DNA from: Paragemmobacter amnigenus
GTDB lineage: Bacteria; Pseudomonadota; Alphaproteobacteria; Rhodobacterales; Rhodobacteraceae
NCBI RefSeq assembly: GCF_009908265.2
Contig: NZ_JAAATX020000013.1
Span: 1 to 64,000, forward strand
Direction of reading: 5' to 3'
DNA: 64,000 bases
Part shown: piece by piece, positions 1-64,000 of the stretch
Layout of the letters: each line of letters begins with the position of its first letter
Numbering within the stretch: position 1 is the stretch's first letter
Notes under the pieces: model-generated
Seen by the model: the letters and a program-made list of their open reading frames with translations, nothing else
Database searches by the model: none
What the model was told of the DNA's origin: nothing
Made by a program: the position numbers and the translations under genes

Positions 1-1
1 G

Positions 2-895
2 CGCGAGGCGGGGCGGGCGCTGGTGCTGGCCCGCGATGATCTGGCGCAGGCCGAGGCGCAACTGGCGTTGCGCAAGCAGGCGCTGCAACGGCAGCGCGAC
101 ATTGCCGCGCGCGGGGCCGGATCGGCGGCGGCGGTGGAGGCTGCCGAACTGGCCGAGGCGCAGGGCGCGCAGGCGCTGCTGGGCAGCCGGTCCGCGCTGG
201 CGCAGGCCGAGGCGGCGGTGGACCAGTCCGCAATCACCGTGACGCGGGCCCGGATCGGGCTGGCCGAGGCGGAGCGGATGCTGGGGGATACGGTGATCCG
301 CGCGGCCTTTGCCGGACGGCTGGACGGGGTGGCGGCCATCGTCGCGGGCGGGCAGGTCGGCGCGAATGAACGGCTGGGCGAGATCATCGATCCGTCCGCG
401 CTGGAGGTGGGGTTCCGCCTGTCGGCGGCGGAACTGGCGCGGCTGGTGGACGGGACGGGCGCGGTGATCCCCGCCGCTGTGACGGTGCGGCTGGAGGTTG
501 CGGGCGAGGATATCGCGGCCACGGGGCGCATCCTGCGGGCGGGCGCGTCGGGGGCCGAGGCAGGGGGCGGACGCGTGGTCTATGCCGCGCTGGAGGCGGC
601 GCCCGCGCTGCGGCCCGGGGATTTCGTGACGGTCACGGTGACGGAACCCGCGCTGGAGGGGGTGGCGCTGGTGCCTGCGGCGGCGGTGGATGCGGGCGGG
701 CGCGTGCTGGCGCTGGGTGCCGAGGAGCGGCTGGAGGAGGTCGCGGTGCGTGTGCTGCGCCGTCAGGGCGACGGGGTGGTGATCGAGGCGGGCGCGCTGG
801 AAGGGCGCGAGGTGGTGGCGGAACGCTCTCCGCTGCTGGGGGCGGGGATCAGGGTGCGGCCGGTGCGGGCGGGTGACGTCGGGGCGGGCGGCTGA
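2..895 (+). CDS. RND efflux periplasmic adaptor (MFP/HlyD family), 5' end cut by window
   Basis: The last 297 residues of a membrane fusion protein that would bridge the inner-membrane RND pump to an outer-membrane channel in the periplasm. The visible part opens with an Ala/Glu/Gln/Arg-rich helical hairpin (coiled-coil arm, about the first 85 residues seen), then a half lipoyl segment and beta-barrel strands rich in V, G and E, as in HlyD/AcrA-like adaptors. The frame is open to base 2, so the signal peptide and N-terminus lie outside the window; an internal GTG at 23 is not a real start. Its TGA overlaps the ATG of the pump gene by one base, so the two are translationally coupled. Substrate cannot be read from sequence. 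Confidence 0.88.
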   Translation, partial: REAGRALVLARDDLAQAEAQLALRKQALQRQRDIAARGAGSAAAVEAAELAEAQGAQALLGSRSALAQAEAAVDQSAITVTRARIGLAEAERMLGDTVIRAAFAGRLDGVAAIVAGGQVGANERLGEIIDPSALEVGFRLSAAELARLVDGTGAVIPAAVTVRLEVAGEDIAATGRILRAGASGAEAGGGRVVYAALEAAPALRPGDFVTVTVTEPALEGVALVPAAAVDAGGRVLALGAEERLEEVAVRVLRRQGDGVVIEAGALEGREVVAERSPLLGAGIRVRPVRAGDVGAGG

Positions 896-3800
896 TGCGG
901 TCGCGCGGGATCCTGTCCTATTTCACGCGGCACCGGACGCTGGCCAATCTGCTGATGGTGCTGATGCTGGTGGGGGGCGTGGTCGCCGCGCTGGACATCC
1001 GCGCGCAGTATTTCCCCGATGTCGTGCTGTCCGAGGTCGATGTCAGCGTGACATGGCAGGGCGCGGGGGCCGAGGATGTGGATCGCGGCATCGTGCAGGT
1101 GCTGGAGCCCGCGCTGAAGGGGGTGGAGGGCGTGGCCGCCACCTATGCCCGTTCGGTCGAGGGGCGGGCGACGGTCGAGATCGAGTTCGAGCCGGGGGTG
1201 GATATCGACCGCGCCGCGCAGGAGGTGACGGCGGCGGTGGAGGGGATTTCCACCCTGCCCGAAGGGGCCGACGAGCCCGAGGTCAGCCGTGGCGCGTGGC
1301 GCGATCAGGTGACGGATGTGGTCATCACGGGGCCTGTCGGGGTGGAGCAACTGGCGCGGCTGGCCGACGAATTCACCGCGCGGCTGTTTGCGGCGGGCGT
1401 CACGCGGGCGACGATCAGCGGTCTGGCCGCGCCCGAGATGGTGGTGGAGGTGTCCTCGGTTGCGCTGATGCGGCATGACCTGACCATGGCCGAGGTGGCA
1501 GGCGCGGTTGCGGCGGCGGCGGGCAGCCTGCCTGCGGGCGAGGTGGCCTCCGGCGCGGCGCGGGTGCGGACGGGCGAGGCGCTGCGGACGGCCGAGGGCG
1601 TGTCGGATATCTCGCTGCGCGTCGGGGCGGATGGCGCGGTGCTGCGGCTGCGCGATGTGGCGGTGGTGCGCCTCGAGGGGGCGGATCGGGGGCGCGCGGC
1701 CTTTGTGGGGTCGAACCCCGCGATGGCGGTGCGGGTGGAGCGCGGGTCCGAAGGCGACGCCATCGACCTGCAGGCGCGGGTGGCGGCGGTGGCCGATGCG
1801 ATGCGGCCCGCGCTGCCTGCGGGGGTGACGATGGATCTTGTGCGCACGCGGGCCGAGCAGATCACCGAGCGGCTGTCGCTGATGTTCGACAATGCGGCGA
1901 CGGGTCTGGCGCTGGTCGTGCTGATGCTGTTTTTGTTCCTGAACGGGCGCATCGCGCTGTGGGTGGCGGCGGGGATTCCGGTCGCGACGCTGGCCGCCAT
2001 CGCGGTGATGTGGGCGGGCGGGCTGACGCTGAACATGATCTCGCTTTTCGCGCTGATCCTTGTGCTGGGGGTCATCGTCGACGATTCCATCGTGGTGGGC
2101 GAACATGCCGATTTCCGCGTGCGCCATCTGGGCGAGGCGCCGGTGGTGGCGGCAGAGCGGGCGGCGGTCCGGATGGCGGGGCCGGTGTTGGCCTCTACCC
2201 TGACGACGGTGATCGCCTTTCTGGCGCTGGCGGCGATCGGGGGGCGGTTCGGGGACCTGATCCGCGACATACCGCTGACGGTGATGGCGGTGATGGTTGC
2301 CTCGCTGGTGGAATGTTTCCTGATCCTGCCCAACCACATGGCCAGTGCCCTTGCCGATTCCGTGAAGGAGAAGTGGTATGACGCCCCCAGCCGCTGGACC
2401 AACCGGCAATTGGACCGGTTCCGCAGGGCGGTGATGCGGCCCCTGATGCGGGAGGTGATCGCGGCGCGCTATCCGGTGCTGGCGGCGGCGGTGCTGGTTC
2501 TGGCGACGCAGGTGGCGCTGTTCCTGCGCGGGGATGTGCCCTTCCGCTTTTTCAACGCGCCCGAGCAGAGCAGCCTGACGGGGAATTTCGCCATGCTGCC
2601 CGGGGCCGACCGCGCCGACAGCGTGGCGATGATGCAGGAGTTGCAGCGCGCCGTCGCGGCGGTGGGCGCGGCATACGAGGCCGAGCACGGGCTGAACCCC
2701 GTCCTGTTCGTGATGGCCGAGGTGGGCGGCGGCGCGGGGCGCGGGCTGTCGGGGGCGGCGACGAAGGACCCCGACCTGCTGGGCGGGATTTCGGTCGAGA
2801 TCGTCAATCCCGACCTGCGGCCCTATTCCAGCACCGCCTTCATCGCCGCGATCGAGGCCGAGGTGCGGCGTCACCCGCTGCTGGAGGAGCTGTCCTTCCG
2901 CGGCGGGCGGTTCGGGCCGGGCGGGGCGGCGATCTCGGTCGATCTTTACGGGGCCGAGGCGGGGGTTCTGAAGGCCGCGGCCGAGGCGTTGAAGGCGCGG
3001 CTGGCGGCCTTCCCCGAGGTGTCGGGGCTGGAGGATACGCTGGCCTATGACAAGGAAGAGCTGGTGCTGGCGCTGACCCCCACGGGGCAGGCGATGGGAT
3101 TCACCGTCGAGGGGCTGGCGCGCGACCTGCGCGACCGGTTGGCGGGGATCGAGGCGGCAACCTTTCCCGACGGGCCGCGATCGGCCGCGATCCGCGTGGA
3201 ACTGCCCGCGGACGAGCTGACGGCGGATTTTCTGGAGCGGACGCGGATGCGGGCCGGGCCGGGGGTGCATGTGCCGCTGGCCGATATCGTGACGGTGCGG
3301 CGCGAGGCGGGGTTCTCGTCCGTGGTGCGCGAGAACGGGCTGCGGGTGGTGACCGTCTCGGGCGATCTGGCCGAGGATGATCCGGCCCGCGCGGCCGAGA
3401 TACAGCAGGCGCTGCGCGACAGTTTCGTGCCCGAGGTGGAGCAGGATTTCGGCGTGCAGGCGCGGTTTTCCGGTCAGGCCGAGCAGGAGCGCGAATTCCT
3501 TGGCGGGGCGCAGGTGTCGGTGGCGCTGGCGCTGGTGGGGATCTATCTGTGTCTGGCGTGGATCTTTGCCAGCTGGACGCGGCCCGTTGTGGTGATGAGC
3601 GTCATTCCCTTTGCCCTTGTCGGGGCGATCTTCGGGCATTGGGTCTGGGACGTGCCGCTGTCGATGTTTTCCATCGTGGGGATCATCGGCATGTCGGGGA
3701 TCATCGTGAACGATTCCATCGTGCTGGTGGCGACCATCGACGAATATTCCCGCAGGCGCGGGCTGGTGCCTGCGGTGGTGGATGCGGTGGCGGACCGGTT

Positions 3801-4194
3801 GCGGCCTGTCCTGCTGACCACGCTGACGACCGTGCTGGGGCTGGCGCCGCTTCTGTTCGAGCGGTCCTCGCAGGCGGAGTTCCTGAAGCCCACGGTGGTG
3901 ACGCTGGTCTTCGGGCTGGGCGCGGGCATGTTCCTTGTGCTGCTGGTGGTTCCCGCGATCATGGTCGTTCAGGCGGATATGGGCCGTCGCCTGCGCGCGC
4001 TGCGGCGGGCCTTGCGGCTGCGCCGCGCCGAGGGGCGGGTGGTGCGGATTGCGGCGGGCGGCGTCGGTGTCGTGCTGCTGACGGGGGTGGCGGTGGCGGC
4101 TGTGACGGGGGGTGTGGCGCAGGCTCTGGCCCTTGTGGCGGCGGGTGCTGCGGTTGTCACCGGCGGCGCGGTCGTCGCGGCGCGGCGGGGGTGA
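895..4194 (+). CDS. RND family efflux transporter permease
   Basis: Inner-membrane proton-driven efflux pump of the AcrB/resistance-nodulation-division superfamily, 1099 residues. The protein has the duplicated 6+6 helix architecture with two large periplasmic loops. The TM4 proton-relay segment GVIVDDSIVVGEH lies near residues 392-404 with paired Asp; the TM10 counterpart GIIVNDSIVLV lies near 935-945. The N-terminal start (SRGILSYFTRHRTLANLLMVLM) is typical for the group that pairs with the adaptor upstream. It is longer than usual (about 1020-1050): after the last canonical helix there is a basic stretch near 1027-1045 and then two extra Ala/Gly/Val-rich hydrophobic segments. Substrate is unknown. 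Confidence 0.93.
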   Translation: MRSRGILSYFTRHRTLANLLMVLMLVGGVVAALDIRAQYFPDVVLSEVDVSVTWQGAGAEDVDRGIVQVLEPALKGVEGVAATYARSVEGRATVEIEFEPGVDIDRAAQEVTAAVEGISTLPEGADEPEVSRGAWRDQVTDVVITGPVGVEQLARLADEFTARLFAAGVTRATISGLAAPEMVVEVSSVALMRHDLTMAEVAGAVAAAAGSLPAGEVASGAARVRTGEALRTAEGVSDISLRVGADGAVLRLRDVAVVRLEGADRGRAAFVGSNPAMAVRVERGSEGDAIDLQARVAAVADAMRPALPAGVTMDLVRTRAEQITERLSLMFDNAATGLALVVLMLFLFLNGRIALWVAAGIPVATLAAIAVMWAGGLTLNMISLFALILVLGVIVDDSIVVGEHADFRVRHLGEAPVVAAERAAVRMAGPVLASTLTTVIAFLALAAIGGRFGDLIRDIPLTVMAVMVASLVECFLILPNHMASALADSVKEKWYDAPSRWTNRQLDRFRRAVMRPLMREVIAARYPVLAAAVLVLATQVALFLRGDVPFRFFNAPEQSSLTGNFAMLPGADRADSVAMMQELQRAVAAVGAAYEAEHGLNPVLFVMAEVGGGAGRGLSGAATKDPDLLGGISVEIVNPDLRPYSSTAFIAAIEAEVRRHPLLEELSFRGGRFGPGGAAISVDLYGAEAGVLKAAAEALKARLAAFPEVSGLEDTLAYDKEELVLALTPTGQAMGFTVEGLARDLRDRLAGIEAATFPDGPRSAAIRVELPADELTADFLERTRMRAGPGVHVPLADIVTVRREAGFSSVVRENGLRVVTVSGDLAEDDPARAAEIQQALRDSFVPEVEQDFGVQARFSGQAEQEREFLGGAQVSVALALVGIYLCLAWIFASWTRPVVVMSVIPFALVGAIFGHWVWDVPLSMFSIVGIIGMSGIIVNDSIVLVATIDEYSRRRGLVPAVVDAVADRLRPVLLTTLTTVLGLAPLLFERSSQAEFLKPTVVTLVFGLGAGMFLVLLVVPAIMVVQADMGRRLRALRRALRLRRAEGRVVRIAAGGVGVVLLTGVAVAAVTGGVAQALALVAAGAAVVTGGAVVAARRG

Positions 4195-4206
4195 GAGGGG
4201 CCTTGG

Positions 4207-5004
4207 TCAGGGCGCGGGGCAGCCGCGGATTTCCACGGCGCGGGCGTCCGAGATCACGGTGACGGTGACGCCGGAGCGGTCCAGAGCGAAGGGGGCGCCC
4301 TGTGGCGGGACCATCTCGGCCGCGGCGGTCAGGGTGCCGCCGCTGCGGGTCGACACGGATTCCGAGACCCAGATGCCTGCGGCCGCGCTTTCGAAGACCA
4401 CGGTTTCCTCGCCCCCCTTGTGGGGCAGGTCGATCGTTGCGGTGATCCGCAGCCCGTCGGCGATGGGGTCGAGCGCGCAGCCGATGCCGACAAGCCCCGC
4501 CTGTGCGGCGGCCAGCGGGCGGGAGTCCAGCGCGGCGGCGATGAGCGGGTCGGGATGTCCCGCGCCCTCGATCACGCTGTCGAAGGAGAGGGCGGCGGGG
4601 ATGCAGATATCCGAGCAGACCCCCAGATCGACCGAGCCCTTCAGGCGCACGGGGCGCGCGGGATCGACGGGCGTCACCTCGATGGGCAGGACGAGTTCGT
4701 CGTGATAGCCCACCGTCTTCATGCCGTTGAGGGTGAAGACATAGGGGCGCGGCCAGTGGAAGGTTACGGCGCGCAGGTTTTCCGATCCTGTCCAGTCGAA
4801 GGCGGGGGGAATCCCCGCCTCGCCCGGGTTGCGCCAGTAGGTCTTCCAGCCGGGGGCGAGGGTAAGATGCAGCGCGGTCATGTGGTTGCCGCCCTGTTGC
4901 TGCCAGCCGGTCAGGATGCGGCCCGCGAGCACGTCCTCTTGCGAGAAGGCGAGGGCGGGGAGCGGGGTCGCAGCAAGGGCGAGGGCAAGGATCGGCTGGC
5001 GCAT
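4207..5004 (-). CDS. Secreted DsbD-alpha-like domain protein (DsbD N-terminal family)
   Basis: A 265-residue exported protein. The first 19 residues (MRQPILALALAATPLPALA) form a signal peptide, which decides the start at 5004 rather than the longer frame to 5118. The rest resembles the immunoglobulin-like N-terminal (alpha) domain of DsbD/ScsB, including GWKTYWRNPGEAG and a CSDICIP pair (Cys130, Cys134) that would be the redox-active disulfide. Unlike DsbD it has no membrane or thioredoxin domain, so it must receive electrons from a separate protein, possibly a CcdA/ScsB-like one elsewhere. It is convergent with the RND operon (12 bp apart) and divergent from yqgE. The exact redox partner is inference. 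Confidence 0.8.
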   Translation of the reverse strand: MRQPILALALAATPLPALAFSQEDVLAGRILTGWQQQGGNHMTALHLTLAPGWKTYWRNPGEAGIPPAFDWTGSENLRAVTFHWPRPYVFTLNGMKTVGYHDELVLPIEVTPVDPARPVRLKGSVDLGVCSDICIPAALSFDSVIEGAGHPDPLIAAALDSRPLAAAQAGLVGIGCALDPIADGLRITATIDLPHKGGEETVVFESAAAGIWVSESVSTRSGGTLTAAAEMVPPQGAPFALDRSGVTVTVISDARAVEIRGCPAP

Positions 5005-5132
5005 GGTCTGAAAATAGGCAGTCGGCGGAAAATGGGAAATCACGATCAGGGGATGGCGCTGCGGGTGATGGGGACTTGAGGCGGGGCGGCAACAGGCCCA
5101 TCTTGGAGGGGTGGACACCGGAGGGTTTGGCG

Positions 5133-5696
5133 ATGGCGGAGCTGGAACTGGATGGAAAGCTTCTGGTGGCGATGCCCGGCATGGGCGATCCGCGCTTCGA
5201 GAAGAGCGTGATCCTGATGTGCGCCCATTCCGCCGAGGGGGCGATGGGGCTGATCGTGAACCGGCCCGCGCCGGACCTGAGTTTCGCCAATCTGCTGGAG
5301 CAATTGTCGATCCCCCGCGCGCCCGAGGGGCGGGATATCCGTGTGCATTCCGGCGGGCCGGTGGAGCGGGGGCGGGGATTCGTGCTGCATTCGGGTGATT
5401 ATGCGGGCGGGCCCGCGACGATGCGGATCGAGGGCGGCTATGGCATGACGGCGACGCTGGATGTGCTGGAGGCGCTTGCGCGGGGCGAGGGGCCGGAGCG
5501 GGCGCTGCTGGCGCTGGGCTATTCGGGCTGGGGGCCGGGGCAGGTAGAGGCGGAGATCAAGGCCAACGGGTGGCTGGTGGTGGATGCGAGCGCGGATCTG
5601 GTCTTCTCGGCGGATGATGCGGGCAAATGGGCGGGCGCGCTGAAGCGGCTGGGGATCGACCCGCTGACGCTGTCGGCGGCGGCGGGGCGGGCCTGA
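5133..5696 (+). CDS. yqgE: YqgE/AlgH family protein
   Basis: 187-residue member of the YqgE/AlgH (DUF179) family, a conserved bacterial protein of undefined biochemical role, linked to alginate regulation in Pseudomonas. Diagnostic motifs are visible: KLLVAMPGMGDPRFEKSV near residues 9-26, GAMGLIVNRP near 39-48, the SGGPV segment, and GYSGWGPGQVEAEI near 130-143. The start at 5133 is preceded by GGAGGG about 7 bases upstream; the open frame runs further upstream but without a ribosome site. It reads alone and converges with the ALDH16 gene across a 113-bp run of four perfect hairpins. Confidence 0.92.
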   Translation: MAELELDGKLLVAMPGMGDPRFEKSVILMCAHSAEGAMGLIVNRPAPDLSFANLLEQLSIPRAPEGRDIRVHSGGPVERGRGFVLHSGDYAGGPATMRIEGGYGMTATLDVLEALARGEGPERALLALGYSGWGPGQVEAEIKANGWLVVDASADLVFSADDAGKWAGALKRLGIDPLTLSAAAGRA

Positions 5697-5697
5697 G

Positions 5698-5810
5698 GCA
5701 AAATTCTTCTGGCGAAGAATCTTGCGGGCGATTTTTCTGGCGAAAAATCGGGGTCGGGGTGTTTCTTCGCAGAAGAAACGGGGGGAAAATCCTTCGCGAG
5801 AAGGATTTTC
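5698..5810. repeat. Cluster of four consecutive perfect hairpins
   Basis: Four inverted repeats in a row fill the convergent gap between yqgE and the ALDH16 gene. Arms and loops: ATTCTTC with loop TGGC (5703-5720); CGATTTTTC with loop TGGC (5729-5750); GTTTCTTC with loop GCA (5761-5779); GAAAATCCTTC with loop GCGA (5785-5810). All arms pair perfectly. The region is much more AT-rich than its surroundings. The first two have the core TTCTGGCGAA on the plus strand; the third and fourth show related cores (TTCTGCGAA, TTCTCGCGAA) on the minus strand. They may also end transcription from both sides. Confidence 0.85.
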
Positions 5811-8152
5811 TATTCGCCGTAGGGCACCCAGACGGTCTTGATCGCGGTGGCGTGGCGCAGGAATTCGCGGCCCTCTCCCTGCGGTCCCGTCCAGTCGCGC
5901 GCCTGGCCGTGGTTGACCCATGTGCGTTTGAGGTTGGTGGCGCTTTCGCCTTCGATCAGGGCCGAGAGGTCGGTCGAGGAGAAGGACCAGAGCGCGTCCA
6001 CGTCCATGTGGCCCGCCAGCGGCTTGGCGAGTTCGGCATGGCTGCCGGTGACGATGTTCACCACGCCTGCCGGCAGGTCCGAGGTTTCCAGCACCTGATA
6101 GAGGTCGGTCGCGGCCAGAGGGAAGGGGTCGGAGGGGACCAGCACGCAGGTGTTGCCCATCGCGATGGCGGGGGCCATGGCGGAGATCAGGCCCAGAAGC
6201 GGCGCTTCGTCCGCGCAGAGGGCGGCGATGACGCCCACGGGTTCGTTCATGGCAAGGGCCACGCCGCGCAGGGGGACGGATTTGGCCTGACCGTCGAATT
6301 TGTCGGACCATGCGGCATAGGTGAAGAGGCGGGCGATGGAGGCGTCCACCTCTGCCGTGCCGTCCTTGCCGGTGAGGTCCTTCAGGCGCGCGGCGAATTC
6401 GGCGGCGCGGGCCGAGAGGTTTTCGGCGATGTAGTAGAGGATCTGGGCGCGGTTGTGGCCGGTGGCCTTGCCCCAGCCTTTCGCCGCGTGGGCCGCTTCG
6501 ACCGCGTTCCGGATGTCCTTGCGGTTGCCAAGGCCGATATGGCCGAGGTGTTTGCCACGGGCCGAGAAGACCGCGCGGGAATAGCCGCCGTCGGGGCGGG
6601 CCTGCTTGCCGCCGATGAAGAGTTTGGCGGTGCGGTCGAGCGCGGGAGTGTCGTAGGTCGCGGGTTCGGGGATGGCGGCGACGGGTTTGAGCGGTTTCGC
6701 CGTCGCGGCGGGTTTGAGATAGGCCATGAGCCCTTCCCACCCGCCTTCGCGGCCGAAACCGCTTTCCCGCACGCCGCCGAAGCCTGCGGCGGCGTCGAAG
6801 AGGTTGGTGGCGTTCACCCAGACCACGCCCGCCTTGATCTTTGGCGCGATGTCCAGCGCGAGGTTGACGTTTTCGGTCCAGACGCTGGCGGCGAGGCCGT
6901 AGCGGGTGTTGTTGGCAAGCTCCACCGCCTCGGCCGGGGTGCGGAAGGTCATGGAGACGAGGACGGGGCCGAAGATTTCTTCCTGCATCAGGCGCGAGGC
7001 GGTGCCGAGGCCGGTGATGAGGGTGGGGGGGTAGTAGCATCCCTGCGCGGGCAGGGGCGTGTTGGCGCGGTAGATGTCGCCGTCGGAGCCGTTCACCATG
7101 TCGGTGATGGTGGCAAGCTGGATCGGGTCCACCACCGCGCCCACGTCGATGCATTTGTCCAGGGGGTCGCCAAGGCGCAGGCCGTCCATGCGGCGTTTGA
7201 GTTTTTCGTGGAAGCGCTGCGCGATGCCTTCCTGCACCAGAAGGCGCGATCCGGCGCAGCAGACCTGACCTTGGTTGAACCAGATCGCGTCCACCAGCCC
7301 TTCGATGGCGCTGTCGATATCGGCGTCGTCGAAGACGATGTAGGGGGATTTGCCGCCAAGTTCCAAGGTCAGCGCCTTGCCCGTTCCGGCGGTGGCGCGG
7401 CGGATGGCCTTGCCCACGGCGGTGGAGCCGGTGAAGGCGATCTTGTCCACGCCCGGATGGGCGACGAGGGCGGCGCCCGTATCGCCGTCGCCGGTGACGA
7501 TGTTCAGCACGCCCTTGGGCAGGCCCGCCTCGCGCGTGATTTCGGCGAAGAGGAGGGCGGTGAGGGGCGTGTATTCGGCGGGTTTGAGGACGACGGTGTT
7601 TCCGGCGGCCAGTGCCGGGGCGACCTTCCATGCCAGCATCAGGAGCGGGAAGTTCCACGGGATCACCGCGCCGCAGACGCCGTGGGGGGCGTGGCCGGGG
7701 AGTTCGCTGTCCATCAGCTGGGCGAGGCCCGCGTGGTAGTAGAAGTGGCGGGCGACGAGGGGGATGTCGATGTCGCGGCTTTCGCGGATGGGTTTGCCGT
7801 TGTCCATGGTTTCCAGCACCGCCAGAAGGCGGGCGTGTTTCTGGATCAGGCGGGCCAGCGCATAGAGGTATTTCGCGCGGGCGTGGCCCGTAAGGCGGGC
7901 CCATTTCGGCTGGGCGCGGCGGGCGGCCTTTACGGCTGCGTCGATGTCCTGCGCGGTGCCTTGGGTGACTTGCGCCAGAGGGCTGCCGTTGGCGGGGTTT
8001 CTGGTGGCGAAGGTTTCGCCCGGTTTGGTGAATTTGCCGTCGATGAAATGGCCGAAGGTTTGGCCGTGTTTCCCAAGCCATGCCTTCGCCTCGGCATTGC
8101 CTTCGGGGGCGGGGCCGTAGTCCATGCGGTCGAAGATTTCCTTGATCGTCAT
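5810..8152 (-). CDS. Aldehyde dehydrogenase family 16 (ALDH16), two-domain
   Basis: 780-residue protein with two ALDH-fold domains in tandem, the layout of bacterial ALDH16. The first domain (about 1-490) is complete: NAD-binding VIPWNFPLLMLAWK, LELGGKSP with the general base Glu near 264, and GQVCCAGS with catalytic Cys298. The second (about 500-780) keeps fold motifs (NEPVGVIAALC, LPAGVVNIVTG) but has no Cys motif, as expected for the pseudo-enzyme domain of this family. It oxidises an aldehyde to an acid with NAD(P)+. It starts 4 bp after deoC, so a role in removing the acetaldehyde made by DeoC is a reasonable inference; the physiological substrate is not proven. Confidence 0.9.
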   Translation of the reverse strand: MTIKEIFDRMDYGPAPEGNAEAKAWLGKHGQTFGHFIDGKFTKPGETFATRNPANGSPLAQVTQGTAQDIDAAVKAARRAQPKWARLTGHARAKYLYALARLIQKHARLLAVLETMDNGKPIRESRDIDIPLVARHFYYHAGLAQLMDSELPGHAPHGVCGAVIPWNFPLLMLAWKVAPALAAGNTVVLKPAEYTPLTALLFAEITREAGLPKGVLNIVTGDGDTGAALVAHPGVDKIAFTGSTAVGKAIRRATAGTGKALTLELGGKSPYIVFDDADIDSAIEGLVDAIWFNQGQVCCAGSRLLVQEGIAQRFHEKLKRRMDGLRLGDPLDKCIDVGAVVDPIQLATITDMVNGSDGDIYRANTPLPAQGCYYPPTLITGLGTASRLMQEEIFGPVLVSMTFRTPAEAVELANNTRYGLAASVWTENVNLALDIAPKIKAGVVWVNATNLFDAAAGFGGVRESGFGREGGWEGLMAYLKPAATAKPLKPVAAIPEPATYDTPALDRTAKLFIGGKQARPDGGYSRAVFSARGKHLGHIGLGNRKDIRNAVEAAHAAKGWGKATGHNRAQILYYIAENLSARAAEFAARLKDLTGKDGTAEVDASIARLFTYAAWSDKFDGQAKSVPLRGVALAMNEPVGVIAALCADEAPLLGLISAMAPAIAMGNTCVLVPSDPFPLAATDLYQVLETSDLPAGVVNIVTGSHAELAKPLAGHMDVDALWSFSSTDLSALIEGESATNLKRTWVNHGQARDWTGPQGEGREFLRHATAIKTVWVPYGE

Positions 8153-8156
8153 GGTC

Positions 8157-9143
8157 TTATCCCATCGCGTGCCGGTTGGCGGCCGAGTAGTGGCCGGTCA
8201 GGTAATGTTCAAGCTGGCGTTCGATGTCGCCCAGCAGGGAGGAGGCGCCGAAGCGGAAGAGGTCGGGTTGCAGCCACGGGTAGCCTAGTTCGTCCTTCAT
8301 CATGGCAAGGTAGAGGAGCGCGTCCTTGGCCTTGGAGATGCCGCCCGCGGGTTTGTAGCCGACCTTCACACCCGTGCGGTCCTGATAGTCGCGGATGGCG
8401 CGGATCATGGTGAGCGAGACGGGAAGGGTGGCGTTGACGGATTCCTTGCCCGTGGAGGTCTTGATGAAATCGGCCCCTGCCATCATGCAGACAAGGCTGG
8501 CGCGGGCGACGTTGCGCAGCGTGGCCAGTTCGCCGGTGGCGAGGATCGCCTTGACATGGGCGTTGCCGCAGGCCGCGCGCATCTCGCGCATTTCATCGTA
8601 AAGCGCCTGCCAGTTGCCGGTCAGGACGTGGCGGCGGGAGATGACGATGTCGATCTCGCGCGCGCCGGCGGCGACGGAGCGGCGGATTTCCTCGATCCTC
8701 AGGTCGAAGGGCGAGAGGCCCGCGGGAAAGCCGGTGGAGACGGCGGCGACGGGGATGTTGGTGCCTTCCAGCGCGCGGACGGCCGTGCCGACCATGTCGT
8801 GATAGACGCAGACGGCACCGACGGTCAGCCCCTCCATCCCCAGCTTTTCCAGCATCCACGGGGCGACGGGCTGGCGCGCCTTGGCGCAGAGCCGTTCGAC
8901 GCGGCCCCATGTGTCGTCGCCCGACAGGGTGGTCAGGTCGATGAGCGAGATGGCCTTGAGCAGCCATGCTGCCTGAAACTCTTTCTTCACGCTGCGGCGG
9001 CCGCCAAGGGTGGCTGCGCGGCGTTCGATGGCCGAGGTGTTGGCCTGCACGGCGGCGACCCAGTCAAGATCGAGCGGCATCCCCTCGTTGCGGGGATGGG
9101 CGATCTGGGGCAGGCGGGTCGGGGTGGGGGTGGATGTCTGCAC
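8157..9143 (-). CDS. deoC: Deoxyribose-phosphate aldolase
   Basis: Cleaves 2-deoxyribose 5-phosphate to glyceraldehyde 3-phosphate and acetaldehyde in deoxynucleoside breakdown; cytosolic. 328 residues from a GTG start at 9143, chosen because AGGGAGGA lies just upstream; the longer frame adds a Cys/Pro-rich stretch with no ribosome site. The class I aldolase motifs are clear: the Schiff-base lysine in GADFIKTSTGK (Lys228) and the second active-site lysine in GYKPAGGI (Lys264). It is the long form (E. coli DeoC is about 259 residues), common in alphaproteobacteria, with an extra N-terminal part. It forms an operon with the ALDH16 gene, 4 bp downstream. Confidence 0.95.
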   Translation of the reverse strand: MQTSTPTPTRLPQIAHPRNEGMPLDLDWVAAVQANTSAIERRAATLGGRRSVKKEFQAAWLLKAISLIDLTTLSGDDTWGRVERLCAKARQPVAPWMLEKLGMEGLTVGAVCVYHDMVGTAVRALEGTNIPVAAVSTGFPAGLSPFDLRIEEIRRSVAAGAREIDIVISRRHVLTGNWQALYDEMREMRAACGNAHVKAILATGELATLRNVARASLVCMMAGADFIKTSTGKESVNATLPVSLTMIRAIRDYQDRTGVKVGYKPAGGISKAKDALLYLAMMKDELGYPWLQPDLFRFGASSLLGDIERQLEHYLTGHYSAANRHAMG

Positions 9144-9237
9144 GCTGTCCTCCCTTCGGACGGGTGCGAGGATGCACGGGCAGGCAGGCCCGCGCAAGGG
9201 CGGGCGGGGGAGGAGGTGCTGTTTTTTGACCTTTTGG

Positions 9238-9630
9238 TCAGGTATCGCGGCGGGGCAGGGACGGTTCTGCCGGTTCCGGCTGGTGGTCGAAGGTGGCCCA
9301 GTCGCGCGCAGTGCCGGTTTCGGGCAGGTCCAGTTCGGCCCGCCGCAGGTGCAGGTGAAGTTTGGACAGGTAATTCGCGCTGATCGGGGCGGTGACGAAG
9401 ATGAAGATCATCACCAGGAGTTCCTGCCAGGAAAAGCCCGTGCCCGTGCCCAGCCCGTGCAGCATCGACACCAGCAGCGCCGCGCCGAGGCCGACGGTGG
9501 AGGCCTTGGTCGGCGCGTGCAGGCGCTGCATCCCCTCGCGCAGGCGGATGAGGCCGTAGCTGCCGATCAGGCCGAAGCCGCCCGCGATCACGAGCAGGGC
9601 GGCAAGCAGGAGGTCAAGCGCGTCCGTCAT
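9238..9630 (-). CDS. mrpG: Monovalent cation/H+ antiporter subunit G
   Basis: 130-residue small membrane subunit of the Mrp/Pha/Mnh hetero-oligomeric antiporter. Three hydrophobic segments are visible, with the family stretch GLIRLREGMQRLHAPTKAST near residues 26-45. The C-terminal tail is hydrophilic and rich in Pro, Arg and Asp. It is the last gene of the operon and its ATG overlaps the stop of the F subunit by 4 bp. Function is inferred from family and operon context; small subunits are needed for assembly rather than transport by themselves. Confidence 0.92.
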   Translation of the reverse strand: MTDALDLLLAALLVIAGGFGLIGSYGLIRLREGMQRLHAPTKASTVGLGAALLVSMLHGLGTGTGFSWQELLVMIFIFVTAPISANYLSKLHLHLRRAELDLPETGTARDWATFDHQPEPAEPSLPRRDT

Positions 9631-9896
9631 TCGATCACGCTGCCCCTGAGCTGGAATTTGCAGAAGGCGACCGTGCCGACGAAGCCCGTCATGGCGAAGA
9701 GCATGGCGGCCTCGAAGTTGATGCCGGTGCCGGTGGCGATGCCGTAAAGGACGATCAGCGCGATGGTATTCACCACCATCGTATCCAGCGCAAGGATGCG
9801 GTCCGCCATGGCAGGGCCGCGCGCCAGCCGCCAGAGGTTGAGCAGAAGCCCCGCGCCGAAGCAGGCGAAGGCGAAGCCGAGGGCATAGGGGATCAT
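9627..9896 (-). CDS. mrpF: Monovalent cation/H+ antiporter subunit F
   Basis: 89-residue, three-helix membrane protein of the MrpF/PhaF/MnhF family. The loop RLARGPAMADRILALDTMVVN near residues 24-43 is the family signature. It overlaps subunit E and subunit G by 4 bp each, so all three are translationally coupled. In other bacteria this subunit is required for the assembled complex and can affect bile-salt or cation efflux; nothing here distinguishes Na+ from K+ as the substrate. Confidence 0.92.
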   Translation of the reverse strand: MIPYALGFAFACFGAGLLLNLWRLARGPAMADRILALDTMVVNTIALIVLYGIATGTGINFEAAMLFAMTGFVGTVAFCKFQLRGSVIE

Positions 9897-10384
9897 CCGA
9901 AAATCCTTTTCAGCCGTGTTTCGTAGCGGGACTTGATGTCGTCCCTGATCGCGTCGGGGTCGGGGGCGTGCAGCGAATGGATCAGCAGCACGCGACCATC
10001 GGCGGACATGTCGGCGGTCACGGTGCCGGGGGTCATGGTGATGGTGCCTGCAAGGACGGCGATCGCCTCGGGCGTGGCAAGGTCGACGGGCACGCGGATG
10101 AAGGCCGAGCGGATGCGGTCGGGCGGCATGAAAAGGACGATGCGCGCGACCTGGATATTGGCGAGGATCACGTCCCAGACCACGAGAGCCACATAGGCGA
10201 GCAGGGCCGGAAGGTTCCGCACGCGGGGGGCGCCGGGCCAGTAGGGCGCGGTGAAGAGCGGGATGAGGGTGGCAAGGATCGCCGCCATCACGAGCGAGCC
10301 GAGCTTCCAGTCATTGACCAGAAGGAACCATGTGACGATCAGGAAAAGCGACAGCACGGGATGGGGGAAGAGGCGGCGGAGCAT
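9893..10384 (-). CDS. mrpE: Monovalent cation/H+ antiporter subunit E
   Basis: 163-residue membrane subunit. Hydrophobic segments fill the first 80 residues (FPHPVLSLFLIVTWFLLVND, then a second pair), followed by a soluble tail containing GTITMTPGTVTADMS near 114-128, a family signature, and a final basic segment. It starts 2 bp after the stop of subunit D and overlaps subunit F by 4 bp. Role: assembly and stability of the Mrp complex in the inner membrane. Confidence 0.92.
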   Translation of the reverse strand: MLRRLFPHPVLSLFLIVTWFLLVNDWKLGSLVMAAILATLIPLFTAPYWPGAPRVRNLPALLAYVALVVWDVILANIQVARIVLFMPPDRIRSAFIRVPVDLATPEAIAVLAGTITMTPGTVTADMSADGRVLLIHSLHAPDPDAIRDDIKSRYETRLKRIFG

Positions 10385-10386
10385 GG

Positions 10387-11892
10387 TCAGTTCCCCCCGT
10401 CAAGCCGGTTCGCCGCGATATAGGCATCGGGCGTATGGAGCGATGCGGCCGTGTCTGCGAGCCAGCCTGTCACGGGGCCTGCGAAGGCGGTCAGGGCCAC
10501 GAGCGCGGCGATCAGCGCCGCCGTTGCGGCAAAACTGGCGGGGCGCGGCGCGGGATGGGGTGTGGCCGGGCTGCCTGTTGCCGCGGATTTCCAGAAGAGC
10601 GTGGAGCCCGCCCGCGCGAAGCCGAGGATCATGAGGAAGGAAGAGAGGAGGATCACGCTCCAGACCAGCGGCGCATCGGCGCGCAGGGCGTCGAGGATCA
10701 GCAGCTTGCCGAGGAAACCCGACAGCGGCGGCATCCCCGCAAGCGCGATGGCCGTCACGAAGAAGAGGACGGCCAGCATCCCCTGCTGCGGCACGGGCGG
10801 CTGCGGCGTCAGCCTGCCATCGGCACGGCGGGCGGCCAGAAGGTCCGCGATGAGGAAGAGCGCCGCCGTGGCGAGGGTGGAGTGGATCAGGTAGTAGAGC
10901 GCCGCCCCCGTCGCCTGCGGGGTAAAGGAGGCCAGCGCGGCAAAGAGCGTGCCCATGGAGGCGATGCCCGCAAAGGCCGCCAGACGGGGCAGGGTGGTCG
11001 CCCCGAGCGTGCCTATGGCCCCGATGGCGAGCGTGGCCAGCGCCGCGGGCAGCATCAGATCGGCCAGCAGCGGGCCGATGGCAGGCGTGTCGGGCGGGAA
11101 GATCAGCGTCGTCGTCCGCAGGATCGCATAGGCACCGACCTTGGTCATGATGGCGAAGAGCGCGGCCACCGGACCGGGGGCGTTGGCATAGGTGCCCGGC
11201 AGCCAGAATTGCAGCGGCACGAGCGCGCCCTTGATGGCGAAGACCGACACCATGAGCACCGCCGCCACCCGGATGAGGGCTGCGTCGCCCTCGGGCAGGG
11301 CGGCGATCTTCTGCGCCAGATCGGCCATGTTGAGCGTGCCCGTCACCGCATAGACCGTCGCAAGGGCAAAGAGGAACAGGGTGGAGGCGATCAGATTGAA
11401 GGCGATGTATTGCACGCCCGCGCGCAGCCGGTCGCGCCCCGCCCCGTGGATCATCAGGCCGTAGGAGGCGATCAGCAGGACTTCGAAGAACACGAAGAGG
11501 TTGAAGGCGTCGGCAGTCAGGAACGCGCCGTTCAGACCCATGAGCTGGAACAGGAAAAGCGCGTGGAAATGGCGCCCGCGCGCGTCCCACCCCGTGGTCA
11601 CCGCATGGCCGAGAACCGCCAGCGCCAGCGTCGCGGTCAGCAACAGCATCAGGGCCGAGAGGCGGTCGAGCATCAGCACGATGCCGAAGGGCGCGGGCCA
11701 GTGGCCGAGGAAATAGGGCTCTGGCGGGTTATGGCCGGACGAGAGCAGCAGTGCGAGCGCGATGCCCCAGAGGGCCAGACTGCCCGCGCCGGAGACGAGC
11801 CTTTGGGCCATGAGGTTCCGGCGCGCGAGCAGCAGGATGAGCGGCGCGAGGATCGCGGGCAGGACGACGGGGGCGATGATCCAGTGCGACAT
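10387..11892 (-). CDS. mrpD: Monovalent cation/H+ antiporter subunit D
   Basis: 501-residue polytopic subunit homologous to NADH dehydrogenase ND2/NuoN-type proteins; one of the two proton-pumping subunits of the Mrp complex. Recognisable parts include LFVFFEVLLIASYGLMIHG (with the conserved membrane Glu near residue 137), VPLQFWLPGTYANAPGPVAA with the helix-breaking Pro/Lys region near 220-245, and GMPPLSGFLGK near 385. It begins where subunit C ends (1-bp overlap). The operon order A(B)-C-D-E-F-G is the standard group 2 Mrp arrangement. Confidence 0.95.
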   Translation of the reverse strand: MSHWIIAPVVLPAILAPLILLLARRNLMAQRLVSGAGSLALWGIALALLLSSGHNPPEPYFLGHWPAPFGIVLMLDRLSALMLLLTATLALAVLGHAVTTGWDARGRHFHALFLFQLMGLNGAFLTADAFNLFVFFEVLLIASYGLMIHGAGRDRLRAGVQYIAFNLIASTLFLFALATVYAVTGTLNMADLAQKIAALPEGDAALIRVAAVLMVSVFAIKGALVPLQFWLPGTYANAPGPVAALFAIMTKVGAYAILRTTTLIFPPDTPAIGPLLADLMLPAALATLAIGAIGTLGATTLPRLAAFAGIASMGTLFAALASFTPQATGAALYYLIHSTLATAALFLIADLLAARRADGRLTPQPPVPQQGMLAVLFFVTAIALAGMPPLSGFLGKLLILDALRADAPLVWSVILLSSFLMILGFARAGSTLFWKSAATGSPATPHPAPRPASFAATAALIAALVALTAFAGPVTGWLADTAASLHTPDAYIAANRLDGGN

Positions 11893-12230
11893 CAGGGGCG
11901 CTCCTCCGGGTCGTCCATGTCGATGCGGTCATGGCCCGATTCGAAATAGGCGCCCAGCGACATCAGCACGATGACGGCGGTCATGCCGAAGGAGATGACG
12001 ATGGCCGTCAGCACCAGCGCCTGCGGCAGCGGATCCGTATAGCCCGGCGCGTCCTTGGCGATGATGGCGGGCAGGCCCGCGACGAGGCGTCCCGAGGCGA
12101 AGATGAAGATGTTGACCGCATAGGACAGGAGCGTGAGTCCAAGGATCACGGGAAAGGTCCGCTGGCGCAGCATGAGGTAAAGACCTGCGGCGGTCAGCGT
12201 TCCGATGGTGGTGGCGATCAGGGCTTCCAT
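11892..12230 (-). CDS. mrpC: Monovalent cation/H+ antiporter subunit C
   Basis: 112-residue three-helix protein homologous to NuoK. Seen: a first helix with GLYLMLRQRTFPVILGLTLLS near residues 16-36, and PLPQALVLTAIVISFGMTA near 68-86, which is the diagnostic MnhC/PhaC segment with the 'DPLPQALVLTAIVI' core. It overlaps subunits A and D by one base on each side (TGATG junctions). The C-terminus is short and acidic. Confidence 0.94.
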   Translation of the reverse strand: MEALIATTIGTLTAAGLYLMLRQRTFPVILGLTLLSYAVNIFIFASGRLVAGLPAIIAKDAPGYTDPLPQALVLTAIVISFGMTAVIVLMSLGAYFESGHDRIDMDDPEERP

Positions 12231-15067
12231 CAGCGCGCCTCGTCCGGATCAATGGAATACGGGTCGTTGCTGGAGGTTTCGCCTGCACGGACGGCAAGGC
12301 GGCCCAGCGAGTTCAGCGCCAGCAGCACCGCGCCGAGGACGCAGAGGAAGACGCCGAGGTCGAAGATGGCGGCGGTGGCAAGCTCGAATTCCTCGAGCGG
12401 CCAGAGATGGACATAGGTGTAGGACGACGACAGGAAGGGTGCGCCGAAGAACCACGAGCCGACCCCTGCGGCAGAGGCGGTGAGCACGCCTGCCGCGATC
12501 AGGGCGTGATGGTCGATGCGCTGCCGTGCCTCGGTCCATGAGAGGCCGGAGGCCATGTATTGCATGACGAAGGCGATTGCGAAGACCAGACCCGCGACAA
12601 AGCCGCCGCCGGGCAGGTTGTGGCCGCGGAAATAGATGAAAACGCCGATCATCAGGGCCACGGGCAGCAGGAAGCGGGTGGCCATGACCATGAGCAGCGG
12701 GTGGCGGTCGCCCGCGCTGTCGGGGCGGGGCAGGGTTCCCGCGAGCCGCGACAGGGCGGGGGCCGAGCGCAGCAGCGCCTCGGCCAGGGCGAAGATGACG
12801 AGGGCGGCGATGCCCAGGACGATGATCTCGCCAAAGGTGTCGTAGCCGCGGAAGTCGACGATGATCGTGTTGACCGCATTGGTCCCGCCCGCGCCCGGTT
12901 TCGACTGGGCAAGGTGATAGGCCGAGATCGGGGGGAAGGCCGGTTCGCGCGTCATCACCGCATAGGCGAGCGCGCCGATGCCCGTTCCGGCGGCGGCGGC
13001 GACCAGCGCGTCGCGCATGCGCCGCAGGGGACTGCTCTCGCGCGGCGTCGTGCGGGGCAGGAAGTTCAGCGCGAGGAGCATGAGGATGACCGACACCACC
13101 TCGACCGTGATCTGGGTGAGGGCGAGGTCGGGCGCGGAGAGCCAGGCGAAGCCGAGCGAGATGATGAGGCCCATGATCCCGACAAGGATGAGGGCGAAGA
13201 GGCGGTTGCGGTGGGTCAGCACGAGGCCCGCCGTCGCGGCAAGGACAAGGGCCCAGGCGATGGCCACCACCGGCGGGACGGGCATGGCCATGCGGGTGCC
13301 CGCATCATGCGGGGCAGTGGCAAAAGCCCAGAGCGCGGCCGCGGCAATGGCCGTGGTGCCGATGGCCACGGCGCGGGTGAGCGAGCCGTCGTGCAGGGTG
13401 GCGGTGACGCGGCGCGACAGTCCCGCCATGGGTTCGACGATGGCGTCGAAGATCGCCTTCGCCTCGGGCTTGGGCCATGCGTCGTAGAGGGCGCGCAGGG
13501 GGCGGGCGGCGGACAGGATCGCGAAGCCCCCGCCGATGGCCGCAACCGACATCCAGAGCGCGGGCGAGGACAGGCCGTGCCAGTGCTTGATATGCACTTC
13601 GGCCGCGCTGCCGGTCGTCGCGCTGGCGGCGCTGTCGACCAGCCACGCGGCGATGGGCATGGGCGCAAGGCCGATCAGCACGACCAGAACGGCAAGGAAG
13701 GCGGGGGCGGCCCACATCCCGAAGGGCGGGTCATGCGGGGGGTGGGGATAGTCGTGGCGCTGCGGGCCGAGGAAGGCCGCGGACAGGAAGCGCAGGCTGT
13801 AGGCCACCGACCAGAGCGCGGCGATGGTGGCAAGGACAGGCAGCAGCCATGCGGGGCCGAGCGCGGTATGCGCGGCCTCTTCCAGCATCATCTCTTTGGA
13901 CAGGAAGCCGTTGAGCGGCGGGATGCCCGCCATGGACAGGGCCGCGACAAAGGCGAGGACGAAGGTCACCGGCATCAGGTGGCGCAGCCCGCCAAGGCGC
14001 GACAGGTCGCGCGTGCCGGTTTCGTGATCGACGATGCCGGCCGTCATGAAGAGCGCGGCCTTGAAGGTGGCATGGTTCAGGATGTGGAACACCGCGACCG
14101 TCGCGGCCTTGGCCGTGCCCATGCCCAGAAGCATGGTGATCAGGCCGAGATGGCTGACGGTCGAGAAGGCCAGCAGCGCCTTGAGGTCGTCCTTGAAGAA
14201 GGCGATCTTGGCGCCGATCAGCATGGTGACGAGACCTGCCGTGGTGACGATCCAGAACCATTCCGGCGTCCCAGCCAGCACCGGCCAGAGGCGGGCCATC
14301 AGGAAGATCCCTGCCTTCACCATCGTGGCCGAATGCAGATAGGCCGAGACGGGGGTCGGGGCTGCCATCGCGTGGGGTAGCCAGAAATGGAAGGGAAACT
14401 GCGCCGATTTCGTGAAGCAGCCGAGCAGGATCAGGATCAGCGCGGGCAGGTAGAGCGGCGAGGCCTGGATCACCTCGCGCTGGGACAGGATGACCGACAG
14501 TTCGTAGCTTCCCGCGATATGGCCGAGCAGCAGCATCCCCGCGATCAGCGCCAGCCCGCCGCCGCCCGTGACGGCCAGCGCCATGCGCGCGCCCTGCCGT
14601 CCTTCGGGCAAGTGTTTCCAGAAGCCGATCAGCAGGAAGGAGGAGAGCGAGGTCAGTTCCCAGAAGATGAGCAGCAGCAGGATGTTGTCCGACAGCACGA
14701 TCCCCAGCATCGCGCCCTGAAACAGCATCAAATAGGTCAGGAACACGCCCATCGGATCGGATTTGGACAGGTAGAAGCGAGCATAGAGGATGATCAGCAG
14801 CCCGATGCCGAGGATCATCCCTGCAAAGAGCAGGCCCAGCCCGTCCAGACGGAAGCTGGCATTCAGGCCGAGGGCGGGCAACCAGTCGACGCTGTAGGTG
14901 ACGACCCCGCCGTCCAGCACGGCGGGGGCCTGCAGCGCCAGCAGCGCAAGGGCCAGCGCGGTGAAGGCGGCGGTCAGGGTCGCGCAGGCGCTGCGTCCGG
15001 CGCGGATGGCGACAGCGGGCATCAGCGCGCCGAGAAAGGGAAGGGCAGCGATCAACGCAAGGGTCAT
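12230..15067 (-). CDS. mrpA: Monovalent cation/H+ antiporter subunit A fused to subunit B
   Basis: 945-residue first subunit of the antiporter. Residues about 1-500 are the NuoL/ND5-like proton-translocating part (FWELTSLSSFLLIGFW near 134-149, FPFHFWLPHAMAAPTPVSAYLHS near 225, GIPPLNGFLSKEMMLEEA near 375). Residues about 500-780 are the MrpA extension with an NuoJ-like portion, and about 790-945 are a complete MnhB domain (RGHNLPGGGFVAGLVFAIAF near 815). A and B are thus one polypeptide, as in the rhizobial Pha systems. Such complexes give pH and Na+/K+ homeostasis. No strong ribosome site precedes the start; an AGGAA lies about 13 bases upstream. The 160 bp upstream contain no other gene. 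Confidence 0.94.
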   Translation of the reverse strand: MTLALIAALPFLGALMPAVAIRAGRSACATLTAAFTALALALLALQAPAVLDGGVVTYSVDWLPALGLNASFRLDGLGLLFAGMILGIGLLIILYARFYLSKSDPMGVFLTYLMLFQGAMLGIVLSDNILLLLIFWELTSLSSFLLIGFWKHLPEGRQGARMALAVTGGGGLALIAGMLLLGHIAGSYELSVILSQREVIQASPLYLPALILILLGCFTKSAQFPFHFWLPHAMAAPTPVSAYLHSATMVKAGIFLMARLWPVLAGTPEWFWIVTTAGLVTMLIGAKIAFFKDDLKALLAFSTVSHLGLITMLLGMGTAKAATVAVFHILNHATFKAALFMTAGIVDHETGTRDLSRLGGLRHLMPVTFVLAFVAALSMAGIPPLNGFLSKEMMLEEAAHTALGPAWLLPVLATIAALWSVAYSLRFLSAAFLGPQRHDYPHPPHDPPFGMWAAPAFLAVLVVLIGLAPMPIAAWLVDSAASATTGSAAEVHIKHWHGLSSPALWMSVAAIGGGFAILSAARPLRALYDAWPKPEAKAIFDAIVEPMAGLSRRVTATLHDGSLTRAVAIGTTAIAAAALWAFATAPHDAGTRMAMPVPPVVAIAWALVLAATAGLVLTHRNRLFALILVGIMGLIISLGFAWLSAPDLALTQITVEVVSVILMLLALNFLPRTTPRESSPLRRMRDALVAAAAGTGIGALAYAVMTREPAFPPISAYHLAQSKPGAGGTNAVNTIIVDFRGYDTFGEIIVLGIAALVIFALAEALLRSAPALSRLAGTLPRPDSAGDRHPLLMVMATRFLLPVALMIGVFIYFRGHNLPGGGFVAGLVFAIAFVMQYMASGLSWTEARQRIDHHALIAAGVLTASAAGVGSWFFGAPFLSSSYTYVHLWPLEEFELATAAIFDLGVFLCVLGAVLLALNSLGRLAVRAGETSSNDPYSIDPDEAR

Positions 15068-15227
15068 GGTTTCTTATTTTTCCTGTGCGTCTTTCCGCAT
15101 GGATGTCCGGTCCATTAATAGTCGGCTCGGGGCGCCAAAAGATTAGTCCCCCTCATTTGGGTGGAGGCTTGCCCCAGATCAAGCTTTTTCGGACCCGCCG
15201 GGGGCAGATCGGGCGCGGGCGGGGGCG

Positions 15228-16466
15228 TCAGGACAAGTTGTCGCGCAGCGCCTGCGGGGCGGCGGGGTCGATCAGATAGCGCTGGGCCAGCGGGATCGCG
15301 GCGGCCCCCAGCGCGCGCGCCTCGGCCCCGACGGTGCCTTCGCGGACATGTGGCGGTTCAACCCCCGACAGGTCCAGCTTCGACAGCGCGACCTCGGTCC
15401 GGCGGGTGATTTCCGACCGGATCGACACGGGCATCCAGCCGTCGATCATCACCGCCTCGAGTTCCACGAGGGCCGCGGCAGAGAGGGTGGCATAGGCCAG
15501 CCCCTCGGCCGCGTGTTGCAGCCAGCCGTCGAGGATCGGGTCGGGGATACGCCACTCGCTGTGCTGTTCCCACAGGTGGTCGGCGCTGTGGCCCGCGGCC
15601 TCGGCCAGTTCGGCAAGGCGGGACATGGAGGCCACGTCGAAGAGCCGTTGCAGCGTGCCGTCGGGGCCTGGGACGGGCATCGGGCCCACGCCGCCCGCAT
15701 TGCCGGTGCGGCCGGTGAAGAGCTGGCCGTTCAGCACGAGCCCGCCGCCGATGAAGGTGCCGAAGTAGAAATACAGGAAATCCTTGGGCTTTTCGCCCGT
15801 GCCGAAAACGAGTTCCGCGCCGCAGGCGGCGGTGGCGTCGTTCTGGACATGGACGGGCATCCCCGCCAGTGCCGAAATCTCGGCCGCGATGTCGCGGTCG
15901 CGCCATGCGTCCATTTCCGATTGCGGCGCGCCGATGTAGCGCACCCAGTTCCAGAGCTGGAAGGGCATGGCGATGCCCATGCCGCCCACGCGGTCGCGCA
16001 GCATGGCGGGCAGGGTCGCAAGGACGGCAGGCAGGGCTTCGGATACGAAGCCCACCACGGTGCCGGGGGTGGGGTAGCGGTAGACGCGGCGGCGGGTGGC
16101 GCGGACGCGGCCAAGGAAATCGACCAGCGTCAGGTCGGCGGACCTGCGACCGATCTTCAGCCCGAGGAAGAAGGCGCCTTCGGCGTCAAGAGACATGGGC
16201 ACCGAGGGTTGGCCGATGCGGCCGCGGATCGGCTCTCCCCTGAGAAGGAGTCCGTCCTGTTCGAGGCTTCGCATGATGACCGAAACGGTCTGCACGGACA
16301 GGCCCGTCATGCGCGCGATGTCGGATTTTGCCAGCGCGCCATGGCTGCGCAGGATCGAAAGGACCAGCCGTTCGTTATGGGCGCGCATGCCGGACTGGTT
16401 CGACCCCCGGAAGCCTGCGGCTTCGGGGGCGGTGCGATCCGGTATCGCCTCGGCCTGGGGTCTCAC
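15228..16466 (-). CDS. ROK family transcriptional regulator (FrcR-like)
   Basis: 412 residues: an N-terminal winged helix-turn-helix (about 27-85, with LVLSILRSHGALAKSDIARM and TGLSVQTVSVIMRSLEQDGL) followed by a ROK sugar-kinase-like domain (about 105-400) with VHVQNDATAACGAELVFG and the glycine-rich FGTFIGGGLVLNGQ. There is no intact kinase ATP motif (DxGxT), so it should be a sugar-responsive repressor or activator, not a kinase. It is divergent from the sugar ABC transporter genes, separated by 207 bp that include a TGAWTTA dyad; in rhizobia a ROK-type FrcR lies similarly next to frcBCA. The start may be further in (Met27), because the first 26 residues are unstructured. Confidence 0.88.
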   Translation of the reverse strand: MRPQAEAIPDRTAPEAAGFRGSNQSGMRAHNERLVLSILRSHGALAKSDIARMTGLSVQTVSVIMRSLEQDGLLLRGEPIRGRIGQPSVPMSLDAEGAFFLGLKIGRRSADLTLVDFLGRVRATRRRVYRYPTPGTVVGFVSEALPAVLATLPAMLRDRVGGMGIAMPFQLWNWVRYIGAPQSEMDAWRDRDIAAEISALAGMPVHVQNDATAACGAELVFGTGEKPKDFLYFYFGTFIGGGLVLNGQLFTGRTGNAGGVGPMPVPGPDGTLQRLFDVASMSRLAELAEAAGHSADHLWEQHSEWRIPDPILDGWLQHAAEGLAYATLSAAALVELEAVMIDGWMPVSIRSEITRRTEVALSKLDLSGVEPPHVREGTVGAEARALGAAAIPLAQRYLIDPAAPQALRDNLS

Positions 16467-16539
16467 ATCTCCTCCCGTCCGGGCGGTTCTGCCCGGTTTT
16501 GAGGCAAGGATGAGCGGGGAATCGGCAGGCTGTCAATAA

Positions 16540-16556
16540 TAATTCAGAGTGATTTA
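16540..16556. promoter_or_regulatory. Candidate operator: TAATTCA-GAG-TGATTTA dyad
   Basis: An imperfect inverted repeat (6 of 7 positions pair) with a 3-base centre, in an AT-rich patch of the frcR-frcB divergent region. A TTGACG follows at 16563-16568 and may be a -35 element for frcB; the -10 is not clear. The position fits an operator for the adjacent ROK protein, but binding is inference only. Confidence 0.4.
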
Positions 16557-16673
16557 ATTATCTTGACGGATGGGTGGGAATCGGTTTTCTTACCCGTCGT
16601 CGCATCGGGGCAAGGCCCTGCACGGCGTGTAACACAGGGGGGCTACCCCCGGATTTTCTTGGGAGGAAAATCG

Positions 16674-17696
16674 ATGAAATTCAAAGCGAAAGCCCTTGTG
16701 GGCGCGGCGACGCTTGCGCTGGTCTCGGCTGCTCCGGCGCTGGCGCAGGACGTTTCGGCCTGCCTGATCACCAAGACCGACACCAACCCCTTCTTCGTGA
16801 AGATGAAGGAAGGCGCCGAGGCCAAGGCGGCCGAGCTGGGCGTGACCCTGAAGTCCTATGCCGGCAAGGTCGACGGTGACCATGACAGCCAGGTTGCGGC
16901 CATCGAGGCCTGCATCGCGGACGGCGCCAAGGGCATCCTGATCGCCGCGTCGGACACCAAGGCGATCGTCGACTCGGTCAAGAAGGCGCAAGAGGCCGGC
17001 ATGGTTGTCATCGCGCTCGACACGCCCCTCGATCCGGCGGATGCCGCCGACGCGACCTTCGCGACGGACAACCTGGAAGCCGGCAAGCTGATCGGCGCAT
17101 GGGCCGCGGCGACGCTGGGTGCCGAGGCTGCCAATGCCAAGATCGGCTTCCTGAACCTGACGCCGTCGGAGCCGACCGTGGACGTCCTGCGCAACCAGGG
17201 CTTCATGATGGGCTTCGGGATCGACGTGAAGGACCCCAACGACATCGGCGACGAGGATGACGCGCGCATCGTCGGCCATGACATCACCAACGGGAACGAA
17301 GAAGGCGGCCGCAAGGCGATGGAGAACCTTCTGCAGATCAACCCCGACATCAACGTGATCCACACGATCAACGAGCCGGCCGCCGTGGGTGCCTATCAGG
17401 CGCTGAAGGCGATCGGCAAGGAGAACGACGTGCTGATCGTGTCGGTCGACGGCGGCTGCCCGGGCGTTGCCTCGGTCAAGGACGGCGTGATCGGTGCGAC
17501 CTCGCAGCAGTACCCGCTGATGATGGCGGCGCTGGGCGTCGAGGCCATCAAGAAGTGGGCCGACGAAGGCGTGAAGCCGGAGCCGACCCCGGGCAAGGCC
17601 TTCTTCGACACTGGCGTGGCGCTGATCACCGACAAGCCCGCCGAGGGCGTGCCGTCGATCGACACCACCAAGGGCACCGAGCTCTGCTGGGGCTGA
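16674..17696 (+). CDS. frcB: Sugar ABC transporter substrate-binding protein (FrcB-like)
   Basis: 340-residue periplasmic binding protein of the ribose/fructose (type I, CUT2) class. A signal peptide [23 protein letters not shown] is removed near residue 25. The mature part begins with the typical [21 protein letters not shown]; hinge and ligand segments include [40 protein letters not shown]-like [17 protein letters not shown] and VDGGCPGV. The start follows GGGAGG by 7 bases; the frame extends upstream without support. The downstream permease and ATPase form an Frc-type cassette. Fructose (with ribose/mannose) is the substrate in Sinorhizobium; here specificity is inferred from resemblance. 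Confidence 0.88.
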
Positions 17697-17711
17697 TCTG
17701 AAAAGACTTGC

Positions 17712-17732
17712 GCGGGGGGAGTGTCCCCCCGC
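17712..17732 (+). terminator. Hairpin between frcB and frcC (attenuator or 3' stabiliser)
   Basis: GCGGGGGGA pairs perfectly with TCCCCCCGC around a GTG loop, 15 bases after the frcB stop and without a T tract. Such stems commonly protect the binding-protein mRNA so that it is made in excess over the permease; this use is inferred. Confidence 0.6.
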
Positions 17733-17823
17733 ACCATCCCGGAAGGGAGAAAGCGGGGGCGGCTCTCGATCAGGGCCGCCCTTCGTCTAGGAAGCGCCCG
17801 GATCGCGGGCTGAAGGGGGACAT

Positions 17824-18885
17824 ATGAGCCAGCCACAGGAATTCGAGAAGGTGCTCGACCAGAGCGCGACGGGCGTCGCGCAGTTCGAGGACCACAAGAG
17901 CGGCCTTCGCAAGTTGCAGCATTTCCTGCATTCGAACCCGGCCGCCGTGCCGATGATCGTTCTGGTCGCGCTGATCATCATCTTCGGCTTCGCGCGGGGC
18001 GAGCGGTTCTTCTCGGCCTATACGCTGACGCTGATCATGCAGCAGGTGGCGGTGGTGGGCATCCTTGCCGCGGGGCAGACGCTGGTGATCCTGACGGCTG
18101 GGATCGACCTGTCCATCGGGGTGCTGATGGTCTTCGCCTTTGTCATTATGGGCAACTTCGTGCTGGCCTACGAGATGCCCGCGATGGTGGCCATCCTTGC
18201 GGGTTTCCTGATCGCGGGGGGCGGGGGCGCGCTGAACGGCTATCTGGTGTCGCGCCTGAAGCTGCCGCCCTTCATCGTGACGCTGGGCACGTGGAACATC
18301 ATCATGGCGATCTGTCTGATCTATTCAGAGAACGCCACGATGCGAGAGGCCGACCTGACGGCCGTCACCCCTTGGCTGCATGTCTTCGGCATCAGCTTCA
18401 AGATTGGCGGCGCGGTGGTGACTCTGGGTGTGGTGGCGATGCTGACGTTGTACGTCGCCCTCTGGTACATGCTGAACAACACGGCCTTCGGGCGGCACAT
18501 CTATGCGGTGGGCGATGATCCGGATGCGGCGGATCTTGCCGGGATCCGGACCAATCAGGTGCTTTTGAAGACCTATACGCTGGCCGGTCTGATCGCGGGG
18601 CTTGCGGCATGGGTGTCGATCGGGCGGAACGGGTCGATCTCGCCTTCCACCGTCGTCACGGACTTCAACCTGCAGGCCATCACGGCGGCGGTGATCGGGG
18701 GCATCTCGCTGTTCGGGGGGCGCGGGTCCATTCTGGGCGTGCTGTTCGGGACGCTGATCGTGGGCGTGATGAGCATGGGTCTGAACATGCTGGGCGCGGA
18801 CCCGCAGTGGAAGGTGCTGCTGACCGGTATCCTGATCATCGGCGCTGTCGCCATTGACCAGTGGATCCGCAAGGTTTCGGGCTGA
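17824..18885 (+). CDS. frcC: Sugar ABC transporter permease (FrcC-like)
   Basis: 353-residue permease of the branched-chain/ribose (BPD_transp_2) family. The first 45 residues are cytosolic and acidic; then come 8-10 hydrophobic segments. The family motif is clear: AAGQTLVILTAGIDLSIGVLM near residues 79-99, and AVGDDPDAADLAGI near 222-235, the cytosolic loop that contacts the ATPase. LFGGRGSILGVLFGTLIVGV lies near 297-316. It is preceded by a 127-bp gap after frcB with one strong hairpin, and 13 bp separate it from the ATPase gene. Confidence 0.92.
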   Translation: MSQPQEFEKVLDQSATGVAQFEDHKSGLRKLQHFLHSNPAAVPMIVLVALIIIFGFARGERFFSAYTLTLIMQQVAVVGILAAGQTLVILTAGIDLSIGVLMVFAFVIMGNFVLAYEMPAMVAILAGFLIAGGGGALNGYLVSRLKLPPFIVTLGTWNIIMAICLIYSENATMREADLTAVTPWLHVFGISFKIGGAVVTLGVVAMLTLYVALWYMLNNTAFGRHIYAVGDDPDAADLAGIRTNQVLLKTYTLAGLIAGLAAWVSIGRNGSISPSTVVTDFNLQAITAAVIGGISLFGGRGSILGVLFGTLIVGVMSMGLNMLGADPQWKVLLTGILIIGAVAIDQWIRKVSG

Positions 18886-18898
18886 GGGAGGAGAGATC

Positions 18899-19672
18899 AT
18901 GGCTGAACCCATTCTGACCGCGCGGGGCCTGACCAAGCGCTATGGGCGCGTCACGGCGCTGGATAACTGCGACTTCGACCTTTACCCCGGCGAGATTCTG
19001 GCCGTGATCGGGGATAACGGGGCGGGGAAATCGACGCTGATCAAGGCTTTGTGCGGTGCGGTGGTGCCGGATGAGGGCGAGATCAGGCTGGACGGGAAAC
19101 CCGTCCAGTTCACCAACCCGATGCAGGCGCGGGAAGCGGGGATCGAGACGGTCTACCAGAACCTCGCGCTGTCGCCCGCGCTGTCGATCGCGGACAACAT
19201 GTTCATGGGGCGGGAAATCCGCAAGCCCGGCGTGATGGGGTCCGTGCTGCGGATGCTGGACCGCAAGGCGATGGAGAAGGTGGCGCGCGAGAAGCTGAGC
19301 GAGCTGGGTCTGATGACGATCCAGAACATCGGGCAGGCGGTGGAGACGCTGTCGGGTGGCCAGCGGCAGGGCGTGGCCGTGGCGCGGGCGGCGGCCTTCG
19401 GGTCGAAGGTCGTGATCATGGACGAACCCACCGCCGCCTTGGGCGTGAAGGAAAGCCGGCGCGTGCTGGAACTGATCCTTGACGTGAAGAAGCGGGGGCT
19501 GCCGATCATCCTGATCAGCCACAACATACCCCATGTGTTCGAGGTGGCGGATCGCATCCACATCCACCGACTGGGCAAGCGGCTGTGCGTGATCGATCCG
19601 AAGGAATACACGATGTCGGACGCGGTGGCCTTCATGACCGGCGCGAAGGTGCCGGAGCATGTGATCGCGTGA
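18899..19672 (+). CDS. frcA: Sugar ABC transporter ATPase (FrcA-like)
   Basis: 257-residue single-domain ABC ATPase. Walker A GDNGAGKST at residues 38-46, signature LSGGQ near 151-155, Walker B VVIMDEPTAAL near 170-180, and the switch His in LISHN. Most CUT2 ATPases (RbsA, MglA) are fused doublets of about 500 residues; the single-domain length is typical of FrcA. The ATG is preceded by GAGGGAGGAGA. Strong terminator 24 bases after the stop, so the transcript is frcBCA; a kinase gene (frcK) found downstream in rhizobia is absent here. Confidence 0.93.
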   Translation: MAEPILTARGLTKRYGRVTALDNCDFDLYPGEILAVIGDNGAGKSTLIKALCGAVVPDEGEIRLDGKPVQFTNPMQAREAGIETVYQNLALSPALSIADNMFMGREIRKPGVMGSVLRMLDRKAMEKVAREKLSELGLMTIQNIGQAVETLSGGQRQGVAVARAAAFGSKVVIMDEPTAALGVKESRRVLELILDVKKRGLPIILISHNIPHVFEVADRIHIHRLGKRLCVIDPKEYTMSDAVAFMTGAKVPEHVIA

Positions 19673-19695
19673 CGCGACGGTGAACGAGGGACAGG

Positions 19696-19724
19696 CGGGG
19701 GGCTTTGGCCCCCCGTTTGTTTTT
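19696..19724 (+). terminator. Rho-independent terminator of frcBCA
   Basis: Eight-bp stem CGGGGGGC/GGCCCCCCG type (19696-19703 with 19708-19715), tight loop, followed by TTTGTTTTT. It lies 24 bases after the ATPase stop. Confidence 0.85.
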
Positions 19725-19805
19725 GGGGATGCTTGGCTTGGAGTGCGAGGAGTGCCGAAAGGTGCCAGTGGCACGTTTCGGCACTCCGCCGGTAGGGCCG
19801 CGCGC

Positions 19806-19896
19806 GTCACGCCGGGGCGGGCGCCCATGGCGCACGTCCCGGTGGGGCGGGACGTGCGCGGGCCGTGGCTTCGGGCCACGGTCCGGAACCTGCCGT
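19806..19896 (+). repeat. Palindromic ~95-nt element, copy 1
   Basis: Begins with GTCACGCCGGGGCGG and ends near AACCTGCCGT. Between these lie three hairpins: GCGCC-CAT-GGCGC (19821-19833), an 11-bp perfect stem (19830-19840 with 19849-19859, 8-base loop) and CCGTGGC-TTCGG-GCCACGG (about 19863-19881). A second copy with the same layout but different arms lies on the opposite strand at 44943-45037. No protein is encoded here. Confidence 0.65.
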
Positions 19897-19925
19897 TGCA
19901 CTTTGTGGCCAAAGAGACGGGGGGT

Positions 19926-20846
19926 TCACCCCTGTAGCGTGGTGACCTTGCGCGCCGCCGCGCGGTCCTTGCCGAGTTTACGCTCGCGCAAGATGATCAG
20001 GATGCCTGCCGTGATGATGATCGCCGCGCCCATGAGCATTGTTAGCGTGGGCATTTCGGCGAAGACGAACCAGCCGATGGCGAGGGCAAAGAGCATCGAG
20101 GCATAGTCGAAGGGCGCGACGAGGGAGGCGTCGGCCTCGCGGTAGCTGGAGGTGAGGAGGATCTGGCCGATCCCGCCCAGAAGCCCCGCGCCGATGAGCA
20201 GCGCGAGTTCGAGGGGCGCGGGGGCGACCCAGCCGAAGGGGATCGTGACGAGCGAGAGCAGCGTGGCGGTCAGCGAGAAGTAGAAGACGATGGCGGGGGT
20301 CTTTTCCGTCTGCACCAGTTTGCGGACGAAGACCTGCGCGAGGGCTGCGAAGACCGCGCCGCCGAGGACGAGCATCGCGCCGAACGCTTCGGTATGGCCT
20401 GCGCCGCCGTCGAGGACGGTCAGGCGCGGGGAAAGGACGATGAGCACGCCGATGAGGCCGAGCGCCACGCAGGAGAGGCGGAAGAGGCGGACGTCTTCGC
20501 CAAGGAACATGGCGGCGAAGACGACGGTCAGCAGGGGCGCGGCATAGCCGATGGCGGTGACCTCGGGGAGCGGCAGGTAACCCAGCCCCGCAAAGCCCAG
20601 ACCCATGGCGCAGGTGCCGGCAAAGCCGCGCCAGACATGGCCCATCGGGTTGACCGCGCGCAGACCTGTCGCAAGTTCGCGGCGCAGCATGAGCCAGAGG
20701 ACGATCACCGGAATGGCGAAGGCAGAGCGGAAGAACACGGCCTGTCCGGCGGGGACATGGTCGGCGGTGGCCTTGATCATCGCGGACATCACGATGAAGA
20801 CGAGGACCGAGCCGAGCTTGAAGGCGATGCCGCGCAGGGGGCGCAT
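19926..20846 (-). CDS. DMT family transporter (two EamA domains)
   Basis: 306-residue inner-membrane protein with ten hydrophobic segments arranged as two EamA repeats (about 1-145 and 155-295). Motifs include RSAFAIPVIVLWLMLRREL near residue 35, LPLPEVTAIGYAAPLLTVVFAAMFLGEDVR-type sequence at the end of the first repeat (residues about 88-117), and a matching PFDYASMLFALAIGWFVFAE in the second. Substrate (metabolite or drug export) cannot be told. Start chosen at 20846 because GGAG lies 6 bases before it; an in-frame ATG at 20867 is the alternative. It is divergent from the adenine deaminase gene. Confidence 0.88.
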   Translation of the reverse strand: MRPLRGIAFKLGSVLVFIVMSAMIKATADHVPAGQAVFFRSAFAIPVIVLWLMLRRELATGLRAVNPMGHVWRGFAGTCAMGLGFAGLGYLPLPEVTAIGYAAPLLTVVFAAMFLGEDVRLFRLSCVALGLIGVLIVLSPRLTVLDGGAGHTEAFGAMLVLGGAVFAALAQVFVRKLVQTEKTPAIVFYFSLTATLLSLVTIPFGWVAPAPLELALLIGAGLLGGIGQILLTSSYREADASLVAPFDYASMLFALAIGWFVFAEMPTLTMLMGAAIIITAGILIILRERKLGKDRAAARKVTTLQG

Positions 20847-20955
20847 GGGGGACTCCGGGGGCTTCATGCGGTTGGACCATCGTTTCGCGGGGGCTGCAAG
20901 GGGGTGGACAGGCGGGGCGGGGGGCGCTTTGCTGGGGGGAAAGGAGATTTGACCC

Positions 20956-22668
20956 ATGCCGCAGATTGCCCCCAAGGCCGCCCTGTCAGACCGCATCGCG
21001 CAGGGGCGGGGCGCGGTTCCGGCGGATGTCGTGCTGCGCGGCGGGCGGGTGTTCGATCTGGTGACGGGGGAACTGGTCGAGACGGATGTGGCGATCTGTG
21101 GCGACACGATCGTGGGGGTGTTCGGGGAGTATCAGGGGCGGCGGGTCGTCGATATGGGCGGCCGCGTGCTGGTGCCGGGGTTCATCGACACGCATCTGCA
21201 TATCGAAAGCTCGCTGGTGACGCCCTTCGAATTCGACCGCTGCGTGACGCCGCGGGGGGTGACGACGGCGATCTGCGATCCGCACGAGATCGCGAATGTC
21301 TGCGGGCTGGAGGGGATCGGGTATTTTCTGGAGGCGTCGGCGCGGACGCTGATGGATATACGGGTTCAACTGTCGTCCTGCGTGCCGTCCACGCATATGG
21401 AGACGGCGGGGGCGCGGCTGGAGGCGGGGGACCTGATCCCGCTGATGGACCATCCGAGGGGCATCGGGCTGGCGGAGTTCATGAATTTTCCCGGCGTGCT
21501 GATGCAGGATGCGGGGTGCATGGCGAAGCTGGAGGCGTGGCAGGGGCGGCATATCGACGGACATGCGCCGTTGCTGCGGGGCAACGACCTGAACGGCTAT
21601 ATCGCGGCGGGGATCCGGACGGAGCATGAGGCGACGTCCGCAGAAGAGGCGCTGGAGAAGCTTCGCAAGGGGATGCGGGTGCTGATCCGCGAGGGGTCGG
21701 TGTCGAAGGACCTGCACGCGCTGGCGCCGCTGCTGGTGGAGCGGTTCGCGCCTTACCTTTGCCTCTGCACGGATGACCGCAACCCGCTGGACATTGCCGA
21801 GCACGGGCATCTGGACCACATGATCCGCACGGCGATCGCGCTGGGGGCAGAGCCTTTGGCCGTCTATCGCGCGGCGTCGCTGTCGGCGGCAGAGGCGTTC
21901 GGGTTGAAGGACCGGGGGCTGATCGCGCCGGGGAAGCGGGCGGATATCGTGGTGCTGGACAGTCTGGAAGGCTGCCATGCCGCGATGGTCTTTGCGGGCG
22001 GGGTGGAGGTGACGGAGGCGGCCTTTGCGGCGCGCGCGATCATCCCCCCGGTGGCGCGGCAGTCGGTGAAGGCGCCGCGCGTGGAGGCGCATCATTTCCG
22101 CTGTGGCGGGAACCGGGTGGAGACGTCGGTGATCGGGATTTTGCCGGGAAAGATCATCACCGAACATCTGACCTTCGACATTGCCCCGGTGGACGGGGAC
22201 AAGCGGCCCGACCTGTCGCGCGACCTGATCCGGATCGCGGTGATCGAGCGGCATGGCAAGAACGGCAACCGCGCGACGGGATTCGTGCAAGGCTTTGGCT
22301 TGCAGCGGGGGGCGATCGCGTCGACCGTCTGTCACGACCACCACAATATCGCGGTGGTGGGGGCGGATTATGCCGACATGGCGCTGGCCGCGAACCGGCT
22401 GGGCGAGATCGAGGGCGGTTTCGTCCTGGTCGAGGGGGGCCGGGTGCTGGCGGAACTAGCGCTGCCGGTGGCTGGGCTGATGAGCCTTGAGCCGTTCGAG
22501 GTGGTGCGCGAGAGGCTGGTCGCGCTGCGGGCGGCGGCGGCGGGGCTGGGCGTGGTGCTGGAGGAGCCGTTCCTGCAACTGGCATTCCTTGCGCTGCCCG
22601 TCATTCCGCATCTGAAGATCACCGACCACGGGATGGTGGATGTGGATCGCTTTGAAGTGATCCCCTGA
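20956..22668 (+). CDS. ade: Adenine deaminase
   Basis: Converts adenine to hypoxanthine and ammonia in purine salvage. 570 residues, the usual length of the AdeC/Ade amidohydrolase family. N-terminal composite beta domain with [18 protein letters not shown], then the metal-binding signature [18 protein letters not shown] near residues 73-90, [15 protein letters not shown] near 103-117, and DGHAPLLRG near 198-206. The C-terminal Ade-specific domain contains [20 protein letters not shown] and [16 protein letters not shown] good ribosome site (AAAGGAGA) precedes the ATG. It reads together with or just before the ExoD gene, 83 bp downstream. Confidence 0.95.
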
Positions 22669-22751
22669 AGCCGGTCCGCGCCTTTCGGCGGGGTTGCGCT
22701 TTGCCTGTCGCGGCGCGAAAGGTGGGGAGAGTGACGAGGAGTGATTGCCCG

Positions 22752-23411
22752 ATGGGCAGGGGACGCAAGATCGCCAAGAGGTTCAGGGATATCCGGGGAC
22801 CGCAGCCCGAGGGGAAGAGGCGGTTCAGCCAGATCCTCGATGCCATCGGCGCGGATGAACGGCGCGAGCGGGTGTCGGTGTCCGACCTGATGCGGGCCAT
22901 GGATGCGCGGGCGGTGGCGGCGCTGATCCTGCTGTTCGCGCTGCCCAATGTGGTGCCCACACCGCCGGGGACGTCGTCGATCCTCGGGCTGCCGCTGCTG
23001 TATCTGACGGCGCAGATGATGCTGGGCAAGCTGCCGTGGCTGCCCGCCATCATCGCGGACCGGTCGATGACGCGGGGGGATTTCAATGCCTTTGTCGGGC
23101 GGGTGACGCCCCTTTTGGCGCGGGCGGAGCGGTTATTGCAGCCGCGTTTCCTGTTCATCACCTCGGCGCGGGGAGAGCAGGTGATCGGGGGGCTGTGCCT
23201 TGTGCTGGCCATCGTTCTGGCGATGCCGATCCCCTTGGGCAACATGCTGCCCGCGCTGGGAATTTCGCTGATGGCGCTGGGCGTGCTGGAGCGGGACGGG
23301 CTGTGGGTGGTGATCGGGGCCGTGGTGGGCGCGCTGTCCATGGTCATCGTGTCGGGCGTGGTCTGGGCGCTGGCCAAGGCCACGATCTTCCTGATCGTCA
23401 ACGCCTTCTAA
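22752..23411 (+). CDS. ExoD-family membrane protein
   Basis: 219-residue protein of the ExoD family, first known for an effect on exopolysaccharide synthesis and nodule invasion in Sinorhizobium; its molecular action is undefined. Seen: hydrophilic start, then MDARAVAALILLFALPNVVP near residue 50-69, the conserved PTPPGTSSILGLPLLYLTAQMMLG, RSMTRGDF, and two C-terminal hydrophobic hairpins ending at FLIVNAF. Start uncertain: GAGGAG lies 10 bases before the ATG at 22752, and TTG or GTG codons exist upstream. The 3' end overlaps the stop of the convergent histidine kinase gene by 4 bases. Confidence 0.85.
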   Translation: MGRGRKIAKRFRDIRGPQPEGKRRFSQILDAIGADERRERVSVSDLMRAMDARAVAALILLFALPNVVPTPPGTSSILGLPLLYLTAQMMLGKLPWLPAIIADRSMTRGDFNAFVGRVTPLLARAERLLQPRFLFITSARGEQVIGGLCLVLAIVLAMPIPLGNMLPALGISLMALGVLERDGLWVVIGAVVGALSMVIVSGVVWALAKATIFLIVNAF

Positions 23412-24808
23412 TCGCCCTCGGGCAGGGGGAATGTGGCGCGGATGATCTGGCCCCGTCCGGTGGTGGCGGGCTGGAAATCCAGTGCGGCGTCGAAGAGTCG
23501 GGCGATTTCGGCCACCACGGCAAGGCCGAGGCCATGGGTGCCTTGCGGGCCGGATTGCGCCGCGTCGGCGCGCAGGTCGCGGCGGGACAGGAGGCGGGGC
23601 AGGGTGTCGGGCGGGATGCCGGGGCCGTCATCCTCGACCTCCAGCACGGGGCCTGCGGGGGTGGCGCGGGCGCGGACGGTGATGGTGGCGCTGGGGCCTG
23701 CGTAGCGGATCGCGTTGTCGACGAGGTTGGACAGCAGTTCCGCGCAGAGCACGGGGTCGGCGCGGGCGGTGAGGGTGTCGTCCCCCTCGAACCCCAGATC
23801 GTGGCCGTGGCGCGTGGCTTCGGGGATAGCGTCGGCGGTGGTGGCGCGGGCGATGGCGGCGATGTCGGTGGCGGGCAGGGCACGGCGGGCGGCGGCCCCG
23901 TCGATGCGGGCCAGCATCAGCAGTTGCGCCAGCACCCGTTCGGCGCGGATCAGCGCGGCTTCGGCCTTGGCGGCGCTGTCCTGCGCCTCGGGCGGGGCGA
24001 GGCGCGAGACGAGGGCCAGTTGCGCACGGACCGTGGCAAGGGGAGTGCGGAGCTGGTGGCCCGCATTGCCTGTGAAGTTGCGAAGTGCCGCGACCGCCCC
24101 GTCAAGGCGGGACATGAAGCTGTTCATCGCGCCGATCGGGCCTGCCACTTCGGACGGGATATCGGCCTGAAGCGGCGAGAGGTCGTCGGGCGCGCGGGCC
24201 TGAAGGGTGCGCGCCAGCCGGTCGAGCGGGCGCAGCGCCACGGTCACGGTGATCCAGACGATCAGCGCGGCCCCCAGCGCAAGGCCGGACAGGCGCAGCG
24301 CGGAACGGATCAGGATGGCGCGGGCAAGGGCATCGCGGGCGCGGGTGGATTCGGCCACCGTCACGGCGAAGGGCAGCACGTCCTCGCCGGTGGAGACCTG
24401 ACCGGACAGGGTGGCGATGCGGATGCGGGTGTCGCCAAAGCGACCATCGGCAAAGGCGGTATCCTCGGCCCCGCGCGGCACGGTGGGCAGGGTGTCGTAG
24501 CCGGTGAGGAAGCCGTCGGGGCCGTCGATGCGGTAGAAGACCTGATCCTCGGCCGCCGAGGCCAGCATGTCGAGGGCGGAGAAGGGGATGTCGACCTCGA
24601 TGCTGCCCGACAGGTCGACCGTGACGCGTTCGGCGATGGCGAGGGCCGATCCGGCCAGAACACGGTCTGATACAGATTGCGCGGTGCGGCGGGCCTCGAA
24701 CCATGTGTCGGTCAGGGCGATCAGACCCAGCAGGGCGGTGGAGAGAAACAGCCAGATCAGCAGGCGGCGGCGCAGCGACCAGCCGCCGATGGCGGGGGCA
24801 TCCGTCAT
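23408..24808 (-). CDS. tctE: Sensor histidine kinase (TctE-like)
   Basis: 466 residues. TM1 near 12-32, a periplasmic sensor of about 130 residues of the 2CSK_N type (RIDGPDGFLTGYDTLP), TM2 near 165-187, HAMP-like linker, dimerisation box GNAGHQLRTPLATVR with phospho-His251, then ATPase motifs: N box LLSNLVDNAIRYAG, G1 VEDDGPGIP, G2 GTHGLGLAVV. It overlaps the response-regulator gene by 4 bp and should phosphorylate it. The adjacent tricarboxylate transporter genes suggest citrate or a similar carboxylate as the signal, as in Salmonella TctDE; ligand not proven. Confidence 0.92.
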   Translation of the reverse strand: MTDAPAIGGWSLRRRLLIWLFLSTALLGLIALTDTWFEARRTAQSVSDRVLAGSALAIAERVTVDLSGSIEVDIPFSALDMLASAAEDQVFYRIDGPDGFLTGYDTLPTVPRGAEDTAFADGRFGDTRIRIATLSGQVSTGEDVLPFAVTVAESTRARDALARAILIRSALRLSGLALGAALIVWITVTVALRPLDRLARTLQARAPDDLSPLQADIPSEVAGPIGAMNSFMSRLDGAVAALRNFTGNAGHQLRTPLATVRAQLALVSRLAPPEAQDSAAKAEAALIRAERVLAQLLMLARIDGAAARRALPATDIAAIARATTADAIPEATRHGHDLGFEGDDTLTARADPVLCAELLSNLVDNAIRYAGPSATITVRARATPAGPVLEVEDDGPGIPPDTLPRLLSRRDLRADAAQSGPQGTHGLGLAVVAEIARLFDAALDFQPATTGRGQIIRATFPLPEGD

Positions 24809-25479
24809 GGGCTGGCCGGCGCTTCGATGAAATAGCCGATGCCCCGCGCGGTCCGCAGGGCCACGCCATAGGGCGCAAGGCGGCGGCGCAGGCGCGAGAC
24901 ATATTGTTCGATCGCATTGTCCGACAGGGAATCGTCGAGCGAGGTGAGGGACTGGACGATGGTTTCCTTGGACACGACCTTGCCCGCGCGGGTGAAGAGG
25001 AGTTCCAGCAAAGCGAGTTCGCGGGCGGGCAGGTCGATGCCGCCCTGCGGGGTGAAGAAGCGGCGCGAGGTCAGGTCGAAGGTCACCTCGCCCAGCGTGA
25101 GGATCGCGCGGCGCAGCCCTGCCTGACGGCGCAGGAGCGAGCGGACGCGCGCCTCGAATTCGGCGACGTCGAAGGGTTTGGTCAGATAGTCATCCGCGCC
25201 GAGGTTCAGCCCGCGCACGCGATCCTCGGGCGCGCCGCGGGCGGTCAGGATCATCACCGCCGCCTCGTCCGAGCGGGCGCGCAGCGCGCGCAGGACCGAC
25301 AGGCCGTCCATTTCCGGCAGGTTGAGGTCGAGGATGACGAGGTCGAAGCGTTCCGCCGCCGCCAGCGCCTCGGCAGAGGCGCCGTCGTGGACGGCGTCGA
25401 CGGCATGGCCCGACTGGACGAGGAGCGCGGTCAACGCCTCGGCCAATGGCAGGTCGTCCTCGACGAGCATGATACGCAT
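24805..25479 (-). CDS. tctD: OmpR-family response regulator (TctD-like)
   Basis: 224 residues: receiver domain 1-115 with acidic pocket Glu7/Asp8/Asp9, phospho-acceptor Asp51 in VILDLNLPEMDG, Thr in ILTARG and Lys in LTKPF; winged-helix DNA-binding domain about 128-220 (LPARELALLELLFTRAGKVVSKETI, SDNAIEQYVSRLRRRL). The start at MRIMLVEDD follows GGCGGAGGA, which fixes it; the frame continues upstream without use. It is divergent from the periplasmic binding protein gene by 73 bp, where it is expected to act on the transport operon. Target sequence not recognised. Confidence 0.93.
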   Translation of the reverse strand: MRIMLVEDDLPLAEALTALLVQSGHAVDAVHDGASAEALAAAERFDLVILDLNLPEMDGLSVLRALRARSDEAAVMILTARGAPEDRVRGLNLGADDYLTKPFDVAEFEARVRSLLRRQAGLRRAILTLGEVTFDLTSRRFFTPQGGIDLPARELALLELLFTRAGKVVSKETIVQSLTSLDDSLSDNAIEQYVSRLRRRLAPYGVALRTARGIGYFIEAPASP

Positions 25480-25552
25480 GGGTCCTCCGCCGGACAGAGT
25501 AGGGGGGAACGGCGGCGTTGTGAACGGGGCGGTGATGGGGCAAGCTTGACCC

Positions 25553-26608
25553 ATGGGAATTGTCCGTTTTGTCCTGCTGTCGTTGCTTGCCGCCCTGCCC
25601 GCACGGGGAGAGGTGTTCGAATTTGCCGCACCGTCCGGCGGGTCGGGACGCGAGCTGACGGTCTATTCCACGCTGGACGAGGGGTTGGCGGCCCCGCTGA
25701 TCGCGGCCTTCCAGACGCGCTATCCCGATGTTGCGGTCCGGTACGAGGATCTGCTGACCGGCGCGATCCGCGACCGCGTGCGGCGCGAAACCGATGACGG
25801 CGGGGCGACGGCGGATTTCGTCTTTTCCTCGGGGATGGACCTGCAGATGTCGCTGGCCAATGACGGTTACGCGCTGGCGGTGCGTCCGCCCGCGGCCAAG
25901 GACTGGCCCGACTGGGCGCAATGGCAGGACCGTGCCTATGCGCTGACCTTCGAGCCTGCGGTTCTGGTCTATCACCGGCCCAGCTTTCCCGGCGGGCCGC
26001 CGCAATCGCGCAGGGCGCTGATGGACTGGCTTCGCGCGCAGGCGGGACAGGGTGGCGCGGTGGGCACCTATGACATCACCCTGTCGGCGCTGGGCTATCT
26101 GTTCCTTGCGCGGGACGAGGAGCGGTCGGGGGATATCTGGACACTCCTTGCCGCGATGGCGGATGCGGGGCTGGAGGTCTTTCCCACCAGTCAGGAGATC
26201 ATCGACCGCGTGGCCGAGGGGCGGCTGAAGCTGGGATACAACATCCTTGGCAGTTATGCCGCCGATCAGGCGCGGCAGCGGCCCGATCTGGGGCTGGTAT
26301 TGCTGCGGGATTACACCGTGGTCGTGTCGCGGGTCGCCCTTGTGCCCCGCGCGGCGCGGAACCCCGATCTGGGCGAGGCGTTTCTGGGATTCCTGATGAG
26401 CCGCGAGGGGCAGGAGGTGCTGGCGCGCAAGCTGCGCCTGCCTGCGGTCAGTCTGGAAGTGTCGGATGCCGAGTCGGCCCGCGCCATGCAGGCCGCGCTG
26501 GGCGCGCAGTTGCAGCCTGTGGCGGTCAGTCCCGGCCTGCTGGTCTATCTGGATCAGGCCAAGCGGCGGCGGCTGTTGGCAAAGTGGCAGGCTGCGGTGG
26601 GCGGGTAA
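25553..26608 (+). CDS. ABC-type (iron-like) periplasmic substrate-binding protein
   Basis: 351-residue secreted protein; signal peptide MGIVRFVLLSLLAALPARG. The mature part looks like a type II binding protein of the Fe3+/polyamine class (SBP_bac_6/11): ELTVYSTLDEGLAAPLIAAF near 36-55, ADFVFSSGMDLQMSLANDGYA near 83-102, and GRLKLGYNILGSYA near 221-234. No ABC permease or ATPase lies nearby. It sits between tctDE and tctCBA, so a sensor role for the two-component system, comparable to how binding proteins can signal to TctE/BctE kinases, is an attractive inference. Ligand unknown. Confidence 0.82.
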   Translation: MGIVRFVLLSLLAALPARGEVFEFAAPSGGSGRELTVYSTLDEGLAAPLIAAFQTRYPDVAVRYEDLLTGAIRDRVRRETDDGGATADFVFSSGMDLQMSLANDGYALAVRPPAAKDWPDWAQWQDRAYALTFEPAVLVYHRPSFPGGPPQSRRALMDWLRAQAGQGGAVGTYDITLSALGYLFLARDEERSGDIWTLLAAMADAGLEVFPTSQEIIDRVAEGRLKLGYNILGSYAADQARQRPDLGLVLLRDYTVVVSRVALVPRAARNPDLGEAFLGFLMSREGQEVLARKLRLPAVSLEVSDAESARAMQAALGAQLQPVAVSPGLLVYLDQAKRRRLLAKWQAAVGG

Positions 26609-26720
26609 TCCGCGTGTCAGGTTGATGACAGGTTTTTGTGGTCGGGTGAGTCGCAGGGGGCACGAGGAGGTGCCTGCCGCAGGGAATCACCGGCGCAGGC
26701 CGGTTCAGGGAGGAATAGCG

Positions 26721-27665
26721 ATGAAACATGCCCTTTTCGGCGCGATGGTTGCGGCTGCGCTGGCCGTGCCGGCCTTTGCGAACGATTACACGATCATGGC
26801 CCCCGCCAGCCCCGGTGGCGGCTGGGATTCGACCGCGCGCACCATGCAGGAGGTGATGCAGGCCGAAGGGATTTCGTCCAGCGTGCAGGTGACGAACGTT
26901 CCGGGCGCGGGCGGGACCGTGGGTCTGGCGCAGTTCGTGTCCAGCGCGTCGGGCGATCCGTCGCAGCTGATCGTGGGGGGCTATGTGATGGTCGGGGCGA
27001 TCCTGACCAATGCCTCGCCCGTGTCGCTGGCCGATGTGACGCCCATCGCGCGGCTGACCGGCGAGGCGGTCGCCATCGTCGTTCCGGCGGCGTCGGAGAT
27101 TCAGGACATCAAGGGTCTGGTCGATGCCATGGCCGCCGATCCGGGTGCCGTAAGCTGGGCCGGCGGGTCGGCCGGTGGCGTGGACCATATCACCGTTGGC
27201 CTGCTGGCCAAGGCGGCGGGTGTTGACCCGACCAAGATCAACTATGTCGCCTTCTCGGGCGGTGGCGAGGCGACGGCGGCCATTCTGGGCAATCAGGTGA
27301 CGGCGGGCATCTCGGGGCTGGGCGAGTTCCTGCCGCAGGTCGAGGCGGGCACGATGCGCCTGCTGGCCGTGTCGTCGGATGCACGGATCGAGGGCGTGGA
27401 TGCGCCGACGCTGACCGAGGCGGGCTATGACGTCGTGGTGCAGAACTGGCGCATGGTGGCCGCCGCACCTGGCCTGAGCGACGAGCAGAAGGCGCAGGTT
27501 GCGGGCGATATCGAGAAGCTGGCGAAATCGGCAGGATGGCAGAAGGCGCTGGCCGACAAGGGCTGGGCCGACACCTATCTGGCGGGTGCCGATTTCGAGG
27601 CGCAGCTTGCCAAGGAGATCGAGTCGACGACCGCGATCCTCAAGGACATCGGTCTGGTGCAATGA
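26721..27665 (+). CDS. tctC: Tripartite tricarboxylate transporter substrate-binding protein
   Basis: 314-residue periplasmic receptor of the TctC (Bug) family. Signal peptide MKHALFGAMVAAALAVPAFA; mature start NDYTIMAPASPGGGWDSTAR with the SPGGGWD carboxylate-binding loop near residues 30-36. Further family segments: NVPGAGGTVGLAQF near 62-75 and the GG(S)AGGVDH loop near 152-158. Start after GGAGGAATAGCG. Stop and tctB start overlap in ATGA. A 112-bp gap upstream holds a TGTCA/TGACA stem followed by GGTTTTT, which could separate it from the binding-protein gene. Confidence 0.92.
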   Translation: MKHALFGAMVAAALAVPAFANDYTIMAPASPGGGWDSTARTMQEVMQAEGISSSVQVTNVPGAGGTVGLAQFVSSASGDPSQLIVGGYVMVGAILTNASPVSLADVTPIARLTGEAVAIVVPAASEIQDIKGLVDAMAADPGAVSWAGGSAGGVDHITVGLLAKAAGVDPTKINYVAFSGGGEATAAILGNQVTAGISGLGEFLPQVEAGTMRLLAVSSDARIEGVDAPTLTEAGYDVVVQNWRMVAAAPGLSDEQKAQVAGDIEKLAKSAGWQKALADKGWADTYLAGADFEAQLAKEIESTTAILKDIGLVQ

Positions 27666-28150
27666 CACCGCAAGGTGCACAGGGACGCCGCCCCGACGGG
27701 GCGGCGTTCGTCATCGCGGCCGGTCTGGTGGCGCTGGGCGCGCTGCTGGTCTGGGAAGGCGGGCGCATTCCGAACAAGCAGGGCTATGCGGGCGTCGGTC
27801 CGGGGGATGTGCCGTGGCTGGTGGGCTGGGTGCTGGTGGCGCTGGGTCTGGGGACGGCATGGCAGGGATGGCGGAACCCCGGCCCGCCACGACCGAAACA
27901 GCAGGCGGTGCCGCTGCTGTGGCTTTTGGGCGGGATGGGGGTGATGGTGGCGACGATCCACTGGATCGGGTTCGTCCTTGGCGCCGCGATCCTGTTCACC
28001 TGTGCCGCGGCGGCCTTTGGCGAGCGGCGTTTCCCACGCGCGATCCTGTCGGGGCTGGCGCTGGGGCTGTTCATCTATCTGGTCTTCGATGTCCTGTTGC
28101 AGCTGAACCTGCCTGCGGGGCCGATTGAAATGCTGATCTTCGGGCGCTGA
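27662..28150 (+). CDS. tctB: Tripartite tricarboxylate transporter small membrane subunit
   Basis: 162-residue TctB/DUF1468 protein with four hydrophobic segments (about 16-36, 47-72, 80-115, 122-155). The segment [22 protein letters not shown] near 35-56 matches the family feature following helix 1. ATG overlaps the tctC stop by 4 bp and tctA begins one base after its stop. It is needed with TctA for sodium- or proton-coupled uptake. Confidence 0.9.
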
Positions 28151-28151
28151 C

Positions 28152-29669
28152 ATGGATACCTTCGGCTTTCTGATGCAGGGGCTGGCCACGGCGTTCGAGC
28201 CGATGATGCTGCTTTATGCGCTGATCGGGGTGGTGCTGGGCACGGCGGTGGGCGTGCTGCCGGGGATCGGGCCTGCGCTGACGGTGGCGCTGCTGCTCCC
28301 CGTGACATACGGGCTGGACCCTGCGGGGTCGCTGATCATGTTCGCGGGGATCTATTACGGGGGGATGTATGGCGGGTCGACCACGTCGATCCTGCTGAAC
28401 ACGCCGGGCGAAAGCGCGTCGGTCATCACCGCGCTGGAGGGGAACAAGATGGCCCGTGCGGGGCGCGGGGGGCCTGCGCTGGCGACGGCGGCCATCGGGT
28501 CGTTTGTGGCGGGGCTGATCGCGACGCTGCTTCTGGCATTTCTTGCGCCGCATGTGGTGAAGCTGGCGCTGGTCTTTGGCCCGCGGGAATATTTCGCGCT
28601 GATGGTGCTGGCCTTTGTCACCGTGTCGGCGGCCTTTGGCGACAGCGCGCTGAAGGGGTTGGTGTCGCTGTTCATCGGGCTGGCGCTGGCCTTGGTCGGG
28701 ATCGACCAGTTGACGGGGCAGGCGCGGCTGTCCTTCGGCGTGCCGCAACTGCTGGACGGGGTGGAGGTGACGACGCTGGCGGTTGCCATGTTCGCGCTGG
28801 GCGAGGCGCTGTTCGTCGCGGCGCAGGGGCCGGATGGCGGCAATGGCGTGCTGGCGATCAAGGGCAAGGTGCAGATGACGGCCGCCGATTGGGCGCGGTC
28901 GTGGAAGGCGTGGCTGCGCGGCACGGCGATCGGCTTTCCCATCGGGTCGATGCCGGCGGGCGGGGCGGATATCGCGTCCTTCCTGTCCTATGCGACCGAA
29001 CGGAACCTGACCAAACATCCGGAAGAATTCGGAAAAGGCGCGATCGAGGGCGTGGCGGGACCGGAGGCCGCGAACAACGCGGCGGCGGCGGGGACGCTGG
29101 TGCCGCTGTTGACGCTGGGCCTGCCCACGACTGCGACGGCGGCGATCATGCTGGCAGGGTTCCAGCAGTTCGGGTTGCAGCCGGGGCCGTTGCTGTTCGC
29201 CAGCGCGCCGCAGCTGGTCTGGGGGCTGATCGCGTCGCTTCTGGTGGCGAATGTGATGCTTCTGGTGCTGAACCTGCCGCTGATCCGGTTCTGGGTTCTG
29301 CTGCTGCGTATCCCACAGCCGTGGCTTTATGGCGGCATCCTTGTCTTTGCCACGCTGGGCACGCTGGGGGTGAACCCGTCGGTGGTGGAGCTGACCATGC
29401 TCGTGCTCTTCGGGACGCTGGGGTATCTGATGCGCCTATACGGCTATCCCATCGCGCCGGTGGTGGTGGGGCTGATCCTTGGTCCCATGGCCGAACAGCA
29501 GTTGCGCCGCGCGCTGGCCATCGCGCAGGGCGATCCGCTGACGCTGGTGCAATCGCCCGTGGCGGCGGTGCTGCTGGGGCTGGCCGCGGTGGCGCTGATC
29601 CTGCCGATGATCCTGCGGGCACGCGGGCGGGGGGATGTGCTGGCGCAGGTCGGCACGGCCGAGGACTGA
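28152..29669 (+). CDS. tctA: Tripartite tricarboxylate transporter large permease
   Basis: 505 residues, about twelve hydrophobic segments, full family length. Diagnostic motifs: [25 protein letters not shown] near residues 26-50, [24 protein letters not shown] near 65-88, and the repeat counterpart [26 protein letters not shown] near 302-327. This is the main translocating subunit for di/tricarboxylates, taken from TctC. It ends the tct operon; no strong terminator was seen after it. Confidence 0.95.
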
Positions 29670-29919
29670 GGCGCAGCGCGGGGCATGGTTCTGCCGCGCC
29701 GTTCACGGGTACGGCTGCGGCCTGCCCCTTGACCGATGCCCGTCCATGGACCTTGCGTCTGGCCCCTGCCCGATGGCGGGGGCCTTGCCCGTCTGTCCGC
29801 GGACTCTGCCCCGTCTTGCAGGCAGCGCCTGTGGAGCGTGGGGCCGGATGGGCGTTGCAAGCAAGACATGCCGCCGGATGTTGCGATCCGCGGCCATCAG
29901 CATGTCAGGGGAAGGATAT
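29670..29919. other. Non-coding gap after tctA; no gene seen
   Basis: 250 bp between tctA and tRNA-Ala. No open frame with a ribosome site or recognisable product, and no strong hairpin followed by T residues. Short GC palindromes around CCCGATGGCGGG are present. Confidence 0.5.
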
Positions 29920-29995
<76 letters not shown>

Positions 29996-30004
29996 ACCGG
30001 AGGT

Positions 30005-30045
30005 CGAAGCACTCCTGCTTCGATGGGCGAAGCGTTTCCGCTTCG
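30005..30045 (-). repeat. Two tandem hairpins just upstream of tRNA-Ala
   Basis: CGAAGC-ACTCCT-GCTTCG (30005-30022) and CGAAGCG-TTTC-CGCTTCG (30028-30045), each followed by ATGG. They form a tandem duplicate of about 23 nt in the tRNA leader. Role unknown; they may lie in the promoter or the 5' leader removed by RNase P. Confidence 0.6.
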
Positions 30046-30144
30046 ATGGCCGCTGTCTAGTAGAGGGCGCGGTGGGGTGCAAGGGGAAAAATCGCGTTCT
30101 TCCAACCTTGTTTTCGGGCCCCGTTCCGCGCCCCGAAAGCGGTG

Positions 30145-30480
30145 TCAGACTTCCTCTTCGTCGCCGGCCACGTCGGCCAGATCGTCGAGCGAGACGTTGT
30201 CGTCGGCGTCATCTTCCAGCAGATCGTCGTCCAGTTCCGTGTCGTCGGCAACGCCCGCCTCGAGCAGGTCGTCATCGGCTTCCAGATCGTCGACCAGAAC
30301 GTCATCGTCCTTTTCCGGCACGGCGCGGCTGATGACGGCGGCGGCCATCTTGCGGCGGGCGGATTCGATATCCACCACTTCGCCGGTATAGGGCGAAACG
30401 ATGGGCGAGCGGTTCAGGTCATAGAAGCGCTTGCCGGTCGTCGGGCAGATACGCTTTGTACCCCATTCTTCCTTGGGCAT
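30145..30480 (-). CDS. TIGR02300 / FYDLN acid family protein
   Basis: 111-residue small soluble protein with the signature MPKEEWGTKRICP at the start and the name-giving FYDLN motif near residues 20-24 (GKRFYDLNRSPIVSPYTGE). CP and the Thr/Gly loop resemble half of a zinc-ribbon. The C-terminal two thirds (about 60-111) is a run dominated by Asp, Glu and Leu, predicted disordered. Confined mainly to alphaproteobacteria; function unknown. Start at 30480 chosen for the family N-terminus. Confidence 0.9.
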   Translation of the reverse strand: MPKEEWGTKRICPTTGKRFYDLNRSPIVSPYTGEVVDIESARRKMAAAVISRAVPEKDDDVLVDDLEADDDLLEAGVADDTELDDDLLEDDADDNVSLDDLADVAGDEEEV

Positions 30481-30662
30481 GGTCGTCCCTTTGTCATGGC
30501 CCCTGCGACGGCTTGCCGGAATCGGCTGCGCCATGCGTCAGGCTGGGTTGTCCAGAGTCGTGGTCGCTTGCCACAAGGCAAGGCGGGTGTCAAAGGCTTT
30601 TGCGGGCGTTGCAGCCATGGTGCAAGTGGCTATCCTTGGCGCGCAAAGCAAGAGGTTCCGTG

Positions 30663-31349
30663 ATGCCTGTCCTTCCCGGCTCGCCCCCGGTGGAAATCGT
30701 CCTGAAACGGTCGGCCCGCGCGCGGCGCTTCTCGCTCAGGGTGTCGCGGCTGGACGGGCGGGTGACGCTGTCGCTGCCCGCCCGCGCGCGCGAGGCCGAG
30801 GCGATGGATTTCGCCCGCGCGCAGGAGGGCTGGCTGCGCGAGACGCTGGCGGCCATGCCGTCGCGGGCCGGGGTGGGAATCGGGTCCGAAGTTCCGGTGG
30901 AGGGGCGGCTGCTGCGGCTTGTCGCGGCGACGGGGCGCGGGGTGCGGGTGGAGGGCGACTCGCTGCTGGTGCCGGGCGATCCGGCGCAGGCGGGGGCGCG
31001 GGTGGGGGCCTTCCTCAAGGCGCTGGCGCGGGAGCGGCTGGTCGCGGCATCGGACCGTCACGCGGCGGCGATCGGGCGTACGGTGACGCGGGTCACGCTG
31101 CGGGACACGCGGTCTCGCTGGGGATCCTGCGCGCATGACGGGTCGCTGATGTATTCCTGGCGGCTGGTGATGGCCCCGCCTTCGGTGCTGGACTATGTCG
31201 CCGCGCATGAGGTGGCGCATATGGTCGAGATGAACCATTCCGACCGTTTCTGGGCAGTGGTGGAGCGACTTTATCCCCGCTGGCAGGTGCAGCGGAAATG
31301 GCTGCATGCCGAGGGGCAGGCGCTGCATGCCTATCGTTTCGGGGATTGA
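30663..31349 (+). CDS. YgjP/DUF45-like zinc metallopeptidase domain protein
   Basis: 228 residues. Family signature RDTRSRWGSC near 143-152 and the zinc motif HEVAHMVEMNH with His182, Glu183, His186 and probably His192. These are the marks of the YgjP-like (DUF45, M48-related) family, which has a gluzincin-type active site but no well-defined substrate. The N-terminal half is an Arg-rich beta segment (VEIVLKRSARARRFSLRVSR). It stands 182 bp from the divergent FYDLN gene and 33 bp before the GntR gene. Confidence 0.88.
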   Translation: MPVLPGSPPVEIVLKRSARARRFSLRVSRLDGRVTLSLPARAREAEAMDFARAQEGWLRETLAAMPSRAGVGIGSEVPVEGRLLRLVAATGRGVRVEGDSLLVPGDPAQAGARVGAFLKALARERLVAASDRHAAAIGRTVTRVTLRDTRSRWGSCAHDGSLMYSWRLVMAPPSVLDYVAAHEVAHMVEMNHSDRFWAVVERLYPRWQVQRKWLHAEGQALHAYRFGD

Positions 31350-31382
31350 TTTTTCCCCGTTGCGGGTGCTTGGCTGCGCATC

Positions 31383-32033
31383 ATGCCGATCACCCCGCGC
31401 CAGACCGACCCCAACGCCGCCGCGCATGAACGCCTGTACCGGACGCTGCGCCAGCAGGTGATGCATGGCGAGCTGCCGCCCGGTCAGGCGATGACGTTGC
31501 GGGGGCTGGGCAAGCAGTTCGGCGTGTCCATGACCCCCGCGCGCGAGGCGGTGCGGCGGCTTGTGGCGGAGGGGGCGCTGACGCTGTCCTCGTCGGGGCG
31601 GATCTCGACGCCGGAACTATCGCCCGAGCGGATCGAGGAGTTGGCGGCGATCCGGGCGCTGCTGGAGCCCGAGATGGCAGCAAGGGCGCTGCCGCGGGCG
31701 CATTTCGCGCTGATCGAACGGTTGGCGGCGATCAATGCGCTGAACGCGGAGGCGGTGGTGAAGCAGGATGCGGTGGCCTATGTGCGGACCAATCTTGAAT
31801 TCCACCGCACGTTGTACCTGCGCGCGCAGGCGCCCGCGATGCTGGCCATCTGCGAAACCGTTTGGCTGCAACTGGGGCCCACCATGCGGGCGCTTTACTC
31901 CAAGCTGCGCCGGAAAGAGCCGCCGCAGCACCACCGGATGATCCTTGCCGCGCTGAAGGCGGGGGACGAGCCGGGGCTGCGGCTGGCGGTGCGAACGGAT
32001 GTGACGCAGGGGCTGCGGCATCTGGCGGGATGA
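31383..32033 (+). CDS. GntR family transcriptional regulator (FCD type)
   Basis: 216 residues. Winged helix-turn-helix at about 14-75 (LYRTLRQQVMHGELPPGQAM, MTPAREAVRRLVAEGAL) and a C-terminal all-helical FCD ligand domain (about 85-210) with metal-ligand-like positions in the NLEFHRTLY motif and a later HHRMILAAL. FCD regulators usually respond to small organic acids. It is followed one base later by an MFS transporter gene, so it probably controls that transporter in the same transcript. Ligand unknown. Confidence 0.92.
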   Translation: MPITPRQTDPNAAAHERLYRTLRQQVMHGELPPGQAMTLRGLGKQFGVSMTPAREAVRRLVAEGALTLSSSGRISTPELSPERIEELAAIRALLEPEMAARALPRAHFALIERLAAINALNAEAVVKQDAVAYVRTNLEFHRTLYLRAQAPAMLAICETVWLQLGPTMRALYSKLRRKEPPQHHRMILAALKAGDEPGLRLAVRTDVTQGLRHLAG

Positions 32034-32034
32034 T

Positions 32035-33177
32035 GTGATGATGAGACTTCCCCCGATCGTGCTGCTGATGGCGGCGGTGACCCTTGTCGGGTCCAATTCG
32101 CTGGCCCTGTCGCCTGTCGCGCTGGAGATCGGGCGCGGCTTTGGTGGGGCGAGTGCGCAGGAGGTGCTGGTGGCGGCGTCGCTCTTCGGGGCGGGGACGG
32201 CGCTGGCGGCGGTGGGGATCGCGCCCTATGCCGACCGGATCGGGCTGTCGCGGGCGCTGTCGGTGGCGCTGTGCGTGCTGGTGCTGGGGATGGCCGCGAC
32301 GGCGCTGGCACCGACGCTGGCGGTGGTCTGGGTGGCGCAGGGGGTGGCGGGGCTGGGGTCTGGCGTGGCGCTGCCTGCGACATACGGGCTGGCCGCCGAG
32401 ATCGCGCCCAAGGGGCGGGAGAGCACCTTTCTGGGCCGGGTTCTGATGGGATGGACGCTGAGCCTTGTCTTTGGCGCATCCGCCGCTGCTTTGATTGCCG
32501 AGGTGGCGGGGTGGCGGGCGGTGCATGGGGTGCTGGCGGGGCTGGGGGTCGTGGTGCTGCTGGCGCTGGCGCTGTCGCCGCGGATGGGCGAGGTGCGGGC
32601 GGCGCAGGGCGGGACGCCGTGGTCGGCGCTGCGGGTGCCCGGGATCGGGCCGGCGCTGGCGGTGGCGGGGGGCTATATGGCGGCTTTCTATGGGCTTTAT
32701 GCCTATGTCGCGCCGCATCTGCAGGCGGGGCTGGGCTGGCCAGTCTGGATGGCGGGGGCGGTGCCGCTGGTCTACGGGATCGGGTTCGGGGCGGCGGCGC
32801 TGGGCGATCCGTGGATCGACCGGTTCGGGGCGCGGCGGGTCGCGCCTTGGGTGTTCGGCGTGCTGGTGGTGCAATATCTGGCGCTGGCGCTGGTGGCGGG
32901 CAGCGCATGGGCGCTGGTGGCGGGGTGCCTGACCTGGGGGATGATCAACCACATGGGGCTGAACCTGATCGTCGGGCGGCTGGCGGGGATGGATGCCGCG
33001 CGGCGGGGGGCGATTCTGGGGCTGAATTCGGGGGTGACCTATCTGGCGATGTTCGTCGCCACCGCCGGGTTCGGCTGGGTCGAGGCGGGATGGGGCTTTG
33101 CCGCCTGCGCCGTGGTGTCGGCGGTCTGCGTGCTGCCCGCGCTTGGGGATGCGCTGCGGCTGCGGCGGGCGCGGTGA
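32035..33177 (+). CDS. MFS transporter
   Basis: 380-residue, twelve-helix major facilitator superfamily protein. Motif A-like loop PYADRIGLSRALSVA near residues 64-78 after helix 2, and YGLAAEIAPKGRESTFLGR near 120-138. It resembles the Bcr/AraJ (DHA1) group of efflux proteins or metabolite exporters. Start is ambiguous among GTG 32035, ATG 32038 and ATG 32041. Coupled with the GntR gene. Substrate not assignable from sequence. Confidence 0.88.
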   Translation: MMMRLPPIVLLMAAVTLVGSNSLALSPVALEIGRGFGGASAQEVLVAASLFGAGTALAAVGIAPYADRIGLSRALSVALCVLVLGMAATALAPTLAVVWVAQGVAGLGSGVALPATYGLAAEIAPKGRESTFLGRVLMGWTLSLVFGASAAALIAEVAGWRAVHGVLAGLGVVVLLALALSPRMGEVRAAQGGTPWSALRVPGIGPALAVAGGYMAAFYGLYAYVAPHLQAGLGWPVWMAGAVPLVYGIGFGAAALGDPWIDRFGARRVAPWVFGVLVVQYLALALVAGSAWALVAGCLTWGMINHMGLNLIVGRLAGMDAARRGAILGLNSGVTYLAMFVATAGFGWVEAGWGFAACAVVSAVCVLPALGDALRLRRAR

Positions 33178-33254
33178 GGGGGGTGCGGGGGGCTGCGCCC
33201 CCCTCACCCCCTTGGCGCTTCGTTGGTGGGGTTTCGCGGGTGCCGGATGGCGGA

Positions 33255-33298
33255 CCGGGGGACTTTGCGTCCCCCGGACCCCCTGCAGGATATTTGGG
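33255..33298 (+). repeat. Intergenic repeat copy A: hairpin plus GGATATTTGG
   Basis: A 9-bp perfect stem CCGGGGGAC/GTCCCCCGG with loop TTTGC (33255-33277), then ACCCCC and GGATATTTGG. Similar units lie at 48514-48543 and 57345-57382, each after a plus-strand gene. Likely a dispersed post-gene element that can end or stabilise transcripts. Confidence 0.65.
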
Positions 33299-33349
33299 AA
33301 CGGAAAATGCGGCGGGGGGGGAAGGTTGGCCCACCTCCCCCGGCCAAGA

Positions 33350-34738
33350 TCAGGCGTGGATCGCGCCGTCGCCACAGGCGAGCGCCGCCTCGCGCACCGC
33401 TTCGGAATATGTCGGGTGGGCGTGGCAGGTGAGGGCCAGATCCTGCGCCGAGGCGCCGAATTCCATCGCGACGCAGACTTCGTGGATCAGGTCGCCCGCG
33501 GCGGGGCCGATGATATGGGCGCCGAGGATGCGGTCGGTCGCCTTGTCGGCCAGCAGTTTCACGAAGCCTTCGCCCTGGAACACCGCCTTGGCGCGGCCAT
33601 TGCCCATGAAGGAGAACTTGCCGACCTTGTAGGCGCGGCCCTCTTCCTTGAGCTGTTCCTCGGTCTTGCCGACGCTTGCCACTTCGGGCGTGGTGTAGAT
33701 GACGCCGGGGATCACGCCGTAATTCACATGGCCCGCCTTGCCGGCAAGGATTTCGGCCAGCGCCATGCCCTCATCCTCGGCCTTGTGGGCGAGCATGGGG
33801 CCGGTGATCGCGTCGCCGATGGCGTATAGGCCCTTGATATTCGTGGCGAAATGGGCGTCGGTCTTGACCTGTCCGCGCGGGAGCATCTCAACCCCCAGCG
33901 ACTCGAGGCCGAGGCCCGCGGTGAAGGGGCGGCGGCCCGTGGCGACCAGCACGGTGTCGGCGTCGAGCGTGGCCTCGGAGTCGTCCTTGCGGAGTTTGTA
34001 GCGGACCTTGGCGCCCTTCTTCGACACATCGACACCCTGCACGGCGGCGCCGAGGATGAACTTGAGCCCCTGTTTTTGCAGGATGCGCTGGAAGGATTTG
34101 GCGACTTCGGCATCCATGCCGGGGGTGATGGCGTCGAGGTATTCGACCACGGTGACTTCGGCGCCGAGGCGGGCGTAGACGCTGCCCATTTCAAGGCCGA
34201 TCACGCCTGCGCCGATAACGACCAGTTTGGCAGGGATCTTTTCCAGGGTCAGCGCGCCGGTGGAGGTGACGACGGTCTTTTCGTCCACCGTCACGCCGTT
34301 CAGGGGCGAGGATTCGGAACCCGTTGCAATCACGATGTTTTTCGCGCTGTGCACCTCGTCGCCCACCTTCACTTGACCGGCGGCGGGGATGGAACCCCAG
34401 CCCTTGAGCCATGTGACCTTGTTCTTCTTGAACAGGAATTCGATGCCCTTGGTGTTCTGGCCGATCACGTCGTCCTTGTAGCCGAGCATACGCGCCCAAT
34501 CGACGGTGGGCTTGGCGCCCATCAGGCCCATTTTTTCAAAGTTCTCATGCACTTCGTGCAGGTGGTGGGTGGCATTCAAGAGCGCCTTGGACGGGATGCA
34601 GCCCACGTTCAGGCAGGTACCGCCAAGGGTGTCGCGCCCTTCGACGACCGCGGTCTTCAGGCCCAGTTGCGCGCAGCGGATGGCGCAGACATAGCCGCCG
34701 GGGCCGCCGCCGATGATGATGACGTCGAATTCAGCCAT
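33350..34738 (-). CDS. lpd: Dihydrolipoyl dehydrogenase (E3)
   Basis: 462 residues. FAD motif [14 protein letters not shown] near 7-20; redox disulfide [13 protein letters not shown] with Cys42 and Cys47; NAD motif [12 protein letters not shown] near 178-189; second FAD motif YAIGDAI near 309; catalytic dyad HAHPTYSE near 440-447 with His in HPTYSE. It reoxidises lipoyl groups of the 2-oxoglutarate dehydrogenase complex whose E1 and E2 genes lie just upstream. The 83-bp gap before it holds a 12-bp-period TGTGC array. It is the last gene of the suc-lpd set. Confidence 0.97.
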
Positions 34739-34768
34739 GGGTCGGTTCCTTCCTTGTCAGTCCCTCTG

Positions 34769-34821
34769 CGCCGTGCCGCGGGCTGTGCCGCAAGCTGTGC
34801 AGACAGGTGTACATACGTTTG
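34769..34821. repeat. 12-bp-period TGTGC array upstream of lpd
   Basis: Consecutive 12-mers: CGCCGTGCCGCG, GGCTGTGCCGCA, AGCTGTGCAGAC, AGGTGTACATAC, then GTTTGTC. The GTGC/GTAC core recurs at exactly 12-bp steps. A second array with an identical unit (GGCTGTGCCGCA) lies at 44682-44729, also upstream of a minus-strand gene. On the transcribed strand the motif reads GCACA. Confidence 0.8.
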
Positions 34822-35217
34822 TCAGATCAGCGCGGCCAGCATGAGGCCGAGGGTGGCGAACCAGCCCACGGCCCAGATGGCTGAACGCCAGGGGCGCCAG
34901 CCGAAGGCATAGGCGGGGATGTAGAGGATGCGGGCGGCCAGATAGGCGAAGGCCAGCGTCGCGGTGAGGGGCGAGGATGTGCCCGACAGCGTGACGACCA
35001 CCACGGCGAGGGTGAAGAGGATCAGCCCTTCGAAATGGTTGTTCATCGCGCGCTGCAGGCGGCCCGTCAGGGTGGAGAGGGGCCGCTCCGGCGCGCGGTC
35101 GCGGGGGCCGGAGGTGTAGCGGGTGCCGAGTTCAAGGTTGGCGGGGACGGCGAAGAGGATGAACTGCACCATCTGGAGGAGGCCAGCGAGGGTGAGGGCG
35201 GTGAGTTCGGGGGTCAT
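34822..35217 (-). CDS. MAPEG family membrane protein
   Basis: 131 residues with four hydrophobic segments: about 5-27, 60-82, 84-101 and 110-131. The family region RAMNNHFEGLILFTLAVVV near 56-74 (RxxNxxE/F-E-x motif) is present. MAPEG relatives include microsomal glutathione S-transferases, but the bacterial members in this position have no assigned reaction. It is in the suc-lpd transcript between sucB and lpd, with a palindrome-filled 85-bp gap upstream. Confidence 0.85.
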   Translation of the reverse strand: MTPELTALTLAGLLQMVQFILFAVPANLELGTRYTSGPRDRAPERPLSTLTGRLQRAMNNHFEGLILFTLAVVVVTLSGTSSPLTATLAFAYLAARILYIPAYAFGWRPWRSAIWAVGWFATLGLMLAALI

Positions 35218-35241
35218 TGCGGGCCTCGGGTCGGGGCGGGG

Positions 35242-35299
35242 GCAAGGCGGGGCCGGTGGCCCCGCCTTGCGGTAGGATGGGCAATATTGCCCATCCTAC
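35242..35299. repeat. Two perfect palindromes between sucB and the MAPEG gene
   Basis: First: 13-bp arms GCAAGGCGGGGCC with loop GGT (35242-35270). Second: a perfect 28-bp palindrome whose half is GTAGGATGGGCAAT (35272-35299). The second belongs to a GTAGG..CCTAC palindrome type; a weaker one lies at 58337-58360. It could reduce expression of the downstream MAPEG and lpd genes. Confidence 0.8.
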
Positions 35300-35302
35300 G
35301 GG

Positions 35303-36511
35303 TCAGAGATCCATCAACAGACGGCGCGGGTCTTCCAGCGCTTCCTTGACGCGGACGAGGAAGGTCACCGCGCCTTTGCCGTCGACGATGCGGTGGTCGT
35401 AGGAGAGCGCCAGATACATCATCGGGCGGATGACGATCTGGCCGTTCACCACCACGGGGCGGTCCTGGATCTTGTGCATCCCGAGGATGCCCGACTGCGG
35501 CGGGTTCAGGATGGGCGAGGACATGAGCGAGCCGTAGACGCCGCCGTTCGAGATGGTGAAGGAGCCGCCCTGCATTTCGGCCATCGACAGTTTCCCGTCG
35601 CGGGCGCGGATGCCGAGTTCGGCGATTTTCTTTTCGATCGCGGCAAAGCCCATCTGGTCGGCATCGCGCACCACGGGAACGACGAGGCCAGAGGGCGTGC
35701 CCACGGCCACGCCCATGTGGACGTAGTTCTTGTAGACGACATCGGTGCCGTCGATTTCGGCGTTGACCTCGGGCACCTCTTTCAGGGCGTGGCAGCAGGC
35801 CTTCACGAAGAAGGACATGAAGCCCATCTTGACGCCGTGCTTCTTTTCGAAGGCGTCCTTGTAGGTGTTGCGGAGTTCCATGATACCGGACATGTCGACC
35901 TCGTTATAGGTCGTCAGCATGGCGGCGGTGTTCTGCGCGTCCTTCAGGCGGCGGGCGATGGTCTGGCGCAGGCGGGTCATCTTGACCCGTTCCTCGCGCG
36001 CGGCGTCATCGGCGGGCACGGGAGCGCGGGGGATGGCGGCGGGGGCGGGCGCGGGGGCCACGGCGGCGGCGGCGGCACCGGCAGCACCGGCCACGGCGCG
36101 GGCCACGTCTTCCTTCATCACGCGGCCGTCGCGGCCGGTGGCCTGCACCTGATCGCGGGTGAGGCCCGCCTCGGCCAGTGCCTTTTTCGCGGCGGGGGCG
36201 TCTTCGACATCCTTCGCGGCGGGGGGGGCAGCGGAGGGCGCGGCCTCGGCCTTCGGGGCCGGAGCGGCGGCGGCGCCGCCTTCGGTCATGATGGCAAGGC
36301 GGGCATTGGCGGCCACGGTCGCGCCTTCGGGGGCGATGATTTCGGTCAGCACGCCGGAAACGGGGGCGGGCACCTCGACCGACACCTTGTCGGTTTCGAG
36401 TTCACAGAGCATCTCGTCCTGCTTCACGAAATCGCCCGGTTTCTTGAACCAGGTCGAAACGGTGGCTTCGGAGACGCTTTCGCCAAGGGCGGGCACCATA
36501 ACATCGGTCAT
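35303..36511 (-). CDS. sucB: 2-oxoglutarate dehydrogenase E2, dihydrolipoyl succinyltransferase
   Basis: 402 residues. Lipoyl domain 1-78 with the modified lysine in [11 protein letters not shown] (Lys42); E1/E3-binding domain about 108-145 ([30 protein letters not shown]) after an Ala/Pro linker; catalytic domain about 170-402 with DHRIVDG, catalytic His373 and Asp377. Transfers succinyl from E1 to CoA. The start at [12 protein letters not shown] follows GAGGA; the longer frame to 36799 is not used. 80 bp separate it from sucA upstream. Confidence 0.97.
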
Positions 36512-36591
36512 CTTCGGTTCCTCCGCGCCGCTTGATGGGCGCCTATCGTTGGGGTCGGGCCCGCGGCGGGGTGGCCGCGGGCGGGATGGGA

Positions 36592-39561
36592 TCAGGCGGC
36601 GGGACCGCCGAGGGCTTCGTTCACCAGTGCCTCCTGTTCGGCCTTGTGGCGCGAGGCGAGGCCGGTGGCGGGCGAGGCCGAGGCGGCGCGGCCGGCATAG
36701 GCGGCGCGTTTCGACTTGGCGCCGATGCGGCCCAGCACCCATTCGAGGTTGGGTTCGACGAAGGTCCAGCCGCCCTGGTTCTTGGGTTCTTCCTGGCACC
36801 AGACGATGTCGGCGTTCTTGAAGCGTTCAAGCTCCTTGACCATCGACATGGCGGGGAAGGGGTAGAACTGTTCCAGACGCAGCAGGTAGACGTCGTCCAG
36901 CCCCCGCTTGTCGCGTTCCGCGAGCAGGTCGTAATAGACCTTGCCCGAGCAGATGACGACGCGCTTGATCTTGGCGTCGGGTTTCAGGGTCAGGTCGGAA
37001 TGGCCCTTTTGCGCGTCGTCCCAGAGGACGCGGTGGAAGGTGGAGCCGGTGGTGAAATCCTCGGCATCCGACACGCACATCGGGTGACGCAGGAGCGATT
37101 TCGGCGTCATCAGGACCAGCGGCTTGCGGAAGCTGCGGTGGATCTGGCGGCGCAGGATGTGGAAGTAGTTGGCGGGGGTGGAGCAGTTCGCCACAATCCA
37201 GTTGTCTTCCGCCGAAAGCTGCAGGAAGCGTTCCAGACGGGCGGAGGAGTGTTCCGGACCCTGCCCTTCGAAGCCGTGGGGCAGCAGCATGACGAGGCCC
37301 GACATCCGCAGCCACTTGCGTTCGCCCGAGTTGATGAACTGGTCGAACATGATCTGCGCGCCGTTGGCGAAGTCGCCGAACTGCGCCTCCCACATCACGA
37401 GCGCATTGGGTTCGGCCAGCGAGTAGCCGTATTCGAAGCCAAGGACGGCGTATTCCGAGAGCATCGAGTCGATGACCTCATACCGCGCCTGTCCGGGGCG
37501 GATGTGGTTCAGGGGGTAGTGGCGTTCCTCGGTCGTCTGGTCGATGAAGGCCGAGTGGCGCTGCGAGAAGGTGCCGCGGGTGCAGTCCTGACCGGCCAGA
37601 CGGACGGGGAAACCTTCGGTGGCAAGCGAGCCGAAGGCCAGCGCCTCGGCCGTGGCCCAGTCAAAGCCCTTGCCGGTTTCGAACATCTTGGCCTTGGCGT
37701 CCAGTTGGCGCGCGACGGTCTTGTGGATGTCGAAGCCCTCGGGGACGCGGGTGAGGGCGGCGCCCACTTCCTTCATCGTTTCCGGTTTGATCGCTGTCTG
37801 GCCGGGCTGGTATTCCTCTTTCTCGCGGTCCAGCCCCGACCAGCGGCCATCCAGCCAGTCTGCCTTGTTCGGCTTGAAATTCTTGCCGATATCGAACTCT
37901 TCGTTGAGTTTCGACTGGAAGGCGGCCTTCATGTCCTCGATCTCGCCCTCGGGGATGAGGCCGTCTTTCACGAGGCGTTCGGTGTAGATCTGCAGCGTGG
38001 TCTTGTGCTTTTTGATCCGGTTGTACATGGCCGGATTGGTGAACATCGGCTCGTCGCCTTCGTTATGGCCGAAGCGGCGATAGCAGAAGATGTCGAGCAC
38101 GACGTCCTTGTGGAACTTCTGGCGGTATTCGGTCGCCACGCGGGCGGCGTGGACCACCGCTTCGGGGTCGTCGCCGTTGACGTGGAAGATCGGCGCCTCG
38201 ACCATCAGGGCGATGTCGGTCGGATAGGGCGAGGAGCGCGAGAAGTGCGGCGCGGTGGTGAAGCCGATCTGGTTGTTCACCACGATGTGGATGGTGCCGC
38301 CCGTGCGGTGGCCGCGCAGGCCCGACAGGCCGAAACATTCGGCCACGACGCCCTGACCGGCAAAGGCCGCGTCGCCGTGCAGCAGGATCGGCAGGACCGA
38401 GGCGCGGTCGGTCTGGTCGCCCAGCTGGTCCTGTTTGGCGCGGACCTTGCCGAGGACGACGGGGTTCACTGCCTCGAGGTGCGAGGGGTTGGCGGTCAGC
38501 GACAGGTGGACGGTGTTGCCGTCGAAGGTCCGGTCGGAGGAGGCGCCGAGGTGGTATTTCACGTCGCCGGAGCCATCCACATCCTCGGGCTTGTAAGATC
38601 CCCCTTGGAATTCGTGGAAGATGGCGCGGTAGGGTTTGGCCATGACGTTGGCCAGAACCGACAGGCGGCCGCGGTGGGGCATGCCGATGACGATTTCCTT
38701 CACACCCAGCGCACCGCCGCGCTTGATGATCTGTTCCATCGCGGGGATCAGCGCCTCGCCGCCGTCAAGGCCGAAGCGTTTGGTGCCCATGTATTTGACA
38801 TGGAGGAACTTTTCGAAACCCTCGGCTTCGACCAGCTTGTTCAGGATGGCGCGGCGCCCTTCGCGGGTGAAGGCGATTTCCTTGCCGTAGCCTTCGATCC
38901 GTTCCTTGAGCCATGCGGCCTGTTCGGGGTCGGAGATGTGCATGTATTGCAGCGCGAAGGTGCCGCAATAGGTGCGGCGCACGATCTCGATGATCTGGCG
39001 CATGGAGGCCATTTCGAGGCCCAGCACCTTGTCAATGAAGATCGGGCGGTCCATGTCGGCCTCGGTGAAGCCGTAGGAGGCGGGGTCAAGCTCGGGGTGG
39101 AGCTTGTCGTCGCGCATGCCCAGCGGGTCGAGGTCGGCCACCAGATGGCCGCGGATGCGGTAGGCGCGGATGATCATCAGCGCGCGGATGGAGTCGAGCA
39201 CGGCGCGCTGCACCTGCGCGTCGGTCAGCGAGACGCCCTTTTCGGCGGCCTTTTCCACGATCTTCTGCGCGGCGGCGCGGCCTTCCTTGGCGGGGGCGGC
39301 GGGCCATTCGCCGGTCATGGCGGCGGTCAGGTCATCGGCGGGGGCGGGCGGCCAGTCGGCGCGCGCCCAGGACGGCCCCTGCGCCTGACGCTTGGCGTCA
39401 AGTTCGCTGTCGCCGAGGGCGCGGAAGAATTCGGCCCATGCGGCATCGACCGCGTTCGGGTCAGCCGCATAGCGGGCCTGAAGCTGGTCGATATATTCGG
39501 CGTTGTGGCCTTGCAGGAAGCTCGAGGCGTGGAACTGGTCGTTGGGCGTATGCTCGGTCAT
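36592..39561 (-). CDS. sucA: 2-oxoglutarate dehydrogenase E1
   Basis: 989 residues. N-terminal [26 protein letters not shown] region that contacts E2; thiamine diphosphate motif [14 protein letters not shown] through NNQIGF around residues 393-425; YHLGASSDR and [15 protein letters not shown]-like [14 protein letters not shown] near 284-297. C-terminal transketolase-like part with [29 protein letters not shown] (segments near 712-740). Decarboxylates 2-oxoglutarate. Start at 39561 chosen because GGGAGGAATCGAAGAG precedes it and the family N-terminus begins there. Confidence 0.97.
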
Positions 39562-39624
39562 CTCTTCGATTCCTCCCCCTTCACGGGACAAGCGGACCGG
39601 CGTCCCGGCCCGCTTCTGGCAACT

Positions 39625-39777
39625 TCATTCTGTCTGTCCGAACAGCGCGCCCTGTAGCGCGCGGTTGGGTTCTGCGTGGGTGGTGGACGTCCAGGCCGCG
39701 AGGGCGAGGAAGCCCAGCAGGGCGAGGAAGGAGGCGATCACCGTCTTGGTCCTGATGTCCATGGCCTGCTCCTCCAT
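39625..39777 (-). CDS. Small single-helix membrane protein in the suc operon
   Basis: A short gene of 50 codons (or 45, from an in-frame ATG at 39762) between sucD and sucA. Translation gives MDIRTKTVIASFLALLGFLA, followed by LAAWTSTTHAEPNRALQG and a short tail ending FGQTE. One hydrophobic helix spans about residues 7-24 of the shorter form and the rest is likely periplasmic; it could also be a signal peptide cut at THA. Both possible ATG codons have good ribosome sites (AGGAG and GGAGGAG). Conserved type of filler gene in this operon; function unknown. Confidence 0.7.
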   Translation of the reverse strand: MEEQAMDIRTKTVIASFLALLGFLALAAWTSTTHAEPNRALQGALFGQTE

Positions 39778-39793
39778 CGCCCGCTCTCCTGTG

Positions 39794-40678
39794 TTACTTG
39801 CCCAGAGCCTTCATGACCGCCTCGCCCAGCGTGGCGGGGCTGTCGGCCACGACGATGCCTGCAGAGCGCATCGCCTCGATCTTGCTTTCCGCGTCACCCT
39901 TGCCGCCCGCGACGATGGCACCCGCGTGGCCCATGCGGCGGCCGGGGGGGGCGGTGCGGCCCGCGATGAAACCGGCGCAGGGCTTGGCGCGGCCGCGCTT
40001 TGCCTCGTCCTTCAGGAATTGTGCCGCCTCTTCCTCGGCCGAACCGCCGATTTCGCCGATCATGATGATCGACTGCGTCTCGGGGTCGGCAAGGAACATC
40101 TCGAGCACGTCGATATGTTCCGTCCCCTTGATCGGATCGCCGCCGATTCCGACCGCCGAGGACTGGCCAAGGCCGAGGTCGGAGGTCTGCTTGACCGCCT
40201 CATAGGTCAGCGTGCCCGAGCGCGAGACGACGCCGACCGAGCCGCGCTTGTGGATGTGGCCGGGCATGATGCCGATCTTGCAGGCGTCGGGGGTGATAAC
40301 GCCGGGGCAGTTCGGCCCGATCAGGCGGGATTTCGACCCCGACAGGGCGCGCTTGACCTTCATCATGTCCAGCACCGGGATGCCTTCGGTGATGCAGACG
40401 ATCAGCTCCATCTCGGCATCGATGGCCTCGAGGATCGAGTCGGCCGCGAAGGGCGGGGGGACGTAGATCACGGTCGCGTTGGCCTGCGTGGTTGCCTTCG
40501 CTTCATGAACGGAATCGAATACCGGAAGGTTAAGGTGGGTCGTGCCGCCTTTGCCCGGTGTCACGCCGCCGACCATCTTCGTGCCATAGGCGATGGCCTG
40601 CTCGGAATGGAAGGTGCCCTGGCTGCCGGTGAAGCCCTGGCAGATCACGCGGGTGTTTTCGTTGACGAGTACGGCCAT
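39794..40678 (-). CDS. sucD: Succinyl-CoA synthetase alpha subunit
   Basis: 294 residues. CoA-binding Rossmann part 1-125 ([19 protein letters not shown] near 12-30, GGVTPGKGG near 38-46, [13 protein letters not shown] near 90), ligase part with CPGVITP and the phosphorylated histidine in [11 protein letters not shown] (His251). Works with SucC to convert succinyl-CoA and phosphate to succinate with substrate-level ATP/GTP formation. It lies after a small secreted-protein gene that separates it from sucC. Confidence 0.97.
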
Positions 40679-40759
40679 GGTCGGCTCCTTGATCGGTTGC
40701 CCCTTGCGGGGCGGGGTTCGTTTGCCCCTCGGGGCGATGTCGGGTCGGTCCGGACGGGG

Positions 40760-41284
40760 TCAGCCCTCGTCCAGAACGGTGAGTGTCACGCCGCCATCGG
40801 GTTGTTCTTCACACATCGGGTCGTTGCCGCCCGTGGTGATGGCGATGTAGTTTTCGGGGTCCGCGTCCGAGGCGACATAGAGGCAGCCGTCGGTGTCCTG
40901 CGAGACTTCGGCGGTGCCGCCGGCCTGAAGCGTGACGAGGTCGGAGGCGACGGCGATGGCGTCGTCGAAGCCCAGCACCATGTTTTCCACCGCGCAGAAG
41001 CCCGCGTCGGGGTTCACATAGGCCATGGTTTCGTCCAGCACATAGGAGCGAAGGCCACCATCGTCCGCCTCGCCGCCTTCCCAGCCTGCGGAGGAGAAAG
41101 CGTCCATGGCGAGCCAGAGGTCACCGGAACCGGCAAGGCAGTTGGCCGCCGCGCCCCGCAGCAGCATGTCGGGGGCGGAGGCGTTCAGGTTGGCAGCGTC
41201 GGCCATGTCCTGCGCCGCGGAGGGACTGGCAAGGGCCAGCGCCGCCACGAGGGTGAGAGCGGGAACTGATACGATGGTTTTCAC
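40760..41284 (-). CDS. Secreted protein of unknown function between sucC and sucD
   Basis: 174 residues; signal peptide MKTIVSVPALTLVAALALA with cleavage after PSAAQ-like sequence near residue 24. The mature part is acidic, with four Cys (in ANCLAG, GFCAVEN, DGCLYV and DPMCEEQ), consistent with two periplasmic disulfides. No known domain was recognised. It reads in the suc operon (33 bp after sucC, 81 bp before sucD), so it is made with the TCA enzymes although it should be exported. Confidence 0.8.
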   Translation of the reverse strand: MKTIVSVPALTLVAALALASPSAAQDMADAANLNASAPDMLLRGAAANCLAGSGDLWLAMDAFSSAGWEGGEADDGGLRSYVLDETMAYVNPDAGFCAVENMVLGFDDAIAVASDLVTLQAGGTAEVSQDTDGCLYVASDADPENYIAITTGGNDPMCEEQPDGGVTLTVLDEG

Positions 41285-41317
41285 TGTTTGACCTTTGCGC
41301 TGCGCCCTGATGCCCGT

Positions 41318-42511
41318 TCAGCCCTTGACCGCCTTGACGATCTTCTGCGCCGCGTCCGACAGGTTGTCGGCGGCGATCACGTTCAGGCCGGATTTGTTGA
41401 TGATTTCCTTGCCCAGCTCGACATTGGTCCCTTCCAGACGGACGACCAGCGGCACCTTGAGGCCGACTTCCTTGACCGCCGCGATCACGCCTTCTGCGAT
41501 GATGTCGCAGCGCATGATGCCGCCGAAGATGTTGACGAGGATGCCTTTGACGTTGGGGTCCGAGGTGATGATTTTGAAGGCTTCGGTCACCTTCTCTTTC
41601 GTCGCGCCGCCGCCCACGTCAAGGAAGTTGGCCGGTTCCGCGCCGTAAAGCTTGATGATGTCCATCGTGGCCATCGCAAGGCCCGCGCCGTTGACCATGC
41701 AGCCGATCTCGCCATCCAGCGCGATGTAGTTCAGATCGAACTTCGAGGCGGCGAGTTCCTTGGGGTCTTCCTCCGTCTCGTCGCGCAGGGCGGCGATGTC
41801 GGCGTGGCGGTAGAGGGCGTTGGAGTCGAAGCCCATCTTCGCGTCGAGGCATTTCAGGTTGCCGTTGGTCATGACGACCAGCGGGTTGATCTCCAGCATC
41901 TCCATGTCTTTCTCGATGAAGAGCTTGTAGAGGTTCTTCACCAGCGCGACGCATTGCTTGACCTGCTGGCCTTCGAGTTTCAGCGCGAAGGCGACACGGC
42001 GGCCGTGGAAATCGGACAGGCCGGTGGCGGGGTCGACCGAGAAGGAGACGATCTTTTCGGGGGTGTTGTGGGCCACATCCTCGATCGACATGCCGCCTTC
42101 GGTCGATGCGACGAAGGAGATGCGCGAGGTCTGGCGGTCGATCAGGATGGCGAGGTAGAGCTCGCGTTCGATGTCGGAGCCGTCCTCGATGTAGATGCGG
42201 TTGACCTGCTTGCCCGCCGGGCCGGTCTGGATGGTGACGAGGGTGCGGCCCAGCATCTGGCGGGCGAACTGGTCGGCCTCTTCCACGGAACGGGCAAGGC
42301 GGACGCCGCCCTTTTCACCGGCCTCGGGTTCCTTGAAGCTGCCCTTGCCGCGGCCGCCCGCGTGGATCTGGGCCTTGACCACCCAGAGCGGGCCGTCGAG
42401 TTCGCCTGCGGCGGTCTTGGCCTCTTCGGCCTTCATCACGACGCGACCGTCCGAGACCGGAACGCCGTAGGACCGCAAAAGCGCCTTGGCCTGATATTCG
42501 TGGATGTTCAT
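41318..42511 (-). CDS. sucC: Succinyl-CoA synthetase beta subunit
   Basis: 397 residues. N-terminal ATP-grasp domain begins [31 protein letters not shown] near residues 46-56; EINPLVV near 194-200 for Mg/[21 protein letters not shown] near 256-273; C-terminal ligase part with GGATKEKV and [10 protein letters not shown]. First gene of the suc-lpd set. Its 178-bp upstream region carries the paired GTGATCAC sites and a GGTATGC direct repeat. Start at 42511 by family N-terminus; the upstream 14 codons are not conserved. Confidence 0.97.
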
Positions 42512-42573
42512 GGCGACCGTCCCGTAACTGTGGTTTTGCGGGTGGAATGCCACGGAAACGAGGGTCGGGAAAC

Positions 42574-42590
42574 GGTATTCTATGGTATGC
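42574..42590. promoter_or_regulatory. GGTATTC-TAT-GGTATGC direct repeat upstream of sucC
   Basis: Two GGTATnC units at a 10-bp step, 63 bp before the sucC ATG. The same arrangement (15 of 17 identical) is found upstream of mdh at 47573-47589, in the same orientation to the gene. Candidate operator for an unidentified regulator. Confidence 0.6.
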
Positions 42591-42619
42591 AGCGGTTTCG
42601 CGCAGAAAAAGCGGAATTT

Positions 42620-42648
42620 GTGATCACGGGTCGAAAAAGTGTGATCAC
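42620..42648. promoter_or_regulatory. Paired GTGATCAC sites upstream of sucC
   Basis: Perfect 8-bp palindromes at 42620-42627 and 42641-42648, starts 21 bp apart (two helix turns). An identical pair with identical spacing lies upstream of sdhC at 52267-52295. No regulator is assigned. Confidence 0.75.
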
Positions 42649-42689
42649 AAGAGGGATTCCGTTAGCGGTATCGGGTGATTCGCGGGGCG

Positions 42690-43352
42690 TCAGGCCGGAT
42701 CGGCGGTGATCATCACCTGACCGCGCGGCAGGCGGTGGGGGTGGGCGGTGGCGGCAAAGCCTGCGTCCTGTGCGATTGCCAGCGCGCGGGTTCCGGTCAT
42801 GTGCCACGGGAAGCGGTCGGGATGGGTGACGACGCCGTCGTTCTGGCGTTGGGGGCCGGTGTGGGTTTCGGGGCACAGGAAGACGGTGAAGATCACGCGG
42901 CGCAGGGCGGGAAAGCGGGGGCGGAGGTTTTGCAGCGCGGATTGCAGGGCGTCGGCGGGCAGGTGGGTGAAGACGGCGAAGGCGAGGGCGAAGGTGATGG
43001 TGGCGGGGACGGTCGGATAGGCGAAAGTTTCGTCCCCGATAAGGTGGTCTTGCGGGAGGCTGATGCGGCCAGCCTCGTCCAGTTCGGTTTCCCAACCTTT
43101 AAGCATGAGCGCGCGCGAGGCGTCGGTGGCCCAGTATTCCGCGACCTGCGGCGCGAGGTGGCGGCCAAGGCGCAGGCTGCCCGCGCCGATGTCGAGGAGG
43201 TGGTCGCGCGCCGTCAGGCCGTGCCGTGCCAGCAGGGGCAGGACAATGCGCGGGGTTTCGTCCCAGCGCCCGCCCACGATGTCGCGGTGGCGGCCCTTTG
43301 CCAGCGCGTCATCGTAGAAGCCCGGGGCAGCGTAGGGGGAGGGGTGTTTCAT
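42690..43352 (-). CDS. Class I SAM-dependent methyltransferase-like protein
   Basis: 220 residues with a single methyltransferase fold. SAM motif HLLDIGAGSLRLGRHL near 51-66, then YWATDASRALM near 75-85 (motif II acidic Asp), and FALAFAVFTHLPADAL near 124-139 (motif IV/post region). Acceptor unknown. ATG overlaps the pepT stop by 4 bp, so it is the second gene of a pepT operon. A branched hydrophobic segment ends the protein with QVMITADP. Confidence 0.82.
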   Translation of the reverse strand: MKHPSPYAAPGFYDDALAKGRHRDIVGGRWDETPRIVLPLLARHGLTARDHLLDIGAGSLRLGRHLAPQVAEYWATDASRALMLKGWETELDEAGRISLPQDHLIGDETFAYPTVPATITFALAFAVFTHLPADALQSALQNLRPRFPALRRVIFTVFLCPETHTGPQRQNDGVVTHPDRFPWHMTGTRALAIAQDAGFAATAHPHRLPRGQVMITADPA

Positions 43353-44608
43353 GGGGTATCGGGCGGATGTCCTGCCTTGGCGGCGGCGCGACGGAGGATC
43401 GACAGCATCAGGACGGAGGCGCGTTCCATGTCCTGCACCGAGACCCATTCCAGCGGCCCGTGGATTTCCTGCATGCCGGTAAACAGGTTGGGGCAGGGCA
43501 CGCCCATTTCCGTCAGGCGCGAGCCGTCGGTGCCGCCGCGGATCGGGACCGAGACGGGGTCGAGTCCGATGTCGCGGCAGGCCTCTTGCGCCAGCGTGAC
43601 GGGGCGCATGTCCTTTTCCAGCCAGTAGCGCATGTTGCGGTATTGCGGGGTGATGGTGCAGGTGATCGTGGCGCGGGGTTCGCCCGCCTGCACTGCGGCG
43701 CAGACCTGACGCAGGATTTCGCCTTTGGCTTCAAGCCCTTCGCGTTCGAAATCGCGCAGGATGAAGCGCAGCGTCATGGCCGATGAACCGCCCGTCATTT
43801 CCGTCGCGTGGATGAAGCCGTCGCGGCCGTCGGTCAGTTCGGGCAGCATCGTGTGCTGGGGGAGGGCCGCGATGATCTTTGCCGCCAGATGGATCGCGTT
43901 GACCATCTTGCCCTTGGCCCAGCCGGGGTGGATCGAGACGCCTTCGATCTTCACCTCGGCCCCGTCGGCGGAGAAGGTTTCGAATTCGATCTCGCCCGCC
44001 TCGCCGCCGTCGAAGGTGTAGGCCCAGTCGACGGCAAGGTCCTTGGGCAGGCGCTTGTCGACGCCGCGGCCGATTTCCTCGTCCGGGGTGAAGGCGAGGC
44101 GGATGGGGCCGTGGGGGATGGTGGGGTCTGCCAGCAGTGTGGCGGCAGTGTGCAGGATGATGGCGATGCCTGCCTTGTCATCCGCGCCCAGAAGCGTGGT
44201 GCCGGAGGCGGTGACGATGTCATGGCCCAGCTTTTTCAACAGGTTGGGCGAGGATTCGGGGGTGAGCGTCAGGGTGGGGTTGTCGGGGTAGCTGATCGCG
44301 CCGCCGTTGTAGCCGCGGATGAGGCGGGGTTTCACGCCGGTGGCGTTGAATTGGGGGGCGGTGTCCATATGGGCCAGAAAGCCGATGGTCGGGCCCGGCG
44401 CGGTGGCGGGGATGGTGGCCAGCACCGTGCCGTAGTCGGTGAGGGTGATGTCGGCGGCGCCGATGGCCGCGAGTTCCTGCACCAGCAGTTTGGCGAGGTT
44501 CAGTTGGACTGCGGTGGAGGGTTGGCTGGGGCTGTCGGCATCGGACTGGGTGTCGATGGCGCAGTAGCGCATCAGGCGGGCGGCGAGGTCTTCGGTGCGT
44601 GCGGTCAT
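43349..44608 (-). CDS. pepT: Peptidase T (tripeptide aminopeptidase)
   Basis: 419-residue M20-family zinc peptidase that removes the N-terminal residue of tripeptides in the cytosol. Metal ligands: His in GFLAHMDTAP near residue 81, Asp in LLGADDKAGIA near 145, the general base and bridging Glu in TPDEEIGRG near 180, and a late His in NLFTGMQEIHGPLEW near 389. Starts at MTARTEDLAARLMRYCAIDT, with AAGGGGA upstream; the Pro-rich longer frame is not coding. A 470-bp upstream region holds a 12-bp-period array and a palindromic element. Confidence 0.93.
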   Translation of the reverse strand: MTARTEDLAARLMRYCAIDTQSDADSPSQPSTAVQLNLAKLLVQELAAIGAADITLTDYGTVLATIPATAPGPTIGFLAHMDTAPQFNATGVKPRLIRGYNGGAISYPDNPTLTLTPESSPNLLKKLGHDIVTASGTTLLGADDKAGIAIILHTAATLLADPTIPHGPIRLAFTPDEEIGRGVDKRLPKDLAVDWAYTFDGGEAGEIEFETFSADGAEVKIEGVSIHPGWAKGKMVNAIHLAAKIIAALPQHTMLPELTDGRDGFIHATEMTGGSSAMTLRFILRDFEREGLEAKGEILRQVCAAVQAGEPRATITCTITPQYRNMRYWLEKDMRPVTLAQEACRDIGLDPVSVPIRGGTDGSRLTEMGVPCPNLFTGMQEIHGPLEWVSVQDMERASVLMLSILRRAAAKAGHPPDTP

Positions 44609-44681
44609 GGCGGTCCCCTTTGGGGGGATGTGGCCGTGGGGCGGTAACGAAGTCAATGGGGGCAAGGGGTTGGGGGATTTC

Positions 44682-44729
44682 GGCTGTGCAGGCGGTTGTG
44701 CAGAGGGCTGTGCCGCAAAGTGTGCATAC
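44682..44729. repeat. 12-bp-period TGTGC array upstream of pepT
   Basis: Four back-to-back 12-mers: GGCTGTGCAGGC, GGTTGTGCAGAG, GGCTGTGCCGCA, AAGTGTGCATAC. TGTGC recurs at 44685, 44697, 44709 and 44721. Unit three equals a unit of the lpd array and the last unit matches the lpd array's last full unit in 10 of 12 positions. Confidence 0.85.
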
Positions 44730-44942
44730 AAATTCGGAGAGGGTGGGGTGGGGAAACGTGGTTAAGGGTGCGCGCGCGCACAGGGTTTCGCGGATGTTGT
44801 GGTTCGGGCTGGCGGTGGCGCGGGATGTAGAGGGTGCAGGTGATAAGGCCAAAGTTGGGTGTGAGATAGGACCAGTTGGGCGCTGGATCCTAGGGAGCGG
44901 GTTCCAGTGGTGCGCGTTCCGGGGGGGGAGGGATCGGGAGTG

Positions 44943-45037
44943 ACGGTCAGGTTTCACCCGGGCCCCAAAGGCCCGGGTGGCGGCCGTCCCGCCCCCCGGG
45001 GCGGCCGCACGTATACGTGCAGCCACCCCGGCGTGAC
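44943..45037 (-). repeat. Palindromic ~95-nt element, copy 2 (minus strand)
   Basis: On the minus strand it starts GTCACGCCGGGGTGG and ends AACCTGACCGT, the same ends as copy 1. The interior contains GCACGTATACGTGC (14-bp palindrome), an 11-bp GCGGCCGTCCC stem with one G-U pair and CACCCGGGCC with a 5-base loop. Arms differ from copy 1 but pair internally. Confidence 0.65.
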
Positions 45038-45078
45038 GGCCGCCACCCTTGCGTTGGGAATGGAAGGGGTGCCCGTGT

Positions 45079-46272
45079 TCAGTTCAGCCAGACCGACATC
45101 AGCATCGCGTCGCCGCCCATCATCGACTCGAACCGCGACCAGTTCCCGGCGCTGACGGTTTCGCCTTGTTCAAGATAGGGCCGCGCGCCGGTTCCCTGTA
45201 TCCAGTCCTTGAGGTCGATCGGCGCGGGGTCGGTGAACATGCGGGCAAGGTTCACGCCCGCGCCTTCGCCCAGACGCCAGTAGGGGACGAGCTTGTCGCC
45301 GTTTAAGAGCGCCTCGCCATCGGCCAGCACGGCGAGCCATGTGTCCTTCGTTTCCGGCGGAAGCGTCAGGCCGAGGGCCGAGGTCTGGCGCGCGTTGGGC
45401 AGCCATTCGGCGTCGTCGTCGGTTTCGGTTTCCACCGCCGCCCAGAAGGCGCGGTTCTCGGCCACCATGGACAGGAAATGGTCGCGGGCGGCGGTCAGGC
45501 GCGCGGCGTCGGGCTGCTGGTCGAGGGTTTCGAGGATCACCCAGAGCGCATCGAGGCCGGGGGCGAACATGTCGTATTCCGAGAATTCGGGCTGTGACAG
45601 CGCGGCCATCCCGTCGCGGGCCGCTGCGGCGCGGGTGAGCGCGTCGGTGGGGTCATAGGCGAGGACCACGTTCGCCGCGCCTTCGAGCAGGTGGGTATAG
45701 GCGGAGAGCCACGCCGCATCGGCGCGGTCGAAGCGGATCACGGGGGCGGGGGCGGTCGGGTCGCGGTCGAACCAGCGCCAGCCCATGAGGGAGGGGCCGA
45801 GGAGTTGCATCAGGTCTTCGTCGGGCGTGCGGGTGCCATCGGCGTTCACGTCGAACCAGAGGTCGGCGAGGCGGATTTCCACGCTGAATTCCGCGCCGGT
45901 GGCGAGGTCGGCGAGGGGCGCGCGTGCGGCGGCCATGTCGGTGGCGGCTTGGGTGAAGAGGGCGGCGACGTCGCCCGGTTGGAAGCTGGCGTCGGGGGCG
46001 GTGCCCTGATTGAGGCGGATCAGGGGGACCATGCCGGTGGGGTCGTCCATGCCGGTGCGGTAGCGGGTCTGGAACGTGGTTTCCAGCGCGCGCAGGAAGC
46101 GGACGCCGCCGAGGGCGAAGCGGTCTGCTTCGGAGGGCGCGGCGAGGGCGGCAAGCTGCGCCGCGGTCGCGGAAAGGCCATTGGCGGCGATGTCCGCCGA
46201 CAGGTCCTGCGCGGCGAGGGGGAGGGGGGAGAGGAAAAGGGAGGCGAGGAAAAGGGATTTGGGAAAACGCAT
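45079..46272 (-). CDS. Secreted protein of unknown function with an EF-hand-like loop
   Basis: 397 residues; signal peptide MRFPKSLFLASLFLSPLPLA, cleaved near AAQ. Largely helical. One calcium-loop-like sequence, DVNADGTRTPDED, at residues 141-153 fits the D-x-N-x-D-G pattern with an acidic last position. No catalytic motif or named domain was recognised. A 55-residue protein gene lies 11 bp upstream and mdh is before that, so all three could be one transcript, though a strong terminator follows mdh. Function unknown. Confidence 0.78.
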   Translation of the reverse strand: MRFPKSLFLASLFLSPLPLAAQDLSADIAANGLSATAAQLAALAAPSEADRFALGGVRFLRALETTFQTRYRTGMDDPTGMVPLIRLNQGTAPDASFQPGDVAALFTQAATDMAAARAPLADLATGAEFSVEIRLADLWFDVNADGTRTPDEDLMQLLGPSLMGWRWFDRDPTAPAPVIRFDRADAAWLSAYTHLLEGAANVVLAYDPTDALTRAAAARDGMAALSQPEFSEYDMFAPGLDALWVILETLDQQPDAARLTAARDHFLSMVAENRAFWAAVETETDDDAEWLPNARQTSALGLTLPPETKDTWLAVLADGEALLNGDKLVPYWRLGEGAGVNLARMFTDPAPIDLKDWIQGTGARPYLEQGETVSAGNWSRFESMMGGDAMLMSVWLN

Positions 46273-46283
46273 GGGGCCACTCG

Positions 46284-46451
46284 TCAGGGTTTGGGTTTGC
46301 GTGCCTGCGCCGCCGCCTTCATCCGGGCGAGGAGTTCGGCCTTTTTCTGGGCGGCCTTGTCGTCGCCCTTGGGCGCACCGCGGCGGGGCTGATCGAGCGG
46401 GTGGTGGCTGTCCTTGGCCATCTTGGGGTTGCCGTTCTTGCCGTAGTCCAT
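46284..46451 (-). CDS. Small basic protein (55 aa)
   Basis: Short gene of 55 codons: it begins MDYGKNGNPKMAKDSHHPLD, continues with QPRRGAPKGDDKAAQKKAEL and ends with an Ala/Lys/Arg-rich helix (LLARMKAAAQARKPKP). Highly basic, without hydrophobic segment or Cys, so cytosolic and possibly nucleic-acid-associated. GAAAGG lies upstream at a weak distance. The reading frame is supported by its codon bias (third-position C/G) and by the fit into the gap between mdh and the EF-hand protein gene. Function unknown. Confidence 0.65.
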   Translation of the reverse strand: MDYGKNGNPKMAKDSHHPLDQPRRGAPKGDDKAAQKKAELLARMKAAAQARKPKP

Positions 46452-46475
46452 GGGGCGGGCCTTTCAGGGAAACGT

Positions 46476-46506
46476 AAGGGGGCGCCCTGTGGCAGGGCGC
46501 CCCCTT
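46476..46506 (-). terminator. Terminator-like hairpin after mdh
   Basis: A 14-bp perfect stem AAGGGGGCGCCCTG/CAGGGCGCCCCCTT with a 3-base loop, 22 bases after the mdh stop. The minus-strand side carries only a short T run (CTTAC), so termination may be partial. Confidence 0.75.
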
Positions 46507-46527
46507 GGATTAGCACGGGTTCGCGGA

Positions 46528-47568
<1,041 letters not shown>

Positions 47569-47572
47569 TCAC

Positions 47573-47589
47573 GGTATGCAATGGTATGC
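47573..47589. promoter_or_regulatory. GGTATGC-AAT-GGTATGC direct repeat upstream of mdh
   Basis: Direct repeat at a 10-bp step, 83 bp before the mdh ATG; 15 of 17 bases equal those upstream of sucC (42574-42590). Candidate operator for a TCA-gene regulator. Confidence 0.6.
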
Positions 47590-47663
47590 GGCAAATTAAG
47601 CATGTGCGGTGGTGGCGGGGCGGTGTTTGCGCTAAAGCGCGGGCAGGCGGGCCGGAGGGCGGA

Positions 47664-48410
47664 ATGGACGGGCTGGGGTTCTGGGTGGCGGCGGTCGCGG
47701 CGGCGGTTTTCGTCGGCGCGGGCAAGGGCGGGATTCCGGTCGTGGGGATGCTGGGCGTGCCGGTGCTGGCGCTGGCGATCAATCCGGTGACGGCGGCGGG
47801 GCTGCTGCTGCCGGTCTATGTGGTGTCGGATGTCTTCGGGCTTTGGGCCTATCGGCGCGAATTCGACGGGCGGGTGCTGGCGATCCTGTTGCCGGGTGCG
47901 GTGGCGGGGATCGGGCTGGGCTGGGCCACGGCGAGCGTGGTGTCCGAGGCGGTGGTGACGGGGTTGATCGGGGTGATCGGGGTGGTCTTCGCGCTGAACC
48001 TGATCCTGCGGCGGAGGGGCGAGGTGGCGCCGAAGCGGGCCGAGGTGGTGCCGGGGCTGTTCTGGGGGGCGATGACGGGGTTCACGAGCTTTGTCAGTCA
48101 CGCGGGGGCGCCGCCCTATCAGGTCTATACGCTGCCGTTGCGGATGCCCAAGACGGTGTTCGCGGGGACGTCGACCATCGCTTTCGCCGTGATCAATGCG
48201 GTGAAGCTGGTGCCTTACTGGGCGCTGGGGCAGTTGAGCGCGGAGAACCTGCATGTGGCGGTGATGCTGATGCCTGCCGCCGCGCTGGCGGTGTTCGCGG
48301 GGGTGCGGCTGGTGCGGGTGCTGCCGGAGGCGGTGTTCTTCCGGATCGTGACATGGGCGCTGCTGGGGGTGTCGGTGAAGCTGGTCTGGGACGGGGTGAC
48401 GGGGGTGTGA
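47664..48410 (+). CDS. TauE/SafE family sulfite exporter-like membrane protein
   Basis: 248 residues with about eight hydrophobic segments in two repeats. Start motif AAVFVGAGKGGIPVVGMLGVP near 10-30 and its repeat GAMTGFTSFVSHAGAPPYQVY near 133-153 with the family's Gly-x-His/Ser signature. Proteins of this family (DUF81) export sulfite, sulfoacetate or taurine-derived anions, but the substrate here is not known. Start preceded by GGAGGGCGGA; divergent from mdh. Confidence 0.88.
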   Translation: MDGLGFWVAAVAAAVFVGAGKGGIPVVGMLGVPVLALAINPVTAAGLLLPVYVVSDVFGLWAYRREFDGRVLAILLPGAVAGIGLGWATASVVSEAVVTGLIGVIGVVFALNLILRRRGEVAPKRAEVVPGLFWGAMTGFTSFVSHAGAPPYQVYTLPLRMPKTVFAGTSTIAFAVINAVKLVPYWALGQLSAENLHVAVMLMPAAALAVFAGVRLVRVLPEAVFFRIVTWALLGVSVKLVWDGVTGV

Positions 48411-48513
48411 CGCGGCGCGGGCGTTCCGCCCGCAAGCGCGGTCCCCCCGTTCCGCGCGGGGCGCGCGGAACGGGGCCCCGCGGGGGCGCCGCCCCCGGCG
48501 CGGCAGGGCCGCG

Positions 48514-48543
48514 CTCCCCCGGAGTATTTGGGCCGAGATGAAG
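48514..48543 (+). repeat. Intergenic repeat copy B: CCCCCGGAGTATTTGGGCCGAGATGAAG
   Basis: Contains CTCCCCCGGAGTATTTGG, then GCCGAGATGAAG. It follows two GC-rich palindromes (a 13-bp CCCCGTTCCGCGC stem near 48445-48477). Related to copies at 33255-33298 and 57345-57382. It lies after a plus-strand gene, as do the others. Confidence 0.6.
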
Positions 48544-48635
48544 CAGCTTTACGCTGCGCTGCGGCATTTTTGGCCTTGCTGAAACTTCCGAAATGGTGCC
48601 TTTGGGCGAAAGAATCTTTCGTGGAGGCGAATCCG

Positions 48636-49499
48636 ATGACGCGGCCATTCCGTTCGGTGCTGTATATCCCCGCATCCAAGGAGCGCGCGCTGGAGAAGGC
48701 GCGCGAGATTGCGGCGGATGCGATCATCTTCGATCTGGAGGATGCCGTAGCTCCTGACGAGAAGGCGCAGGCGCGGGTGACGCTGGCGCGGTTCCTGTCG
48801 GAGGTGGATTACGGCCCGCGCTACCGGATCGTGCGGATCAACGGGCTGGATACCGTCTGGGGGCGCGAGGATGCGCTGGCCTTTGCCGCCCATGCGGGGG
48901 TGGATGCCCTGCTGGTGCCCAAGGTGAACGCGCCCGCCGATCTGGATGCGGTGGCGGCGCTGGCGGCCAAGGTGCCGCTCTGGGCGATGATGGAAACGGC
49001 GGCGGGGATGCTGAATGCGGCCGCCATCGCGGGCCATGCGCGGCTGGAGGGGATGGTCATGGGGACCAACGATCTGGCCAAGGAACTGGGCAGCCGGTTC
49101 CGCGCGGACCGGTTGCCGATGCAGGCGGGGCTGGGGCTGTGCCTGCTGGCGGCGCGGGCGCATGGGCGCGTGATCGTGGACGGGGTCTATAACGCCTTCA
49201 AGGACGAGGACGGCTTGCGGGCGGAATGCGCGCAGGGGCGCGACATGGGGTTTGATGGCAAGACGCTGATCCATCCGGCGCAGGTGGACATCTGCAACGC
49301 GGCCTTCGCGCCGAGCGAGGCGGAGGTCGAGCTTGCCAAGCGGCAGATCGAGGCGTTCAACGCCGCGCAGGCGCAGGGGCAGGGGGTGGCCGTGCTGGAC
49401 GGGCGGATCGTGGAGAACCTGCATGTCGTCACCGCGCAGGCGGTGCTGGCCAAGGCGCAGGCGATCCGGGCGCAGGCGCAGGATATCGCGGCGCAGTGA
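48636..49499 (+). CDS. mcl2: (3S)-malyl-CoA thioesterase
   Basis: 287-residue CitE/HpcH-aldolase-fold protein. N-terminus MTRPFRSVLYIPASKERALE; metal-binding FDLEDAV near 35-41; VRINGLDT near 67; WAMMETAAGML near 116-126; VMGTNDLAKELG near 146-157. It resembles Rhodobacter Mcl2, which hydrolyses (3S)-malyl-CoA to malate and CoA, ending the ethylmalonyl-CoA pathway, rather than Mcl1 lyase (about 318 residues) or CitE. Nearby mch and ecm support this. Start follows GTGGAGG. The precise enzyme type is inference. Confidence 0.85.
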   Translation: MTRPFRSVLYIPASKERALEKAREIAADAIIFDLEDAVAPDEKAQARVTLARFLSEVDYGPRYRIVRINGLDTVWGREDALAFAAHAGVDALLVPKVNAPADLDAVAALAAKVPLWAMMETAAGMLNAAAIAGHARLEGMVMGTNDLAKELGSRFRADRLPMQAGLGLCLLAARAHGRVIVDGVYNAFKDEDGLRAECAQGRDMGFDGKTLIHPAQVDICNAAFAPSEAEVELAKRQIEAFNAAQAQGQGVAVLDGRIVENLHVVTAQAVLAKAQAIRAQAQDIAAQ

Positions 49500-49576
49500 T
49501 GGGTCGCGGTCGATTGCGGCGGGCGCGGATTGCGGGCAGGGTGCGCGCGAAACTTAGCCCTGCGGAGGTGTGAGCG

Positions 49577-50125
49577 ATGACCCTGTTGATCCTTGGCGTG
49601 GCCCTGTGGTGGGCGGCGCATCTGTTCAAGCGTGTGGCGCCCGACGCGCGGGCGGGCATGGGCAATGCCGGAAAGGGGCTTGTGGCGGTGGCCGTCCTTG
49701 CCTCGGTCGTGATGATGTATTTCGGATATGGCGCGGCGAAGGCGTCGGCGGATGTGTGGTGGGGGCGCAATCCGGCGCTGGTGGGGATCAACAACCTGCT
49801 GATGGTGCTGGCGGTCTATCTCTATGCAGCCTCGGGCACGGGGGCGGCGCTGGCGCGGAAGATCCGGCATCCGCAACTGACGGCGGTCAAGACATGGGCG
49901 GTCGCGCATCTGCTGGTCAATGGCGATCTGCCGTCGGTCATCCTGTTCGGCGGGCTGCTGGCATGGGCCGTGGTGTCGGTCATCGTGATCAACCGCGCGC
50001 AGCGGGACTGGACCCCGCCGGTGGCAAAGCCGGGGGCAGAGGTGAAGGCGGTGGTCGGGACCGTGGTGGTGCTGGTCGCAATCATGCTGGTGCACGACTG
50101 GCTTGGCTATCAGCCTTGGGGGTGA
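49577..50125 (+). CDS. NnrU family protein
   Basis: 182-residue membrane protein with six hydrophobic segments. The NnrU signature is present: ALWWAAHLFKRVAPDAR near 9-25, NLLMVLAVYLYAASGTGA near 72-89, RHPQLTAVKTWAVAHLLVNGDLPSVILFGGLLAW around 97-130, and NRAQRDW. NnrU was first found next to nitric-oxide reductase regulators in Rhodobacter and is distantly related to 15-cis-zeta-carotene isomerase. Neither reaction is shown here; it is placed between the mcl2 and mch genes. Confidence 0.9.
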   Translation: MTLLILGVALWWAAHLFKRVAPDARAGMGNAGKGLVAVAVLASVVMMYFGYGAAKASADVWWGRNPALVGINNLLMVLAVYLYAASGTGAALARKIRHPQLTAVKTWAVAHLLVNGDLPSVILFGGLLAWAVVSVIVINRAQRDWTPPVAKPGAEVKAVVGTVVVLVAIMLVHDWLGYQPWG

Positions 50126-50129
50126 GGGG

Positions 50130-50333
50130 ATGAAGCTTTACCGGTTCCTGTCGGAGGACGATACCTCCGCCTTTTGCCACAAGGTGACGGCGGCGCTGAA
50201 CAAGGGGTGGGCGCTGCATGGCGCGCCCACCTATGCCTTCGATGCCGCGCGGGGCGTGATGCGCTGCGGGCAGGCGGTGGTGAAGGAGGTTCCCGGCACC
50301 TACACGCCGGATGTGAAACTGGGCGAGCAATGA
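50130..50333 (+). CDS. DUF1737 domain protein
   Basis: 67 residues; MKLYRFLSEDDTSAFCHKVT matches the small DUF1737 family (usually a short beta-alpha-beta fold). KGWALHGAPTYAFD lies near 28-41. No catalytic motif. The gene starts 4 bp after nnrU and is followed 38 bp later by mch, so it is part of the mcl2-nnrU-mch cluster. Function unknown. Confidence 0.85.
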   Translation: MKLYRFLSEDDTSAFCHKVTAALNKGWALHGAPTYAFDAARGVMRCGQAVVKEVPGTYTPDVKLGEQ

Positions 50334-50371
50334 GGGGTGGCCTTCGGGCCACCTGAAGGAGAGACGGCACG

Positions 50372-51403
50372 ATGAAGACCAATCCGGGGCGGTTTTTCGA
50401 GGATTACCGTTTGGGCGAGACGATCGTCCATGCGGTGCCGCGCACGGTGTCGGGGGGCGAGCGGGCGCTGTACCATGCGCTCTATCCCGCGCGGGGGGCG
50501 CTTTATTCCTCGGACGAGTTCGCGCGGGGATGCGGGCTGCCTGCGGCGCCGGTGGATGATCTGGTGGCGTTCCATGTGGTCTTTGGCAAGACGGTGCCGG
50601 ATATCAGCCTGAACGCGGTGGCGAACCTTGGCTATGCCGAGGGGCGCTGGCTGGGGCAGGTCTATCCGGGCGATACGCTGCGGTCGGAATCCACCGTGAT
50701 CGGGTTGAAGGAGAATTCCAACGGCAAGTCGGGTGTCGTCTATGTCCGCACGCGGGGCATCAACCAGCGCGACGAGGTGGTGCTGGAATATGTGCGCTGG
50801 GTGATGGTGAGGAAGAACCGGCTGGACGCGCCCGCGCCTGCGGCGGTGACGCCATCGCTGGCCCCGGTCGTGGTGCCCGAGGCGCTGGTGGTGCCCAAGC
50901 GGCTGGACTTTTCGCGCTATGATTTCGCGCTGGCGGGCGAGCGGCATCGCTTTGCGGATTACACGGTGGGCGAGCGGATCGACCATGTGGACGGGGTGAC
51001 GGTCGAGGAGGCCGACCACCTGCTGGCGACGCGGCTGTGGCAGAACACCAGCAAGGTGCATTTCGACGTGACCCAGCGCGAGGACGGGCGGCGGCTGATC
51101 TATGGCGGCCATGTGATTTCGCTGGCGCGGGCGCTGTCCTTCAACGGGTTGGCCAATGCGCAGATGATCGTGGCGCTGAATGCAGGGGCCCACGCGAACC
51201 CGTGTTTCGCGGGGGATACGGTCAGGGCATGGTCCGAGGTGCTGGACAAGGCCGAGACGGGCGCGCCCGGCGTGGGGGCGCTGCGGCTGCGGCTGGTGGC
51301 GGTGAAGGACGGGGCGGCGCCCTTCGCGCTGAAGGGGGCGGAGGGGAAGTATCTGCCCGAGGTGTTGCTGGATCTGGATTACTGGGCGCTGGTGCCGGTG
51401 TGA
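50372..51403 (+). CDS. mch: Mesaconyl-CoA hydratase (MaoC family)
   Basis: 343 residues with two hot-dog (MaoC) domains, about 1-160 and 175-340. N-terminus NPGRFFEDYRLGETIVHAVPR; VSGGERALYHALYPARGALYSS near 26-47; AVANLGYAEGRWLGQVYPGD near 75-94; second-domain TRLWQNTSKVHFDVTQREDG near 214-233. This is the form found in Rhodobacter that hydrates mesaconyl-CoA to beta-methylmalyl-CoA in the ethylmalonyl-CoA pathway. Length and N-terminus fit; mcl2 and ecm in the window support it. Confidence 0.9.
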   Translation: MKTNPGRFFEDYRLGETIVHAVPRTVSGGERALYHALYPARGALYSSDEFARGCGLPAAPVDDLVAFHVVFGKTVPDISLNAVANLGYAEGRWLGQVYPGDTLRSESTVIGLKENSNGKSGVVYVRTRGINQRDEVVLEYVRWVMVRKNRLDAPAPAAVTPSLAPVVVPEALVVPKRLDFSRYDFALAGERHRFADYTVGERIDHVDGVTVEEADHLLATRLWQNTSKVHFDVTQREDGRRLIYGGHVISLARALSFNGLANAQMIVALNAGAHANPCFAGDTVRAWSEVLDKAETGAPGVGALRLRLVAVKDGAAPFALKGAEGKYLPEVLLDLDYWALVPV

Positions 51404-51451
51404 TCACCAAATCCCGCTTGAACGGCGGCGCACTTCGGGCATGATGCCCGC

Positions 51452-52261
51452 ATGTGGCGTCATACCTGTTCCCTGCTTGTGTTGCTGCTTTTGCCGTTCG
51501 GCGCGATGGCCGAAGGTTCGTCCTGGGTTTCCGCGCCGGAGGGGGCGGAGGAGGACGGGTCGGTGGCCGGTGACGGCCCCGAATTGACCGATGCGGAATG
51601 GCATGTCCGCGATGTGATGATCACCATCTTCTACCACGAACTGGGTCACGCGCTGATCGATGTGATGCAGTTGCCCGTTCTGGGGCTGGAAGAGGATGCG
51701 GCAGATGTGCTGTCGGTGGTGATGACCGACCGGATCTGGGATGGTGAGTCGTCCGAGCAGAAGGTGGCGGCAGCGGCGACCTTCTGGGGGGCGAGTGCGG
51801 CCGAGACGGCGCAGGCGGGCTATGCGCCGGCCTTCTGGGGCGTCCATTCGCCCGACGAGCGGCGCTATTTCACCTATCTTTGCCTGTATTACGGCGGCGC
51901 GCCCGAAGAGCGCGAGGCGATGGCGGTGGAGTTCGGGCTGCCCGAGGACCGCGCGGTGACCTGTCCGGACGAGTTCGATCTGGCGGCCTCGTCCTGGGGC
52001 GTGTTTCTGGACGAGCTGGAGGCGGCGGGTCCGGGCGAGAGCCTTGTCTGGATGGGGGAGGCGGAGCCTTCGGACAGCGTGGCGGCGGGCATCAAGGAAG
52101 AGGTCGACTATCTGAACTCGATCTGGACGCTGCCCGAACCCGTGGGGGTGCAGGTCGCGCCCTGCGATCAGGCCAATGCCTTTTACGATCCGTCCGAGAA
52201 GATGATCACCATGTGTAGCGAGATGGCGGAGTATATCCTGACCACCGCGCCTGCCGAGTGA
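51452..52261 (+). CDS. DUF4344-type secreted metallopeptidase-like protein
   Basis: 269 residues; signal peptide MWRHTCSLLVLLLLPFGAMA. Zinc motif HELGH with His62, Glu63, His66 and a likely third ligand in the EED segment near 80-82. The body carries four Cys (in YLCLYYGG, AVTCPDEF, VAPCDQANAFYDP and ITMCSEM) that may form disulfides. This matches the DUF4344 family. Function unknown; periplasmic protease activity is an inference. A single GTGATCAC (51400-51407) overlaps the end of mch. Confidence 0.85.
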   Translation: MWRHTCSLLVLLLLPFGAMAEGSSWVSAPEGAEEDGSVAGDGPELTDAEWHVRDVMITIFYHELGHALIDVMQLPVLGLEEDAADVLSVVMTDRIWDGESSEQKVAAAATFWGASAAETAQAGYAPAFWGVHSPDERRYFTYLCLYYGGAPEEREAMAVEFGLPEDRAVTCPDEFDLAASSWGVFLDELEAAGPGESLVWMGEAEPSDSVAAGIKEEVDYLNSIWTLPEPVGVQVAPCDQANAFYDPSEKMITMCSEMAEYILTTAPAE

Positions 52262-52266
52262 AATCC

Positions 52267-52295
52267 GTGATCACAAATTTTCTGCGCGTGATCAC
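52267..52295. promoter_or_regulatory. Paired GTGATCAC sites upstream of sdhC
   Basis: Perfect palindromes at 52267-52274 and 52288-52295, starts 21 bp apart; 160 bp before the sdhC start. Same as the sucC pair, including the flank CCGTGATCACAAATT. A downstream TGCATTTTTTCGCC tract may carry the promoter. Confidence 0.75.
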
Positions 52296-52456
52296 ATCGT
52301 GCATTTTTTCGCCGGTTTAGCGCGAACATTGCGTGTCCTGCGGCGTTCTGCTGCGTGACTCGTCTGGAAAAACCGCTATTCAGAACCGAAGAACAAGCCG
52401 AAGCGCGCGCCCGCCGGTCCCGCCGGAAGGGCAAGCCAGCGACGAAGGGAACCGAG

Positions 52457-52840
52457 ATGGCTGATGTGAAGCGGGTCGAGCGGCCCCTTTCCCCGCATTT
52501 GCAGATTTATCGCCCGCAGTTGACGTCGGTCACGTCGATCCTGACGCGGATCACGGGCAACGGGCTGATCGTGGGGACGATCCTTGCGGTCTGGTGGCTG
52601 CTGTCGGCGGCGACGTCGCCGGAGTATTTCGCCTTTGCCGATGCGGTGGTGACAAGCTGGTTCGGCGATCTGGTGTTCACCCTGTCTGCATGGGCGCTGT
52701 GGTATCACTACCTCGCCGGGATCCGGCACCTGATCTATGACGCGGGGCGCGGGCTGGACATCCCCACCGCCGAAAAGCTGGGCTGGGCCTGCATCATCGG
52801 GTCGGTCGTGCTGACCGTCCTGACTGTCGTGATCGTGTAA
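52457..52840 (+). CDS. sdhC: Succinate dehydrogenase cytochrome b556 subunit
   Basis: 127 residues, three helices. N-terminal RPLSPHLQIYRPQLTSVTSILTRITG (residues 8-32) is the SdhC signature including the quinone-site Ser/Arg; heme ligand His in WYHYLAGIRHLIYD near 85-98. Membrane anchor of complex II. Start at 52457 chosen by the family N-terminus and the AAGGGA before it; the upstream frame (34 codons) is not coding. First gene of the sdh operon. Confidence 0.95.
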   Translation: MADVKRVERPLSPHLQIYRPQLTSVTSILTRITGNGLIVGTILAVWWLLSAATSPEYFAFADAVVTSWFGDLVFTLSAWALWYHYLAGIRHLIYDAGRGLDIPTAEKLGWACIIGSVVLTVLTVVIV

Positions 52841-52853
52841 GGGGGGGCGGGAC

Positions 52854-53225
52854 ATGCGTTATCTGACCGACCGCAAGCGCGCCGTGGGCAAGGGCGCAGG
52901 GCATTCGGGGACCGAGCATCACTGGTACATGCAGGTGAGCGCGGTGGCGCTGGCCTTCCTGCTGCCGGTGTGGGTCTTCATCTTCGGCAGCGCGCTGGGG
53001 CAGGGGCACGAGGCGGTTGTGGCAACCTTCGCGCGGCCCTTTCCGGCGATCGTGACGGGGCTGGTGCTGTTTGTCTCGATGCGCCACTTCGCCAAGGGCG
53101 CGCAGATGATGATCGAGGACTATGCGCGGGGGCACATGAAGAAGGCCCTCGTGATCGCGGCGATTTCGCTTTCCTACGTGGTGATGGCGACGGGGTTCTA
53201 TGCCCTTGTCCGCATCGCGCTTTGA
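52854..53225 (+). CDS. sdhD: Succinate dehydrogenase membrane anchor subunit
   Basis: 123 residues, three helices. Begins [24 protein letters not shown], where HHWYMQ is typical; heme-ligand region [20 protein letters not shown] near 80-95 (the HFxxGxxxxIEDY motif). Sits 13 bp after sdhC and 14 bp before sdhA. Together with SdhC it binds heme b and quinone in the inner membrane. Confidence 0.95.
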
Positions 53226-53239
53226 GATTCGGGGCTGAA

Positions 53240-55042
53240 ATGACGGCTTATCCTTATGAAGTGCACGACTATGACGTGGTCGTGGTGGGTGCGGGTGGCG
53301 CGGGTCTGCGCGCGACGCTGGGCATGGCGGAGCAGGGGCTGCGCACGGCCTGCGTGACGAAGGTCTTCCCGACGCGGTCGCATACCGTGGCGGCGCAGGG
53401 CGGGATTGCGGCCAGCCTTGGCAACATGGGGCCGGATTCGTGGCAGTGGCACATGTACGACACCGTGAAGGGGTCGGACTGGCTGGGCGATACGGATGCG
53501 ATGGAATATCTGGCGCGCGAGGCCCCCAAGGCGGTGTACGAGCTGGAGCATTACGGGGTGCCGTTTTCCCGCACCGAAGAGGGCAAGATCTACCAGCGCC
53601 CCTTTGGCGGCCATACGACCGAGTTCGGGGAAGGCCCGCCGGTCCAGCGCACCTGTGCCGCCGCCGACCGGACGGGGCACGCGATCCTGCACACGCTGTA
53701 CGGTCAGTCGCTGAAGAACAATGCGGAGTTCTTCATCGAATATTTCGCGCTGGACCTGATCATCACGGACGGGGCCTGCACGGGTGTCGTGGCGTGGAAG
53801 CTGGATGACGGCACGATCCATGTGTTCAACGCCAAGATGGTGGTGCTGGCGACGGGCGGCTATGGGCGGGCCTATTTCAGCGCGACTTCGGCGCATACCT
53901 GCACGGGTGACGGTGGCGGAATGGTGGCGCGGGCCGGTCTGCCGTTGCAGGACATGGAATTCGTGCAGTTCCATCCGACGGGAATTTACGGGTCAGGCTG
54001 TCTGATCACCGAAGGCGCGCGGGGCGAGGGCGGGTATCTGACCAACGCCAATGGCGAGCGGTTCATGGAGCGCTATGCGCCGCACTACAAGGACTTGGCG
54101 CCGCGCGACTATGTCAGCCGCTGCATGACGCTGGAAATCCGCGAGGGGCGCGGCGTGGGCGCGAATGGCGACCATATCCACCTGCACCTGAACCACCTGC
54201 CGAAAGAGACGCTGGAGCTGCGGCTGCCCGGCATTTCGGAATCGGCGCGCATCTTTGCGGGCGTGGACCTGACGAAGGAGCCGATTCCGGTTCTGCCGAC
54301 GGTGCATTACAACATGGGCGGGATTCCCACGAATTACTGGGGCGAGGTGCTGAACCCGACGCCCGAGAACCCCGATGCGGTCTTCCCCGGTCTGATGGCC
54401 GTGGGCGAGGCGGGCTGTGCGTCGGTGCATGGGGCGAACCGTCTGGGGTCGAACAGCCTGATCGACCTTGTGGTCTTTGGTCGCGCGGCAGCGATCCGCG
54501 CGGGACAGATTGTCGACCCGAAGGCCCCTACGCGGCCTGTGAACCGTGCGGAAGTGGACAAGGCCCTGACGCGGTTCGATGCGATGCGGCACGCCAATGG
54601 CGGCACGCCCACGGCGGAGCTGCGGCTGGAGATGCAGAAGACCATGCAGTCGGATGCCGCCGTGTTCCGCGCCGAGGCGACGCTGGCCGAGGGCGAGCGG
54701 AAGATGACCGCGATCGCGGGCAAGATGGGCGATCTGAAGGTCACGGACCGGTCTCTGGTCTGGAACAGCGACCTGATGGAGACGCTGGAACTGGCGAACC
54801 TGATGCCCAATGCGCTGGCCACGATCTATGGTGCCCATGCGCGGACCGAAAGCCGCGGCGCGCACGCGCACGAGGATTACCCGAACCGCGACGATGCCAA
54901 CTGGCGCAAGCATTCGCTGGCATGGGTCGAGGGCAACCGCGTGACGCTGGGCTATCGCGGCGTGCATGTCGATCCGCTGACATCCGAGGCGGAAGGCGGC
55001 ATCAGCCTGAAGAAGATCGCGCCCGCAGAGCGGAAGTTCTGA
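53240..55042 (+). CDS. sdhA: Succinate dehydrogenase flavoprotein subunit
   Basis: 600 residues. FAD motif [16 protein letters not shown] near 13-28; covalent FAD site [10 protein letters not shown] with His48; active-site RxxxAPHYKD and HxPTG motifs FHPTGIYG near 243-250; catalytic Arg near 289 region ([11 protein letters not shown] at 254-264). C-terminal helical part ends [13 protein letters not shown]. Oxidises succinate to fumarate. Two small lipoprotein genes separate it from sdhB. Confidence 0.97.
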
Positions 55043-55167
55043 TGGAGCGGGCGGCGGGGCATTCGGCGGCAAGCTGCCGTTCCGGCGCGCGGATCGCGCG
55101 GCGGGACTGCGGGCGGCTGACGCCCCGTGGCAAGGTGGCGGCGGTTTCACAGACAGGAGTTGCCGCC

Positions 55168-55491
55168 ATGACGTGCCGTGCCCTTTTCGCCCTGATTGTC
55201 CTGCCCTTTGCCCTTGCCGCCTGTTCGCCCGAGGATGTGGCGGACAAGATCGGCCGCCGCACGGCGGAAACCGTGGTGCGGCCCATCGTGGATGACCGCC
55301 TGACCGGCGCGCAGGCCGATGCGGCGACGCGCTGTGTGGTGCAGAACGCGACGGCGGCCGAGGTGCAGAGCCTTGCGCGGGATGTGGGCGTGATCGCCGG
55401 AACCTCGACCGAAGCGACGGTCTGGGCCATCGTGGCGCGGAGCGAGACGCAATCCTGCCTTGCTGCCGCTGGCGTGGCGCTGGGGGCGTGA
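55168..55491 (+). CDS. Putative lipoprotein in the sdh operon
   Basis: 107 residues; a signal peptide MTCRALFALIVLPFALA is followed by the lipobox LAAC (Cys near 20). The mature part is short, with two more Cys (TRCVVQ, QSCLA) and an Ala-rich helix, no known domain. GGAGT lies before the ATG. It sits 125 bp after sdhA; its stop overlaps the next gene by one base. It is an outer-membrane or periplasmic lipoprotein by prediction; link with succinate dehydrogenase is only positional. Confidence 0.78.
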   Translation: MTCRALFALIVLPFALAACSPEDVADKIGRRTAETVVRPIVDDRLTGAQADAATRCVVQNATAAEVQSLARDVGVIAGTSTEATVWAIVARSETQSCLAAAGVALGA

Positions 55492-55784
55492 TGCGGGGGC
55501 TGTGGTTCCTTGCGCTGCTGGGGCTGGTGGCCTGCGGGCCGATCCCGGTGGAGCGCGCCGAGCAGCAATGCCTTGGCCGGGCGCAACTGGCGGCGAAACC
55601 GCGCGGCATGGTGAGTGCGGGGGTCAATTCGGATGGCGACACGCTGGCCGGTCTGAAGCTGGAAGTGTCGTCCGACTATATCATGGGACGCGATCCGTCG
55701 GCGGTGTTCGACCTTTGCGTTCAACAGAAATCCGGGCAGCCGCCGACGCGGCCGCTCTATTCATTCCCGGAATGGAAGGGATAA
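55491..55784 (+). CDS. Small putative lipoprotein in the sdh operon
   Basis: 97 residues, lipobox LVAC with Cys near residue 15 after a short signal (MRGLWFLALLGLVAC). Mature portion has PIPVERAEQQCLGRAQLA and FDLCVQQKSG with two further Cys. No family recognised. It starts at the ATG that overlaps the preceding stop (TGATG) and ends 3 bp before sdhB, so all are one transcript. Function unknown. Confidence 0.78.
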   Translation: MRGLWFLALLGLVACGPIPVERAEQQCLGRAQLAAKPRGMVSAGVNSDGDTLAGLKLEVSSDYIMGRDPSAVFDLCVQQKSGQPPTRPLYSFPEWKG

Positions 55785-55787
55785 ACG

Positions 55788-56564
55788 ATGGTCCAGTTCA
55801 CGCTGCCGAAAAACAGCAAGGTCCGCACCGGCAAGACATGGCCGAAGCCTACGGGCAAGAATGTGCGGAAGTTCCAGATCTATCGCTGGAACCCCGATGA
55901 TGGCGAGAATCCGCGGGTCGACACCTATTTCGTCGATATGGATACCTGCGGGCCCATGGTTCTGGACGCGCTGATCAAGATCAAGAACGAGATCGACCCG
56001 ACGCTGACTTTCCGGCGGTCCTGCCGCGAGGGGATCTGCGGGTCCTGCGCGATGAACATCGACGGGATCAACACGCTGGCCTGCATCTATGGCTTGGACG
56101 AGGTGAAGGGGGATGTGAAGATCTATCCCCTGCCGCATATGCCGGTGATCAAGGACCTGATCCCCGACCTCACGCATTTCTACGCCCAGCATGCGAGCAT
56201 CATGCCGTGGCTGGAGACCAAGACGAACCGCCCCGCCAAGGAATGGCGGCAGTCGATCGAGGACCGCAAGAAGCTGGACGGTCTTTATGAATGCGTGATG
56301 TGCGCGTCCTGTTCGACCTCGTGCCCGTCCTACTGGTGGAACAGCGACAAGTATCTGGGGCCTGCCGCGCTGCTGCATGCCTATCGCTGGATCATCGACT
56401 CGCGCGACGAGGCGACGCCGGAGCGGCTGGATGCGCTGGAGGATCCCTTCAAGCTCTATCGTTGCCACACGATCATGAATTGCGCCAAGACCTGCCCCAA
56501 GGGGCTGAACCCCGCGAAGGCGATTGCCGAGATCAAGAAGATGATGGTGGAGCGGGTGGTCTGA
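55788..56564 (+). CDS. sdhB: Succinate dehydrogenase iron-sulfur subunit
   Basis: 258 residues. [2Fe-2S] ligands Cys79, Cys84, Cys87 and Cys99 ([17 protein letters not shown]); [4Fe-4S] and [3Fe-4S] ligands in [16 protein letters not shown] (about 172-185) and [17 protein letters not shown] (about 229-243). Carries electrons from SdhA to quinone. A strong terminator follows after 24 bases, so this is the last sdh operon gene. Confidence 0.97.
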
Positions 56565-56587
56565 TCCATCGCCCCCGAAGGCGGCAC

Positions 56588-56616
56588 AAGGCCCGGACCG
56601 CGCGTCCGGGCCTTTT
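56588..56616 (+). terminator. Rho-independent terminator of the sdh operon
   Basis: 11-bp perfect stem AAGGCCCGGAC/GTCCGGGCCTT with a 5-base loop, ending TTTTGCTTT, 24 bases after the sdhB stop. Confidence 0.9.
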
Positions 56617-56679
56617 GCTTTGGCGGAACGGAACGGGGGACTTGGGGGTTTGAAGGGCATGTCATCAGGAGGATAAGAC

Positions 56680-57327
56680 ATGTTCAGACCGCTGATCCTG
56701 ACTGCTTTGCTGGCGGCGGGGGCCGCTGCCCATGCCCAGACCACCGATGTGACGGCGTGGACCGATCTGAACCTGCGGGCGGGACCCGGGCCGGGATACC
56801 AGATCCTTGGCGTGATCCCCGCGCAGGCGCCCGTGACGTTGCGCGGCTGTCTGGCCGAGCAGAGCTGGTGTCAGGTGGAGTTCAATGGCCAGCAGGGCTG
56901 GGCCTCGGGGGATTACCTGACGGTGATGCAGAACGAGGCGCCGGTCGCCGTCCATACGCAGCGCGAGGCATTGAGGGTCGAGACGCTGACCTATGAGGGC
57001 GACGAAGGCGGCAATGCGCTGGCCGGCGGGACGCTGGGGGCCATCGCGGGGGCTGCCATCGGCGGGCCGGTGGGTGCCGCCGTGGGCGGGGCCATCGGCG
57101 CAGGCGCGGGGGCTGCGGCCACGCCCGAGACGACCGTGACGCGCTATGTGACCGAGAACCCCGTCGAGCCGGTCTATCTGGAGGGCGAGGTGGTGACGGG
57201 CGCGACCCTGCCCGAGGTGGTGGACCTGCGTCCCGTGCCCGACAGCACCTATTACTACGCCTATGTGAACGGCGTGCCGGTGCTGGTGGAGCGGGAGAAC
57301 CGCCAGATCGTCTATATCGTGCGCTGA
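56680..57327 (+). CDS. SH3-domain exported protein with glycine-zipper segment
   Basis: 215 residues. Signal peptide MFRPLILTALLAAGAAAHAQ; bacterial SH3 domain about 24-80 (AWTDLNLRAGPGPGYQILGV, GWASGDYL); a glycine-zipper helix near 105-145 (GGTLGAIAGAAIGGPVGAAV) that usually embeds in a membrane; C-terminal Pro/Val region with DRVPVPDSTYYYAYVNG-like sequence near 180-200. SH3 domains of this type bind cell-wall or envelope partners; precise role unknown. Two GC-hairpin repeats follow. Confidence 0.83.
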   Translation: MFRPLILTALLAAGAAAHAQTTDVTAWTDLNLRAGPGPGYQILGVIPAQAPVTLRGCLAEQSWCQVEFNGQQGWASGDYLTVMQNEAPVAVHTQREALRVETLTYEGDEGGNALAGGTLGAIAGAAIGGPVGAAVGGAIGAGAGAAATPETTVTRYVTENPVEPVYLEGEVVTGATLPEVVDLRPVPDSTYYYAYVNGVPVLVERENRQIVYIVR

Positions 57328-57344
57328 TCGCGCGCTGCCTGTGG

Positions 57345-57382
57345 CCGGGGGCCGATGTCCCCGGACCCCGGCGGGATATTTG
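57345..57382 (+). repeat. Intergenic repeat copy C: hairpin plus GGATATTTGG
   Basis: Stem CCGGGG/CCCCGG (57345-57364), then ACCCCGGCGGGATATTTGG. Same design as 33255-33298; located after a plus-strand gene. Confidence 0.65.
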
Positions 57383-57450
57383 GACAGGGATGCAGGGGCG
57401 GGGTTTAACTCTGCCCCTGCCTTGCTACTGTGGTGCCCGAGAGGTGCCGC

Positions 57451-58311
57451 ATGAAGCTGACGAATGACCATCCCGCCCCTGCCGATGCCGTGGCCCGGCA
57501 GGGCATCGCCCCCGTGATCTGCTATCCGGTCGAGGGGCTGGCGCGGCCCGACCTGCGCCCGTTCCGCGTGGCGCGGGCAGGGTGGCGCAAGGTGGACGAG
57601 GTGCTGGTGCCTGCGCGCGAGGCGCGGTGCTTTGCCGTGGCGGCGGGGCAGTTCTTCCGCATCACATCCGTCGAGGGGCCGCAGGTGGGCGATCTGAACC
57701 TGTGGGCGCAGGCGGATCTGCGCGAGCGGTTCTATTCGGGCAAGACGCGGGCGCTGCATGGCACGCATCTGTCGAGCGGGGACAGGATGTGGTCGTCCTT
57801 TCCCTATCTGCGGTCCATGGCGATCATCACGGATGACACGCTGGACTGGTATGGGTTCGACGCCTTTGGCGGGGCGGTGCATGACGTGATCGGCACACGC
57901 TGCGATCCCTATACGCATAACCTGCTGTCGGCTGGTGGGCAGTATCACCATTGCTGCCATTCCAACCTGACGCGCGCGCTGGCCGATTGGACCGGGCTGG
58001 CCCTGCACGAGGCGGAGGGGCATGTGCATGACGTGCTCAATGTCTTCATGTGCACGGGGTTCACGCGGGATACGGGGCAGTATTTCATGAAGGCCAGCCC
58101 CGTGCGGCCGGGGGACCATCTGGAATTCTTTGCCGAGATCGATTTGCTGGGCGGGTTGTCGGCCTGTCCGGGCGGGGATTGTTCGGCGGAACATTCCTCG
58201 GACGTGTCGGCCTGCCATCCGCTGCTGGTGGAGGTGTTCCAGCCCGCCGCGCCGCCCGAAGGCTGGGTCGCGCCTGCGGTCAACGGCTATGACCGCAGTC
58301 ACGGGCGATAG
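57451..58311 (+). CDS. DUF1989 (urea carboxylase-associated) family protein
   Basis: 286 residues. Begins MKLTNDHPAPADAVARQGIAPV; conserved segments VDEVLVPAREARCFAVAAGQFFRI near 45-70, GDRMWSSFPYL near 110-120, GTRCDPYTHNLL near 148-159, and metal-site-like YHHCCHSNL near 169-177 and a DCSAEHSSDVSACHPL segment near 248-263 with several Cys/His. The family occurs beside urea carboxylase but no such gene is near. Start at 57451 follows GAGAGGTGCCGC. Function not assigned. Confidence 0.85.
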   Translation: MKLTNDHPAPADAVARQGIAPVICYPVEGLARPDLRPFRVARAGWRKVDEVLVPAREARCFAVAAGQFFRITSVEGPQVGDLNLWAQADLRERFYSGKTRALHGTHLSSGDRMWSSFPYLRSMAIITDDTLDWYGFDAFGGAVHDVIGTRCDPYTHNLLSAGGQYHHCCHSNLTRALADWTGLALHEAEGHVHDVLNVFMCTGFTRDTGQYFMKASPVRPGDHLEFFAEIDLLGGLSACPGGDCSAEHSSDVSACHPLLVEVFQPAAPPEGWVAPAVNGYDRSHGR

Positions 58312-58336
58312 GGTCGCGCGCGCGGTGGCGAGGGGC

Positions 58337-58360
58337 GTGGCGGGGTGAACCCCGCCCTAC
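58337..58360. repeat. GTGGCGGGG..CCCGCCCTAC imperfect palindrome
   Basis: Imperfect inverted repeat in the 45-bp gap between the DUF1989 gene and deoD (convergent). A relative of the perfect 28-bp palindrome at 35272-35299 (GTAGG..CCTAC ends). Confidence 0.5.
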
Positions 58361-59064
58361 GGGGCGAAGGCCGCTTCCAGCGCGATCTGGACCATGTCGC
58401 CGAAGCTGCGCTCGCGCTGGTCGGCGGGCAGCGCCTCATGCGTGAGGATGTGGTCCGAGATCGTCAGCACCGCCAGCGCGCGGCGGCCGTAGCGGGCGGC
58501 GAGGGTGTAGAGTTCGGCCGCCTCCATCTCGACACACAGGCAGTTGTGGCGCTGGAGCGTGTCGGACAGGTCCTGCCGTTCGTCGTAGAAGGTGTCGGAG
58601 GAGTAGATGCCGCCGACATGGGTGGGGATGGCGCGCGCGGTGGCGGCGCGGTGGGCGGCGGAGAGCAGGCCGAAATCGGCGACGGGGGCGAAGTTGAGTT
58701 CGCGGAAGATGGAGCGCGAGGGGGAGCCGAGCGTGGTGGTGGCCTGTGCCAGCACGATGTCGCGGACGCGGACGTGGTGTTGCAGGGCACCGGCGGAGCC
58801 TATGCGGATGAGGGTCTGCGCGCCGTAGTCGCGGATCAGTTCGTTGGCATAGATCGACAGCGACGGCATCCCCATGCCGGAGCCGTGGATGGTGACGCGG
58901 TGGCCCTGCCATGTGCCGGTATAGCCCAGCATCCCGCGCACTTCGTTCACGAGGACGGGGTTTTCGAGGAAGGTCTGCGCGGCCCAGCGGGCGCGGTAGG
59001 GGTCGCCGGGAAGGAGGACGGTTTCGGCGATGTCGCCGGGTTTCGCGCCGATATGGACGGTCAT
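58357..59064 (-). CDS. deoD: Purine nucleoside phosphorylase, DeoD type
   Basis: 235 residues, the usual hexameric PNP length. [27 protein letters not shown] start; phosphate-binding [16 protein letters not shown] near 64-79 and RIGSAGAL near 87-94; base-binding FYDER and [12 protein letters not shown] near 156-180 with the catalytic Asp region [10 protein letters not shown] near 200-209. Cleaves purine (deoxy)ribonucleosides with phosphate. Start at 59064 chosen by AGAGG and the family N-terminus. Confidence 0.95.
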
Positions 59065-59106
59065 GTGGGCCTCTGCGGTCTGTTCGGGACGCGAAGCTAT
59101 GCGATG

Positions 59107-59149
59107 GGCGGGACGGGGGGAAGTCCCCCGCATGCGGGGGGCGGTGTCA
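59107..59149. repeat. 40-bp repeat, copy 1 (toxin 3' end)
   Basis: GGCGGGA-CGGGGGGAAGTC-CCCCGCATGCGGGGGGCGG and TCA. The TCA is the minus-strand stop of the toxin gene. A near-identical copy is at 59776-59822, so the pair brackets the toxin-antitoxin genes. Confidence 0.65.
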
Positions 59150-59428
59150 ATAGCTGCCGCCCTGTCGGCCGTCCCAGAGGCGGAGGATTTCGATCCGGTG
59201 GTCGGTGACGCGGTAGATCAGGGTGAAGGGGGTGCGGGGAATGGCGAGTTCGCGGACGGGTTGGCCCGTGTCGCAGGGATGGCCCGAATAGGGGTTGGCC
59301 GCCAGTAGGGCCTGCATCGACTGAAGCTGTGCGCGGGCCTTGGCGCTGCCGTCGGGAAAGACGGAGCGGTAATAGAAGCGGAACCATTGGATGTCGGGAA
59401 CGGCGGTGTCGAGGAAGACGATCTTCAT
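59147..59428 (-). CDS. RelE/ParE-type toxin
   Basis: 93 residues with the compact beta-alpha-beta RelE/ParE fold: [22 protein letters not shown] start, [21 protein letters not shown] near 32-52, [30 protein letters not shown] near 59-88, where the Arg/Leu-rich final strand is typical. It could block DNA gyrase or translation; which one cannot be told. ATG overlaps the antitoxin stop by 4 bp. The longer frame upstream lies inside the antitoxin gene. TA function is inference from arrangement. Confidence 0.85.
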
Positions 59429-59709
59429 CTGTCGTCGGGCAGAATGTCCGGCTGCGGTGCGGGGCGTTCTTCTTCGCTGTCCCACGACTCGAGCCAGGCG
59501 TTCATGGCGCCGGACGAGATGAAGCGGCCTTGCTCTGCCCTTTGCAGCGCGGCGTTCAGGGCATCGCGCTTGGACGCCTTGGCCTCGAGCATGGAGCGGA
59601 TGGCGCGGACGGCCAATTGGGCGGCGGTGCGGTCCTCGATCTCTGCCTCGCGCTCAAGCGCCTTGCGCAGGTCGTCGTCGAGACGGATGGAATAGGGTGC
59701 AGCGGCCAT
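59425..59709 (-). CDS. Ribbon-helix-helix-like antitoxin
   Basis: 94 residues: MAAAPYSIRLDDDLRKALER at the start looks like a ribbon-helix-helix/CopG DNA-binding segment (beta strand then helix), followed by AAQLAVRAIRSMLEAKASKRDALNAAL and an acidic tail [18 protein letters not shown] that would bind the toxin. First gene of the pair. Antitoxin proteins of this kind autorepress their promoter. No inverted operator is obvious upstream. Confidence 0.82.
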   Translation of the reverse strand: MAAAPYSIRLDDDLRKALEREAEIEDRTAAQLAVRAIRSMLEAKASKRDALNAALQRAEQGRFISSGAMNAWLESWDSEEERPAPQPDILPDDR

Positions 59710-59775
59710 GATGCGGTCCTTTTGTCCCCGAATGTATGACAGCGTAATACGGAGCGCTGCATCGGGCAAGGAGGA

Positions 59776-59822
59776 GCGCGCGGGGCGGGGGGAAGTCACC
59801 CGCCTGCGGGGGGCGGGGGTCA
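59776..59822. repeat. 40-bp repeat, copy 2 (DUF6455 gene 3' end)
   Basis: GCGCGGGG-CGGGGGGAAGTC-ACCCGCCTGCGGGGGGCGGGGG and TCA (the stop of the DUF6455 gene on the minus strand). About 85% identical to 59107-59149. Confidence 0.65.
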
Positions 59823-60179
59823 GGCCGCGACGTGGCCGCGTTCGGCGTAGACGGGCGCGTTGGGGCAGAAGGTGGCGTCGCGGGGGCGTGCAAGGTCGCC
59901 GCTGTGCAGCAGGAGCGAGCAGGCGGCGCGGTCGGCGCAGTGGCTGCAGGTGCCGAGGAGTTCGAGGTAATCGGCGTAATTGGCCTTCAGATCGGATTCG
60001 GGGATGCCGAAGATGGCGGCCATGCGGGCGACGCGGTCGGGGACGTCGGGGCGCATGGTGGCGAAGGCTTCGAGCTGCGCGCGGGTCATGCCGAGATCGT
60101 CGAGGTCGCGGTCGGTCAGGGTCTCGATGGCCTTGAGCTGGTGCCAGCGGTCGAGGAAGGCGCGGAGGCGGGTGAGCAT
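59820..60179 (-). CDS. DUF6455 family protein
   Basis: 119-residue soluble protein. The N-terminal LTDRDLDDLGMTRAQLEAFA near 21-40 resembles DUF1127/DUF6455. The C-terminus carries four Cys: CSHCADRAAC near 77-86 and TFCPNAPVY near 103-111, suggesting a small metal or Fe-S site. Found mainly in Rhodobacterales; function unknown. Stop lies at the 40-bp repeat copy. Confidence 0.83.
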   Translation of the reverse strand: MLTRLRAFLDRWHQLKAIETLTDRDLDDLGMTRAQLEAFATMRPDVPDRVARMAAIFGIPESDLKANYADYLELLGTCSHCADRAACSLLLHSGDLARPRDATFCPNAPVYAERGHVAA

Positions 60180-60251
60180 GGGTCTGGTCCTGCAAGGGGC
60201 TGTGCAGCGACCATGCGCGCGGGGGCCGTGGGGTGGCCTTGATCTGGCGCA

Positions 60252-60281
60252 AACGGCCTGACGAGGGGTCGTCAGGCCGTT
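60252..60281 (-). terminator. Terminator of ecm
   Basis: 13-bp perfect stem AACGGCCTGACGA/TCGTCAGGCCGTT, loop GGGG, just after the ecm stop; reading on the minus strand it ends in TTTGCG. Confidence 0.8.
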
Positions 60282-60294
60282 GCGCGGCGGTGGA

Positions 60295-62262
60295 TCATTC
60301 GGCGGCGACGGCGTGGCGGTCCACGAGGCCCACGATATCCATCATGATGCGGTTCAGTTCAAAATCCTTGGGCGTGTAGACGGCGGCGACGCCCATGGCG
60401 CGCAGGCGGGTGGCGTCATCCTCGGGGATGATGCCGCCGACGACGACGGGGATGTCCGATAGGCCTGCGGCGCGCATCCGGTCCATGGTTTCGGAGATGA
60501 GGGGGATGTGGCTGCCGGAGAGGATGGAGAGCCCCACGACATGCGCCTTCTGTTCGGCGGCGGCGGCGACGATTTCGGCGGGCGTCAGGCGGATGCCTTC
60601 GTAATGGATGTCCATGCCGCAGTCGCGGGCGCGGGCGGCGATCTGTTCGGCCCCGTTGGAATGGCCGTCGAGGCCGGGCTTGCCGACGAGGAATTTCAGC
60701 GGCTTGCCGAGTTTCGTGCTGACCGATGCCACGGCGTCGCGGATGGGGTCCAGCCCTTCGGTGCGGTTGGAGGGGTTGCGCGAGACGCCGGTGGGGGCGC
60801 GGTATTCGCCGAAAGCGCTGCGCACCACGGCGCCCCATTCGCCGGTGGTGGCCCCCGCCTTGGCGGCGGCGATGGAGGCGGGCATGACGTTGGTGCCCGT
60901 GGCGCAGGCCTGGCGGAGCGATTCCAGCGCGGCCTTGACCTTTGCCTCGTCCCGCGTGGCGCGCCACTGGTTCAGGCGTTCGATCTGGTCGCGCTCGGCA
61001 TCGGCATCGGCGACCATGATCGCGCCGTCCCCTGCGGTGAGGGGCGAGGGCGCGGCCTCGGTCCAGCGGTTGACGCCGACGACGGTGGTTTCCTTGGTTT
61101 CGATCCGTGCCAGACGTTCGGAGTTCGATTCGACCAGACGGCCCTTCATGTATTCGATGGCGGCCACGGCCCCGCCCATTGCGTCGATGGTGGCGAGTTC
61201 CTGACGCGCGCCTTCCTTGAGTTCGGCAACCTTGCGGTCCACGGCGGGGTTGCCGTCGAAGAGGTCGTCATATTCCAGAAGGTCGGTTTCATAGGCGAGG
61301 ATCTGTTGCATCCGGAGCGACCATTGCTGGTCCCACGGGCGGGGCAGACCCAGCGCCTCATTCCACGCGGGCAGCTGGACGGCGCGGGCGCGAGCCTTTT
61401 TGGAAAGGGTGACGGCCAGCATCTCGATCAGGATGCGGTAGACGTTGTTTTCGGGCTGCTGTTCGGTCAGGCCCAGCGAGTTGACCTGCACGCCATAGCG
61501 GAAGCGGCGGTATTTCGGGTCGGTCACGCCGTAGCGGGTTTCGCAGATTTCGTCCCAGAGGTCGACGAAGGCGCGCATCTTGCACATTTCGGTGACGAAG
61601 CGGATGCCTGCGTTCACGAAGAAGGAGATGCGGCCCACCATGTTGGGGAAGTCTTCGGCCGACACCTTACCCTTGAGGTCGTCCAGCACGGCGCAGGCGG
61701 TGGCCAGCGCGAAGGCCAGTTCCTGTTCCGGCGTCGCCCCTGCCTCTTGCAGGTGGTAGGAACAGACGTTCATCGGGTTCCATTTCGGCAGGTGCTTCTG
61801 CGTATAGGCCGCGACGTCGGTGATCATGCGGAGGGACGGTTTCGGCGGGCAGATATAGGTCCCGCGCGAGAGGTATTCCTTGATGATGTCGTTCTGGACG
61901 GTGCCTTGCAGGGCGGCGATGTCGGCGCCCTGTTCCTCGGCCACGGCGATGTAGAGTGCCAGCAGCCACGGGGCGGTGGCGTTGATCGTCATCGAGGTGT
62001 TCATCTGTTCCAGAGGAATCTGGTCGAACAGGGTGCGCATGTCGCCAAGATGGGCGACCGGCACGCCGACCTTGCCCACCTCGCCGCGCGAAAGTTCGTG
62101 GTCGCTGTCATAGCCCGTCTGGGTGGGCAGGTCGAAGGCGACCGACAGGCCCGTCTGCCCCTTGGACAAGTTGGTGCGGTAGAGCGCGTTCGAGGCCCGC
62201 GCGGTGGAATGGCCCGCATAGGTGCGGAAGAGCCAGGGGGACTCTTTCTGCTTCTGGGACAT
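60295..62262 (-). CDS. ecm: Ethylmalonyl-CoA mutase (MeaA-like)
   Basis: 655-residue coenzyme-B12 mutase. Start PWLFRTYAGHSTARASNALYR (N-terminal segment near 9-28), GQTGLSVAFDLPTQTGYDSDH near 36-56, GDMRTLFDQIPLEQMNTSMTINA near 73-95, C-terminal B12-binding domain about 520-655 with KFLVGKPGLDGHSNGAEQ (DxHxxG: DGHSNG near 531-536) and VVVGGIIPEDD. This short single-chain form resembles MeaA/Ecm (ethylmalonyl-CoA to methylsuccinyl-CoA), not the longer ScpA/McmA methylmalonyl-CoA mutases (about 710). Promoter-like TTGACA and TATTCA lie 69 and 45 bp before the ATG. Confidence 0.9.
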   Translation of the reverse strand: MSQKQKESPWLFRTYAGHSTARASNALYRTNLSKGQTGLSVAFDLPTQTGYDSDHELSRGEVGKVGVPVAHLGDMRTLFDQIPLEQMNTSMTINATAPWLLALYIAVAEEQGADIAALQGTVQNDIIKEYLSRGTYICPPKPSLRMITDVAAYTQKHLPKWNPMNVCSYHLQEAGATPEQELAFALATACAVLDDLKGKVSAEDFPNMVGRISFFVNAGIRFVTEMCKMRAFVDLWDEICETRYGVTDPKYRRFRYGVQVNSLGLTEQQPENNVYRILIEMLAVTLSKKARARAVQLPAWNEALGLPRPWDQQWSLRMQQILAYETDLLEYDDLFDGNPAVDRKVAELKEGARQELATIDAMGGAVAAIEYMKGRLVESNSERLARIETKETTVVGVNRWTEAAPSPLTAGDGAIMVADADAERDQIERLNQWRATRDEAKVKAALESLRQACATGTNVMPASIAAAKAGATTGEWGAVVRSAFGEYRAPTGVSRNPSNRTEGLDPIRDAVASVSTKLGKPLKFLVGKPGLDGHSNGAEQIAARARDCGMDIHYEGIRLTPAEIVAAAAEQKAHVVGLSILSGSHIPLISETMDRMRAAGLSDIPVVVGGIIPEDDATRLRAMGVAAVYTPKDFELNRIMMDIVGLVDRHAVAAE

Positions 62263-62306
62263 GGGGGCCTCCTGACTCGGTTCGGCAATTTTATTTCGTG
62301 ATAACC

Positions 62307-62336
62307 TGAATAGAGGACAGAATCATTCAATGTCAA
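62307..62336 (-). promoter_or_regulatory. Candidate promoter of ecm (TTGACA - 18 bp - TATTCA)
   Basis: Perfect -35 (complement at 62331-62336) and a fair -10 (62307-62312), 45 bp before the ecm start. A 17-bp spacing to CTATTC is an alternative. Confidence 0.55.
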
Positions 62337-62378
62337 TTCGCCGCGTTGCGGCATTCCGCGCTGCGGCGCGGGGGGAGG

Positions 62379-62488
62379 GCGGATTTTGACGCAAAATCCG
62401 CGCCGGAATTTGGCGCAAATTCCGGTGGGCGACGCGGCGGGCCGGTTTCTGCGTCAGAAACCGTTGCGAAGTCTGCGTCAGACTTCGC
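62379..62488. repeat. Second cluster of four consecutive perfect hairpins
   Basis: GCGGATTTTG-ACG-CAAAATCCGC (62379-62401), CCGGAATTTG-GCG-CAAATTCCGG (62403-62425), CGGTTTCTG-CGT-CAGAAACCG (62443-62463) and GCGAAGTCTG-CGT-CAGACTTCGC (62466-62488). All stems are perfect, with the core TGACGCA/TGGCGCA. Lies in the 334-bp divergent gap of ecm and a secreted-protein gene. Confidence 0.85.
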
Positions 62489-62596
62489 CTTCGCCCCCCT
62501 TAACATCGGCCCCCGCCTTTCCTATATTCCGCCCGAAGGCCCCTGCCGGCATCCGGCGTCAACAAGGGGGGCCGAGGGTCGAAGGACCTGAACCCG

Positions 62597-62908
62597 ATGC
62601 GCAACATCCTTGCGCTTGCATCCCTGTCGCTCGCGTTGGCCGGTCCGGCCATTGCGCAGGAACGTTCCGTGCAGATCGTCAACCAGTCCGGCTTTACCAT
62701 CGTCAGCTTCTTCGCCTCGACCCTCGGGGCGGCGGATTGGCAGGAGGATGTGCTGGGCGGGCAGGCGGTCGGTTCGGGCGAGAGCGCGACGGTGAATTTC
62801 GCCGATACGGGCGAATGCACCTATTCCTTCCGTGCGGTCTTTGACGATGGCGACGAGGCGATACAGGATATCGACGTCTGCTCGGTCACGTCTGTCACCT
62901 ATAACTGA
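62597..62908 (+). CDS. Small secreted protein of unknown function
   Basis: 103 residues; signal peptide MRNILALASLSLALAGPAIA, cleaved before QERS. The mature part (about 82 residues) is all-beta by pattern, with two Cys (CTYSFR and DVCSV) that may form a disulfide, and starts VQIVNQSGFTIVSFFAS. Two or more related small secreted proteins are common in Rhodobacterales, but no family was recognised. It reads away from ecm. Function unknown. Confidence 0.8.
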   Translation: MRNILALASLSLALAGPAIAQERSVQIVNQSGFTIVSFFASTLGAADWQEDVLGGQAVGSGESATVNFADTGECTYSFRAVFDDGDEAIQDIDVCSVTSVTYN

Positions 62909-62948
62909 TCCCTTTGCCTGCGCGCGCGAAGCCCGCTAGCCTGTGCCC

Positions 62949-64000
62949 ATGACGGGGACGGTGGAGCTTCCGCTTTGGCTGGTCGTGCTGGTGCTGGCCC
63001 TTGCGGCCATCGCCGCGCTGGACCGTGTGCTGGCGCCTTCGGTGCGGTGGTTCTTCCGCCGCCGGATGGAGCGGGCCGTGGCGCGGTTGAACGAGCGGCT
63101 GGAGCGGCCGATTGCGCCCTTCAAGCTGGCGCAGCGGCACGACATGATTGTGCGGCTGGCCTATGATCCGCAGGTGATGCAGGCGGCGGCGGAGCACGCG
63201 GCCGAGGCGGGCATCCCGCCCACCGTGGCCTTGCAGGAGGCGCGGGGCTATGCGCGCGAGATCGTGCCGGCCTTTTCCGCCACCATGTATTTCGGCTTTG
63301 CCGTGCAGGTGGCGCGCTGGCTGACGCGGCAGTTCTACAAGGTGCGGATCGGGCGGATCGACCCCGCGCTGGAGCGGGTGGACGACCGCGCGACGGTGGT
63401 CTTTGTGATGAACCATCGCAGCAACATGGATTATGTGCTGGTGACATGGCTGATCGCGGACCGGTCGGCCATATCCTATGCCGTGGGGGAATGGGCGCGG
63501 GTCTGGCCGCTGAGCCGTCTGATCCGCGGGATGGGGGCCTATTTCATCCGGCGCGGGTCGCGCAACCCGCTCTATCGCCGCGTGCTGGCGCGCTATGTCC
63601 AGATGTCGGCGGCCGAGGGGGTGGCGCAGGCGATCTTTCCCGAGGGCGGGCTGTCGCTGGACGGGCGGGTGGGGGCGGCGCGGCTGGGTCTTCTGTCCTA
63701 TTTCGTGGCGGGTTTCGATCCCGAGGGGCGGGATATCCTGTTTGTTCCAGTGGGGCTGGCCTATGACCGCGTGCTGGAGGACCGGCTGCTGACAGAGGCC
63801 GCGCGGACCGGTGTGCGGCGGTTCCGTCCGCGCGTGACGGGGGTGGTTGCCTTTGTCTTTCGCATGGCGTGGCGGGCGCTGCGGGGGAATTTCCCCGGCT
63901 TCGGGGCGACGGCGGCGGGGTTCGGGGCGCCGGTGTCACTGCGTGCGTTCCTTGCGGACCATGGCGCGGGGGCAACCGAGGCGCTGGGGGCGGAGTTGAT
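62949..64000 (+). CDS. Glycerol-3-phosphate/lysophosphatidate acyltransferase family protein (3' end cut by window)
   Basis: 350 codons seen, open to the end of the window. Starts MTGTVELPLWLVVLVLALAA, a membrane helix, then a basic segment FFRRRMERAVARLNERLERP. Acyltransferase block 1 is NHRSNMDYVLVTW with His156 and Asp161 (HxxxxD); block 3-like FPEGGLSLDGR lies near 230; FIRRGSRN follows the substrate region near 199-206. Looks like the PlsB-type family used in phospholipid synthesis. It is 40 bp after the secreted-protein gene. The 3' end, hence total length, is unknown. Confidence 0.85.
   Translation, partial: MTGTVELPLWLVVLVLALAAIAALDRVLAPSVRWFFRRRMERAVARLNERLERPIAPFKLAQRHDMIVRLAYDPQVMQAAAEHAAEAGIPPTVALQEARGYAREIVPAFSATMYFGFAVQVARWLTRQFYKVRIGRIDPALERVDDRATVVFVMNHRSNMDYVLVTWLIADRSAISYAVGEWARVWPLSRLIRGMGAYFIRRGSRNPLYRRVLARYVQMSAAEGVAQAIFPEGGLSLDGRVGAARLGLLSYFVAGFDPEGRDILFVPVGLAYDRVLEDRLLTEAARTGVRRFRPRVTGVVAFVFRMAWRALRGNFPGFGATAAGFGAPVSLRAFLADHGAGATEALGAEL

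Follow-up and report, generated by a model that had tools for sequence, protein, structure and literature searches.

Paired palindromes upstream of sucC and sdhC in Paragemmobacter amnigenus: probable operators of the GntR-family activator AkgR

The window analyzed in this study, a stretch of 64,000 nucleotides of the Paragemmobacter amnigenus genome, carries the 8-bp palindrome GTGATCAC in two copies in front of sucC and again in two copies in front of sdhC, which raises the question of what protein recognizes these sites and what their arrangement means. According to the original prediction, two perfect palindromes start 21 bp apart upstream of sucC, and the same pair with the same 21-bp spacing is located upstream of sdhC (52267-52295). 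Both statements were confirmed by the coordinates, each pair showing 21 bp from start to start and a spacer of 13 bp. The features relevant to the present analysis are as follows.

31383..32033, + strand: candidate regulator of 216 aa, GntR HTH plus FCD (Pfam GntR and FCD both over the cut-off)
33350..34738, - strand: lpd, dihydrolipoyl dehydrogenase, downstream of sucC (named by eye from the sequence)
35303..36799, - strand: sucB reading frame, with the true start inside the frame, downstream of sucC (named by eye from the sequence)
36592..39591, - strand: sucA, 2-oxoglutarate dehydrogenase E1, downstream of sucC on the same strand
39794..40678, - strand: sucD, downstream of sucC on the same strand (named by eye from sequence and place)
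41318..42511, - strand: sucC, succinyl-CoA ligase beta subunit, the first gene after its pair
42620..42648, - strand: putative operator pair before sucC, GTGATCAC-N13-GTGATCAC, 108 bp upstream of the sucC ATG (42511)
51400..51407, no strand: lone GTGATCAC across the mch stop codon, probably outside the system
52267..52295, + strand: putative operator pair before sdhC, GTGATCAC-N13-GTGATCAC, 161 bp upstream of the sdhC ATG (52457)
52457..52840, + strand: sdhC, the first gene after the second pair
52854..56564, + strand: sdhD, sdhA and sdhB (sequence-based naming by eye), following sdhC on the same strand; additional frames intervene between sdhA and sdhB

A total of five copies of GTGATCAC were found in the window (42620-42627, 42641-42648, 51400-51407, 52267-52274 and 52288-52295), compared with a mean of 0.77 and a maximum of 4 after 100 shuffles of the same window. 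For the whole genome (4.14 Mb in 37 contigs) the number of single copies, 83, is near chance (about 63 expected at 4^-8). Pairs of GTGATCAC with a gap of 10-16 bp were detected in the whole genome only at the sucC and sdhC sites, and the reversed control pattern gave no pair at all. The copy at 51400, which the original prediction did not list, is not matched at the equivalent position in any of 13 other sdhC loci examined, and was set aside as probably a chance occurrence.

The original prediction proposed a search for the paired sites in related genomes, and this search came out in its favor: at least one pair (gap 10-16) is present in 363 of 395 genomes of the family, most of them showing two pairs as judged by eye, and no row of the same 395-genome scan matched the reversed pattern. 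Among 387 genomes sampled across the class and scanned at gaps of 12-13, 8 matched, of which 6 belong to the family (own genome included); outside those 6 the pair was found in only 2 of 381 genomes (G520 and G563). We then have a set of 77 opened pair loci, consisting of the own two, 70 from the family scan (30 plus 40) and 5 from the class scan, and as many as 74 of these stand before sucC (39 loci) or sdhC (35 loci), with 3 elsewhere. Among these 74 pairs, 67 have a gap of 13 and the other 7 a gap of 12; the sucC pairs stand a median of 109 bp from the start codon, the sdhC pairs a median of 135 bp. The sequences flanking the palindromes tend to TTTGTGATCACA / TGTGATCACAAA, most strongly before sucC, and the spacers are richer in A+T (60%) than the window as a whole (33%). 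The feature is genuine, and its conservation within the family is strong. A scan for TANNNT and TTG at a constant distance from the pair revealed no clear promoter element, TTG reaching 6 of the 39 sucC loci against a shuffled maximum of 5.

As to the identity of the regulator, the excerpted text of Price et al. 2019 (PMC6365646) gives GTGATCAC among the binding sites of AkgR, an activator of Rhodobacter sphaeroides, and the excerpted text of Imam et al. 2015 (PMC4344238) names sucCD, sdh and sucAB-lpd as predicted targets of the GntR protein RSP_0981. Because the published motif and the published predicted targets agree, as far as these excerpts go, we tie the pairs to AkgR. Of the features of the AkgR regulon, a GntR-family gene, the operator GTGATCAC, and sites before sucCD and sdh are present here. 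In this comparison RSP_0981 is taken by us to be AkgR. For sucAB-lpd as an AkgR target, no pair was detected before sucA in the whole-genome pair scan (gap 10-16), and these genes trail sucCD on the same strand; sucA, sucB and lpd may have the sucC promoter in common. The original prediction of a shared TCA-cycle regulator fits the conserved pairs before both sucC and sdhC, as does its suggestion of two dimers on one face of the helix, but its description of that regulator as so far unnamed does not hold, since in the published excerpts the motif is reported for AkgR and RSP_0981 is predicted on the same operons. The regulator in question is very probably AkgR, already named, and the feature very probably belongs to the AkgR regulon, a known kind.

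The gene at 31383-32033, located 1.3 kb from lpd, is a likely orthologue of the AkgR gene. The motif, the GntR family and the targets sucCD and sdh all agree between the R. sphaeroides system, as excerpted, and the window; the window protein is likened to AkgR by these three features. The best match by sequence among solved structures is McbR (PDB 4p9f, E 2.3e-21), an HTH-type regulator different from the window protein, to which the likeness is a sequence match only. Of 80 related loci (taken from 196 relatives), 42 exceed 20 kb in length; 29 of these include lpd, and sdhB occurs in two of them, both from Gemmobacter.

The pair tracks the window GntR gene across genomes. A homologue at 59% identity or higher was found in all 32 pair-bearing family genomes chosen for this comparison, G024 having it divided between two contig ends. 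Of another 49 family genomes, each with one pair, 48 have it too. The exception, G018 (91% complete), carries a pair before sucC and a best match of only 37% identity. In G520 and G563, both outside the family, the best match to the window GntR protein is 31-37% identical. For the family genomes without the exact pair, the homologue was detected near full length in only 5 of 32, leaving out an 88-residue piece at 59% identity in the pairless genome G100. Three of these five (G035, G258 and G367) carry pairs with 1-2 mismatches and a gap of 13, 95-110 bp before sucC, and a 1-2-mismatch pair is also present before sdhC in G035 and G258. No recognizable pair was found before sdhC in G367. The fourth, G178, has a homologue of 70% identity and no pair before sdhC, the start of its sucC being off the contig; the fifth, G139, has the homologue, and neither sucC nor sdhC was found there. 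Among the genomes lacking the homologue, the best pair in 25 sucC and 24 sdhC upstream regions carries at least 5 mismatches in all but one region each, the two exceptions, both with 3 mismatches, being G016 before sucC (gap 12) and G092 before sdhC (gap 11). The distribution of 80/1 versus 5/27 gives a Fisher p value of 6e-20, uncorrected for kinship. A 45-row SucC tree, many of whose branches are weak, shows the pair label to be clustered, largely in one clade with about three losses inside; one of the groups that lost the pair includes G178, which still has the homologue, and G100, which has a piece. Since the pair is largely confined to one clade, the Fisher value overstates the tracking, and the independent evidence is far smaller.

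Taking these observations together, we favor, with a probability of roughly 0.8, the reading that the pairs are operators of AkgR, that the gene at 31383-32033 probably encodes AkgR, and that AkgR dimers probably bind cooperatively on one face of the DNA for activation of the TCA-cycle genes. In the proposed scheme each 8-bp palindrome would bind one AkgR dimer, and the 21-bp step, equal to two helix turns, would place two dimers on the same face of DNA, probably with cooperativity. From their position upstream of each promoter, that of sucC and that of sdhC, the dimers would recruit RNA polymerase, and the stretch of the cycle from 2-oxoglutarate to fumarate would be raised together. A sensed signal is also inferred for this scheme, on the same footing as the binding and the cooperativity. 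That the site is a two-dimer, one-face site is suggested by the near-constant step, by the arrays of three palindromes and by the reuse of the pair before fumC (both described below). We propose more tentatively, as a somewhat doubtful extension, that an obligate multi-dimer operator with two and sometimes three dimers of a GntR/FCD activator at an almost fixed 20-21-bp step on one face of the DNA is the rule for the TCA-cycle operons of the family. The nearly fixed 21-bp step, with sometimes three sites, may be new: no description of the 21-bp pair was found in the literature searched, the main AkgR paper being outside that search. The near-fixed step and the triple arrays offer a direct way to test whether a GntR/FCD activator binds cooperatively, and a single regulator gene is indicated for a TCA-cycle switch throughout the family.

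The most serious competing explanation accepts the binding of AkgR and takes the palindromes as independent sites, the 21-bp step being merely inherited. The pair does follow the phylogeny, but two unrelated genes are preceded by pairs with this step, the triples retain it, and the added pairs before fumC hold it nearly (gap 13 in G037 and 14 in G233), so that we regard this explanation as rather unlikely. It is also conceivable that the window GntR protein is only a fellow traveller and that the binding protein is another GntR/FCD protein, such as the paralogue L012 or L003, which is widespread, given that the genome contains 13 FCD matches and that L003-like proteins (65-77% identical) were found in six small pair-bearing genomes examined. 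When the GntR/FCD proteins were compared across genomes at E<=1e-15, however, 11 of 32 pair-bearing genomes gave a single match, the close homologue of the window GntR protein, with no L012-like protein seen; since these 11 genomes are without a second match, L012 is unlikely to be the general binder. The homologue of the window GntR protein is present in all seven small pair-bearing genomes (G217, G348, G272, G063, G145, G123 and G275), whereas no L003 orthologue was found among the FCD proteins opened for G145 (4 of 5) and G123 (3 of 6). Binding by one of these other GntR/FCD proteins is therefore improbable.

Two further explanations concern the palindrome itself. The pair could form a hairpin in the leader RNA by pairing of the palindromes with each other, since two self-complementary 8-mers amount to an inverted repeat that encloses a loop of 13 bases. 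The predominance of the 13-bp gap (67 of the 74 loci) is explained by the helix phase but not by a loop, the three-copy arrays hold the 21-bp step, and the flanks tending to TTTGTGATCACA / TGTGATCACAAA resemble a protein site, all of which makes the hairpin very improbable. The CRP/FNR operator has the form TGTGA-N6-TCACA, and the half-sites GTGA/TCAC of the window palindromes resemble those of CRP, as was remarked in the original prediction together with the lack of a 6-bp spacer. The remark was correct on both counts: the half-sites of GTGATCAC abut, and the form of the CRP/FNR operator is not present. The excerpted report assigns the motif to AkgR instead (PMC6365646), and the chance that a CRP/FNR-type protein is involved is slighter still than that of the hairpin; CRP-type binding was rejected, GTGATCAC having no internal spacer.

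The AkgR reading may be followed beyond the two standard positions. Three palindromes at 21 plus 21 bp stand before sucC in four loci (L153, L159, L161 and L164) among the 80 related loci, in each case 108-109 bp from the start. Triples were also found in G122, G170 and G252 among 21 family genomes with at least three pairs (picked by eye), that of G252 standing before sucC. The spacers of G122 are identical to those of L159, and for this reason the two may be of one species. An additional pair is located before fumC in two genomes, G037 (gap 13) and G233 (gap 14), in which the fumC genes were recognized by the Pfam lyase model in both and by the fumarase C-terminal model in G037. In G263 a pair precedes a thiolase gene by about 200 bp (L313:1501-1731), perhaps a link to polyhydroxybutyrate metabolism. 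Forty loci were also opened, chosen mostly for extra pairs, and 16 of these have sucC or sdhC beside the pair while 24 have neither. Many pairs among the 24 fall within reading frames, folC accounting for four as judged by eye, and a gap of 13 is seen in some; the 24 were taken as chance except for the two fumC pairs, the thiolase pair of L313, the GntR pair of L259, and the pair of L326, which is possibly intergenic. The pattern GTGATCAC-N12/13-GTGATCAC represents a strict, searchable signature for likely AkgR targets in this family.

Outside the family, the pair of G563 adjoins other genes, and that of G520 (gap 13) stands directly before a GntR/FCD gene (L259:992-1903), between this gene and a TonB-receptor-like gene (named by eye); possibly a related regulator controls itself there. 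The excerpted text of PMC6365646 also describes the GntR-like PS417_07240 of Pseudomonas simiae, reported there as 32% identical to AkgR, where GTGATCAC stands before a cluster opening with the GntR gene. The Pseudomonas simiae case differs in that a single palindrome is described in that excerpt and the cluster is for deoxyribonate oxidation, not for TCA-cycle genes.

Some other sites were observed near these promoters. The LacI-family protein CceR (RSP_1663) of R. sphaeroides, which differs from AkgR in motif and family, is also predicted to control sdh in the excerpted text of PMC4344238, and the sequence GGTTTAGCGCGAACA at 52314-52328 in the sdhC promoter matches the CceR motif given there. 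CceR-like sites are not enriched in the relatives, being found in 3 of 35 sdhC loci (shuffles, mean 1.3 and maximum 6) and in 2 of 39 sucC loci. The hexamer CGTGAC, present at 52354-52359 in the sdhC leader, is conserved: it recurs in 27 of 35 sdhC loci, where it precedes the start codon by 57-107 bp, while the shuffled control gave a mean of 1.3 and a maximum of 5. It may serve as a -35 element or as a site of another kind. The candidate regulator has a paralogue, L012 (C8 of the own genome, near 128.5 kb), whose gene is preceded by TTGATCAA, perhaps a sister operator.
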